DNA from: Deltaproteobacteria bacterium
GTDB taxonomy: Bacteria; Desulfobacterota; Binatia; UBA12015
DNA length: 43,593 bases
Direction: 5' to 3'
NCBI GenBank assembly: GCA_016874795.1
Contig: VGTG01000034.1
Span: forward strand, 1-43,593
How positions within the stretch are numbered: the stretch's first letter is position 1; every line of letters starts with the position of its first letter. Shown in pieces: positions 1 to 43,593 of this stretch. The position numbers and the translations under genes are program-made. The notes under the pieces are model-generated. The model had not been told where the DNA came from, ran no database searches, and saw nothing but the letters and a program-made list of their open reading frames with translations.

Positions 1-127
1 GAGCCTCGGACCGGAGGGCGACGCAGGCGTACTTGAACAGTACGTCGAGGAGCCCGGAGGGAGAAGCTCGCGAAGATTCGGTGCTATCGGCCGCCGCAGT
101 AGGGATCTGGTGAGAAATGCAGGCTAG
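1..127 (-). repeat. Inverted-repeat element copy A (MITE-like), cut by the window edge
   Basis: Read on the minus strand, this stretch matches 20091-20217 at 123 of 127 positions. It begins with CTAG (124-127) and the terminal sequence CCTGCATTTCTCACC, then runs off the left edge, so roughly the last 60 bases of the element are outside. An internal small hairpin (CGTACT / AGTACG) is kept in both copies. The outer CTAG contains the stop codon of the neighbouring sulfatase gene. A short non-autonomous mobile element with CTAG (or TA) target duplication is the best reading; no transposase is present in the window. Confidence 0.8.
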
Positions 128-1791
128 TTCGCCCAGTAGACGAAGTCGTCGTCTTCTCGGTCGGGAACGCCGAGGGGGTGATCGATCGCGATCGGGCCCT
201 CGATCAGCGCGGGCCATGCGGGCTCGCTCTGCTGCGCGTGGTGCTGCGCGAGGAGCCGCGTCAGCTCGGCGACCTTGTCCGGCCGCACTCCGGCGAGATC
301 GTTCTTCTCCGTCGGGTCCGTCGTGAGATCGAAGAGCCACTTCTTCGGCGGACGCTCCGCGATCTGCAGCTTCCAACCGTCCGCGAGGACCGTCTGGTAG
401 TGCCCGGAGCGCCAGAAGAGAGCTTCGTGCGGATTGCCGGCGCGCTCGCCGCGGAGGAACGGGATCAGGTCGACGCCGTCGATCGTGCGATCGGCGGGTA
501 CTGCCGCACCGGCCGCTCCCGCAGCCGTCGCGAAGATGTCGATGTGCGCGACCGGCGAGTCGAACTCGGCTCCGCGCGGGAGCCGCGCCGGCCACTTCAC
601 GAAGAACGGCGTGTGCACGCCGCCCTCGAAGAACGTCATCTTCCACCCCCGGTACGGCTCGTTGATGTCGGGGAGGCCGACGTAGTTCGCGCCGCCGTTG
701 TCGCTCGTGAACACCACGAGCGTGTTCTCGCCGAGCCCGTACTCCGCGAGCGCGTCGAGGACGCGTCCGACCCCGCGATCGAGTGCCCGGATCATCGCCG
801 CGTACACGCGCAGCGTGTGATTCTCGATCTGCGGCAGCGCTTCGTAGTCCGAGCGAAGCGCCTGCAGCGGCGTGTGCGGCGCGTTGAAGGCGAGATAGAG
901 GAAGAACGGGCGGTTCCGGTTGGCCCCGATCGCCTTCACGGCCTCGTCCGCGAGATAGTCCGTCATGTAGGCGCTCGGCGCGAAGCGATCGCTGCCGTCC
1001 TTTCGCACCGCGAACGGAAGGTTCGCCCAGAGGAACGTGTCGATCGGGTCGAAGTCCTGCACGGAGATCACGCCGTCGGGGTCGTCCTTCTCGAGGTACA
1101 GCGAGCCGCCCGGATAGAAGCCGAGGTACTCGTCGAAGCCCTGTGCCTCGGGGCGGAGCGGCTCGGACTCGCCGAGATGCCACTTGCCGATCCCGAGCGT
1201 GCGATAGCCCTTCCCACGAAGCAGCTCGGCGAGCGTGACCTCCCCCGGCGGAAGGCCCTGCTCCTCCATTGGCGGAACCTTCGCTTCCCGATCCTCGAAG
1301 TAGATCGGGTCCCGGAGGACGCCGTCCTGCTCCGGCGTCATGCTCGCGACGAGGCGCATGAACATCTTCGGTGCGGGCGTGAACTCGAAGCCGAAGCGCG
1401 TCGGGTAGCGCCCCGTGAGGATCGCGGCGCGCGACGGAGCGCAGGTCGCGTTTCCGGCGTAGCCGGCGGTCAGGACGACGCCCTCCCTCCCGATCGAGTC
1501 GATGCGCGGCGTGCGAGCCGCGCCGTCGGCGACCCCTCCGCCTGCCCAGGTGAGGTCGTTGTACCCGAGATCGTCCGCGACGATCACGACGACGTTCGGC
1601 GGACGCTCGCCCGGCGGAGTCGCGGGCGCGGACGGCCCCGGCTCCCAGCTCACCTCTCGGTTCGGCGCGATCGGGTCCATCCAGCGCGAGAGGATTCCCG
1701 GCCCGTGCAGCTTCAGCCAATCGCGCGAGGCGAAGCCGACCACGCCCAGCGCGACCAGCACTCCGAGGGCCCAGATCGCAAGTCGCTTCAT
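124..1791 (-). CDS. Arylsulfatase-type sulfatase, membrane-anchored or secreted
   Basis: A 555-residue alkaline-phosphatase-superfamily sulfatase. The N-terminus is a hydrophobic helix (residues about 3-20), a signal anchor or signal peptide, so the enzyme should act in the periplasm or at the membrane. The first metal ligands are in VADDLGYND (about 71-79). The catalytic signature CAPSRAAILTGRYP begins at Cys117; the CxPSR form is the one converted to formylglycine, so the host should carry a maturase. A second metal site is FTSDNGG. The substrate is a sulfate ester of unknown identity. The ATG at 1791 has GAGG seven bases upstream; an in-frame ATG at 1809 is the alternative but its Shine-Dalgarno is too close. 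The stop codon lies in the CTAG bordering repeat copy A. It is transcribed divergently from the GST-like gene. Confidence 0.9.
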   Translation of the reverse strand: MKRLAIWALGVLVALGVVGFASRDWLKLHGPGILSRWMDPIAPNREVSWEPGPSAPATPPGERPPNVVVIVADDLGYNDLTWAGGGVADGAARTPRIDSIGREGVVLTAGYAGNATCAPSRAAILTGRYPTRFGFEFTPAPKMFMRLVASMTPEQDGVLRDPIYFEDREAKVPPMEEQGLPPGEVTLAELLRGKGYRTLGIGKWHLGESEPLRPEAQGFDEYLGFYPGGSLYLEKDDPDGVISVQDFDPIDTFLWANLPFAVRKDGSDRFAPSAYMTDYLADEAVKAIGANRNRPFFLYLAFNAPHTPLQALRSDYEALPQIENHTLRVYAAMIRALDRGVGRVLDALAEYGLGENTLVVFTSDNGGANYVGLPDINEPYRGWKMTFFEGGVHTPFFVKWPARLPRGAEFDSPVAHIDIFATAAGAAGAAVPADRTIDGVDLIPFLRGERAGNPHEALFWRSGHYQTVLADGWKLQIAERPPKKWLFDLTTDPTEKNDLAGVRPDKVAELTRLLAQHHAQQSEPAWPALIEGPIAIDHPLGVPDREDDDFVYWAN

Positions 1792-1821
1792 CGCTCGACC
1801 TCGTGCCATTCCCACCTTGTC

Positions 1822-1846
1822 ATAGTGGCAGTCCACGTGCCAATAT
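1822..1846. promoter_or_regulatory. Inverted repeat between divergent sulfatase and GST-like genes
   Basis: Two 9-base arms, ATAGTGGCA and TGCCAATAT, match at 8 of 9 positions around a 7-base spacer. The site sits in the only intergenic space (106 bases) between two divergently transcribed genes, where an operator would be expected. A TTGTCA lies just upstream at 1817-1822 as a possible -35 element for the rightward gene. No regulator is encoded next to it, so assignment is inference. Confidence 0.35.
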
Positions 1847-1897
1847 CTCACCGGGCCGAGACGGGTCAACCGTGGCTCCGGGAAAGGGAAACGTGCC

Positions 1898-2926
1898 ATG
1901 TCGATCGAACCGATCCGCATCATGGGAGTACAAGGCTCGCCGTACAGCCGGAAGCTTCGCGCGGTGCTGCGCTTTCGCCGCGTCCCTCACCTCTGGATCA
2001 CCCAAGGATCCCCCGAGAGCCGGACGCTGCCGCAGCCGCGCGTCCACCTCTTGCCGCAGCTCTTCCTTCCCGGCGAGAACGGTGCGCTCGAGGCGCGCGT
2101 CGATTCCTCGCCGCTGATCCGGCTTCTCGAAGAGATCCGTGCGGGACGGTCCGTCATCCCCGACGACCCGGTCGTGCGCTTCCTCGACCAGCTCCTCGAG
2201 GACTACGCGGACGAATGGCTGACGAAGGCGATGTTCCACTACCGCTGGGCGTTCCCGGCCGACGTGGCGAACGCGGCCGCGATCCTGCCGCGCTGGTTCC
2301 GCACCGATCAACCGGACGAGAAGGTCGACGCCGCGGGAAAGGAGTTCGCGGCGCGGCAAGTCGGCCGACTCGGCGTCGTCGGATCGAACGAGACGACGGC
2401 GCCGATCATCGAGGACGGCTACCGGCGCCTCCTGAAGGTGCTCGACGCGCACCTCGCGACGTCGCCCTTCGTGCTGGGCAGCCGCCCCGGCGCCGCCGAC
2501 TTCGGGCTCTACGGACAGCTGACGCAGCTCGCGGGCTTCGATCCGACGCCGATGGCGATCGCACGCGAGACGGCGCCGCGCGTCGTCGCGTGGGTAGATC
2601 TCGTCGACGACCTCTCGGGCACGGAGCTCGAGTCGCGGGAATGGGTGCAGCGCGACGCCGTTCCCGACGGGGTTCGCGCCCTACTCCGCGAGGTCGGCCG
2701 CGTCTACGTGCCCTTCCTCCTCGCGAACGCGGCTGCGCTGGAGCGGGCCGCCGAGAGCGTCGAGTGCGAGATCGACGGCCGGCGCTGGGTGCAGCGTCCG
2801 TTCCCGTACCAGGAGAAGTGCCTTCGCTGGCTCCGCGAGGACCACGCCGCGCTCGACGCTTCCGATCGCGCCGCCGTCGACGCGGTACTGGAGGGAACGG
2901 GCTGCGAGGCTCTCTTCGCGAGCTGA
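1898..2926 (+). CDS. Glutathione S-transferase-like protein
   Basis: A 342-residue protein with an N-terminal thioredoxin fold (about residues 5-85, motif GSPYSRKLRAVLRF) and a long all-helical C-terminal part that contains the GST-typical FVLGSRPGAADFGLYGQL segment (about 185-204). It is longer than classical GSTs (200-230 residues). The residue following SPYS at the catalytic position is not a CxxC pair, so disulfide reduction is unlikely. Substrate unknown; this family in proteobacteria is usually annotated only as GST. The ATG at 1898 is preceded by a purine-rich GGGAAAGGGAAA. The gene stands alone, divergent from the sulfatase, and ends in a hairpin that overlaps its stop codon. Confidence 0.85.
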   Translation: MSIEPIRIMGVQGSPYSRKLRAVLRFRRVPHLWITQGSPESRTLPQPRVHLLPQLFLPGENGALEARVDSSPLIRLLEEIRAGRSVIPDDPVVRFLDQLLEDYADEWLTKAMFHYRWAFPADVANAAAILPRWFRTDQPDEKVDAAGKEFAARQVGRLGVVGSNETTAPIIEDGYRRLLKVLDAHLATSPFVLGSRPGAADFGLYGQLTQLAGFDPTPMAIARETAPRVVAWVDLVDDLSGTELESREWVQRDAVPDGVRALLREVGRVYVPFLLANAAALERAAESVECEIDGRRWVQRPFPYQEKCLRWLREDHAALDASDRAAVDAVLEGTGCEALFAS

Positions 2927-2945
2927 AGGCGCGGAGCTTCAGCTC
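2920..2945 (+). terminator. Hairpin overlapping the stop codon of the GST-like gene
   Basis: A perfect 9-bp stem, GAGCTGAAG / CTTCAGCTC, with an 8-base loop. The TGA stop (2924-2926) is inside the left arm. No T-run follows, so it would be a weak or Rho-assisted terminator, or simply a transcript-stabilising 3' hairpin. Confidence 0.5.
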
Positions 2946-3084
2946 GGCGGAGCCCGCTTCAGATTCACGAATCTCGTCGATGACGATCGGCTCTACGCCC
3001 TCACCTCCATGTGGCCGGGTACGGTGACGAAGCAGGGAAGATTGCGTCGCCGGCGGAGTGTGCGGGGAAACGCACAGGTGATGA

Positions 3085-3102
3085 CCCGGCGTTTCCGCCG
3101 GG
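3085..3102. terminator. GC-rich hairpin between convergent genes
   Basis: A perfect 7-bp stem, CCCGGCG / CGCCGGG, around TTTC. Read on the minus strand the loop is GAAA, a stable GNRA tetraloop. It lies 52 bases beyond the end of the phosphatase gene (minus strand) and 160 bases beyond the GST-like gene (plus strand), so it can serve as a bidirectional terminator. The remaining bases from 2946 to 3153 show no credible gene. Confidence 0.5.
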
Positions 3103-3153
3103 CTTCTACTGCAAATGAACGCACCTCAGCCCCCGCGCTGACGCACGGCGATG

Positions 3154-4275
3154 TCAGCCCGGCGGAGCCGCTTCGTCGCTGCTCGTCTTCTCGGCCTCGC
3201 GCGGCTTCCCGCCGACGCTCGCGAGCACGCGCTCGTAGTCGGGTCCGGCGAGCGGACGGCGATCGCGCCGGCGGCGACGGAAGCGCTCGAGCGCCGCGCG
3301 CAGGCGCGAGCGCAGAGCTGCCTCGTCGCGCGCGAGCGACGTCAAGTCGTGCTTCGCGAGCATCCGCACGATCCGGTCGCGCGTCGCGAGGCGGAGGTGT
3401 CCGCGCCGCGTCAAGTCGTCGATCGAGTTGCGCAGCCGATGCGAGGAGTCCCCTGCCCCCAGGACGATCGCGCGCGCGACCTCGACGAGAGCGGCCGAGT
3501 CGAGCGCCCCCGCCTCGAAGAGCGAAGCGGCCGCTTGCAAGTAGTTGAACGTCGGCACGATCCGCGCACCGAACATCTGGAACTGTGAGGGCGGCGTCCG
3601 CCTCTCGAGGTTGATGTAGATCCGCGCGACGCCGCCCGGCGCGGTGCCGTGCACGAGCCTCGCGGCCGTCTGGATGCCCTCGACGTCGCGGCGCTGCACG
3701 CCGACGGCTTCGAGGATCCGTGCGAGAATGTCGTCGTCGAGTGTCCCCGCGAGCACGTCCGCGTAGAGCGTGTAGATCAGCGGGTCGCTCTCCCAGTCGT
3801 CGCCGAAGAGCACTTCGCGGGTCGCCGCGGGCCCGGCCGCGCGCGCGCGCAGGAGCTCGCCGAGCTTGTAGCCGACCTGCTCGCGCAGGCTCCGCCAGTG
3901 GCCACGGACGAGATTCCGGAGCTGGTCCTTGAACGTCAGGCCGTCGTATTCGATCCCGTCGAGCGCGAGCTTCTCGCGGATCGCGGCGCCGATCTGCGGC
4001 GGGCTCGCGGAGAGGAAGAAGACGAACGGACGCTCGCCGCGCTCGCTCGCGCAACGGCGCAGCCCCTGGATGAGCTGCGGCACGCCGGGCAGGTGCACCT
4101 TGTCGGCTCCCGCCTCGAACGGGATGCGCACCATCTTCCGCAAGCTCTCGAACTCGGTGCGCAGGTAGGTCTTGTCGAGGTCCCAGCGAAACGTGACCGC
4201 TTCGATCTGCAAAGCGGGAGCCGGCGGCGTCGCCAGCGGCGCGGCTCCGCCGGGGGGCGTCTCCGGCGCGCTCAC
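3154..4275 (-). CDS. App1/DUF2183-like HAD-type phosphatase
   Basis: A 373-residue protein with a HAD-like phosphatase core: motif I WDLDKTYL (Asp32, Asp34), motif II FLSASPP (about 88-93), a lysine-containing KLGELL segment near 137 and the acidic motif LFGDDWESD (about 156-164). This arrangement resembles the catalytic domain of phosphatidate phosphatase App1 (DUF2183). The C-terminus is Arg-rich, low in structure. The start is GTG at 4275, which overlaps the plsX stop as GTGA, so the two are translationally coupled. Coupling to plsX suggests a role in phospholipid turnover, but substrate is not shown by sequence. Confidence 0.75.
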   Translation of the reverse strand: MSAPETPPGGAAPLATPPAPALQIEAVTFRWDLDKTYLRTEFESLRKMVRIPFEAGADKVHLPGVPQLIQGLRRCASERGERPFVFFLSASPPQIGAAIREKLALDGIEYDGLTFKDQLRNLVRGHWRSLREQVGYKLGELLRARAAGPAATREVLFGDDWESDPLIYTLYADVLAGTLDDDILARILEAVGVQRRDVEGIQTAARLVHGTAPGGVARIYINLERRTPPSQFQMFGARIVPTFNYLQAAASLFEAGALDSAALVEVARAIVLGAGDSSHRLRNSIDDLTRRGHLRLATRDRIVRMLAKHDLTSLARDEAALRSRLRAALERFRRRRRDRRPLAGPDYERVLASVGGKPREAEKTSSDEAAPPG

Positions 4276-5288
4276 TGGAGCTTCGCGACCGCTTCGGTCA
4301 TGTCGGGGACGATCCCGTCCCGCACCGCCTTCGCCGCGACCTTGATCGCGTTCGCGATCGCGGGCGCGCGCGAGCGTCCGTGCGCCTTGATCCACAGGTG
4401 CTCGAAGCCGAGGATCGGCGCGCCGCCGTAGGTTTGGAAGTCCGCGAGGTCCCGCATCCGCTCGATCCCCGAGGACAGCATCGCCATGCCGAGGCGCCAG
4501 CGCCAGTTGTCGTGCGCGGCGTGGCTCGCGAGCTTCCACGCGACCTCGGCGACACCCTCGAGGAGCTTCAGCGTGACGTTCCCGAGAATGCCTTCCGCGA
4601 CGATCACGTCCGCTCGACCCGTCGCGACGTCGTTCCCCTCGACGTTGCCGACGAAGTGGATCGCGGGAAGCGAGCTCAGGATCCGATGCGCGGCGACGAG
4701 GACCTCGCCTCCCTTGTTCGGCTCGGAGCCCATGTTGAGGAGACCCACTCGCGGCGTCGGCACCTTCGAGATCGTGCGTGCGTACGCGCTTCCCATCACA
4801 CCGAACTGCGCGAGCTCGATCGCATCGCAGCGGATCGTCGCGCCGACGTCGAGCAGGAGAGCGAGGTGGTCCTGCCCTTCGTACTCCGTCTGCCGCGGGA
4901 AGACGCTCGCGAGCGCGGCCTTGCGGATGCCGGGGAGGAGCTTCCAGTGCTTCGCGGCGGCGAGGACGCAGGCGCCCGTGTTGCCGGCCGACACCATCGC
5001 GTCGGCCTCGCCGGCCGCGACCATGCGGGCGGCGACGTTGATCGAGGCGTCCTTCTTCGCGCGGAGAGCGTCGCGCGGGTCCTCGGCCATGCCGATCGCC
5101 GAGGAGCAGTGGCGGACCGAGATCAGCTCCGGGTCGTACTCGCCGGCGTCGAGGAGCCCCTGGATCTGGTCGGCGTGGCCGACCAGGACCATCTGGATGT
5201 CGGAGGAAAGCGAGACCTTCGCCACGCCCCGGACGACCTCGTCCGGCGCGAAGTCCCCGCCCATGGCGTCGACCGCGATCCGTGGCAT
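4272..5288 (-). CDS. plsX: Phosphate acyltransferase PlsX
   Basis: PlsX converts acyl-ACP and phosphate to acyl-phosphate, the donor for PlsY in phosphatidic acid synthesis; it is a peripheral membrane enzyme. At 338 residues it has normal family length. The N-terminus MPRIAVDAMGGD, the AEDPRDALRAKKDASI segment, VSAGNTGA, the NMGSEPNKG motif and EGNDVATGRADVIVAEG are all family hallmarks. The usual partners rpmF and fabH are not adjacent; instead it lies between a DUF836 glutaredoxin-like gene upstream (4-base gap) and the App1-like phosphatase downstream (overlap). Confidence 0.97.
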   Translation of the reverse strand: MPRIAVDAMGGDFAPDEVVRGVAKVSLSSDIQMVLVGHADQIQGLLDAGEYDPELISVRHCSSAIGMAEDPRDALRAKKDASINVAARMVAAGEADAMVSAGNTGACVLAAAKHWKLLPGIRKAALASVFPRQTEYEGQDHLALLLDVGATIRCDAIELAQFGVMGSAYARTISKVPTPRVGLLNMGSEPNKGGEVLVAAHRILSSLPAIHFVGNVEGNDVATGRADVIVAEGILGNVTLKLLEGVAEVAWKLASHAAHDNWRWRLGMAMLSSGIERMRDLADFQTYGGAPILGFEHLWIKAHGRSRAPAIANAIKVAAKAVRDGIVPDMTEAVAKLQ

Positions 5289-5291
5289 GGG

Positions 5292-5555
5292 CTATCGACG
5301 GGTCAGCCGGCGCAGCAGCTCCCGGCGGGTGACCCGGTACTTGAAGGCCTTTCGCCCGTCGACCTCGATCACGGGCACCTCTCCGCCGTACCGTGCGGCC
5401 AGGTCCGGGTCCGAGTCCACGTCGACGACCCGCACCTCGAAGGGCACGTCCACGCGGGCTTTCTCGACCTCGGCGAGAGCTTCGTCGCAGAGGCAGCAGT
5501 CGTGCCGGCTGTAGACGACGACCCGCGGCTCGCGCACCTCGGTTGACTCCAGCAC
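5292..5555 (-). CDS. DUF836-type glutaredoxin-like protein
   Basis: A small thioredoxin-fold protein of 87 residues with the redox motif CCLCDEA (CxxC within [10 protein letters not shown], about residues 14-23), the cis-proline segment [10 protein letters not shown] and a C-terminal helix RRELLRRL. These features fit the glutaredoxin-like DUF836 family. I take GTG at 5555 as start because AAGGGA precedes it; a second GTG at 5537 is possible. It leads the plsX group and is divergent from rplU across only 46 bases. Partner protein unknown. Confidence 0.75.
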
Positions 5556-5601
5556 GTCCCTTCGGTAGCCGAGAGGGTTACACTTTCCAAGGGACTTCCA
5601 A

Positions 5602-5913
5602 ATGGCGTACGCGATCATCAGAACGGGCGGAAAGCAGTACCGGGTCGAGCCGGGAGACGTCATCCGCGTCGAGACGCTTCCGGGGGACGTCGGCGCCGGT
5701 GTCGAGTTTTCCGAGGTGCTGCTCTGCGAGACCGAAGCCGGTCTTTCCGTCGGACAACCGCTCGTCTCCGAGGCGAAAGTCTCCGGCGTGATCGTCGGGC
5801 AGGAGAAGGAGCGGAAGATCCTCATCTACAAGAAGCGGCGCCGGAAGAACTACCGCCGCCGTCAGGGTCACCGTCAGAACGTGACGGCCGTCCGCGTCGT
5901 CTCGGTCGGATAG
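5602..5913 (+). CDS. rplU: 50S ribosomal protein L21
   Basis: L21 binds 23S rRNA in the large subunit. The 103-residue length is normal; hallmarks are [19 protein letters not shown] at the N-terminus, the [19 protein letters not shown] basic segment and [11 protein letters not shown] at the end. It opens the conserved rplU-rpmA-obgE operon. AAGGGA upstream can serve as Shine-Dalgarno, and a TACACT at 5579-5584 could be the -10 box, though no good -35 is seen at the right distance. Confidence 0.98.
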
Positions 5914-5933
5914 GGACCGATCCGGGAGCAGCC

Positions 5934-6197
5934 ATGGCTCACAAAAAAGGACAGGGAAGCACTCGTAACGGCCGCGACAGCCCGGGTCAGCGGCGCGGCG
6001 TGAAGGTCTTCGCCGGCGAGGCGGCGCGCGCCGGCAACATCCTCGTGCGCCAGCTCGGAACGCGGATCCATCCCGGCCGCAACGTCGGCCTGGGTCGCGA
6101 CTTCACGCTCTTCGCGAAGATCGACGGCATCGTCCGCTACGAGCGGATGGGCAAGGATCGCCGTCGCGTGAGCGTCGAGCCCGCCGGCACGGCCTGA
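5934..6197 (+). CDS. rpmA: 50S ribosomal protein L27
   Basis: L27 reaches into the peptidyl-transferase centre through its N-terminus. The 87-residue protein starts [23 protein letters not shown]-, so there is no N-terminal cleavage extension of the Firmicutes type. [20 protein letters not shown] is the conserved core. It lies 20 bases after rplU and 22 before obgE. Confidence 0.98.
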
Positions 6198-6219
6198 CCG
6201 CCCTCGCGACGGCCTCCCG

Positions 6220-7266
6220 ATGAAATTCATCGACGAGGTCGAGATCGTCGCGATCGGCGGCGACGGGGGAAACGGCTGCGTCGCGTTCCGCCGCGAGAAG
6301 TACGTCCCCCGAGGGGGACCTTCGGGCGGCGACGGCGGCCGAGGGGGGCACGTCCTGCTGCGCAGCGACGAGCGCGTCGGCACGCTCCTCGAGTTCCGCT
6401 ACCGGCCGAAGCTCGCCGCAGGCCGCGGCGAGCACGGGCGCGGCAAGGACCAGTACGGCAAAGGCGGCGACGACCTCGTCGTCGACGTCCCCCTCGGCAC
6501 GATCGTACGCGACGCCGAGACCGGCAATGAGATCGCCGATCTCGAGCACGCCGGAGCGACGATGGTCGCGGCGCACGGCGGCGCGGGCGGCCTCGGCAAC
6601 ATCCACTTCGCGAACTCCGTTCGGCAGGCGCCGCGCATCGCGACGCCGGGCGAGCGCGGCGAGCAGCGCCGTCTGAAGCTCGAGCTGCGCCTCCTCGCGG
6701 ACGCGGGCCTCGTCGGGTTCCCGAACGTCGGGAAGTCGTCGATCCTCGCGCGGGTCTCCGCGGCGCGGCCGCGCGTCGCGGACTATCCGTTCACGACGCT
6801 CGTCCCAAACCTCGGTGTCGTCCGCGTCGACGACGCGACGTCTTTCGTGCTCGCCGACGTGCCCGGCTTGATCGAGGGCGCGCACGAGGGCGCCGGGCTC
6901 GGGACGCGCTTCCTCCGCCACCTCTCGCGGACGGCCGTCCTCGTGCACGTCCTCGACCTCTCCGCTCCGGAGGGACGCGAGCCGCTCGACGACTTCGCGG
7001 CGATCAACCGCGAGCTCTCCGAGGCCGATCCCGAGCTCGCCGCGAAGACGCAGATCGTCGTCGCGAACAAGCTCGACCTCCCCGAAGCGCGCGCTCGCTT
7101 CGAGCCGACGCGGCAGGCCCTCGCCGAGCGCGGCATCGACCTCCTCGGGATCTCGGCTGCGACCGGCGACGGCGTGCGCGCTCTCGTCGGCCGGATCGCG
7201 GAAGCGGTCGGCCGCCTCCGCGAGAAGCGCGACGAAGAGTCCGCGGCGCGGGGAAGCGATGTCTGA
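6220..7266 (+). CDS. obgE: GTPase Obg/CgtA
   Basis: A ribosome-assembly and stress GTPase of 348 residues. The glycine-rich Obg fold is at 1-160 (GGDGGNGCVAFRREKYVPRGG), followed by the G domain with G1 GFPNVGKSS, G3 DVPGLIEGAHEG and G4 NKLD. It ends soon after the G domain, so the optional C-terminal OCT domain of longer homologues is missing. Its stop overlaps the start of proB by 8 bases, indicating coupling. Confidence 0.97.
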   Translation: MKFIDEVEIVAIGGDGGNGCVAFRREKYVPRGGPSGGDGGRGGHVLLRSDERVGTLLEFRYRPKLAAGRGEHGRGKDQYGKGGDDLVVDVPLGTIVRDAETGNEIADLEHAGATMVAAHGGAGGLGNIHFANSVRQAPRIATPGERGEQRRLKLELRLLADAGLVGFPNVGKSSILARVSAARPRVADYPFTTLVPNLGVVRVDDATSFVLADVPGLIEGAHEGAGLGTRFLRHLSRTAVLVHVLDLSAPEGREPLDDFAAINRELSEADPELAAKTQIVVANKLDLPEARARFEPTRQALAERGIDLLGISAATGDGVRALVGRIAEAVGRLREKRDEESAARGSDV

Positions 7267-8401
7267 AGAGGGACCCCGCGCCCTCGTCGCGCGCGTGCGG
7301 AGCGCGGTCGTCAAGATCGGCTCCTCCGTGCTCGCGGACGAGGCAGGCCTCTCCGCTCCGACTCTCGAGCGACTCGCCGACGAGATCGCCGCGGTCCGTG
7401 CACGAGAGATCGCGGTCACGGTCGTCACCTCCGGAGCGATCGCGGCGGGCCGGAGCGTGCTCGGCGGAGGACGGCCGCGCTCCATCCCGGAGCGTCAAGC
7501 CGCCGCGAGCGTCGGCCAGATCCTCTTGATGTCGGAGTACCAGCGCGTGTTCGCGGCGCGCGGCATCACCGTCGCGCAGATCCTCGTCGACGCGGAGGAT
7601 CTCGCGAGCCGCCATCGCTACCTGAACGCGGCGCACACGATCTCCGCCCTGCATCGTGGGGGGATCCTCCCGATCGTGAACGAGAACGACACCGTCGCGG
7701 TCGACGAGCTCAAATTCGGCGACAACGACAACCTGTCCGCGCTCGTCGCGGGCCTCGTCGGCGCGGACCTGCTCGTCCTTCTGAGCGACGTTGCGGGACT
7801 CTACGAGTCGGATCCGCGGCTCGATCCCGACGCGCGTCGCATCGCCCTCCTCCGCCGCGTCGACGCGGAAGCGCTCGCACGCGTGGGAGACGACGGGACG
7901 AGCTTCGGCACGGGCGGCATGCGCTCGAAGCTGATCGCGGCGCAGAAGGCGGCACACTCCGGCATCGCGACGGTGATCGCAGACGGACGTGCCGCCGGGA
8001 CGCTCGCGCGCGTCCTCGATCCCGAGGGCGAAGAGGGAACGTTCGTGCTTCCGAACGCCGATCGCCTGGCGCGTCGCAAGCACTGGATCGCGTTCTCGCT
8101 GAAACCGCGCGGCACGCTCCGCTGCGACGCGGGCGCCGCGGCCGCGGTGCGGCAGAAGGGCCGAAGCCTCCTTCCCTCCGGCGTCACCACGGTCGAGGGA
8201 CGATTCGTCGCCGGCGACTGCGTACGCCTCGTCGATCCGGAAGGAGCGGAGTTCGCCCGCGGCCTTTCCACCTACGGAGCGGAAGAAGCAGCACGCATCG
8301 CGGGGAAGCGCAGCGACGAGGTCGAGCGCGTCCTCGGCTACAAGATGGGAGACGCACTCGTTCACCGCGACGATCTCGTCATCCTGGACGCGACGACGTG
8401 A
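7259..8401 (+). CDS. proB: Glutamate 5-kinase
   Basis: ProB phosphorylates glutamate in the first step of proline synthesis in the cytosol. The 380-residue protein has the amino-acid kinase domain (VVKIGSSVLADEAG, TSGAIAAGR, NENDTVAVDELKFGDND, GTGGMRSKLIAA) and a C-terminal PUA domain from about 280. Feedback by proline is expected for the family. The ATG lies within the end of obgE. proA, its usual next-door partner, is not here; nadD follows with a GTGA overlap. Confidence 0.97.
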   Translation: MSEEGPRALVARVRSAVVKIGSSVLADEAGLSAPTLERLADEIAAVRAREIAVTVVTSGAIAAGRSVLGGGRPRSIPERQAAASVGQILLMSEYQRVFAARGITVAQILVDAEDLASRHRYLNAAHTISALHRGGILPIVNENDTVAVDELKFGDNDNLSALVAGLVGADLLVLLSDVAGLYESDPRLDPDARRIALLRRVDAEALARVGDDGTSFGTGGMRSKLIAAQKAAHSGIATVIADGRAAGTLARVLDPEGEEGTFVLPNADRLARRKHWIAFSLKPRGTLRCDAGAAAAVRQKGRSLLPSGVTTVEGRFVAGDCVRLVDPEGAEFARGLSTYGAEEAARIAGKRSDEVERVLGYKMGDALVHRDDLVILDATT

Positions 8402-9111
8402 CGCCGAGCGCGACAGAGAAGCGCATCGGGCTCCTCGGTGGCAGCTTCAATCCGATCCATCTCGGCCACCTGCGCTCTGCGGTCGAGGTTCGCAGTCGCG
8501 CGGATCTCGCCTCGGTATGGCTCGTCCCCGCGCGCCTTCCGCCGCACAAGGATGCGGGCGACATCGCACCCGCGGAGGACCGACTCCGCATGGTCGAGCT
8601 CGCGGTCGCTGGCGTGCCGGAGCTTCGCGCCGAGCCGATCGAGCTCGAGCGACCCGGCCCCTCGTACACGGTCCACACCGTTCGCGCGTTGCGCGAGCGT
8701 CACGGCGCCTCGTTCGCGCTGATCCTCGGCTTCGAGGCGTTTCGCGAGATCCACACGTGGCACGAGTACGAAGCGCTCTTCGCCGAATGCGATCTCATCG
8801 TGACGTCGAGGCCGCCGGACGTCGTCGTTGCAGGCGAAAACGCCACTCTGTTCGGGAGATTGCCGATTGCCGTGTCGCGCACCTTCTGCTACGACGCAAA
8901 CATTGGTTGTTACGCTCATGGCAGTGGTCGCCGCCTGGAGTTTCTCCCGGTGACCGCGCTGGACATCTCGGCTTCGGCCGTGCGAGCCGAGCGAGCCGCC
9001 GGGCGGACGTTGCGCTTCCTGGTTCCCGATGCCGTCGACGCGTACATCACCGAACGAGGTCTCTACCGGTCGCCCGCAGCGGGCGGCTCCGCGGATCCCC
9101 GCCGAGGCTGA
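8398..9111 (+). CDS. nadD: Nicotinate-nucleotide adenylyltransferase
   Basis: NadD transfers AMP to nicotinate mononucleotide in NAD synthesis. The nucleotidyltransferase motif GGSFNPIHLGH (His21, His24) and the C-terminal ISASAVR motif (the ISSTxIR equivalent) are both present; length 237 is slightly above the usual 200-220 because of a polar tail. The GTG start at 8398 overlaps the proB stop. Confidence 0.95.
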   Translation: MTPSATEKRIGLLGGSFNPIHLGHLRSAVEVRSRADLASVWLVPARLPPHKDAGDIAPAEDRLRMVELAVAGVPELRAEPIELERPGPSYTVHTVRALRERHGASFALILGFEAFREIHTWHEYEALFAECDLIVTSRPPDVVVAGENATLFGRLPIAVSRTFCYDANIGCYAHGSGRRLEFLPVTALDISASAVRAERAAGRTLRFLVPDAVDAYITERGLYRSPAAGGSADPRRG

Positions 9112-9127
9112 GGCGTCGTTCCCACCC

Positions 9128-9556
9128 GTGTCGCGAAAGCTCTCTCCGGACGCGCAGGACGACCTCATCTGGACGCGCGTCCTCGCCGCTCTCGAGGCCG
9201 CGCTCGACAGGAAGGCGACGGATCCCGTCGTCCTCGATCTGCGCGGTCACAGCCAGCTCGCCGACTATTTCGTGATCCTCTCCGGGCGGTCCGACACGCA
9301 GGTGCGAGCGATCGCGGAAGGGGTCGAAGAGCGACTCCGGCGCGACAAGGTCCGGCCGCTCGCCGTCGAGGGTCAGCGTCGCGGTCAGTGGGCGTTGCTC
9401 GACTTCGGCGACTTCGTCGTGCACGTCTTCTATCACCCGGTTCGCGAGTTCTACGACCTCGAGCGACTGTGGTCGCGCGCGCCGCAGCGTGCTCTCCCCG
9501 ACCCCCTTCGTACTGCCGCCGGCGCAGACGATCCGTCCGCAGCCGCCCCGAGGTAG
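9128..9556 (+). CDS. rsfS: Ribosome silencing factor RsfS
   Basis: RsfS (Iojap/YbeB family) binds L14 and blocks subunit joining in starved cells. The 142-residue protein shows the family segments VVLDLRGHSQLADYFVILSG, RSDTQVRAIAEGVEERL and WALLDFGDFVVHVFYHPVREFYDLERLW. GTG at 9128, 16 bases after nadD, is the likely start. A polar 25-residue tail extends past the conserved domain. Confidence 0.93.
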   Translation: MSRKLSPDAQDDLIWTRVLAALEAALDRKATDPVVLDLRGHSQLADYFVILSGRSDTQVRAIAEGVEERLRRDKVRPLAVEGQRRGQWALLDFGDFVVHVFYHPVREFYDLERLWSRAPQRALPDPLRTAAGADDPSAAAPR

Positions 9557-9558
9557 CC

Positions 9559-10923
9559 GTGCGCCGGATAGCCATTGCAATTCTTGTCTTGCTGGTCGGC
9601 GGCGGTGTCGCCTACCTCTTCCACCACAACCCGCACGCGGCGACGCTGAACCTCGGCGAGAAGAGCTCGATCGAGCTGCCGATGGCGGCACACATCCTGA
9701 TCGCGCTCGGGATCGGCGCCGGCCTCGTCCTCCTTGCCGGCCTCGGACGCGCCGTCGTTCAGTCGCTGAAGGGATGGAGCGAGAGCCGGCGCGAGCGACG
9801 CGCCGACCGCGTGCGCCGGATTCGCGAAGAAGGCCAGAATCGTCTCTGGGCGGGCGACTTCCTGACTGCAGGCCGGAAGCTCTCGCGCGCCGCGGGCAAG
9901 GAGCCGCACGACCTCGAGACCGCTCTCGCGCTCGCGCGCTCGCACGAGGAGCTCGGCGAGCTCGAGAACGCGCAGCACATCCTCGAGGCCGCTCGCGCGA
10001 AGCACGGCCCCGATCCGCGCCTGCTCTCCCGTCTCGGAAACCTCGCGCTCGCGAGACACAACGCCGGTGCGGCGATCGACGCCTTCCGTGAAGCCTCCGC
10101 CGCGCACCCCGAAAGCCCACGCCTTCTCGCGGAGCTGATGGGCGCCCTCGCGGCCGAAGGCCGGTTCCACGAAGCCGCCGCGGCAGCGCGTCGACGTCTC
10201 GCCCTCGAGCGCCAGCCAGCGCGTCGCGAGAGAGCAAAAGAGGACTGGCTCGCACTCCGCTTTCGCGCGGCCGTCGCGGAGAAGGACACGCGCAAGTCGA
10301 AGGAGGAGCTCCGGCGGCTCGTCGGCGAGGAGCCGGCCTTTCTGCCCCCGACCCTCGAACTCGCCGCGCGCGCACGCGCGGAGGGCGACGTGAAGTCAGC
10401 CGACCGGCTCTACCGCGACGCACTTCGGCACGGCGCTTCGGGGATCGTGCTCGAGCGTCTCGCCGGCCTGCACGCGAGCGCAGGCGAGCCGGCGCGCGCT
10501 CTCGGAACGCTGCGGGACACGAGCACGGGCGCAACGACGCCGGGCCCTCGCCTGCTCCTCGCGCGCGCTCTCGTCGCGGCGGATCACCTCGACGCGGCGG
10601 AGTCCGAGCTGGCCGAGCTCGCGCGAGAGAGCACGACGCGCGCGACGGGCGTCGACATCGCTCCGGAGCGCGACCTCGTCGCGGGCGAGCTCGCGCTCGC
10701 GCGCGGCAACGACCGCGAAGCCGCGAAGCTCTTCCTGCGCGCCGCGACAGGGCGCCGCACACCGTTCTCGTTCACCTGCCGTCACTGCGGGCGGACGACG
10801 CGCGAGTGGAAGGAATCGTGCGAGTGCGGCGGCTACGGAACGTACGAGTGGTCAGTCGACCGCGCCGAAGAGGAAGGCGTGCAGAGAACGAAGGCCCTCC
10901 AGGTCGTGAACGTCGCGCGGTAG
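9559..10923 (+). CDS. lapB: LapA-LapB fusion-like TPR protein of the inner membrane
   Basis: LapB (YciM) works with FtsH to control LpxC turnover and hence lipopolysaccharide synthesis; LapA is its small two-helix membrane partner in enterobacteria. This 454-residue protein has two predicted transmembrane helices (about 3-20 and 43-65) separated by a short FHHNPHAATLNLGEKSSIEL loop that resembles LapA (DUF1049), then a TPR-rich region (about 85-395) and a C-terminal rubredoxin-like knuckle with Cys407, Cys410, Cys421 and Cys423. The second knuckle is CxC, not the usual CxxC. The GTG start lies two bases after rsfS. The last 23 codons run antisense into the end of ArsA1. LapB function is inferred from this architecture. 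Confidence 0.75.
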   Translation: MRRIAIAILVLLVGGGVAYLFHHNPHAATLNLGEKSSIELPMAAHILIALGIGAGLVLLAGLGRAVVQSLKGWSESRRERRADRVRRIREEGQNRLWAGDFLTAGRKLSRAAGKEPHDLETALALARSHEELGELENAQHILEAARAKHGPDPRLLSRLGNLALARHNAGAAIDAFREASAAHPESPRLLAELMGALAAEGRFHEAAAAARRRLALERQPARRERAKEDWLALRFRAAVAEKDTRKSKEELRRLVGEEPAFLPPTLELAARARAEGDVKSADRLYRDALRHGASGIVLERLAGLHASAGEPARALGTLRDTSTGATTPGPRLLLARALVAADHLDAAESELAELARESTTRATGVDIAPERDLVAGELALARGNDREAAKLFLRAATGRRTPFSFTCRHCGRTTREWKESCECGGYGTYEWSVDRAEEEGVQRTKALQVVNVAR

Positions 10924-12084
10924 GTCGGGAACCTGAACGAGCGGCACTCCCCGCGGCAAGCCCTGCCGGAAGACCTCGATCCGTAGAGCGTCGCCGCGCG
11001 CCCGTCCTTGCCATGCAGCGAGGTTCTCCGCGAGACGGCGAGCCACCTTTCCTGCAACGCTCGCTTCGCCACGGCCCTTCGCGCCGATCGCGCGATCGAC
11101 GTGCGGCTCGATCGCCGAAGCGATCTCTTCCGGCGCACTCTCGTCGATGTCGAGCGGCGCGTGCACGCGGTTCATCACGACACCCTTCAGCGGCATGCGG
11201 CGCTCCGCCATCTGGCTCGCGAGGTAATCGACCTGCCCCAGCACCTGCTCGTCCGGACCGGCGACGAGGAGGAACGCGGTCGCGGGGTCGCGCAGGAGAG
11301 CCGTCACGCGATCGACGCGCGCCTCGAACCCGTCGAAGAGCTGGCCCATCGCGCTGAAGAAATCGCTCACCTGCGCCAGGGCGGCGACGCCGGTCGCGTC
11401 TTCGATCTTGCCGAGGAGGAAGCGCACCGTGCGGTTCATGGTCTGGAACGTCGACCAGCCCGCGCTCATCGAGGGACGCACGAACCAGCGCACGATCTTC
11501 CGGTCGAGGAAGTGCAGCAGGCGGTCCGGGGCCTCGAGGAAATCGAGCGCGTGCTGCGTCGGCGGCGTGTCGACGACGATCAGGTCGTATCGCCCGCTCG
11601 CATCGAGCTCGCCGAGCTGCTCGACGGCCATGTACTCCTGCGAACCGGCGAAGCTCTGCGAGAGCTGGCGGTAGAAAGGGTTCGCGAGGATGCTCTCGCG
11701 AACCTCCTCGGAGGGTGCGTGGCGCGCGACGAGCTCGTCCCAGCTTCCCTTTTGATCGAGCATCATCGCGGTCAGCGTCCCGCCCTTGCCGACGCCGAGG
11801 CCGGCGAGCGCGCTCGCGGGGACCTCGATGGGGGTGTTGCCGATCGGTCCGACGCCGAGAGAGTCGGCGAGCCGTCGCGCGGGATCGATCGTCAGCACGA
11901 TCGCGCGCCGGCCGTGCAGCGCTCCCCAGAGGGCCACGCTCGCGGCTGTCGTCGTCTTCCCGACGCCGCCCGAGCCCGCGCAGACGACGATGCGATGGCG
12001 CGAGAGAACGTCGCCGAGATCGCGCGTGCCGCGCGATCTCACGACCGCGGCCTCGCGCGTGCTCTTCGAAACCGCAGCCCTCAC
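10852..12084 (-). CDS. ArsA/Get3-like ATPase 1 (P-loop Lys kept, signature Lys lost)
   Basis: A 410-residue ArsA/Get3-family P-loop ATPase. The P-loop GSGGVGKTT (37-45) keeps the canonical Lys43 but has Ser38 where deviant Walker A ATPases carry the intermonomer signature lysine. Switch II is VVDTPPTQHALDFLEAP. The family usually acts as dimers in anion transport or membrane-protein targeting; no arsenic gene is nearby. The GTG start overlaps the stop of ArsA2 (GTGA), so the two are coupled. Paired Get3-like ATPases are known in actinobacteria (Rv3679/Rv3680 of M. tuberculosis). Convergent with and overlapping the end of the LapB-like gene by 72 bases. Confidence 0.85.
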   Translation of the reverse strand: MRAAVSKSTREAAVVRSRGTRDLGDVLSRHRIVVCAGSGGVGKTTTAASVALWGALHGRRAIVLTIDPARRLADSLGVGPIGNTPIEVPASALAGLGVGKGGTLTAMMLDQKGSWDELVARHAPSEEVRESILANPFYRQLSQSFAGSQEYMAVEQLGELDASGRYDLIVVDTPPTQHALDFLEAPDRLLHFLDRKIVRWFVRPSMSAGWSTFQTMNRTVRFLLGKIEDATGVAALAQVSDFFSAMGQLFDGFEARVDRVTALLRDPATAFLLVAGPDEQVLGQVDYLASQMAERRMPLKGVVMNRVHAPLDIDESAPEEIASAIEPHVDRAIGAKGRGEASVAGKVARRLAENLAAWQGRARGDALRIEVFRQGLPRGVPLVQVPDLPRDVHDLEGLRSLHAFLFGAVD

Positions 12085-13120
12085 GACGCGCGTCCTCGTC
12101 CGACGCCGCGCGGCTTCGCACTCGCCGAGGTCTCCTCGAAGCGCGCCCGCAAGACGCGGCCGATCTCGCGCACCTGCTCGGGACCGAACTCCTCGCAGAA
12201 CACGTACGGCAGGAGCGCGACCGGGGCCCTCGTCGCGGCCTCGAGCCGCGCGACGTGCGTCGCGTTGATCCGCGCCCAGCCGCTTTCCTCCTCCGCTCGC
12301 CGAACGGCCTCGACGAACAGGGCAGCGTCGGACGCCGCCGCTTCGAGCGGCTCGACGGTCTCCGCTTCGCGGCGGAGCGCGTCCAGCTCCTCCTCGGAGC
12401 ACGGCGCCGCGTGCACTTGATTGACGACGAGCGCCGCGTGCTGGAGCCCGATTCCCTCGAGCCCCGCCAGGATCTCGAGCGTCTCGTTCGCCGGCATCTC
12501 CTCGGCGATCGAGACCACGACCACGCCCGTCTTGGAAGGGTCGCGCAGCAGGCTCAGGACGCGCTCGGCCTCACGATGGACGAGCCCGACGGGGAACGCC
12601 TCGTGGGCCGCCTGCGGCATGCGAAGGTACTGCAGGCTGTGGCCGGTCGCGGGTGCATCGACGATCACGAGGTCGGGATGCGGGCCATCGTCGGCGTTGC
12701 CGTTCGCCGCACGCGGATCGCCCTCCGCGTCGGCGCGATTCGCCTCGTACCAGATCTTCCCGATGGCCATCAGCTCCTTCAGGCCCGGGGCGGCCGCGAC
12801 GAAGTACTGGTAGATCGCGCTGTCGAAGATGGTTCGCAGCAGGCGGCGGACGGGGATGATCATCTCGAGGTACTCCTCGAGAGCGCGCTTCCCGTCGACC
12901 GCGAGATACGTGAGCCGGTCGAGCCCCGGAGCCGGATCTCGCGCTTGACGGTGCGCGTCCAGGGCGCGCTCGAGCCCGCGCGCGCCCTCGAACTCGATCA
13001 CGAGGACGCGCTTCCCGCGGCGCACGGCCTCGAGCGCGAGCGCGACGGTGACGGTGGTTCGCCCGACGCCCCCCTTGCCCACGGTGAAGAGCAGACGCCG
13101 GGACAAGAGATCGGCGAGAC

Positions 13121-13124
<4 letters not shown>
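12081..13124 (-). CDS. ArsA/Get3-like ATPase 2 (signature Lys kept, P-loop Lys replaced by Arg)
   Basis: A 347-residue paralogue of the downstream ATPase. The P-loop GKGGVGRTT (16-24) keeps the signature Lys17 but has Arg22 in place of the phosphate-binding lysine. Switch II is [18 protein letters not shown]. The substitution predicts weak or absent hydrolysis on its own, and complementarity with ArsA1 predicts a heterodimer with one composite site. The GTG start overlaps the fabF stop (GTGA), which places both ATPases in one operon with fabF. Confidence 0.85.
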
Positions 13125-14389
<1,265 letters not shown>

Positions 14390-14534
14390 CCGAGCTCCGT
14401 TCCCCCGTCCGCGCGACGCGGCGCGGACCCAAGCGTAGGTATGGAACCCTCTGGACGAGTGTCAAGGAGCCTCGCCCGTGATCGCGAGGCTCGCTGTTGA
14501 AGCCTACCCGGTTCGTCGTCTAGGTTGGCCCGGG

Positions 14535-16013
14535 ATGTGGAGCCGCTCCTTGAGTGAGCGTTTCACCGGGGTCGTCCTGGGCGGAGCGCTCGCAGTGCTT
14601 CTGGGCACCGCCTGCGGTCGAAGCGCCCTGAGCGTCGGGGCGCCGGACCAGCTCTACGCGCAGGCGGCGCAGGACCATGCGAACGGCAGCTACGACGCCG
14701 CGATCACCCAGTACCGGCAGCTTCTCGACCACTATCCACTCGACCCGCGGGCCGAGGAGGTGGAGCTCCGGATCGCGCACGCCCACCTGCAGAACAACGC
14801 GTATCCCGAGGCGATCGCCGCCTTCAGCGACTTTCAGCGGATGCATCCGACGAGCCCGCACCTTCCCGAGGTCGAGTATCGGATCTCCGAGGCGTACGTC
14901 CTGCAGATGGATACGATCGACCGCGACCTCGCGGCCGGGCGGAACGCGCACGACCGTTTGCAAAGCTTGCTACGTCGCTATCCCACCTCGGAGTTCTCGG
15001 GCGAGGCGCGAGCGAAGCTGACACATGTCCGCGAGCACCTCGCGAGCCGCGAGCTCTACATCGCGAGCTTCTACTTCGCGCACGATCGGTACGAAGCCGG
15101 AAAGGTCCGCGTCGCAACGATCCTGAGCCAGTACCCCGAGACGCGAATCGCGCAGGAGTCGGCGGAGCGGATGGCCGACGCCGCGCGCACAGCGGGCGAC
15201 CTCGAGACCGCGCGCCTCGCGGACGCCGCCGTCGCGGAGATGGCGAGCTCGCCGCGACCCGACCTGCCGCCCGATCCGGAGCTCGACGAGACCGACTACT
15301 CCGACGTCATGCTCGGCTGGGTCGGCCTCGGCGACGACGAGATGCCCAAGGGTAGCGCGCCCGTCGCGCAGGCGCCGGAGCCCGACCCCGTCGAGGACGA
15401 GGAGAGCTACACCGACGTCATGCTCGGCTGGGTCGGCCTCGGCGACGACGAGATGCCCAAGGGTACCGCGCCCATCGCGCACGCGCCGGAGCCCCACCCC
15501 GTCGAGGACGAGGAGAGCTACACCGACGTCATGCTCGGCTGGGTCGGCCTCGGCTCGGACGAGAAGGCCGAGGCGCCGGAAGCGACCGTCGCCGCGGCTC
15601 CCGAGCCGGTGCCCGTGCCACCGCCGGCCGGCATCGAAGCGGAGGACGACGAGAGCTACACCGACGTCGTCCTCGGCTGGGTCGGCCTCGGTGACGACGA
15701 GGAGCCGAAAGCGCCGCAACCCCAGCTCGCGGAGACGACGCTGCCTCCTCCGACGCAGCCCGCCGTCGCGAGCGACACGGAGACGACGGGAGCGGCGGAG
15801 GTCCCGATCGTGGACGCCGCAGCGTCCTCTCCGCCCGTCGAGCCGGCCGTGGAGGCCCAGGACGCGCCCATCGCCGTCTCCCCACCGCCCGCCGTCGCCG
15901 CTCCGCAGAACGACGTGCTCGCCGTGCCGCCGACCGCTGGCGACGCCGTCTCCGCGCTGCGCGCCCGCCTCGCGGGGCCAGGGACCGTCGAGAACGTCCA
16001 GGGCACGATGTGA
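14535..16013 (+). CDS. bamD: BamD-like outer-membrane lipoprotein with a four-copy repeat tail
   Basis: BamD is the essential TPR lipoprotein of the BAM complex that inserts beta-barrels. From ATG 14535 the protein has 492 residues: a signal peptide with lipid-acceptor Cys27 (LLGTAC; Gly at -3 is unusual), a TPR domain at about 34-235 (ANGSYDAAITQYRQLLDHYP, YIASFYFAHDRYEAG) that matches BamD/YfiO, then a 250-residue tail absent from ordinary BamD (about 230-260 residues in all). The tail holds four copies of Y-S/T-D-V-x-LGWVGLG (Asp257, 294, 331, 377) joined by Pro/Ala/Glu linkers. TTGAAG (14497) and TAGGTT (14521), 18 bases apart, could be its promoter, giving an almost leaderless mRNA. Confidence 0.85.
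   Translation: MWSRSLSERFTGVVLGGALAVLLGTACGRSALSVGAPDQLYAQAAQDHANGSYDAAITQYRQLLDHYPLDPRAEEVELRIAHAHLQNNAYPEAIAAFSDFQRMHPTSPHLPEVEYRISEAYVLQMDTIDRDLAAGRNAHDRLQSLLRRYPTSEFSGEARAKLTHVREHLASRELYIASFYFAHDRYEAGKVRVATILSQYPETRIAQESAERMADAARTAGDLETARLADAAVAEMASSPRPDLPPDPELDETDYSDVMLGWVGLGDDEMPKGSAPVAQAPEPDPVEDEESYTDVMLGWVGLGDDEMPKGTAPIAHAPEPHPVEDEESYTDVMLGWVGLGSDEKAEAPEATVAAAPEPVPVPPPAGIEAEDDESYTDVVLGWVGLGDDEEPKAPQPQLAETTLPPPTQPAVASDTETTGAAEVPIVDAAASSPPVEPAVEAQDAPIAVSPPPAVAAPQNDVLAVPPTAGDAVSALRARLAGPGTVENVQGTM
15297..15704 (+). repeat. In-frame repeats in the BamD-like tail
   Basis: GACGTCATGCTCGGCTGG recurs at 15303, 15414 and 15525, an exact 111-base (37-codon) period; a diverged fourth copy begins at 15663, 138 bases later. 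The linkers between copies are also near-identical in the first two units, so the array grew by recent tandem duplication. Each unit encodes a hydrophobic LGWVGLG core framed by acidic residues. Confidence 0.92.
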
Positions 16014-16017
16014 CGTC

Positions 16018-16686
16018 GTGAGCGGCCGCGTGGCGATCGTCGGGGTGGGGGGCCTCGGCGCCCCGGCCGCCGCCGTGCTCGCCGCTTCGGGAGCGTCGCT
16101 CGCCCTCTTCGACTACGACCGCGTCGAGCTCTCGAACCTGCCACGCCAGCCGCTCTTCGGCACGCACGACCTCGGCCGGCCCAAGGTCGAGGTCGCGGCG
16201 GAGCGCATTCGCGCGACGTTCCCGAGCACGCGTGTCGAAGCCCGCTCGTGCCGCATCGACGAGACCTCCGCACGAGCGGTCCTCGAGGGGATGGACGTGA
16301 TCGTCGACGCGACCGACGGGCTCCCCGCGAAGGCCCTCCTGAACCAGGTCGCGCTCGACCTCGGGACGCCGCTCGTGCACGCCGGCGTGCTCGGCCTCGA
16401 CGGACAGCTCTTCACCATCCTGCCGCGGCGGAGCGCGTGCCTCCGCTGCCTCTTTCACGAGCTCCCGGCCGAGGACGACCTGCCCACCTGCCAGCAGGCG
16501 GGTGTCCTGGGACCCGTCGTCGGTGCGGTCGGCATCGCCGCGGCGCGAGAGGCGCTCGACATCGCCCTGGGCCGCCCGCCGCGGCTCGCCGACCGCCTTG
16601 CGATCCTCGACGGCTCTCGCCTTCGCTGGCGGGAGATCGGACTCGGCCGCGACCCGGCCTGCCACGCTTGTGGCGACCCCGCTTGA
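16018..16686 (+). CDS. E1-like (ThiF/MoeB/HesA-fold) adenylyltransferase lacking the N-terminal helix
   Basis: E1-like enzymes adenylate the C-terminal Gly of small sulfur carriers. In 222 residues it has the ATP-binding loop GVGGLG (9-14), the SNLPRQ motif (Asn40, Arg43, Gln44), Lys56, the Mg-binding VDATDG (Asp97, Asp100), a catalytic-type Cys158 in DLPTCQQAG, and a zinc site Cys141/Cys144 and Cys215/Cys218. MoeB and ThiF begin about 25 residues earlier with a helix (YxRQIIL) that gives the arginine finger to the other monomer; that helix is absent here and not encoded upstream in frame. GTG at 16018, four bases after the bamD stop, is the start. Its likely substrate is the carrier encoded next. 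Confidence 0.85.
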   Translation: MSGRVAIVGVGGLGAPAAAVLAASGASLALFDYDRVELSNLPRQPLFGTHDLGRPKVEVAAERIRATFPSTRVEARSCRIDETSARAVLEGMDVIVDATDGLPAKALLNQVALDLGTPLVHAGVLGLDGQLFTILPRRSACLRCLFHELPAEDDLPTCQQAGVLGPVVGAVGIAAAREALDIALGRPPRLADRLAILDGSRLRWREIGLGRDPACHACGDPA

Positions 16687-16696
16687 GTGGGCCTGC

Positions 16697-16725
16697 TTGC
16701 GTCGCGCGGCGGCCGACGCGATATT
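16697..16725 (+). promoter_or_regulatory. Candidate sigma-70 type promoter before the sulfur-carrier gene
   Basis: TTGCGT (16697-16702) and GATATT (16720-16725) are separated by 17 bases, and an AT-rich stretch follows that stands out from the GC-rich background. A strong Shine-Dalgarno, AAGGGAGG, lies downstream, nine bases before the carrier's ATG. It would give the carrier and CysM their own transcript. By eye only. Confidence 0.35.
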
Positions 16726-16750
16726 CCAACGGAAAGGGAGGTTTTGCTCG

Positions 16751-17032
16751 ATGCCTGTGACCGTGAAAGTGCCCACGCCGCTCCGCAAGTTCACCGCGGG
16801 GTCCGAATCCGTGGAGGGAGGGGGCGCTACCGTCGGCGCGCTCGTCGATGATCTCGAGAAGCGGTACCCCGGAATCCGCGAGCGGATCTGCGACGACCAA
16901 GGACGCGTTCGGCGCTTCGTCAACCTGTATGTGAACGGCGACGACATCCGCTTCCTCCAGCAGCTCGACACGCAGGTGAAGGACGGCGACGAGATCTCGA
17001 TCGTCCCCGCGATCGCCGGGGGAACGCGCTGA
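16751..17032 (+). CDS. CysO/ThiS/MoaD-type sulfur carrier with residues beyond Gly-Gly
   Basis: A 93-residue ubiquitin-fold sulfur carrier close in form to mycobacterial CysO: TVKVPTPLRKFTAG at the N-terminus, RVRRFVNLYVNGDDIRF in the middle and DGDEISIVPAIAGG at the end. The sulfur is carried as a thiocarboxylate on the terminal Gly, but here two residues (Thr-Arg) follow the Gly-Gly, so the tail must be trimmed before adenylation, as done by JAMM proteases for the Wolinella HcyS and Pseudomonas PdtH carriers. No JAMM gene is in the window. It is preceded by a strong ribosome site and followed by cysM with an apparent CTGA overlap. Confidence 0.9.
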   Translation: MPVTVKVPTPLRKFTAGSESVEGGGATVGALVDDLEKRYPGIRERICDDQGRVRRFVNLYVNGDDIRFLQQLDTQVKDGDEISIVPAIAGGTR

Positions 17033-18006
17033 GCTCGAGGCCCGAATCGGGCCAACTCCTTCGCCGGCCCGACGGTCTCCGGGCGACGAGCGTCACGGAG
17101 CTGGTCGGCAAGACTCCGCTTCTGCGGCTCCGCGGCGTCACCAAGGATCTGCCGCCGACGGTGCGCGTCTGGGCGAAGCTCGAGGGCTTCAATCCCGGAG
17201 GCTCCGTCAAGGATCGCCCCGCCCTGCGCATGCTGCAAGAGGGCTTGCGCTCGAACGCGCTCCGCACGGGCAAGACCATCATCGACTCGACGTCGGGAAA
17301 CACGGGCATCGCGCTCGCGATGCTCGGCGCGGCGTTCGGCTTTCCCGTGCACCTCGTCCTGCCGGGGAACGTCAGCGTCGAGCGGCGGAAGATCATCGAG
17401 GCGTACGGCGCGGTCGCGATCGAGAGCGATCCGCTCGAAGGCTCCGACGGCGCGATCCGCCTCTGCCGCGAGATCATCGCACGCGATCCGGATCGCTACT
17501 TCAAGCCGGATCAGTACTGCAATCCGGCGAATCCCCTCGCCCACTACACGACGACGGGACCCGAGATCTGGGAGCAGACGCAGGGCCGCGTCACGCACTT
17601 CATCGCTGGCATCGGCACGAGCGGCACCGTGATGGGCACCGGACGCTTCCTCAAGGAGAAAAATCCGAACGTGCGGATCCTCGCCGCCGAGCCCGACGAC
17701 TCGTTCCACGGGCTCGAGGGTCTGAAGCACATGGCGAGCTCGATCGTTCCCGGCATCTACAAGGAGGGCGAGCTCGACGGAAAGATCCCGATCGGCACCG
17801 AGGACGCGTACGACATGGTCTACCGTCTCGGACGGGAGGAAGGGATTCTCGTCGGCCAGTCCGCCGGCGGCGCGTGCTGGGCGGCGCTGGATCTCGCGAA
17901 GAAGGTCGGCACGGGTGACATCGTCACGATCTTTCCCGACTTCGGCGACAAGTACCTGAGCACGACGCTCTGGCACGGCTGGGAGAGCGCGCCGAAGGCG
18001 TTCTGA
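17029..18006 (+). CDS. cysM: O-phosphoserine/O-acetylserine sulfhydrylase, CysM type, probable CTG start
   Basis: A PLP enzyme that makes cysteine from an activated serine and, in the CysO system, the carrier thiocarboxylate. Features are ELVGKTPLLRL, RVWAKLEGFNPGGSVKDRPA (PLP-binding Lys61), the phosphate-loop-side STSGNTGIALAM, GIGTSGTVMGTGRF and VGQSAGGACWAA. WAKLE-N-P-GS-KDRPA closely resembles M. tuberculosis CysM. The first ATG/GTG/TTG in frame (GTG 17161) would cut off the conserved N-terminus, whereas CTG at 17029 overlaps the carrier stop (CTGA), has GGGGGAA six bases upstream and gives 325 residues, the usual family length. Next to a CysO-like carrier, CysM function is more likely than free-sulfide CysK. 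Confidence 0.88.
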   Translation: MSSRPESGQLLRRPDGLRATSVTELVGKTPLLRLRGVTKDLPPTVRVWAKLEGFNPGGSVKDRPALRMLQEGLRSNALRTGKTIIDSTSGNTGIALAMLGAAFGFPVHLVLPGNVSVERRKIIEAYGAVAIESDPLEGSDGAIRLCREIIARDPDRYFKPDQYCNPANPLAHYTTTGPEIWEQTQGRVTHFIAGIGTSGTVMGTGRFLKEKNPNVRILAAEPDDSFHGLEGLKHMASSIVPGIYKEGELDGKIPIGTEDAYDMVYRLGREEGILVGQSAGGACWAALDLAKKVGTGDIVTIFPDFGDKYLSTTLWHGWESAPKAF

Positions 18007-18013
18007 GGGCGCC

Positions 18014-18682
18014 GTGTCGCTCCGCGACGAGCAGATCGACCTCTATAGCCGGCAGATCATCTTGCGGGAGCTCGGCGGGGTTGGACAACGGCGGCTCCTG
18101 GAAGCACGCTGTCTCCTGGTAGGGGCCGGTAGCGCGATCGAGTTCGCGGCGAGCTACCTCGCGGGCGCAGGGATCGGCCGGCTCGATCGCCTCGCGACGG
18201 AGAGATCTCGAACGGCCCTCGCTCCACTCGCCGACAGGAATCCGGACGTCGAGCTGCGAATGCTCGAGCCGGGCTCGGCCATCGACCTCGGCGCGTACGA
18301 TGCGGCCGTGCTCGATCTTGGTGCCGTGACGAGCTCTCGGATCGGCGGCGGTCGGGCCACGATCGGGGAAGTCGGGATCGGCGCTTCGTCAGACGGCGCG
18401 CGCGAGATCCTCGTCGTCCCCGCGGCGGCGGACGCGTGCGTCGCCTGCGCCGCGCCCGCACCGGACGGTCGCCCTGTCACTCCCGATGCGGTCCTCGATG
18501 CCTTCGCAGGCGCGATGTCGGCGCTCGTCGTCCTTCGCTGGCTCGCCGGCATCGACGCCGACCGAGCCGTGCGTCGACTCGTCCTCGGTTCGGACTCTCC
18601 GACGTGGCGCGACGAGCCCGTCGGCGCGCGCTCGCCGTGCACGCGTCCTTGCCGCAGCGGCACCCAGCCGTTAGGCTCGTAG
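18014..18682 (+). CDS. Degenerate E1-like protein (arginine-finger helix kept, ATP site lost)
   Basis: A 222-residue protein whose N-terminus, DEQIDLYSRQIILRELGGVG, is that of MoeB/ThiF and includes Arg13, the counterpart of the trans-acting Arg14 of MoeB. The Rossmann loop is degraded to GAGSAIEFAA, and the Asp-x-Asp, SNLxRQ and catalytic Cys motifs are missing. Zinc-ligand pairs remain: Cys142/Cys145 (CVAC) and Cys209/Cys213 (CTRPC). It should not adenylate by itself; a structural and regulatory partner of the first E1-like protein is the best inference. GTG start with GAGGG just upstream, 7 bases after cysM. Confidence 0.75.
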   Translation: MSLRDEQIDLYSRQIILRELGGVGQRRLLEARCLLVGAGSAIEFAASYLAGAGIGRLDRLATERSRTALAPLADRNPDVELRMLEPGSAIDLGAYDAAVLDLGAVTSSRIGGGRATIGEVGIGASSDGAREILVVPAAADACVACAAPAPDGRPVTPDAVLDAFAGAMSALVVLRWLAGIDADRAVRRLVLGSDSPTWRDEPVGARSPCTRPCRSGTQPLGS

Positions 18683-18695
18683 GGTTTTCTCCCGC

Positions 18696-18720
18696 GCGTC
18701 GTTCTTCGCAGAACCGACGC
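18696..18720 (+). promoter_or_regulatory. Leader hairpin upstream of sat
   Basis: The arms GCGTCGTTCT and AGAACCGACGC pair with one bulged base around a 4-base loop, ending 22 bases before the sat start codon and just upstream of its GAAGGA ribosome site. It may terminate the cysM-side transcript, attenuate sat, or protect its mRNA end. No known riboswitch pattern is recognised. Confidence 0.35.
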
Positions 18721-18742
18721 AAACCTCGAAGGAATCCCCCCG

Positions 18743-20002
18743 ATGGCAGATCTGATCGCGCCGCACGGCGGCCTCACCGAACCTCTTTCCCGTACCGTCC
18801 CGCCGGAGCGCGAGAGCGCGTTCCGCAGCGAAGCGGCGAAGCTTCGCAAGGTCCCCGTCTCCGACGCGGACCTCTCGACGGTCTACCGCTTCGGCGACGG
18901 CGCGCTCTCTCCGCTCACCGGCCCGATGAGCTCGGCGACGTACAATCGGGTTCTCGACGAGGGCTGCATCGAGCACGGCGGCAAGCGCTGGGCGTGGACG
19001 ATCCCGCTCTCTCTGCCGGTGACGAAGGAGCTCGCCGACGGATTGAAGAAGGGAGAGCGCGTCGCGCTGACGAGCTCCCGCGACGAGGTCGTCGCGGTGC
19101 TCGAGATCGACGACGTCTTCGCGTGGGACAAGCCGCGCTACCTGAAGTCCGTCTACGGCACCGAGCGGACCGATCATCCGGGCGCCGACATGGTGCTGAA
19201 GGGCGACGCGGACAAGACGCACCTGATCGGCGGCACGATCGAGGTTCTGCCGCAGCCGAAGAACGCTTCGTTCGGCAAGTACGTCAAGACGCCGCGCGAG
19301 GTGCGCGCGCTCCTGCGCGACAAGGGCTGGAAGCGCGTCGTCGCGTTCCAGACGCGCAACCCGCTTCACCGCGCACACGAGTACGCGCTCGTCTACGGGC
19401 TCGAGACGCTGATCCGCGCGGGACACGACGCGGGCGCGTGCCTGAACCCGCTCGTCGGCGAGACGAAGGGCGACGACGTGCGCGCCGACGTCCGGATGCG
19501 CACGTACGAGGCGCTGATCGAGTCGCGCGGCATCGGCGACGGCGACAGCGACGCCACGCTCTGGGGCCCGCGCAAGGAGTCCGTGCCCGATCGCGTCATC
19601 CTGCTCGGGCTCGACATCAAGATGTTCTACGGCGGACCGAAGGAGGCGGTGATGCACGCCATCTACCGCCAGAACTTCGGCTTCACCGACATCGTCATCG
19701 GCCGCAAGCACGCCGATGCGCCCTACGCCGACGGTAGCGCGATCTGGGGCGACTTCGACGCGCAGGAGATCTTCTCGAACCTCGGCGGCGGCCTTTCGAT
19801 CCAGCCGCTGAAGGTCGGCTTCGCCGCGTTCTACGACTCGATGGGCCGCGTCGACCTGACCGAGAACCACCCGGACGAGAAGCCGGTGTCGATCTCGGGC
19901 AAGGACGTGCGCGCGGCGCTGACGCAGGGGAAGCCCGTCGACCCGCGCATCATGCGCGAGACGACGTCGCGCATCCTCGGCGAAGCGATGGCCGAGGGCT
20001 GA
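18743..20002 (+). CDS. sat: Sulfate adenylyltransferase (ATP sulfurylase)
   Basis: Sat makes adenosine phosphosulfate from sulfate and ATP, the entry to sulfate assimilation (or, reversed, the exit of sulfur oxidation). The 419-residue protein has PUA-like N-domain motifs ([11 protein letters not shown]) and catalytic [10 protein letters not shown] (203-212), followed by [12 protein letters not shown], the [10 protein letters not shown] segment and [14 protein letters not shown]. It ends without an APS-kinase domain. It follows the CysO/CysM/E1 genes, pairing sulfate activation with cysteine formation. No aprAB, dsr or cysH gene is in the window, so direction is not decided. Confidence 0.97.
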
Positions 20003-20041
20003 TAGACCTGCGCAGGATGACGCAGCCGCAGCGTGCGCCGC

Positions 20042-20080
20042 GGGTCGCGCGGCGCGACCCCTTCGACGCCGCTTTCGGCG
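20042..20080 (+). terminator. Tandem hairpins after sat
   Basis: A perfect 8-bp stem GGGTCGCG / CGCGACCC (20042-20060, loop CGG) is followed by CGCCG / CGGCG (20067-20080, loop CTTT). No T-run, but this is the expected place for a terminator, 40 bases past sat and just before repeat copy B. Confidence 0.55.
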
Positions 20081-20090
20081 CGGCGACTAG

Positions 20091-20276
20091 CTAGCCTGCG
20101 TTTCTCACCAGATCCCTACTGCGGCGGCCGATAGCACGGAATCTTCGCGAGCTTCTCCCTCTGGGCTCCTCGACGTACTGTTCGAGTACGCCTGCGTCGC
20201 CCTCCGGTCCGAGGCTCGCGAATCTTCCGCACTCTCGACCGCCTCGCGACGTGATCTGGTGAGAAATGCAGGCTAG
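20091..20276 (+). repeat. Inverted-repeat element copy B (MITE-like), complete
   Basis: A 186-base element. Its ends are inverted repeats of 24 bases matching at 23: the left end reads CTAGCCTGCGTTTCTCACC and the right end is the complement with A for G. Inside are further inverted pairs, TCGCGAGC / GCTCGCGA and the small hairpin CGTACT-GTTCG-AGTACG, so the whole folds into a hairpin-rich structure. CTAG borders both ends (a third CTAG abuts the left), consistent with a CTAG or TA target duplication. There is no coding capacity. Its second copy lies at the left edge of the window in the opposite orientation. Confidence 0.85.
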
Positions 20277-21090
20277 CGTCGGCCTCATGAGCGGATCGGA
20301 CGGCGGAGCCGGCAACGGCAGCAGCAAGGACCTCTTCGACCTGACCGGCCGCGTCGCCGTGGTGACGGGCGGCAGCCGTGGCCTCGGCCGCGAGATGGTG
20401 CTCGCCTTCGCCCGCCACGGCGCGAACGTCGTGATCGCGAGCCGCAAGATCGAGAAGTGCCAGGCTCTCGCGCGCGAGGTCGAGGCGGAGACCGGGCGGC
20501 ACGCGCTCGCCGTCGGCTGCCACGTCGGCGAGTGGGGCCAGTGCGACGCGCTCGTCGACTCCGCCTACGAGGAGTTCGGCAAGGTCGACGTGCTCGTGAA
20601 CAACGCGGGCATGTCGCCGCTCTACGAGACCCTCTCCGGCGTCAGCGAGGAGCTCTACGACAAGGTGCTCGCGGTGAACCTGAAAGGTCCGTTCCGCCTC
20701 TCGTCGCTCGTCGGCGAGCGGATGGCCGCGGGCAACGGCGGCTCGATCATCAACGTGTCGAGCGTCGCGGCCGTGCAGCCGAGCCCGATCGAAATCCCCT
20801 ACGCCGCCGCGAAGGCGGGCTTGAACAACTTGACGCGCGGTCTCGCACGCGTCTTTGCGCCGAAGGTGCGCGTCAACTGCATCATGCCGGGCCCGTTCCT
20901 CACCGACATCAGCAAGGCCTGGGACCTCGAAGGCTTCAAGAAGTCCGCGAAATCGATCATCCCTCTCCAGCGCGGCGGCGAGGCGCACGAGATCGTCGGC
21001 GCGGCGCTCTACCTCGCTTCGGACGCTTCGAGCTACACGACGGGGTCGGTGATCAAGATCGACGGCGGGCTCGGCTTCGCCGCGGGCTGA
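20266..21090 (+). CDS. Short-chain dehydrogenase/reductase
   Basis: An NAD(P)-dependent SDR of about 274 residues with the cofactor motif TGGSRGLG, NNAG, active-site VSSVAAVQPS and PYAAAKAGL (Tyr-x-x-x-Lys), and the C-terminal SYTTGSVIKIDGG typical of classical SDRs. GCHVG in place of the usual CDV/CDL after strand 3 is a small variation. Substrate unknown. Start is uncertain: ATG 20266 lies inside the terminal repeat of element B and has GGTGAG close upstream; ATG 20287 (MSGSDGG) lies just outside but has no visible ribosome site. Either way the element supplies the 5' leader. Confidence 0.9.
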   Translation: MQASVGLMSGSDGGAGNGSSKDLFDLTGRVAVVTGGSRGLGREMVLAFARHGANVVIASRKIEKCQALAREVEAETGRHALAVGCHVGEWGQCDALVDSAYEEFGKVDVLVNNAGMSPLYETLSGVSEELYDKVLAVNLKGPFRLSSLVGERMAAGNGGSIINVSSVAAVQPSPIEIPYAAAKAGLNNLTRGLARVFAPKVRVNCIMPGPFLTDISKAWDLEGFKKSAKSIIPLQRGGEAHEIVGAALYLASDASSYTTGSVIKIDGGLGFAAG

Positions 21091-21178
21091 GCTGCCGACG
21101 CCGTCCCCCGAGCACCAAACGCAGCCCCGTGCACGATCGTTCCCCGTCGTGATCTTCGAATGCCAACGAGCGAGACCG

Positions 21179-22552
21179 ATGCACCGGAATGCTTGGGCAC
21201 TTGCGACGAGAAGGGCTGCGGTGCTCGCAGGTTCGGTGATTCTCATCGTTGCGGCACTTGCCCACAGCTGCGCCTCGACGCAACAGCAGCCGAACGTCGT
21301 CCTGGTCGTCATCGATACCCTGCGAGCCGACCACCTCTCCGTCTACGGATATGAGCGCCGGACATCGCCGAATCTCGACCACTTCGCGCGGTCGGCGATG
21401 CGCTACACCCGTGTCTTCTCGACGGCCCCGTGGACGCTGCCCGCTCACGCATCCCTCTTTACGGGCAAGTTTCCATTCGAGCATGGCGCCCACGAGGTTC
21501 CCTCCCCTCCCGATGCGCCGGACAACGCAGCTCCACTCGACCGAAGCGAGTGGACTCTTGCTGAAGAGCTGCGCGAGCGTGGATATTCCACGGCCGACAT
21601 CAGCGCGAACGCAGGCTATCTCGACCGCCACTACGGGCTCGATCAAGGGTTCGCGACGTACGACGTCGAGCATCTTCCGGGCGAACAGATCAATCGGAGG
21701 GTGAACGATTGGCTCGCGAAGACTCCCGCCCGCCCGGTCTTCCTCTACGTCAACTTCATGGAGACGCATCGGCCCTACGACACGAAGGTTCGCTCCCCCC
21801 AAAGCTGGCCGAACCACGCGGAGGCCGATCCTCACGAGCTTCTCGACCGACTCTATCGAGACGTGATGGGGGGTTCGGGCCCGGCGAACCCGCACCTTCG
21901 ACAGAAAGTCGTCGACCAATACGACACCGGGGTACGAAACGCCGATCTCGCATTCGGGGAGCTGTTGAAAGTCCTCCGTTCGCACGGCCTCGAGGAGGAC
22001 ACCATCATCGTCGTGACCTCGGATCACGGCGAGTATTTCGGTGAGCACCGCCTGGTAGAGCACTCGAAGGACGTCTATCAGAGTGCGCTCCACGTGCCGT
22101 TGATCATGCGAACCCCGAACCAAACGCGCGAAGGAGTGAGCGACAGCACGCTGTCGAGCGTGAACGTGCCCGGCCTCATCCTCGCGGCAATCGGCGGAGC
22201 GCAGGTCGGCGATACGACATACCTCAGCCGGCAGCCGGGCCGTCATCCGATCATCAGCGAGAACTACTTGAGTCGGGTCAAAGATCTTCGCCATCCCATC
22301 TGGGGCGACCGTTTCCAGAGGATCCGGACCGCGATCTTCGACGAGAACTACAAGCTCATTCTCTCCTCGGATGGGCAGCACGAGCTATTCCGCTTGCCAG
22401 ACGATCCCGACGAGACGAAGAATCTCTTCCGCAGCCACGAACGGGCGGCAGAGCGTTTGACGAGAGAGCTTCATGCCTTCATGGGAGCGACTCGTCGGCA
22501 GGTCGCCGATCCTTACGGAGACGCCCGCCGTGGGATGGGCGCGCCCCGATGA
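21179..22552 (+). CDS. Sulfatase-fold lipoprotein with Thr at the catalytic position
   Basis: A 457-residue alkaline-phosphatase-superfamily hydrolase or transferase. A signal peptide ends at lipobox-like ALAHSC (Cys31). Metal site DTLRAD begins at Asp46 and the second is TSDHGEYFGEH. The nucleophile segment is APWTLPAHASLFTG, with Thr86 where formylglycine sulfatases have Cys or Ser, so it should not depend on maturase and may act on phosphate esters or as a phosphotransferase. ATG 21179 is preferred over GTG 21149 because it starts a clean signal peptide. It differs in this respect from the CxPSR sulfatase at 124-1791. Stands alone after the SDR. Confidence 0.85.
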   Translation: MHRNAWALATRRAAVLAGSVILIVAALAHSCASTQQQPNVVLVVIDTLRADHLSVYGYERRTSPNLDHFARSAMRYTRVFSTAPWTLPAHASLFTGKFPFEHGAHEVPSPPDAPDNAAPLDRSEWTLAEELRERGYSTADISANAGYLDRHYGLDQGFATYDVEHLPGEQINRRVNDWLAKTPARPVFLYVNFMETHRPYDTKVRSPQSWPNHAEADPHELLDRLYRDVMGGSGPANPHLRQKVVDQYDTGVRNADLAFGELLKVLRSHGLEEDTIIVVTSDHGEYFGEHRLVEHSKDVYQSALHVPLIMRTPNQTREGVSDSTLSSVNVPGLILAAIGGAQVGDTTYLSRQPGRHPIISENYLSRVKDLRHPIWGDRFQRIRTAIFDENYKLILSSDGQHELFRLPDDPDETKNLFRSHERAAERLTRELHAFMGATRRQVADPYGDARRGMGAPR

Positions 22553-22612
22553 CGACGGACGTTGGCGACTGCTCCGCAAGCGGATGTCCCGGTTCCCGCT
22601 CGGAGCAGCCCC

Positions 22613-23680
22613 TCACGGCGAAGGCAGGAGCGCGCATCGCGGGTCGACGTTGCAGTCGACGAGCCGAACCACTTCTGCGTCGGGCGGGTTCGTTTCGAGG
22701 AACCTCCCGATCCCCCGGGCATAGTACTTGCGCTCGAATGCGCCGGGCGAGAGCGGTGAGAAGTCGTACGTGACGACGCAGTCGCCCGCGCTGCAGAAGA
22801 GCTCGGCCAGCTCCGGTGGAACGAGCTCGTCGAGCTCCGGATCGACGCCGTACCGGTAGGTCGTCGACAGGATCCGGATCACGTCTTCCGCGTTGCCGGC
22901 GGAAAACTCCTGGCGGTGCACCTCACCCGGCGCGGGCGCGATCGGGAAGAGAATTCCGGGCTTGTCACCGTCCCGACCCGCCTTGAACGATCCATCGATG
23001 CGGATCAGCTCCGGCAGCGCGGGGACATCGCCGGCGAACGTCTCGAAGTCCTTCACCTCTTCGCCGCAGTAGAGCACGTCGCCGCTCCTCGCGTGCGCGA
23101 ACCAGTCGTCCGTGTCCTCGATCACCTCGCCGGCGACCTCGACACGGTCGTTGACGACGATGCAGGTCACCCCCTCGACGAGCTTCGTTTCATCCAAAAC
23201 CTCGATGACGATACGCTCTTCTCCGCCGGCGAATTCCCAATGGTGACCCGGCGCGAGCGGGAAGAACGGGTTCGGCGTCGTGAGGTCGGTGAAGTCGTCG
23301 TCGAAGTCGGCCGGGTCGAAGCCCGGGTCGTAGCGCGCTTCCCCGATCTCGCCGCAGAGGTCGCGGCGTGCAGCGTACTGCTCACGGCAGAGCGCCCGAG
23401 CCTCGACGCGCGCGGCCTCCGCTTCGTCGACGCACTCATTGCGCTCCTCGTCGTCGGAGACGTTGATGCAGACGGCCTTCGCCGTGAGGAAGTCTTCTCG
23501 CACCTCGAAGCGGCATGCGTCCAGCTGTGCAGCAGCGGTAGCCGAGCAGAAGCGCCCCTCGACGATCGCAGGAACCACTCCGGGAGCGAAGCCGACCGCG
23601 GCAGCGAGCGAACGTGTCGCCCAGCCCCTCACGTGTCCCCGGCAGCTCCGTCGAGTCGCGCCGTCCGGTGAATGTTGCAT
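22613..23680 (-). CDS. Secreted Cys-rich protein of unknown function
   Basis: I do not recognise a named family. The 355-residue product starts with an Arg-rich n-region and a hydrophobic stretch (AAAVGFAPGVVPAIV) that reads as a signal peptide. The segment at about 45-110 is alpha-helical with spaced cysteines (DACRFEVRED, AVCINV, NECVDEAEAA, ALCREQYAARRDLC), likely disulfide-linked. The C-terminal half, rich in beta-type sequence (HHWEFAGGEERIVIEVLD, GDVLYCGEEVKDFE), resembles uncharacterised extracellular domains. GGGGGGA eight bases before ATG 23680 is a strong ribosome site. Divergent from the DUF6502 gene across a region with a perfect palindrome. Confidence 0.75.
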   Translation of the reverse strand: MQHSPDGATRRSCRGHVRGWATRSLAAAVGFAPGVVPAIVEGRFCSATAAAQLDACRFEVREDFLTAKAVCINVSDDEERNECVDEAEAARVEARALCREQYAARRDLCGEIGEARYDPGFDPADFDDDFTDLTTPNPFFPLAPGHHWEFAGGEERIVIEVLDETKLVEGVTCIVVNDRVEVAGEVIEDTDDWFAHARSGDVLYCGEEVKDFETFAGDVPALPELIRIDGSFKAGRDGDKPGILFPIAPAPGEVHRQEFSAGNAEDVIRILSTTYRYGVDPELDELVPPELAELFCSAGDCVVTYDFSPLSPGAFERKYYARGIGRFLETNPPDAEVVRLVDCNVDPRCALLPSP

Positions 23681-23698
23681 CTCGTCCCCCCGATCTAT

Positions 23699-23718
23699 TT
23701 TGGCAAATATTTGCCAAA
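23699..23718. promoter_or_regulatory. Perfect 20-bp palindrome, candidate operator
   Basis: TTTGGCAAATATTTGCCAAA is a perfect inverted repeat of 20 bases and AT-rich in a GC-rich genome. It lies 19 bases upstream of the start codon of the leftward Cys-rich gene and 86 bases before the rightward DUF6502 gene, where a regulator could act on both. The downstream DUF6502 protein, which has an N-terminal helical part that looks DNA-binding, is the nearest candidate binder. Confidence 0.65.
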
Positions 23719-23803
23719 GACTAGATTCTGGGATCGAAATGCCAGATCATGGTAGCCGGGTCAACGTGAAAAACGACCTCGATCTCCCGCGGAGGCCCCG
23801 TCC

Positions 23804-24655
23804 ATGAGCGATTCGTCCGGACAGGCGAACCGTCGGGCCCTCGCGGCCGCGCTCGATCGGATCTTCCGCGCTCTGGCGAGGCTCTGCCTGCGGCACGGAC
23901 TCTCCTATGAAGCGACCGCCGAGATCGCGAAGCGCGCCTTTGTCGACACGGCGAGGCGCGAGTTCCGGATTCCGGGCCGCAAGCAGTCGGCCTCGCGAAT
24001 CGCGCTTCTCACCGGGCTCCACCGGAAGGACGTCGGCCGGATGATGAAGGCCGAGCAGCCGGCGGACCCGGTCGCCGAAGCGCGCGTCGCCTACGCCGCT
24101 CGCGTGATCGGCGGCTGGCGGCGGGACGAGACGTTTGCGGACCCGCGCGGCGGACCCGCGGCACTGCCCTTCGAAGGCGGCGCGTCGAGCTTCGTCGATC
24201 TCGTGAAGCGCCACGGTGGCCGCGACGTCCCGGGTCGAGCGGTGCTCGACGAGCTGACGCGCGTCGGCGCGGTATCCCGGCTTCGCGACGGCCGGATCAA
24301 GCTCGTCGCGCGCGCCTACGTACCTGCCGCTGCCTCGGTCGAGAGCCTGGCCATCCTCGGCAGCGACGTCGCCGATCTCATCGCGGCCATCGACCACAAC
24401 CTCTCGAGTGGTCCGGATGCGGGATTCTTCCAGCGCCGCGTCTCCTACGACGACATTCCTGCCGAGGCGGTCGACGAGCTTCACGCGCGCGTCCGGCGCG
24501 AGGGTCATTCCCTGCTCGAGCGGCTCGATCGCGTTTTCGCACGGCACGATCGCGACTCGAATCCGAAGTCGCAGGGAACCGGACGCAAGCGGGTCATGAC
24601 CGGCGTGTACTTCTTCGTCGAAGACGTCGAGCCGGACGAGGAGAAGAAACCGTGA
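23804..24655 (+). CDS. DUF6502 family protein, possible regulator
   Basis: A 283-residue soluble protein. The first 70 residues carry ARLCLRHGLSYEATAEIAKRAF, then SRIALLTGLHRKDVGRMM, a helix-turn-helix-like spacing that fits DUF6502 as I know it. The middle (GAVSRLRDGRIKLVARAY) looks like a winged part and the tail is acidic (YFFVEDVEPDEEKK). In other genomes DUF6502 is commonly next to a DUF5666 gene, as here. The stop overlaps the next start (GTGA), so the pair is coupled. ATG 23804 follows the palindrome at 23699-23718. Regulatory function is inferred. Confidence 0.75.
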   Translation: MSDSSGQANRRALAAALDRIFRALARLCLRHGLSYEATAEIAKRAFVDTARREFRIPGRKQSASRIALLTGLHRKDVGRMMKAEQPADPVAEARVAYAARVIGGWRRDETFADPRGGPAALPFEGGASSFVDLVKRHGGRDVPGRAVLDELTRVGAVSRLRDGRIKLVARAYVPAAASVESLAILGSDVADLIAAIDHNLSSGPDAGFFQRRVSYDDIPAEAVDELHARVRREGHSLLERLDRVFARHDRDSNPKSQGTGRKRVMTGVYFFVEDVEPDEEKKP

Positions 24656-25605
24656 TGATCGCGAAGAGCGCAAAGCGACACTCGACGCTCCGGCGTCTCC
24701 CGCTGCTCGCCGTCGCGGTGGGCTGCGGCTCGAATCTGAGCATGGGGGGCGGCATCGCCGGGACCTCCTCGGTGTCGGGGCCGATCTCGGGCTTCGGGAG
24801 CATCATCGTCGGTGGCGTCGAATTCGACACGGGCTCCGCCACGGTGACGATCGAAGGCAATCCCGCGGACGTTGCCGATCTACGCCTCGGAATGGTGGCG
24901 CTGGTGCGGGGTACGATCGAGCCGCGACGCGCCGCCGGCGTCGCCGAGACCGTTCGCGTCGATCACCTCGCTCGAGGACCGCTCGCGCTCGTCGATCCGG
25001 GTGCTGCGCGACTCTCGCTCCTCGGGCAGGAGATCGTCGCCGACGCGAGCACGGTCTTCGAGCCCGTTCCCTTCGCGGAGCTCGCGCCGGGCGACCGCGT
25101 CGCGGTCAGCGGCTTTCTCGGCGGCGATGGCCGCATCCGTGCCACGCGGATCGCGGCGCCCGAGGACGGAGAGATCGAGCTGACCGGCCTCGTCGCCGAT
25201 CTCGACCCGGCCGCGCTGACCTTCCGCATCGGGGGCCTCGTCGTCCAGTTCGCCGGCGCGGTCGTCGAGGGCGCGCCGAGCGGCGGCCTCGTGGACGAGC
25301 TTCTCGTCGAAGTGGAAGCGGAGGTTCCTCCGGCGAACGACGTCCTCACGGCGGTCGGCGTCGAGGTGTTCGATTCGTCGCTCGCCGAGGAAGGCGACGG
25401 CCTCGACGTCGAGGGCTTCGTCACGCGGGTCCCTTCGCCCGACGAGCTCGTGCTGAACGAGACGCAACCGGTCCGGCTCACGGCCGAGACGCGATTCGAA
25501 GGCGGCGATCGCGCCGATCTCGTCGTCGGCGCCCGGGTCGACGTCGAAGGTGTCGCCGGGGAGGGCGGACTTCTCATCGCACGAGAGGTCGAGTTCCTGC
25601 GGTAG
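24652..25605 (+). CDS. DUF5666 lipoprotein
   Basis: A 317-residue exported protein: a basic n-region, LLAVAVGCGS lipobox (Cys25), then several OB-like beta-rich repeats of the type GxVxGFGSIIVGGVEFDTGSA, LAPGDRVAVSGFLGGDGRIRA and ELTGLVADLDPAALTFRIGG that mark DUF5666. Its GTG start overlaps the DUF6502 stop. Function unknown; the coupling to DUF6502 says they work in one process at the cell envelope. Confidence 0.8.
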   Translation: MMIAKSAKRHSTLRRLPLLAVAVGCGSNLSMGGGIAGTSSVSGPISGFGSIIVGGVEFDTGSATVTIEGNPADVADLRLGMVALVRGTIEPRRAAGVAETVRVDHLARGPLALVDPGAARLSLLGQEIVADASTVFEPVPFAELAPGDRVAVSGFLGGDGRIRATRIAAPEDGEIELTGLVADLDPAALTFRIGGLVVQFAGAVVEGAPSGGLVDELLVEVEAEVPPANDVLTAVGVEVFDSSLAEEGDGLDVEGFVTRVPSPDELVLNETQPVRLTAETRFEGGDRADLVVGARVDVEGVAGEGGLLIAREVEFLR

Positions 25606-25620
25606 CCGAGACCGAATCCC

Positions 25621-26364
25621 CTACGCCGCAGGCCGGTGCACACTCGACAGCTCCGACGCGAACAGAGCGTGCGTCCGCGCCATCAGCTCCTCGACGGAAA
25701 GATTCGCGAAGCTCTCGGGCGGGATCTCGTCGAGGATGCGCACGCGGATGTCGTGGTGCCCACGCAGCGTGAAGCCGCGCTTCGGAAGCGCGTGGCTCGT
25801 GCCCTCGACGACGATCGGCAGGAGCGGCACGCGCTCCGACTTCGCGAGCTGGAACGCGCCGCGCTTGAACGGCTTCAATCGCCCGTCTGCGGAGCGCGTT
25901 CCCTCCGGGAAGATCATCACCGAGCTGCCCTCGGCGAGCGTCTTCTCGCACGCGGACATCATCGCGGTGATGCTCGCCGCGTCGCCGCGGCGAAGCTTGA
26001 TGTAGCGGTTCATCGACATGTTCCACCCGATGCACGGCACGCGGAAGATCTCGATCTTCGAGACCCACTTGTAGTGCACGAAGAGACGGAACAGCACGAG
26101 GATGTCGAGCAGCGACTGGTGGTTCGCGACCATCACGTACGCGCAGTCGCGGCGAATCCGCTCGCGCCCGCGGATCGTGACCCGCCAGATCGGATTGAGC
26201 CACGTGTAGATCGACGCCCAGAAGCACGTGAACAGGTGCAACGCGCGAAGCCGCCGATCGAAGAGGACCGTCACCGCCCAGATCAATACCGCGACCGGAA
26301 AGAGCAGGAGCGAGCTCACGGTGATGAAGACCCAGAACAGGGAGGAGAGGACAGTAGCGAGCAT
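25621..26364 (-). CDS. 1-acyl-sn-glycerol-3-phosphate acyltransferase (PlsC family)
   Basis: A membrane acyltransferase making phosphatidic acid. Of its 247 residues, about 5-35 form one or two N-terminal membrane helices; the catalytic NHQSLLD (His82, Asp87) and substrate motif FPEGTRS (152-158) are intact, as are the cofactor-side KxEIFRVPxIGW and VVEGTSHALPK segments. ATG 26364 is chosen because the coding region upstream in this frame is not protein-like. It is convergent with the DUF5666 gene and divergent from MATE. Confidence 0.93.
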   Translation of the reverse strand: MLATVLSSLFWVFITVSSLLLFPVAVLIWAVTVLFDRRLRALHLFTCFWASIYTWLNPIWRVTIRGRERIRRDCAYVMVANHQSLLDILVLFRLFVHYKWVSKIEIFRVPCIGWNMSMNRYIKLRRGDAASITAMMSACEKTLAEGSSVMIFPEGTRSADGRLKPFKRGAFQLAKSERVPLLPIVVEGTSHALPKRGFTLRGHHDIRVRILDEIPPESFANLSVEELMARTHALFASELSSVHRPAA

Positions 26365-26475
26365 TTCGGCCTTCCCTAGCGCAGCCGTCCGGACGCCGCA
26401 CCCGTTCCACGCGCGTACAGACGAGGGCGGAATCCGAGCGGTCGGACCGGAGGAGAGGCGTGCTAGCCTCCCGCG

Positions 26476-27885
26476 ATGTCCTCGGAGCGCGTCGTTACCG
26501 TTTCCCGGTCCGTCTGGTCGCGGCAGGCGCTCGAGGGCTACCGCGAGATGTGGCGTCTCGCTTGGCCGGTCAGCGTTTCGTCCGCGACGGTGATGCTCGC
26601 GCAGATCGCGAACCTGTTCTGGATCGGACACCTCGGAACCGAAGCCGTCGCCGCGGTCTCTCTTTGCAGCCACGTGCTGTTCATGGCGTTCGGGCTGACG
26701 CAGATCGTCTCCGTCTCCGGCGTCGCCGTGGTCGCGCGACGTATCGGTGAGGGGGACGCGCGCGAGGCGTTCGCCGCTTCCGTGCACGCAGCCGTGCTCG
26801 GCGCGATCCTCGGCGTGATCGTCGGCGGCGCCGGCTGGCTCGGTGCCGGTCCACTCGTCGCGTTCTTCGACACGGAGCCGGCGGTGACGCGGGTCGCGGT
26901 ACCGTTCCTCGAGATCACGCTCGCGGCGCACGCCTTCTTCTTCGTCTCGATGGCGCTCGGCGCGGCATACCACGGGATGGGCGACACGCGTACGCCGATG
27001 ATCGTGAGCACGGCGGTCGTCGCGCTCAATGCGATCCTCGATCCGCTCCTGATCTTCGCGCCGGGCGAGCTCGTGGTCGGCGGCTTCGACGTCGGCTTCC
27101 TCGGCCTCGGCCTCGGCGTGCAAGGTGCTGCGATCTCCGACGTGATCGCGACGGCGCTCGGCTGCTTCGTATTCCTCGCACTCTGGCTCCTCGATGGCCC
27201 GTTCCCGAAGGCCGCGCGCGGCGCGGTACGCATCCGTCCGGTCGAGCTCTGGCGTCTCCTCGAGATCGGGATCCCGGCGAGCGTCAGCATGCTCGCGCGG
27301 CCGCTGTCGACGTTCTTCCTCCTGAAGGTGATCGCTTCGTTCGGCACCGCACCGCTCGCGGCGTTCGGCATCGCACTGCGCGCGTTCTCGCTGAACTGGA
27401 TCCCCTACTCCGGCTTGAACGCCGCGGTCGCGACGCTCGTCGGACAGCGGCTCGGTGCGCGCGACCAGGGCGGCGCCTGGCGCGTCGTCGAGCGCGGCCT
27501 CGCTCTGGGGACGGCTCTCGGCTTCGCGTTCTGCGCCGCCTACGTCGCCTGGGCGGAGGAGTTCATCGCGTTCTTCGACGCGTCGCCGGCGGTGATCGCG
27601 GCCGGCGTGCCGTTCCTGCAGATGATCGCGGTCGGGATCCTGTTCAACGGACCGGCGCTCCCGATGTCCGCGGCGATGAACGGCGCGGGCGACACGCGTC
27701 CGCCGATGATCGCGGCGTTCCTCGCGAACTGGCCGTTGAAGCTGCCGCTCGCGTGGGCCCTCGCGATCCCGTTCGGACTCGGCGTCGAGGGCGTGTGGTG
27801 GGGGATGTTCGTGTCGATCCTCGCGGAAGCGGTCGCGCTCTGGCTCTGGTTCCGTCGCGGCCGCTGGACGCAGACGTCCGTCTGA
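26476..27885 (+). CDS. MATE family efflux transporter
   Basis: A 469-residue, twelve-helix cation-coupled drug or metabolite exporter. Two MATE repeats are visible: MWRLAWPVSVSSATVMLAQIAN...FWIGHLG early and RLLEIGIPASVSMLARPLS near 260, with the conserved AAYHGMGDTRTPM and its second-half counterpart MNGAGDTRPPM. No specific substrate can be read. The gene is isolated, with a 110-base gap to the divergent plsC-type gene and convergent with the HupE-like pair ten bases away. Confidence 0.93.
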   Translation: MSSERVVTVSRSVWSRQALEGYREMWRLAWPVSVSSATVMLAQIANLFWIGHLGTEAVAAVSLCSHVLFMAFGLTQIVSVSGVAVVARRIGEGDAREAFAASVHAAVLGAILGVIVGGAGWLGAGPLVAFFDTEPAVTRVAVPFLEITLAAHAFFFVSMALGAAYHGMGDTRTPMIVSTAVVALNAILDPLLIFAPGELVVGGFDVGFLGLGLGVQGAAISDVIATALGCFVFLALWLLDGPFPKAARGAVRIRPVELWRLLEIGIPASVSMLARPLSTFFLLKVIASFGTAPLAAFGIALRAFSLNWIPYSGLNAAVATLVGQRLGARDQGGAWRVVERGLALGTALGFAFCAAYVAWAEEFIAFFDASPAVIAAGVPFLQMIAVGILFNGPALPMSAAMNGAGDTRPPMIAAFLANWPLKLPLAWALAIPFGLGVEGVWWGMFVSILAEAVALWLWFRRGRWTQTSV

Positions 27886-27895
27886 GGACGCGCCT

Positions 27896-28504
27896 CTACG
27901 ACGGTCCGCGGAGCTCGAGAGCGCTCACGAGGAGCGTGATCGTCGCGATCCAGCTCCCGACGATGCGATACGCGACCTGCGTCCAGAACGCGTCGAAGCG
28001 GAGCATCAGCGAGACGACGTTGCCGAGGATCAGGAGCACGCCCGCGACGAGCCCCGGGACGTAGAGAAGCGGACGCTCGATCTCCTCGAGCTCGCCGAAC
28101 GTCGCGGAGTAGCCGTGCGAAGCCGCCACGATCGCCGCGAACACGACGAGGGCGATCCAGTGGGGCGCCCACCGAGCCGCGACGAGGATTCCTGCGATCA
28201 GCGCGCCGGCGCGAGCGACCCAGGGAAGCGACGGCAGCGCGACTCTCGTCGCCGCGAGCGCGCTGCCGAGGAGCGTCGCAACGAGGATCGCTCCGAGGAG
28301 GCTCGGCAGGTTCGGCTCGGGCTGCTGCCCGGCGAGGAGCGCCAGTGCCAGCACGACGAGCAGCGACTCCGGATGCGTGACCGGCTGCAGTACGCCGGCG
28401 TAGAAGTCGCCCGCCGCGAGCGTCCCGTGCGCGAACGCGACGGTCGGGACGAGACAGAGCGCCGCCGCGAGACCGGCGACACACGCGAGCCCCCCCGCCC
28501 TCAC
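27896..28504 (-). CDS. HupE/UreJ-like membrane protein, degenerate paralogue
   Basis: A 202-residue protein with a cleavable signal peptide (ending VAFAHG) and about six membrane helices. It resembles its upstream neighbour in length and layout, but the HupE metal motif HPxxGxDH is reduced to THPESLL, while one histidine remains in ASHGYSATFGE. GTG at 28504 overlaps the upstream stop, GTGA. Together with that gene it could make a two-subunit nickel or cobalt importer, with this one as non-binding partner. No urease or hydrogenase is in the window. Confidence 0.7.
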   Translation of the reverse strand: MRAGGLACVAGLAAALCLVPTVAFAHGTLAAGDFYAGVLQPVTHPESLLVVLALALLAGQQPEPNLPSLLGAILVATLLGSALAATRVALPSLPWVARAGALIAGILVAARWAPHWIALVVFAAIVAASHGYSATFGELEEIERPLLYVPGLVAGVLLILGNVVSLMLRFDAFWTQVAYRIVGSWIATITLLVSALELRGPS

Positions 28505-29109
28505 GCGAGGAGCAGGCTCGCCGCGAGATAGAGCCCGATGATCACGATCACCGTTCCGCCCGCGCGCAGGATGTGGAGACCCGAAGGGAGCTTGATCACG
28601 AACCCGATCAGGATGCCGGTGAGATGGATCAGCCCCGTCGAAAGCACGAAGCCGGCGCTGTATTCGACGGCGCCCACCTGCCCGGGAAGCTCGAGGCCGT
28701 GCGCGTAGCCGTGAAAGATCGCGAAGAACGCGACGAGGAGCGCCGCCACCCAGAGCGGCGGCCGCTGATCGAGCGCGATCATCGAGCCGAGGACGATCAC
28801 CGACATCGCGATGCCGAGCTCGACCCACGGCACCGGCAAGCCGATGATTCCGGCGACCCCGCCGAGGGCCATCACCATCGGGAACGCGACGGGGAGGATC
28901 CACAGCGCCGGCGGGCCGAGCTGCGCGCCCCAGATGCCGACCGCGAGCATCGCGAGCACGTGATCGATGCCGCCGAGCGGGTGCAGGAAGCCGGCCCAGA
29001 ACCCGCCGATCGAGCCGGTGTGCGCCTGCGCGACGCTCGGGAGAAGCACGAGCACGAGGGCGCCGACGAGGACGCCCGTCCTCTCGAAGCGAAGCGTTCT
29101 TCTCGACAT
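28501..29109 (-). CDS. HupE/UreJ family permease (Ni2+/Co2+ importer)
   Basis: A 202-residue secreted-N-terminus membrane protein. After a signal peptide ending VAQAHTG, the motif HPLGGIDHVLAM gives the HPxxGxDH metal-binding signature, and FFAIFHGYAHGLEL supplies the second histidine cluster of the family. Six to seven hydrophobic segments follow. HupE and UreJ carry nickel (some cobalt) for hydrogenase and urease. The stop is coupled to the paralogous gene downstream. Confidence 0.88.
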   Translation of the reverse strand: MSRRTLRFERTGVLVGALVLVLLPSVAQAHTGSIGGFWAGFLHPLGGIDHVLAMLAVGIWGAQLGPPALWILPVAFPMVMALGGVAGIIGLPVPWVELGIAMSVIVLGSMIALDQRPPLWVAALLVAFFAIFHGYAHGLELPGQVGAVEYSAGFVLSTGLIHLTGILIGFVIKLPSGLHILRAGGTVIVIIGLYLAASLLLA

Positions 29110-29228
29110 GCGGTCGACGATACGGGGTCGCCGCCGACTCCGGCAAGCGGACGGTCCCGCTCGCTCCCAGGCGCTCTAGAGAGCCTTGCCGCTCGCGATC
29201 ACCGTCGCGCGCGCCACGAGCGTCGCGG

Positions 29229-30485
29229 TCAAGCCCAGTGCAGCATCCGGTGCGTCTCGAGGAGACGTTGGCGGATCGGGATGTCGAACGGGCAAGCCGC
29301 CTCGCAGGGGGCCGGGCAGTGCGTGCAGCTCGAAGCGGAGCGCGCCACGTCGACCTTCGCGTACATCCGCATCGCTTCGCGCTGCTGCTTGTACGTCTCG
29401 GCGTACATGCGGAAGCGCAGCAGGTCGTCGATCGCGACCTCGTTCGGACAGGAATCGAGGCACTCCCCGCAGCCGGGCCGGCAGTACCGGTTCGACACGA
29501 GCCGGTCGTACTTCTCGAGCACGGCCGTGTCCTGCGACGTCATCGGCTGTCCCGACGCGTACAGGTACTCGTCGATCTGCGGAAAGTGGGCGATCGTCAC
29601 GACGAGACCGCTCACGTCGGGATTCGACAGAACCCACTTGAACGCGGCCTGCGCGAACGACTCGCGCTCCGTCGGCGTGAAGTCCGCGAGCTGGCTGTGG
29701 TACGCGCCCTTCAGCGTCTTCATCGCGACGACGCCGACGCCCTTCTCCTTCGCGTCGTGGAAGATGTCGTGCAGGTCGGGCCAGTTCTTGAAGTTGTACG
29801 CGACCATGATGACGTCGAAGCGGCCGCTGTCGACCGCGTGGCGCATCACCGTCTCGAGGTCCGGCGTGTGGCTCGAGACGCCGAGGAAGCGGACCTTCCC
29901 CTGCTCCTTCAACCGGCCTGCTGCCTCGTGGATGTTCGGCGCCATGAGCCGGTCGACCGTGTTCACCGCGTGGATGTGCACGAGGTCGAGGTACTCGAGG
30001 TTCATCCGCTTCAGGCTCGCGTTCACCGACTCGATCACCTCGGAGACCGGCGTGTCGTCGGCGAGGTGGCCGTCCGTCGTGCAGAATTTCGAGACGATGA
30101 AGAGCTGGTCGCGCGGCGTCCCGCGGATGCCCTCGCCGAGCGTCGTCTCGGAGACCGCGTCGGAGTAGTCCGGCGACGTGTCGAAGTAGTTGACGCCGCG
30201 CTCGATCGCGCGGCGGACGACCTTCGGATCGGTCAGGTCCGAGCAGCCGAACGAGATGTCCGACATCGCGAAGCCCGTCTTCCCGAGCGGCCGGTGCGAC
30301 ACGACCTTCGAGTCCGCCCAGCGCGCCTGCGGCGCCTCCGCCTCGGGCGCTTCGCGGACGAGGAAGAGCTGCGTCCCGTACTTGCAGGCGGCGACCGCCG
30401 CGGCGCCGCCGGCTACGACGCCCCCCGAGGTGAGGAGCGTGCGCCGGCTGATGCGCGGGTTTTCCTTCCCGTCCGTGTCCGCCAT
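29229..30485 (-). CDS. Tat-exported aldo/keto reductase with two 4Fe-4S motifs
   Basis: A 418-residue protein with a twin-arginine signal (RISRRTLLTSGG, Arg14-Arg15), so it is exported folded with its cofactors. The AKR barrel follows: KTGFAMSDISFGCSDL, YFDTSPDYSDA (the Asp-Tyr pair), DLVHIHAVNT and the GVSSHTPDLETVMRH segment. The C-terminal part holds two ferredoxin-type cysteine clusters, CRPGCGECLDSCP and CTHCPAPCEAACP. GGGAGG eight bases before ATG 30485 is a near-perfect ribosome site. Substrate and electron partner unknown. Between it and hupE (29110-29228) I see no gene. Confidence 0.9.
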   Translation of the reverse strand: MADTDGKENPRISRRTLLTSGGVVAGGAAAVAACKYGTQLFLVREAPEAEAPQARWADSKVVSHRPLGKTGFAMSDISFGCSDLTDPKVVRRAIERGVNYFDTSPDYSDAVSETTLGEGIRGTPRDQLFIVSKFCTTDGHLADDTPVSEVIESVNASLKRMNLEYLDLVHIHAVNTVDRLMAPNIHEAAGRLKEQGKVRFLGVSSHTPDLETVMRHAVDSGRFDVIMVAYNFKNWPDLHDIFHDAKEKGVGVVAMKTLKGAYHSQLADFTPTERESFAQAAFKWVLSNPDVSGLVVTIAHFPQIDEYLYASGQPMTSQDTAVLEKYDRLVSNRYCRPGCGECLDSCPNEVAIDDLLRFRMYAETYKQQREAMRMYAKVDVARSASSCTHCPAPCEAACPFDIPIRQRLLETHRMLHWA

Positions 30486-30552
30486 TCGTACCTCCCGTCG
30501 TCGTTCGACTCTCACGAGCCTACACGGGCGGGAGCCGGATACAACCGCGAGC

Positions 30553-31569
30553 TCAGCGACGCGGCAGGCGGCGCGGGATCGACGGCGTGCAGCGGATGCT
30601 GCCGCGGCCGATCGGCGCGCGATGCGCGAGGAAGCTCGACGGCGTGCAGAGCGAGCCCGACCCGAGCGTCGAGGCGAGAGGCGCACCGGGATTGCTGTAG
30701 CGGAAGCGCACCACGTCCGTGCCGTTGCCGAACGCGTTCCCGAAGTTCGCGAGGTAGACGTCGCGCGTGTCGAAGCCCGGCCCCTGCCCGAACGCGAGGT
30801 TCGAAGGCCAGTTGAGGAGCGGATCCTCCGAGAGCTCGACGACCTCGCGCGAAGGCGTCACCGCGAGGAGCATCCCGCCCCCGACGACGAGCAGGTTTCC
30901 CGCGCGGTCGAACGCGATGCCGTCCGCGATCGGCAATCCTTCCGCATAGAGCTCGGGCTCGCCGAGCGAGCCGTCGGAGAGAAGCCGCATCCGGATGATG
31001 TGTCCCGGGAGCGTCAGCGCGACGTAGAGCCAGCTCTGGCCGCCGGTCTCCCACGTCGCGAGGCCGTTCGGGAAGTTGAGTCCGCTCGCGAGAACGAAGG
31101 GCTCGCCGTCGATGATCTCGACGATGTTTCCGCTCGTCGAGCCGCTGACGAAGACGCGCCCGCTGCGGATCGATTGCACGACGAAGTTCGGGCCGCCGAT
31201 TCCCTCCGCGAAGAGAGTCGACTCGCCGTCGGGCGTCACCGCCCAGATGCGATCGTTCGGAACCGAGGTCGCGAGGATGCGGCCGTCGGCGAGGACCGTG
31301 ATGCCCGCGAGCGGTCCCTGCACCGTCGCGAGGAGCTCGCCGACGCCGTCCGGCCCGAAGCTCAGGAGGTCGCCCGTCGTGCTGCCGACGATCAGCCGAC
31401 CGTCGCGCGTGAACGCGAGCCCTTCGGGCCCGGCGAGATCGCCCGCGAAGACCTCGACGGGTCCCGCAACCGGCGGCCGCGCCGCGGCGGGCACGGCAGA
31501 GAGAGCGACGAGTACGACGAGCGCGGCGGCGAGAGTCGCGACACGGGAGAGGCGAGCGGGAGTCGGCAT
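30553..31569 (-). CDS. Secreted SMP-30/NHL-like beta-propeller protein
   Basis: A 338-residue periplasmic protein: signal peptide (LVALSAVPAAARP), then a series of propeller blades of the form GPEGLAFTRDGRLIVGSTTGDL, GITVLADGRILATSVPNDRI, NFPNGLATWETGG, IADGIAFDRAGNLLVVGGG. This fits SMP-30/gluconolactonase or Virginiamycin-B-lyase-like sugar-lactonase folds; catalytic metal residues cannot be placed with confidence. The last 30 residues (RGSIRCTPSIPRRLPRR) are basic and may be read-through after a lost stop. It is followed 67 bases on by the AKR gene in the same direction. Confidence 0.78.
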   Translation of the reverse strand: MPTPARLSRVATLAAALVVLVALSAVPAAARPPVAGPVEVFAGDLAGPEGLAFTRDGRLIVGSTTGDLLSFGPDGVGELLATVQGPLAGITVLADGRILATSVPNDRIWAVTPDGESTLFAEGIGGPNFVVQSIRSGRVFVSGSTSGNIVEIIDGEPFVLASGLNFPNGLATWETGGQSWLYVALTLPGHIIRMRLLSDGSLGEPELYAEGLPIADGIAFDRAGNLLVVGGGMLLAVTPSREVVELSEDPLLNWPSNLAFGQGPGFDTRDVYLANFGNAFGNGTDVVRFRYSNPGAPLASTLGSGSLCTPSSFLAHRAPIGRGSIRCTPSIPRRLPRR

Positions 31570-31647
31570 GAGCGGCTTTCCTTTCGTCCGGGAGCGAGAA
31601 CGAGCGCGACTCTACCCCGCGCCCGGCCCCGGACGGAAGGGCGACGC

Positions 31648-31916
31648 TCAGGGCTCCACGGTGTGCTCCCCGTCGACGTTCTCGAACGCGTGTGGACGGC
31701 GCAGGAGAGGAAGTGGTCGTCGAGGAGCCCCACGACCTTCCGCTGCTCGGCATCGATGCCGGCCTCGAGCGTCGCGACGGGATCCTCCGTCTCGCCGTAC
31801 TCGTTCGACACGAACGTCTTGATCGCGTCCTCGAGCCCGGGGCCGAAGCGCACGAGGTGCTGCGACATCGGCTCCCCGCCCATCTGCGCGACGACGAGGT
31901 GCGGGTAGGCCTCCAC
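31648..31916 (-). pseudogene. Small unrecognised gene with an apparent frameshift
   Basis: Read from 31883 (ATG) or 31868 (ATG), the frame encodes MSQHLVRFGPGLEDAIKTFVS, EDPVATLEAGIDAEQRKVV, LLDDHFLSCAVH and then loses protein character around 31695. One base inserted there restores the ending AFENVDGEHTVEP with a stop at 31648. The product would be about 75-90 residues, function unknown. It could be a degraded gene or a sequencing error. The broken frame runs on into the neighbouring propeller gene, which supports a frameshift. The rest of 31917-32003 shows nothing. Confidence 0.4.
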
Positions 31917-32003
31917 TCGTCCACCGTCTCGAAGAACGCTGGCGCCCGCCGCCAAGCGAGGTTGGCGAGACCGCCAGCGGACGTATGCGCCGCGAGGCGG
32001 GCT

Positions 32004-32615
32004 CTATGCCTTCCTTCGGCTGCCGCGCGCGGGCCGGAGGCCGAGCGCGGGCACGAGACGCCGGTGCAGCAGCGCGCGGAGCTCGGACTCGTCGCGGCCT
32101 TCCGGGGACTCCAGCAGGAGGAACGAGAACAGGAAGCGGACGAGGACCTCGCCGATCTCGTCGAGCTCGGCCTCGTCGAACCGGTGGCGGCGAACGATGC
32201 TCCCGAGCGCGCCACGCAGGAACGCGCGCGGGCGAGCCGAGAAGATCCCCTCCGTGTCGAGCCCTCCGGGCGAGAACAGCAGACCGAGCGTCGGGTCGGC
32301 GGGCAGCTCGCGAAGGAAGAAGAGCAGCGCCTCGACGACGCGATCCGCATCCGCGTCGAAGGATTCGAGGTGCTCGAAGAGCCTCCCCGAGAGAAGCGCC
32401 GCCGCGCGGTACTGCGCGAGGGTCAGGATCTCGTCGCGGTCCTTGAAGTAGGCGTAGACGGTCGGGCGAGTGACGCGCGCCTCGGCGGCGATGTCGCCGA
32501 CGCTCGTCTTCTCGCGGCCGAAGCGGCGAACGCAGCGAATCGCGGCGTCCATCAGGCGATCGCGCGCCTCGCTCTCCCCGGAGGGGCTGCTTCCCGCCCA
32601 CGCGGACCGGCGCAT
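32004..32615 (-). CDS. TetR/AcrR family regulator
   Basis: A 203-residue repressor. The helix-turn-helix is at about 20-65 (DRLMDAAIRCVRRFGREKTS, then DIAAEARVTRPTVYAYFKDRDEIL), and the C-terminal ligand domain carries no recognisable motif. It is divergent from the sorbosone-dehydrogenase-like gene; the shared 43-base region holds an inverted repeat over both promoters, so autoregulation and control of that gene are likely. Confidence 0.9.
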   Translation of the reverse strand: MRRSAWAGSSPSGESEARDRLMDAAIRCVRRFGREKTSVGDIAAEARVTRPTVYAYFKDRDEILTLAQYRAAALLSGRLFEHLESFDADADRVVEALLFFLRELPADPTLGLLFSPGGLDTEGIFSARPRAFLRGALGSIVRRHRFDEAELDEIGEVLVRFLFSFLLLESPEGRDESELRALLHRRLVPALGLRPARGSRRKA

Positions 32616-32623
32616 GATCTGAC

Positions 32624-32651
32624 TTTACACAGATAGTCTTATCTGTCAAAT
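32624..32651. promoter_or_regulatory. Overlapping divergent promoters with operator
   Basis: Leftward: TTGACA (32644-32649 on the minus strand) and TAAAGT, 16 bases apart, ahead of the tetR gene. Rightward: TTTACA (32624-32629) and TCAAAT (32646-32651), 16 bases apart, ahead of the propeller-cytochrome gene; its start codon at 32659 then lies about where transcription would begin. The perfect inverted repeat ACAGATA-GTCT-TATCTGT (32629-32646) covers both, as a TetR operator would. Confidence 0.65.
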
Positions 32652-32658
32652 CGACGGC

Positions 32659-34164
32659 ATGGCACGACTCGCGATGCTCGTCCTCATCGCCGCGGCCGGA
32701 GCGAGCGGCTGCCTCTGGCGTCTCTTCCCCGAGCCGTACGCGGTCAACACGCCGGTGCTGCACTTCCTGCTCGGAACGTCCGCCGGGGCGCCCGACGCGG
32801 AGGCTCTCGAGCAACGCATCCGTGTTCCGGAAGGCTTCGCCGTCGCCGTCTACGCGGACGGGCTCGCCCGCCCGCGCTTCCTCGGCTTCACGCCCGCGGG
32901 CGATCTCCTCGTGAGCCAGCCGAACGACGGACGCATCCTCCTCCTCGAGCGGGATGCGAACGGCGACGGGCGAGCGGACGGCGAGCGCGTGCTGCTCGAC
33001 GGCCTGGCGTGGCCGCACGGATTCGACGTCCACGACGGCTGGCTCTACGTCGCACAGTCGGAGTCGCTCGTGCGGATCCGCTTCGACGCGGAGGGCGGCG
33101 AGGTGCACGGTCCGCTCGAGACGCTGGCTCCGCTGCCCGAGGGCGTCGGACACTGGTACAGGAACGTCCGGATCGGCCCCGACGGGCGCGCGTACGTGAC
33201 CGTCGGCTCGAGCTGCAACGTCTGCGAGGAGGAGGATCCGCGCCACGCGACGATGCTCCGCTTCGCGCTCGACGGCTCGGAAGAGGAAACGGTCGCGCGC
33301 GGTCTCCGCAACGCGGAGGGCTTCGACTGGCAGCCCGTTTCGGGAGAGATCTACGCGACCGAGGCGGGACGCGATTTCCTCGGCGACGACTTCCCTCCCG
33401 AGGAGCTGAACCGCATCGTCCCCGGCGGCTTCTACGGCTGGCCATACGCGAACGGCGAGAACGTTCCCGATCCGGACTTCGGCGAAGGGAACGAGGCCGT
33501 GATCGCGACTGCCCTTCTGCCCGCGCACCAGTTCCCGGCGCACACGACGCCGCTCGGCATCACGTTCCTTCGCGACTCGAGCTGGCCCGAAGACTATCGC
33601 CACGCCGCGCTCGTCGCGCTGCACGGCTCGTGGAACCGGAACCGGAAGCAGGGCTACGAGGTGGTCTCCCTGCACTGGAAGGAGGACGGACGGATCGAGG
33701 AGCGTGCGTTCCTCTCCGGCTTCCTCCGCGAGGACGACGTGATCGGCCGCCCCGTCGACGTCGCCGAAGGCCCCGACGGCGCCGCGTACGTCTCGGACGA
33801 TCACGCGGGAGCGATCTACCGCGTGTACCCGGGAGAAGGAGAAGGCGCGCTCCGCATCGCGTCGGGCCCACCGTCCGCAGCACCGGCGGCCGTCGATCCG
33901 CTCGCCGGGCTCTCCGAGCGCGAGCGCCGCGCTCTGGTCGAGGAGGGAGCCGCGCTCTTCATGCAGTGGGAATGCGCTCGCTGTCACGATCCGGAGCGTC
34001 GCGCGCCGGGTGTCGTCACGCTCCCGCTCTCGAACCTCGCGGCGCGCTGGAACGTCGACGGGCTCGAGGCCTTCCTCGCGCGTCCGCGCCCGCCGATGCC
34101 GACGTTTCCGCTGGGCGAGCCGGAGCGCCGCGCACTCGCCGTCTACCTGCTCGCGGAGCGTTGA
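32659..34164 (+). CDS. Sorbosone-dehydrogenase-like beta-propeller lipoprotein with c-type cytochrome
   Basis: A 501-residue exported protein: lipobox ASGC (Cys18), a six-bladed propeller of the PQQ-dependent sugar dehydrogenase/L-sorbosone dehydrogenase class (RIRVPEGFAVAVYADGLARPR, WPHGFDVHDGWLYVAQ, NRIVPGGFYGWPYANGENVP, VALHGSWNRNRKQGYEVV), and a C-terminal cytochrome c domain with heme motif CARCH (Cys439, Cys442, His443) and the Met ligand in MPTFP. Periplasmic sugar or aldehyde oxidation with electrons passed through the heme is expected. No pqq genes are in the window. Control by the divergent TetR is likely. Confidence 0.88.
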   Translation: MARLAMLVLIAAAGASGCLWRLFPEPYAVNTPVLHFLLGTSAGAPDAEALEQRIRVPEGFAVAVYADGLARPRFLGFTPAGDLLVSQPNDGRILLLERDANGDGRADGERVLLDGLAWPHGFDVHDGWLYVAQSESLVRIRFDAEGGEVHGPLETLAPLPEGVGHWYRNVRIGPDGRAYVTVGSSCNVCEEEDPRHATMLRFALDGSEEETVARGLRNAEGFDWQPVSGEIYATEAGRDFLGDDFPPEELNRIVPGGFYGWPYANGENVPDPDFGEGNEAVIATALLPAHQFPAHTTPLGITFLRDSSWPEDYRHAALVALHGSWNRNRKQGYEVVSLHWKEDGRIEERAFLSGFLREDDVIGRPVDVAEGPDGAAYVSDDHAGAIYRVYPGEGEGALRIASGPPSAAPAAVDPLAGLSERERRALVEEGAALFMQWECARCHDPERRAPGVVTLPLSNLAARWNVDGLEAFLARPRPPMPTFPLGEPERRALAVYLLAER

Positions 34165-34507
34165 GCGCGACCGCTCACACGCGCGAAGCGGCGCTCGCGA
34201 CCCGCCGTACGAGCCCCGTCGAGCAACACAGGATCCTCGAGAGCGCGGCGTGCAGCTCCGCCACGGGAAGCCGCTCTACGACCTGCTCCTCGGCGTGCTC
34301 GCGGCGGCGCGGCGGCGCGGGCTTCGCGCGGAGGTGCCGCCGATCCATCTGTACTACGTCCTGATCGGCTCGATCGGGATGATCTTCAGCCAGGCCGAGG
34401 AGTGCCGCCGCATCACCGGCATCGATCCGACGGCGTCCGAGGAGATGATCGAGGCGCACGCCGAGGTCGTGGAGCGCATGCTCCTGAATCTACTCGCGGA
34501 CGGCTGA
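34161..34507 (+). pseudogene. TetR-family regulator remnant with an internal deletion
   Basis: A TTG at 34161, overlapping the previous stop, opens a frame ending in a TetR-like first helix (RRTSPVEQHRILESAA). At about 34245-34250 the sense shifts to another frame that gives the C-terminal effector part (HLYYVLIGSIGMIFSQAEECRR, then GIDPTASEEMIEAHAEVVER) to the stop at 34507. The helix-turn-helix and about 90-100 residues are missing, so no DNA binding is expected. The C-terminal half could still be translated from an internal GTG. Confidence 0.6.
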
Positions 34508-34525
34508 CGAGCGCAGCGGCTCGGG

Positions 34526-35389
34526 TCAAACCAGCTCGACCGGGTCTCCGACCGCGACCTCGCCGGCCGCCTCGACCGTCGCGTAGACGCCGAGGTTCTG
34601 GTTCGCATCGCGCACGATCGCGCGCAGCACCGTCGGATCGCCCGGCAGATCGTCCACGGCGCGCGTCGTCATGCTGCAGCGCATGGTCGGGATCGTCACG
34701 CCGATCGTGACGCCACCGACACGGACCTTCCGTCCGCACCACGCGGTCTCGACGAATCCGCTCGTCCCGCCCGTGGGCTCGACGAGGAAGTTCGGCCGGA
34801 AGCGAGCGCGCTCGAACCGCGCCGTCGGAGCGAGCGCGGAGAGCGCGCGTAGCGACGCCGTGGTCATCAGGTGCAGCGGAGCGAGATCGAAGTACGTCCC
34901 GAGTGGCGACGTGAACTCGAAGATCTCGGGCGGCACGACGGAGAAGTCCGGAAGCGGCTCGTCCGGCAGCCGGCCGAAGATCTGCCGCAGCTCCTTCTCG
35001 AAATCGGGATCGTCGGGCTGTCCGCGGCGATAGTGATCTCGGTCCTCCGCCGGCCGAAGCGAGCAGAGCTTGACGGCCCGTCCGACGAGCGCCGAGAGCC
35101 GCGCGTCGACGTCGGAGTCGCCGCTGCGCACGCTCGTCTCGTCCGGCAGCGTGATCGTCACGGGAGGCACGTGCGCGGCGCTCGGCTCCGCTTCGTACGA
35201 AGCGCGGCAGCGCATCAGGACCGGCATCTTCTTCGCGCCGCGGATCTCCGCCGCTGCTTCGTCGCGAAGAGCCCAGCCGCGGTCGCCCGGAATCCCGCGC
35301 TCGCCCACCTCCGCACGCTCGCGGCGCTCGCCCGCCATCGACTTGACGGGATAGCGCCAGATCTCCTTCACGTGTCCGACGACGGCCAT
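34526..35389 (-). CDS. MOSC domain protein
   Basis: A 287-residue protein with an N-terminal MOSC beta-barrel (IWRYPVKSMAGERR, GDRGWALRDE) and a C-terminal MOSC domain (RFRPNFLVEPTGGTSGFVE, TIPTMRCSMTTRA). The Cys in PTMRC corresponds to the conserved cysteine that binds molybdenum in mARC or YiiM-type enzymes; a molybdenum-sulfur reductase role is likely, substrate unknown. Convergent with the TetR remnant. Confidence 0.9.
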   Translation of the reverse strand: MAVVGHVKEIWRYPVKSMAGERRERAEVGERGIPGDRGWALRDEAAAEIRGAKKMPVLMRCRASYEAEPSAAHVPPVTITLPDETSVRSGDSDVDARLSALVGRAVKLCSLRPAEDRDHYRRGQPDDPDFEKELRQIFGRLPDEPLPDFSVVPPEIFEFTSPLGTYFDLAPLHLMTTASLRALSALAPTARFERARFRPNFLVEPTGGTSGFVETAWCGRKVRVGGVTIGVTIPTMRCSMTTRAVDDLPGDPTVLRAIVRDANQNLGVYATVEAAGEVAVGDPVELV

Positions 35390-35422
35390 GGGCCTCCCTC
35401 TAGCGCACGGATCCGCGCGACG

Positions 35423-36052
35423 TCATCCGGCCGGCGCAGGGGATCCCTGCATCGCGAGCGCGAAGATCTTCTGCGCCGCGGGCCGCGCGAGCGCGGTCCG
35501 GAGCCAGCCGCGGGCGCGCGGGAACGGATGCAGGTCGATCTTCACGAGAAAGACGGGCGCGACGACCGCGGCGACGTTCAGGTCCGCGACGGTGAAGCCG
35601 CCGCCGAGGAGATGCTCTCGCCCGGCGAGCGCCTCCTCGAGGACCGCGAGCCGTCCGCGAAGCGTCGTCTCGGCCGTCGCTTCGACGGCGAGGTCACGCT
35701 CCGGCTCGGGTCCGCTCCGGCTCTTCAGGAGCGAAAGCATCGGCCCGTCGACGTCCGTCTGCGCCCAGATGCTCCACTGCACGGCGTGCGCGCGCCCGGC
35801 GGTGCCTTCGGGCGGCAGGAGCCGGTAGCGCTCGGAGAGGTAGAGGTTGATCGCGAGCGAGTCCCACACCACGACGTCGCCGTCGACGAGCGTCGGCACG
35901 CGACGGTTCGGATTCAGGCGCGCGAGCTCGGCGCACCCCGCCACTTCCTCCGCGGTGTGCAACGGGACGAGCTCGTGCTCGAGACCGCCTTCTTCCAGCA
36001 TCCAGAGCACGCGGTGCGTGCGGTTCGGTGGAGCACCGAAGACCCGGATCAT
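35423..36052 (-). CDS. Glutathione S-transferase
   Basis: A 209-residue classical GST: N-terminal thioredoxin fold (MIRVFGAPPNRTHRVLWMLEE, RRVPTLVDGDVVVWDSLAI with cis-Pro and the glutathione-binding Asp-Ser) and a helical C-terminal domain (GGGFTVADLNVAAVV). Substrate unknown. Shares direction with the PilT-like gene upstream (33-base gap). Confidence 0.92.
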   Translation of the reverse strand: MIRVFGAPPNRTHRVLWMLEEGGLEHELVPLHTAEEVAGCAELARLNPNRRVPTLVDGDVVVWDSLAINLYLSERYRLLPPEGTAGRAHAVQWSIWAQTDVDGPMLSLLKSRSGPEPERDLAVEATAETTLRGRLAVLEEALAGREHLLGGGFTVADLNVAAVVAPVFLVKIDLHPFPRARGWLRTALARPAAQKIFALAMQGSPAPAG

Positions 36053-36085
36053 GCTCGATCCCCTTCTCGGGCTTCTCGCCCGGTC

Positions 36086-37504
36086 TCAGCTTCGGAGGAG
36101 CTCCCGCAGCAGCTCCGAGTTCCGAGCGGCGGAGTGCGCCGTCTCGCGCGAGATCTCGCCGCGCCGGAAGAGATCGGCGAGCGAAAGCTCGAGAGAGACC
36201 ATGCCCTCCTCGCGCCCCGTCTGGATCTGGCTCGCGATGTGATGACCGCGGCCCTCGCGAATGGCATGCGCGACGGCGTGGTTCACGATCGTCTTCTCGA
36301 TCGCGGGCACGAGGCGGCCCGGTCGCGTCGAGGGGAGCAGGAGCTGCGTCACGATCGCCCGCAAGACGCTCGCGAGCTGCAAGCGCACCTGCCCCTGCTG
36401 GTACGGTGGGAACGCGTCGACGATCCGATCGATCGCCATCGCGGCACCGCCCGAGTGCAGCGTCGAGAGCACGAGGTGCCCCGTCTCCGCGGCCGTCAGC
36501 GCCGCGGCGATCGTGTCGGGGTCGCGCATCTCGCCGACGAGGATGACGTCCGGCCCCTCGCGCAGCGCGGCGCGCAAGCCCCCGGCGAAGCTCTCGACGT
36601 GGCGCCCGAGCTCCCGCTGGTGGATGAGCGAGCGGCCGTGCGCATGCTCGAACTCGATCGGGTCCTCGAGCGTGACGATGTGGTACGCGCGCGTCTGGTT
36701 CAGATGATCGATGAGCGCGGCGAGCGTCGACGATTTCCCCGAGCCGGCGGGTCCGACCATCAGCACGAGGCCGTCGCGGTACTCCGCAAGAGTCCGCAGG
36801 TCCCCGGGCAAGCCGAGCCCCGCGAGCGTGCGGATGCGCCGGTGGATCGGCCGCAACACCGCGGCGATACCCTCGCGATGCCGGAAGACGTTCGCGCGCA
36901 CGCGGCCGACGCCCAGGTCGAGACCGAGGTCGACGCTGCCGTGGCTCTCGAGCACCGCGCGCTGCGCTTCGTCGATGCGGAGGAGAGAGAAGATCCCCTC
37001 CGCCGTGCACCGCGTGCCGGGGATCTCCTCGACGTCGCGATCGACGCGCATCCGCGCGTCCGCCGCGGTCGAGAGGAAGAGGTCCGTCGCCTCGACCTCG
37101 AGGGCCCGCGCCACGAGCGGCTCGAGCATCGCCGCTTCCGCGACGTCGTCCGGGTGAGGTGGCCTCGCCTCGGCCGAGCCGGTCGCGCGAGCTTCTCGCA
37201 CGGGCCGAGCGGCGCTCGAAGCTCCTGGCCCGTCGGCGAGCCGGACCTCGAGCCGCTTCGTTCCGTCGAACTCGACCTCGAACGCCGTTCGTTCGCCCTT
37301 GGCCTCGAGCATGTAGCGATCGACGACGCCGGCGCTGCGCAGCTCCTCGACGAAACGAGCGAGGATGCCTCCTTCGAGCGCCGGCATCGAGAGCACGCGG
37401 CGCTCGCCGGCCTTGATCAGCGCGGGCACCTCCCCCGCGTTCAGGACGAGCGCTTCCGCGCCCTGCGCGAGCATCAAGTTCAGAAGAGCGTCGACTCCGG
37501 GCAT
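36086..37504 (-). CDS. PilT-like ATPase with a duplicated N-terminal domain
   Basis: PilT powers retraction of type IV pili. The 472-residue protein has Walker A GPAGSGKSST (251-260), the Asp box, Walker B region DVILVGEMRD and His box STLHSGGAAMAIDRI, and ends normally. Standard PilT is about 340-370 residues; the extra length is an N-terminal domain (1-90, DALLNLMLAQGAEALVLNAGEVP) resembling the PilT N-domain that is repeated at about 125-220 (LVARALEVEATDLFLSTAADARM). No other pilus gene is here, so an accessory retraction ATPase is possible. Confidence 0.88.
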   Translation of the reverse strand: MPGVDALLNLMLAQGAEALVLNAGEVPALIKAGERRVLSMPALEGGILARFVEELRSAGVVDRYMLEAKGERTAFEVEFDGTKRLEVRLADGPGASSAARPVREARATGSAEARPPHPDDVAEAAMLEPLVARALEVEATDLFLSTAADARMRVDRDVEEIPGTRCTAEGIFSLLRIDEAQRAVLESHGSVDLGLDLGVGRVRANVFRHREGIAAVLRPIHRRIRTLAGLGLPGDLRTLAEYRDGLVLMVGPAGSGKSSTLAALIDHLNQTRAYHIVTLEDPIEFEHAHGRSLIHQRELGRHVESFAGGLRAALREGPDVILVGEMRDPDTIAAALTAAETGHLVLSTLHSGGAAMAIDRIVDAFPPYQQGQVRLQLASVLRAIVTQLLLPSTRPGRLVPAIEKTIVNHAVAHAIREGRGHHIASQIQTGREEGMVSLELSLADLFRRGEISRETAHSAARNSELLRELLRS

Positions 37505-37570
37505 GCCCGCATTCTGGCAGGAGCCGGCGAACAGTTGCCAGCCGAGCGCGGCGCGGCCCGGCCCGGCCCG

Positions 37571-38977
37571 TCAAGCGACCGCGAGCACCTCCGCGACGCC
37601 CTGCTCGAGACACTCGACCAGGCGCTCCGGATCCGGAACCGCGGCCCGGTCCGTGTTGACGGCGATGCCGAGGTCGCCCTTGTAGCTGAAAAGAGTGATG
37701 TTGGCGGCGGCGCCCGAGAGCGGCCCGAAGCCGTAGATCTGCTCGATGCGCGCGCCCGAGAGGTACACCTCGGACGGCGGACCGGGCACGTTGCTCGTCA
37801 CGAAGTCGACGCCCTTCAGCATCGCGCCGAAGGCCGTCGTCGTGACCGCCGTGGGAAACCGGTTCAGGACGGAGCTGATCTCCTCGACGATCGGCAGAGC
37901 GGGCTCGTTGCGCTGCTTCTGCACGCGGTCGCGGATCTCGCGCATGCGCGCGATCGGATCCGGGATGTCGAGCGGCACGAGAAATCGGACCGGCACGAAC
38001 TGATTGCCCGCCTTCGTCTTCGTTTCGGAGCTCTGCAGATTGATCGGCATGCTCATGCGAAGCTCTTTCGCGTTGGCGCCTAGCGCTTCGTGGTAGAGAC
38101 GAAGCCCGCCGGTGACCATCGCGACGAAGGCGTCGTTCAACGTCCCGCCGGCCTTCCGTGCGGCCGCCTTCGTCGGTGCGAGCGGCACGCGGAGCGCGTC
38201 GAAGCGCCAGCGAGAGGAGCGGCCGCGCATCAGCGGGCTCGCGGGCTCCGAGACGGGTCGAAGGAGGCGTCCGACCGAAGCGAGCGCTCCCGTCAAGTCG
38301 CGCGCTGCGCCGACGGGATCGCGCGCGACACCGGCGAGGCTCTCTCCGAGAGCATTCCACGTTCGCTTGACGCGGTCTGCCTGCTTCCGGCGCTCGTGGT
38401 CGAGAGCGTCGAGGAATCGCTCCGCCTGGCTCATCAGGTGGACGGGCGGTGCGTCGGGCATCGGGTCGAGGTCGCTGTCCGGCTCCGGCTCGCGCGTTCG
38501 CTCGACCATGCTCCTCGTCATCCGCACGAGGCCGACGCCGTCCGAGAGCGAGTAGTGGAGCTTCATCACCATCGCGGCACGGCCCTCCTCGAGGCCGTCG
38601 GCCACGAGCAGCTCCCAGAGAGGCCGATCGCGGTCGAAGCCCTGCATCGCCATCGGCTGCACCATGTCGAGGAGAGCGCGCATCGAGCCGTCGCCCGGGA
38701 CGCGCGCCTGACGCACGTGGAAGGCGAGATCGAAATCGGGATCGGCCTCCCAGCGGGGCGGCGCCATCGAGTACGGATTCGAGACGACGCGCTCGCGAAG
38801 CCGCGGCACGATGCGCGTCGCGCGGTCGATCTTCGCGAGGAGGCGCTCCCGATCGGGCGCCCGGTCGAGCACCCAGACGACGGTGATCGTCGAGCGCAGG
38901 AGCGGATCCCGCTCGATGTGCCACATGAGCGCGTCGGCATCGCTCATGCGATTGTCGAACTGCACGCCTTCGGACAT
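37571..38977 (-). CDS. Wax ester synthase/diacylglycerol acyltransferase family protein
   Basis: WS/DGATs make wax esters or triacylglycerol from acyl-CoA. The 468-residue protein has PLWELLVADGL (119-129), the family SNVPGPP and NDAFVAMVTGGLR segments, and WS/DGAT C-domain sequence to the end (GFGPLSGAANITLFSYKG-like). The catalytic HHxxxDG is HYSLSDG (His141, Tyr142, Asp146), the second His being replaced by Tyr, so activity may be altered. Cytosolic and membrane-associated. Stands alone, 66 bases before pilT. Confidence 0.9.
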   Translation of the reverse strand: MSEGVQFDNRMSDADALMWHIERDPLLRSTITVVWVLDRAPDRERLLAKIDRATRIVPRLRERVVSNPYSMAPPRWEADPDFDLAFHVRQARVPGDGSMRALLDMVQPMAMQGFDRDRPLWELLVADGLEEGRAAMVMKLHYSLSDGVGLVRMTRSMVERTREPEPDSDLDPMPDAPPVHLMSQAERFLDALDHERRKQADRVKRTWNALGESLAGVARDPVGAARDLTGALASVGRLLRPVSEPASPLMRGRSSRWRFDALRVPLAPTKAAARKAGGTLNDAFVAMVTGGLRLYHEALGANAKELRMSMPINLQSSETKTKAGNQFVPVRFLVPLDIPDPIARMREIRDRVQKQRNEPALPIVEEISSVLNRFPTAVTTTAFGAMLKGVDFVTSNVPGPPSEVYLSGARIEQIYGFGPLSGAAANITLFSYKGDLGIAVNTDRAAVPDPERLVECLEQGVAEVLAVA

Positions 38978-39092
38978 CGCGGAACCCTCCCGCGCGGCAG
39001 TATAGGCAGGGTCCGCGGTGCAGAGCTACGCCTGCTCGAGCCCGCTTCGCTCCCTTGACGCCGGCAGCGCGGCCCAGCAGGGTGAGCGGGAC

Positions 39093-40340
39093 GTGGATCG
39101 CTCCAGGCTCCGCACCACTGCGGTCCCATCGGGCCGTTGGCTCGCCGTCGCCGCGGCGCTCCTACTTCTTTCCGGGCCCGCTCTCGCGCTCGAGCCGCAG
39201 GATCCCGAGTGGGAGCAGCTCCTCCATGCCTACCTCGTCGATCCGGAAGGCAACCGCGAGGCGGTCCTGGCGCTCGGCAAGAGCGGCACCGAGGGACTCG
39301 GCGCACCGGCGATCCTGCTGATCGCCGACGCGCAGTTTCGCGCCGGAGAGTACGGCGAAGCGCGCCGGCTCTTCCGTCAGGTGGTCGAGCAGGAAGAGGT
39401 CGAGGACCGGCCGACCGCCGCGAGCAGCATCGGCCACTTCGGGCTCGCGATGGTCGAGGTCGAGGGCGGCGACTTCGCCGGAGCCTACGAAGAGTTCGGC
39501 CGTGCCGGCGGGCCGGAGAGCCAGGTCGCGGTCTGGGCGAAGCTCGGCACGGCACAATCCGCGGCCGCGATCGGCAAGACCGACGAGGCGCTCGAAGCGC
39601 TGCAGGAGCTCTCGGCGACCGAAGACCTCGCACCGCCTCTCCGCGAAGCCGCTCTCTTCTCGGAAGCCTCGGTGCACTTGCGCAACGGCGACACGGAGAA
39701 GGCCGCGGCGCTGCTCGATCAGGTGATCGGCGGCTCGAACCCGCGACTCGCGACGGAAGCGGCGTACGCGAAGGCGCAGCTCGAGCGGAAGAACGGCGAC
39801 CCGCGTGCGGCGCGAAAGGAGCTCGAAGGCTTGCTCGCGAAGTGTCCCGACGAGAACGCCGGCGAAGCCGAGCCGTCTGCCGATGCCGATGCCGACGCCG
39901 ACGCCGACGCGAAGAAGGATCGAGAGCGTCGCCGCATGGAGCGTCGCCTGGGCGAGCTCGACCCGAGCGCCATCATGCAGGCGTGGGTGCAGAACTACCG
40001 CGAGATGCCGCTCGTCTCGTGGCGAGGACGCGAGACGCCGCCGTTCGGCTTCGGCGGGTGCTCGCTCGCGCGCACCGCGCTCGCGAGCCTCGAGGAGCTC
40101 CCGGTCGAAACGCCGGTCGTCGCCGGAGCGGGAGCTCCGCCGGCAGCGAGTGCGGGTGCGGGTGCGACGACCGGCGCCGTCGCCGCGACGTCGCTGCCGA
40201 ACGAGGTCGCTTCGGCGGGAACGAGCGAAGCGACCACCCCCGAGCAGACGGCAGAAGGCTCGTCGCTCGTCTGGCTCGGAATCCTCGCCGCGATCGTCGG
40301 CGTCGCCGGAGTGCTCTACTTCGTGCTGCGCCGCGGCTGA
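39093..40340 (+). CDS. Exported TPR protein with C-terminal membrane anchor
   Basis: Unrecognised beyond the repeats. About 415 residues: signal peptide (WLAVAAALLLLSGPALA), TPR-like repeats (about 40-245; YGEARRLFRQVVEQEE, DFAGAYEEFGRAG, TDEALEALQEL, NGDTEKAAALLDQVI), an Asp-Ala stretch coded by a GCCGAC-type hexamer run at 39881-39915, a Cys-containing PPFGFGGCSLA, an Ala/Thr-rich linker and a final helix (LVWLGILAAIVGVAGVLYF). The periplasmic domain should be tethered to a membrane. GTG at 39093 is chosen over ATG 39018 because of GAGCGGGAC upstream and the signal peptide. It is convergent, 7 bases from the barrel gene. Confidence 0.75.
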   Translation: MDRSRLRTTAVPSGRWLAVAAALLLLSGPALALEPQDPEWEQLLHAYLVDPEGNREAVLALGKSGTEGLGAPAILLIADAQFRAGEYGEARRLFRQVVEQEEVEDRPTAASSIGHFGLAMVEVEGGDFAGAYEEFGRAGGPESQVAVWAKLGTAQSAAAIGKTDEALEALQELSATEDLAPPLREAALFSEASVHLRNGDTEKAAALLDQVIGGSNPRLATEAAYAKAQLERKNGDPRAARKELEGLLAKCPDENAGEAEPSADADADADADAKKDRERRRMERRLGELDPSAIMQAWVQNYREMPLVSWRGRETPPFGFGGCSLARTALASLEELPVETPVVAGAGAPPAASAGAGATTGAVAATSLPNEVASAGTSEATTPEQTAEGSSLVWLGILAAIVGVAGVLYFVLRRG

Positions 40341-40347
40341 GCGTCGC

Positions 40348-41256
40348 TCAGAACTGGAAGCCGAGGCCGATCGCCGGGCCGTTCATCTGGAGGGAGAGAT
40401 CGACGTCGATCCCGTCGACGTTCTCCTCGACCTCGACGGAGTACGCCTTGTATCCGGCGTAGACCGAGAAGCTCGAGCCGAGGAACTTCCACGGCGTGCT
40501 CCACGCAAGCGTGCTGACGATGTTCCAGGCGAGGTCCGAGCCGATGCCCCAGCCTCCGATGTCGCCGCGGAACGTCAAGCTGAACAATCCGGCCTCGCTC
40601 CTCTCGAAGAACGGCACGAAGAAGCGGCCACCGACCATCGGATCGATGAATCGGATCAGCGACTCCGCGTCCCGGGAGAGATTCTCGCGCCCGACCTCGT
40701 TCGAGTAGCGATTCCACCGGCCGCCGGCGAGCACGTCGACCGCGATCGGCGACTTCGACGGCAGCGTCGTCGCGTACTCGAAGAAGCGGTACGCCGCTCC
40801 GAACTCGACGAGGTACGTCAGCGACTTGATGTTCGTGTCGACCTGACGGCGTCCGATCGGCTCGGTCGCGCGGACGGCGGAGAAGATGCCGTCGGTAAAG
40901 ATGGCGACACGGCGGTTCCGTGCCTCGAAGTGCAACATCGCGCCGCCTGCCTCGAGGCTGCCGATCAGATTGAGGACGTCGCCGACCGTGGTGTCGAAGC
41001 CCGCGCTGCGATCGCCGATCGAGACCCGCCCCGAGGTCCCCGGGATCCACATGTACGGAACGAACTCGAACTGCCAGCCCTCGAGGAGTTCCTCCTCGAC
41101 CTCCTCCGCGGTGGACTCTCCGCTCGTCGCCGGCGGCGCTTCGTCGGCGACGATCGTCTCCTCGGGCGGCGGAATCTCGTCCGCCCGCGCGCCGCTGGAG
41201 CAGAGCGCCACGAGGAGCAGCATCCCGAGCCCCACGACCGTCGATCGCTTTCTCAT
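40348..41256 (-). CDS. Outer-membrane beta-barrel protein
   Basis: A 302-residue protein with a signal peptide (GLGMLLLVALCSSGARA), a short acidic linker (EETIVADEAPPATSGEST) and then alternating polar-hydrophobic strands ending in the classical C-terminal ...GLGFQF with terminal Phe, as BAM substrates do. Segments such as AAYRFFEYATTLPSKSP and SFSVYAGYKAYSVEVEE are strand-like. No function can be read. ATG 41256 has GGGAG just upstream. Confidence 0.8.
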   Translation of the reverse strand: MRKRSTVVGLGMLLLVALCSSGARADEIPPPEETIVADEAPPATSGESTAEEVEEELLEGWQFEFVPYMWIPGTSGRVSIGDRSAGFDTTVGDVLNLIGSLEAGGAMLHFEARNRRVAIFTDGIFSAVRATEPIGRRQVDTNIKSLTYLVEFGAAYRFFEYATTLPSKSPIAVDVLAGGRWNRYSNEVGRENLSRDAESLIRFIDPMVGGRFFVPFFERSEAGLFSLTFRGDIGGWGIGSDLAWNIVSTLAWSTPWKFLGSSFSVYAGYKAYSVEVEENVDGIDVDLSLQMNGPAIGLGFQF

Positions 41257-41395
41257 CTCCCGCCCTCCAAGCCGCGCCGATCTATCACCGAGGGCCGCGC
41301 GTGGCGAGACCGGAGCCGGGGTGGCGCGGACGCTCGTCGCATGGTCGAATGCGCGCTCGGAAGCCTCGGCAGGTTCGGACGGAAAGGAAAGCACG

Positions 41396-42055
41396 ATGGA
41401 TCTCGCGACGGTCGACCACCTCCTCACCTCGACGCGTTCGGTGCGCAAGCGCCTCGACTTCGATCGCCCGATCGCGCCCGAGGTGATCGAGAAGTGCATC
41501 GAGATCGCACTCCAGGCGCCCACCGGCTCCAACATGCAGGGCTGGAGCGTCGTCGTCGTCACCGACGCGGACAAGAAGCGCGCAATCGCGGACCACTACC
41601 GCACGGCGATGGGCTTCTACGCGAAGATGATCGAGGAGGGCGGGCCGCGCTACGAGGAGAGCGACCTCCGCGCCAAGCAGCTTCCTCGCGTGTACGAGTC
41701 GGCGTTCTACCTCGCGGAGCACTTCGAGAAGGCGCCGGTGATGGTGATCTTCTGCATCGACGGGCGCGTCGAGGAGGCCGGTCTCGCCGCGCAGGCGTCG
41801 ATCTACGGCTCGATCCTTCCGGCGGCGTGGTCGTTCATGCTGGCCGCACGCGCGCGTGGGCTCGGCTCGGCGTGGACGACGCTGCATCTCTTTCACGAGA
41901 AGGAAACCTCCGAGCTGCTCGGCATCCCGCCGACCGTGACCCAGTCCGTGCTCCTTCCGGTCGCGTACTTCACGGGCGACGACTTCAAGCCCGCGAAGCG
42001 TCTCCCCGCGAAGCAGCTCACGCACTGGAACCGCTGGGGCAATCACCGCGGCTGA
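41396..42055 (+). CDS. Nitroreductase family protein
   Basis: A 219-residue flavin enzyme: STRSVRKRLDFDRPIAPEVI, ALQAPTGSNMQGWSVVVV (FMN-binding), the central FYLAEHFEKAPVMVIFC and C-terminal AARARGLGSAWTTLHLFHEKE, then LLPVAYFTGDDFKPAKRL. It should use NAD(P)H to reduce nitro or quinone compounds. GGAAAGGAAAG five bases before ATG 41396 is the ribosome site. The GT39-like gene follows 13 bases later and may be co-transcribed. Confidence 0.93.
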   Translation: MDLATVDHLLTSTRSVRKRLDFDRPIAPEVIEKCIEIALQAPTGSNMQGWSVVVVTDADKKRAIADHYRTAMGFYAKMIEEGGPRYEESDLRAKQLPRVYESAFYLAEHFEKAPVMVIFCIDGRVEEAGLAAQASIYGSILPAAWSFMLAARARGLGSAWTTLHLFHEKETSELLGIPPTVTQSVLLPVAYFTGDDFKPAKRLPAKQLTHWNRWGNHRG

Positions 42056-42068
42056 GGGGATTTACGCG

Positions 42069-43442
42069 ATGACCGGGAGCAGCCTCCTCGCGATCGCACG
42101 CGAGCGTGGGGGCTGGCTCGTCCTCGCGATGCTGGCGCTGCAGGTGGGAACGCTGGCGATGCGCGGGGTCATGCTCGGCCCCGAAGCGCATCTTCTCGTC
42201 GCGGGGATTCTCGTCCTTTCGCTCCTCGCGGGCGCCGCGGTGCTGTGGCTCCCCGAGCGCGCCGTGCAGGCGGTCGAGAGCGGGGTGCGCGCCGTCCACG
42301 CGAGGGACGTTCGCGCTTCGGCAGCGCTTCTCCTCGTCTCGTTCGCTCTCCTCTTCGCGAACGTCTTCCTGCAGCAGCCGCACGCGTGGGACGAGCGCGG
42401 GATCCTCGACGCCGCGCCGCGCATCGCGACATTCGGTTTCGGCGGCCTGATCGAGTCGTACCGGGTCAATCCGTGGCTCGGACCGCAGCACCCGCCTCTG
42501 CCGCCTCTCCTCTACGCGGTGGTGTGGGCGCTCGGCGGGGCGAGCGTCTTCGCGATGCGGATGGTCGGCGTCGTCCTCGGATGCGGCGTCGTCCTGCTCG
42601 CGTTCCGGATCGGCGCGCGGCTGTTCGATCGGACGATCGGTTTCGCCGGAGCAGCGCTCCTTCTCACCACGCCGCTCTTCGTGCGGACCGCTTCCGCCGC
42701 GACGAACGACATCCCGCTCATGTTCCTCTTCTGCCTCGCGATCCTCTTCGGGATCCGTCTCCTCGAGGCGCCGAGCGATCGGCGCGCGGTCGCACTCGGA
42801 GTCGTGATCGGGATCGGGCTCCTGACGAAGTACACGATGGTCTTCGTCTACCCGGTGCTTCTCGCCCTGCTCCTTCCGTTCGGACGCCCGCCGCGTATCT
42901 GGCGGCTCCTCGCGATCGTCCTCGCGGTGTCGCTCGGGATGCTGGCCGTGTGGCTCGTGCTCGCCAGCACGGCGGGAATCCTCGAGCGTCAGACCGCCAA
43001 GGTGGGACAGCTCGCCACGGTCAGCACGCGCTCGACGCGCTGGGCGTTGCAGGGGCTCTTCGTGCGGCTGCCGTCCGCCCTCGGGATCTACGCGATCCCG
43101 GTCATCCTGCTCGGGATGTGGGACTGCGCACGTTCTGCACGCTCCGTGCGGTCCGCGAACGGTTTCGCCCTGGCCTGGCTCTTCGGGATCGGCGTTCCAC
43201 TGGTGGTCACCCTTCCGGTCAATCGCTTCTTCCTGCCGGCGTTCCCGGCGGTGACGATCGTCATGGCTCTCGCCCTGGCGGACCGTCGAGCGAACGCGGT
43301 GCGCGTCGCACTCCTCCTGGCCGCGCTCTGCGGAATCACGCTCCTCTATTACGCGTGGGTCGACCTCTCGATTCCGCTGTCTCTGTACGGGGGACCTTCC
43401 GCCCCGGCGTCCGCTGGGACGTCTGCTGGTTCCGGCCCGTAA
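42069..43442 (+). CDS. GT39/ArnT-like membrane glycosyltransferase
   Basis: A 457-residue protein with about 11-12 membrane helices. The first periplasmic loop carries the acidic pair of the GT-C family (HAWDERG, Asp108-Glu109) and NPWLGPQHPPLPPLLYAVV, and a GLLTKYTMVFVYPV segment corresponds to the conserved lysine region. The donor is likely a polyprenyl-phosphate sugar, the acceptor lipid A or another envelope molecule; neither is determined. It ends in a Ser/Ala/Gly-rich tail. Confidence 0.85.
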   Translation: MTGSSLLAIARERGGWLVLAMLALQVGTLAMRGVMLGPEAHLLVAGILVLSLLAGAAVLWLPERAVQAVESGVRAVHARDVRASAALLLVSFALLFANVFLQQPHAWDERGILDAAPRIATFGFGGLIESYRVNPWLGPQHPPLPPLLYAVVWALGGASVFAMRMVGVVLGCGVVLLAFRIGARLFDRTIGFAGAALLLTTPLFVRTASAATNDIPLMFLFCLAILFGIRLLEAPSDRRAVALGVVIGIGLLTKYTMVFVYPVLLALLLPFGRPPRIWRLLAIVLAVSLGMLAVWLVLASTAGILERQTAKVGQLATVSTRSTRWALQGLFVRLPSALGIYAIPVILLGMWDCARSARSVRSANGFALAWLFGIGVPLVVTLPVNRFFLPAFPAVTIVMALALADRRANAVRVALLLAALCGITLLYYAWVDLSIPLSLYGGPSAPASAGTSAGSGP

Positions 43443-43593
43443 CGCTCGTACGACGAAAGTCCTAAACTGAAGTTCCCCGACTCGCCAGACAGATTCCTGC
43501 GTAGTCTCGCACAGTTACCCTGGAAGTAGAGTGCGTCGTTCTGTCTACGGGCGGATCTCGTCAAGGAGCGAGAGGGCGCGTTGTTGCGGCGCA
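43443..43593. other. Final 151 bases: no gene seen
   Basis: No open frame with protein character, no RNA gene and no repeat recognised. The stretch may be the leader of a gene beyond the right edge. Confidence 0.5.

Follow-up and report, generated by a model that had tools for sequence, protein, structure and literature searches.

A probable new family of helix-turn-helix regulators, DUF6502, with a conserved candidate operator that occurs as a diverged pair between two divergent genes

The stretch of DNA analysed here, referred to as the window, is 43,593 nt in length and carries three genes arranged around one short intergenic region. A DUF6502 gene lies on the forward strand at 23804-24655, and its product matches Pfam PF20112 with 257.5 bits (cut-off 27), residues 11-274 being aligned to positions 2-264 of the 268 in the model. 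It is followed on the same strand by a DUF5666 gene, at 24652-25605 when read from its GTG, whose product matches PF18914 in three stretches with 111.1 bits (cut-off 27). Judging by its N-terminus, where Cys25 precedes GGGIAGTSS, this product is a lipoprotein; the cysteine is nearly invariant among 43 proteins encoded by downstream neighbours of DUF6502 genes. The DNA at the junction of the two genes is CCGTGATGATC, and because the reading frames overlap, the pair probably forms one operon. The original prediction had the pair coupled by GTGA; the overlap stands, and the GTGA itself is ambiguous, since a start at GTG 24652 (GTGA) and one at ATG 24655 (TGATG, 1-nt overlap) are equally possible. 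On the reverse strand, at 22613-23680, a divergent gene encodes a protein of 355 aa with 13 cysteines, which is probably secreted, as judged by eye from N-termini, and for which Pfam gives no family at E <=0.1 and NCBIfam none at E <=1. Between the divergent genes lies a perfect 20-bp palindrome, O1, TTTGGCAAATATTTGCCAAA, at 23699-23718, 18 nt upstream of the ATG of the Cys-rich gene and 85 nt upstream of that of the DUF6502 gene. The palindrome, the pair and the divergent Cys-rich gene are thus present as originally predicted. A second site, O2, TGGGATCGAAATGCCA, at 23729-23744, consists of one canonical and one variant half and is located 28 bp from O1, centre to centre.

Palindrome length was rejected as evidence: the window has 69% GC, and 32 of 100 first-order shuffles contained a perfect palindrome with a half-length of at least 10. 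O1 is the longest palindrome actually present in the window; the next, CGCTTCGTACGAAGCG at 35189-35204, is a perfect 16-bp palindrome that is unexceptional by length. As the length of O1 is so readily equalled in shuffles, the case for an operator rests on comparison. The O1 word is unique in the window at up to three mismatches (0 in 100 shuffles), its 18-bp core is unique in its own 6.27-Mb genome, and TGGSAWWWWWWTSCCA with one mismatch allowed is matched in that genome only at O1. The three other genomes of the genus lack this core even with two mismatches allowed, and matches to it occur in 9 of 148 genomes of the class, the exact one in its own genome only. The exact word was therefore rejected as a family signature; what is conserved is a dyad of which O1 is one member. 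An unremarkable length and an unconserved word are also what one would expect if the palindrome were a chance, RNA or mobile-element feature. A riboswitch or terminator was rejected, given that no Rfam family matches the window at gathering scores and no terminator-like site occurs in 23600-23900. A sigma-54 promoter reading of TTGGCA...TTGC was also dropped by eye, its GG-GC spacing being one base shorter than that of the sigma-54 consensus.

The comparison was built on 107 DUF6502 loci with at least 250 nt of upstream sequence. Scanning with two window-like peptide patterns supplied 77 of them, and searches of whole genomes the other 30; at 70% identity they fall into 70 clusters. A contig can occur in both sets, an overlap that the clustering (49 + 21 clusters) handles; the upstream statistics leave out L094 and L024, which have short flanks. 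In an unbiased count of all 5-mer inverted repeats with spacers of 0-12, TGGGA-N6-TCCCA ranks first, being found upstream of 35 of the 70 clusters, followed by TTGGG-N8-CCCAA in 29 and TTTGG-N10-CCAAA in 20, against 10 for the best dyad in the coding part and a maximum of 4 in 30 shuffles. With one mismatch allowed, the dyad is present in 42 of 70 clusters, O2 of the window being counted. These frequencies are those of a sample drawn mostly through two peptide patterns from window-like sequences, and not of the whole family. The canonical repeat is TTTGGGA-N6-TCCCAAA, and TTTGGGAATATATTCCCAAA is cited as operator DNA alongside O1 and O2. The DUF6502 loci with the dyad come from distantly related bacteria. 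The original prediction had proposed looking for the palindrome upstream of other DUF6502 genes: the identical word does not recur there, and at the level of the motif the dyad is found in about half of the DUF6502 clusters.

How the window relates to this dyad can be seen directly in O1, a variant of the form TTTGGCA-N6-TGCCAAA (core 23701-23716), which has the outer TTTGG-N10-CCAAA in register, with GGC replacing GGG. A matrix was made without the cluster of the window (L005, L006, L081), from sites in 34 of the remaining 69, and run over the whole 43.6-kb window; O1 came first with 19.5 bits and O2 second with 8.9 bits, the best score outside the two, frames shifted on O1 included, being -2.96. 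Thus a TGG(G/C)A-N6-T(G/C)CCA dyad upstream of the DUF6502 gene is present at both O1 and O2 by a matrix that owes nothing to the window. This independent ranking, together with the homologous boxes in a second genus described below and the Rfam and terminator results above, leaves a chance, RNA or mobile-element origin of the palindrome hardly credible.

The distribution of the dyad bears on which protein would bind it. Among the 69 rows of the DUF6502 tree, which leaves out L153, and at up to one mismatch, the 16-bp form accompanies 40 besides the window and the 15-bp form, TGGGA-N5-TCCCA, accompanies six; two rows have other spacings and 20 have no site. The spacing class tracks the protein tree: the 16-bp form requires 13 changes against 22.4 in shuffles, and the 15-bp form two against a shuffled mean of 5.9, with 0 of 500 shuffles as low in either case. 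The 15-bp form marks a subclade, five of its six rows forming one clade with a support of 100/100. Alignment A4 leaves out L127, L133, L153, L139 and L144 for stops or truncation, and L003, L004, L005, L011, L016, L019 and L022 as near copies or partial sequences. The labels of the tree include Pseudomonadota, Nitrospirota, Thermodesulfobacteriota, Myxococcota, Binatota and others. DUF6502 occurs in 74 plasmid records, of which four loci were read; those of Azospirillum lipoferum 4B (AZOLI_RS20800), with the site GTGGGAAAATTTCCCAC at its own DUF6502 operon, and Microvirga carry the 15-bp form, and two Rhizobium plasmid loci have no dyad upstream of DUF6502. In the latter (L250 and L252, on p42f and pR132501), the DUF6502-DUF5666 genes have flagellar hook genes on one side and a gene for a chemotaxis receptor on the other, and no operator was found. 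Phages gave no DUF6502 match.

DUF6502 was detected in 21 of 58 related genomes, at 78 named loci of the contig scan, and in at least 17 of 395 genomes of a phylum sample, where up to six candidates were scored per genome and DUF6502 was possibly missed in some. In this sample, 9 of the 17 DUF6502-bearing genomes have the strict 16-bp pattern, as do 30 of the 378 without detected DUF6502 (Fisher p 5e-6), the protein search and the operator scan being taken to cover the same 395 genomes from their equal numbers and handles; the reversed-pattern control occurs in 9 of 395. The genome of the window has two further DUF6502 genes: L032 (G000:C18:2215-3003) has no dyad in the 300 nt upstream, and L024 (G000:C37:125-919) has none in the 124 nt that its contig holds. 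The DUF6502 genes L012, L016 and L019 of the same genus likewise lack a dyad at up to one mismatch in 300 nt. L032, too, is followed by a DUF5666-type lipoprotein gene. About 150-280 nt upstream of such operator-less paralogues there are GC-rich hairpins with C-runs in the loop (L010 530-620, L012 1261-1340, L013 1265-1345, L025 1305-1385, L027 1275-1375, L032 1225-1320), three of which are more stably folded than almost every shuffle (z -3.0, -6.2, -3.3); the other three are not.

Sites in 30 genomes without detected DUF6502, and 20 tree rows with DUF6502 and no site, would fit a scheme in which the dyad belongs to another regulator that controls DUF6502-DUF5666, with DUF6502 itself doing something else. 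This is quite improbable in view of the spacing class that follows the DUF6502 tree, the enrichment of sites in genomes with DUF6502 and the fact that 23 of 42 scanned genomes hold just one strict site. DUF6502 additionally has a predicted helix-turn-helix with invariant basic residues: S64, R65, T70, G71, R74 and K75 are invariant in 30 DUF6502 proteins and lie within this element, and R65, T70, G71 and R74 are so across 98 sequences. The structural prediction that had been suggested as a check gave two monomer models (pLDDT 76 and 85.5), and the predicted structure has the helix-turn-helix.

The pairing of DUF6502 with a DUF5666-type lipoprotein gene is widespread. A lipoprotein/DUF5666-type profile, which was partly trained on the scored genes (37 of the neighbours), has its match no more than 300 nt downstream in 54 of 70 clusters, at a greater distance in two and nowhere in 14; as an independent check, Pfam finds DUF5666 in 32 of 43 selected neighbours. 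The pair is also annotated, with a 4-nt overlap, in Rhizobium etli, R. leguminosarum and Azospirillum.

A first candidate regulon emerges from the strict sites, of which 73 are found in 39 of 42 genomes that were chosen nearly always for an operator at a DUF6502 locus, against three for the reversed control. The DNA around sites was read in 40 regions, which contain 45 of them; some are near-duplicates from related genomes, several have no assignable gene and a few lie inside open reading frames. L191-L194, L205 and L227, inside open reading frames or with no plausible target, were set aside as probably chance. DUF5666 genes are preceded by further sites in seven regions, which come from five genomes; six regions (L211, L214, L215, L218, L220, L221) show no DUF6502 within the roughly 5 kb read, and L225 has DUF6502 behind the DUF5666 gene. 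Genes for proteins with 4-10 CxxCH motifs follow sites at L202, L203, L204, L210, L212, L216, L217 and L226; Pfam, applied to seven of these eight loci, gives cytochrome matches over the cut-off at six and only MopE repeats at L202. The multihaem c-type cytochromes of L210, L212, L217 and L226 share an NDLGM motif, and L202 and L203 carry MopE-type repeats. Sites also precede ferredoxin-flavoprotein genes (L213, L222, L223) and a DUF4382 lipoprotein gene (L206). In the genome of L112, a member of the Nitrospirota, three small genes that appear paralogous by eye (L196, L198, L199) each follow a copy of the operator.

The position of the dyad relative to promoter-like elements bears on the sign of regulation. 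TTGAC stands 16-20 nt upstream in 27 of 35 exact operators, against four on the mirror side, and a hexamer inside the operator matches TATAAT in at least four of six positions in 24 of 35. Autorepression classically places the operator on the -10 box of the repressor's own gene, and the in-phase TTGAC and the repeat over a TATAAT-like hexamer make it the best reading here. In 19 of 35, an in-frame ATG or GTG begins within 8 nt after the operator, often at 3 nt, which suggests that transcripts from these operator-overlapped promoters are leaderless.

In the window, the half-site has GGC instead of GGG, and by eye there is no strong -10 inside O1 or O2. The sole promoter-like match in 23600-23900 (shuffle mean 0.1) is TTGGCA-N16-TAGATT at 23700-23727, directed towards DUF6502, with its first hexamer inside O1; it is a consensus match only. 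On the opposite strand, TTGACC at 23759-23764, picked out by eye in the alignment with the second genus, could serve the Cys-rich gene as its -35; its TTGAC stands 20 nt before the core of O2, an offset shared by 6 of 35 reference operators.

Outside DUF6502 promoters, 19 of 26 extra sites lack TTGAC in phase, so a different mode of action is possible there. DUF6502 might then bind the operator and mainly activate, as HetR does, or activate the lipoprotein and cytochrome genes and repress its own. In-phase TTGAC is missing at all seven DUF5666 sites and in six of eight cytochrome regions, and the nearest fold match, HetR, is said to take part in activating heterocyst-specific genes (PMC4192349). 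The layout at the family's own genes, with the repeat covering a TATAAT-like hexamer in 24 of 35 and TTGAC in phase in 27 of 35, favours repression, and we consider activation in either form unlikely.

A second genus of the same family provides a direct comparison for the locus. In G011:C94, the three genes are identical in order to those of the window, and the alignment of the two intergenic regions scores 52, where the best of 500 shuffles reaches 32. This region keeps the TTGAC at the same offset to O2, the second box and a degenerate form of the first. Homologues of the Cys-rich gene occur in 11 of 58 genomes, its own included; in five others, no DUF6502 was present in the stretches of 9-14 kb around them. 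Thus far the set of three genes has been seen only in the window and in G011, two genera. Describing the locus as a three-gene envelope system was therefore too strong: the pair of DUF6502 and lipoprotein genes holds in 54 of 70 clusters, and the Cys-rich gene was found beside it in these two genera only. Control of both divergent sides by DUF6502 is plausible, given the divergent placement and the intergenic stretch conserved in the second genus.

DUF6502 is probably a new family of helix-turn-helix regulators, likely autorepressing, with a conserved operator that the window holds as a diverged pair. We infer that the protein is a dimeric autorepressor that binds the inverted repeat, in the window O1 and the weaker O2, and give this reading, in which binding by DUF6502 itself, dimerisation, the repressive sign, the releasing signal and control of the Cys-rich gene are all inferred, a probability of roughly 0.72. 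It draws on what the computation found: a conserved dyad that overlaps promoter-like elements and is associated with the protein tree, the conservation of the gene pair, and the further sites at DUF5666 and cytochrome genes. In this proposal, a DUF6502 dimer would bind TTTGGGA-N6-TCCCAAA, present in the window as the variants O1, with AATATT between its halves, and O2, 28 bp away. The repeat covers the putative -10 of the own promoter in most repeat-bearing relatives, where the dimer, once bound, would keep RNA polymerase out, and the genes for DUF6502 and its lipoprotein partner would remain autorepressed until some envelope or redox signal releases them. Located between DUF6502-DUF5666 and the Cys-rich gene, O1 and O2 would probably restrain both sides. 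The idea of a DNA-binding DUF6502 with its own operator, as originally put forward, gains from the dyad in 35 of 70 clusters, the link of spacing and tree and the predicted helix-turn-helix, and had missed the second site. Full-text literature searches returned no paper with 'DUF6502', 'HetR-like' or the operator words, and for DUF5666 no function was found in the literature read, where it is named only in table-like lists. For a multi-phylum family with no paper by name in the literature searched, the analysis yields a hypothesis of function, the exact DNA sequence that would be its target and a first set of candidate regulon genes, and it links DUF5666 lipoproteins to a dedicated regulator.

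Among known systems, HetR is treated here as what DUF6502 may work like, and not as its family. For both models, HetR-DNA complexes are the top PDB match in Foldseek (E 1.8e-3, probability 0.98; E 8.2e-3, 0.96), and neither has a PDB match at E 0.001 or better. The colinear alignment with HetR (PDB 4j00, 4izz, 4yrv, 3qod, 4hri) runs from the helix-turn-helix, which comes first, through the middle part to the C-terminal helical part, and HetR is described in terms of a DBD, flap and hood (PMC4649674). One look gave Z 7.1-8.3 over 201-211 residues (3qoe, Z 5.5 over 187) at an rmsd of about 10; another gave a VIA Z of 7.0-7.6 over 207-219 residues (about residues 11-274), again with an rmsd of about 10. 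However, TM-scores are 0.24-0.33 and the Z values are in the chance range, where 1zel, an unrelated winged helix, also reaches 7.1. About residues 87-171 of the model resemble the winged-helix domain of IclR-type and similar regulators (3mq0, 2g7u, 7cuo, 5h1a) with Z 5.8-6.2, but in that case the sub-domain alone aligns.

By sequence, homology to HetR was not established in profile, local or free-end comparisons. The window protein matches only PF20112 at E <=10 and neither HetR model, PF03574 or PF18460, both of which HetR itself matches; PF18460 was matched in no control genome, and for 98 DUF6502 members HetR homology was not established among the Pfam matches listed (25 of 41 families). 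The hhalign probability of DUF6502 against HetR is 0.12, with a template of two sequences that are 90% identical. A first DUF6502 profile found no HetR in the PDB at E <=10, a free-end profile test was null, and local sequence comparison gave no support. Global profile scores are z 3.3-3.7 for Anabaena HetR, a level reached by 0-2 of 400 shuffles and 1-7 of 252 ORF decoys; Fischerella HetR scores lower, z about 2.0-2.9 with the same shuffles. By contrast with this weak global signal, plasmids, phages and viral contigs yielded no further HetR sequences for the profile. None of the DUF6502 record titles and tree labels read here is cyanobacterial.

The two systems also have in common, on the present proposal, a GGG/CCC dyad as the target. 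HetR needs GGG-N5-CCC (PMC4192349), whereas DUF6502 sites are GGG-N8-CCC or GGG-N7-CCC, O1 has GGC/GCC, and DUF6502 adjoins a lipoprotein gene. It is a tentative and rather doubtful suggestion that DUF6502 represents a branch of a HetR superfamily outside the cyanobacteria, with the HetR fold, binding GGG/CCC dyads, regulating itself and controlling envelope lipoproteins and multihaem cytochromes. Should the resemblance prove genuine, the regulator that forms patterns in cyanobacteria would have relatives in other phyla, where it may also have originated, and HetR would be related, as a specialised form, to an old regulator of envelope or redox functions.
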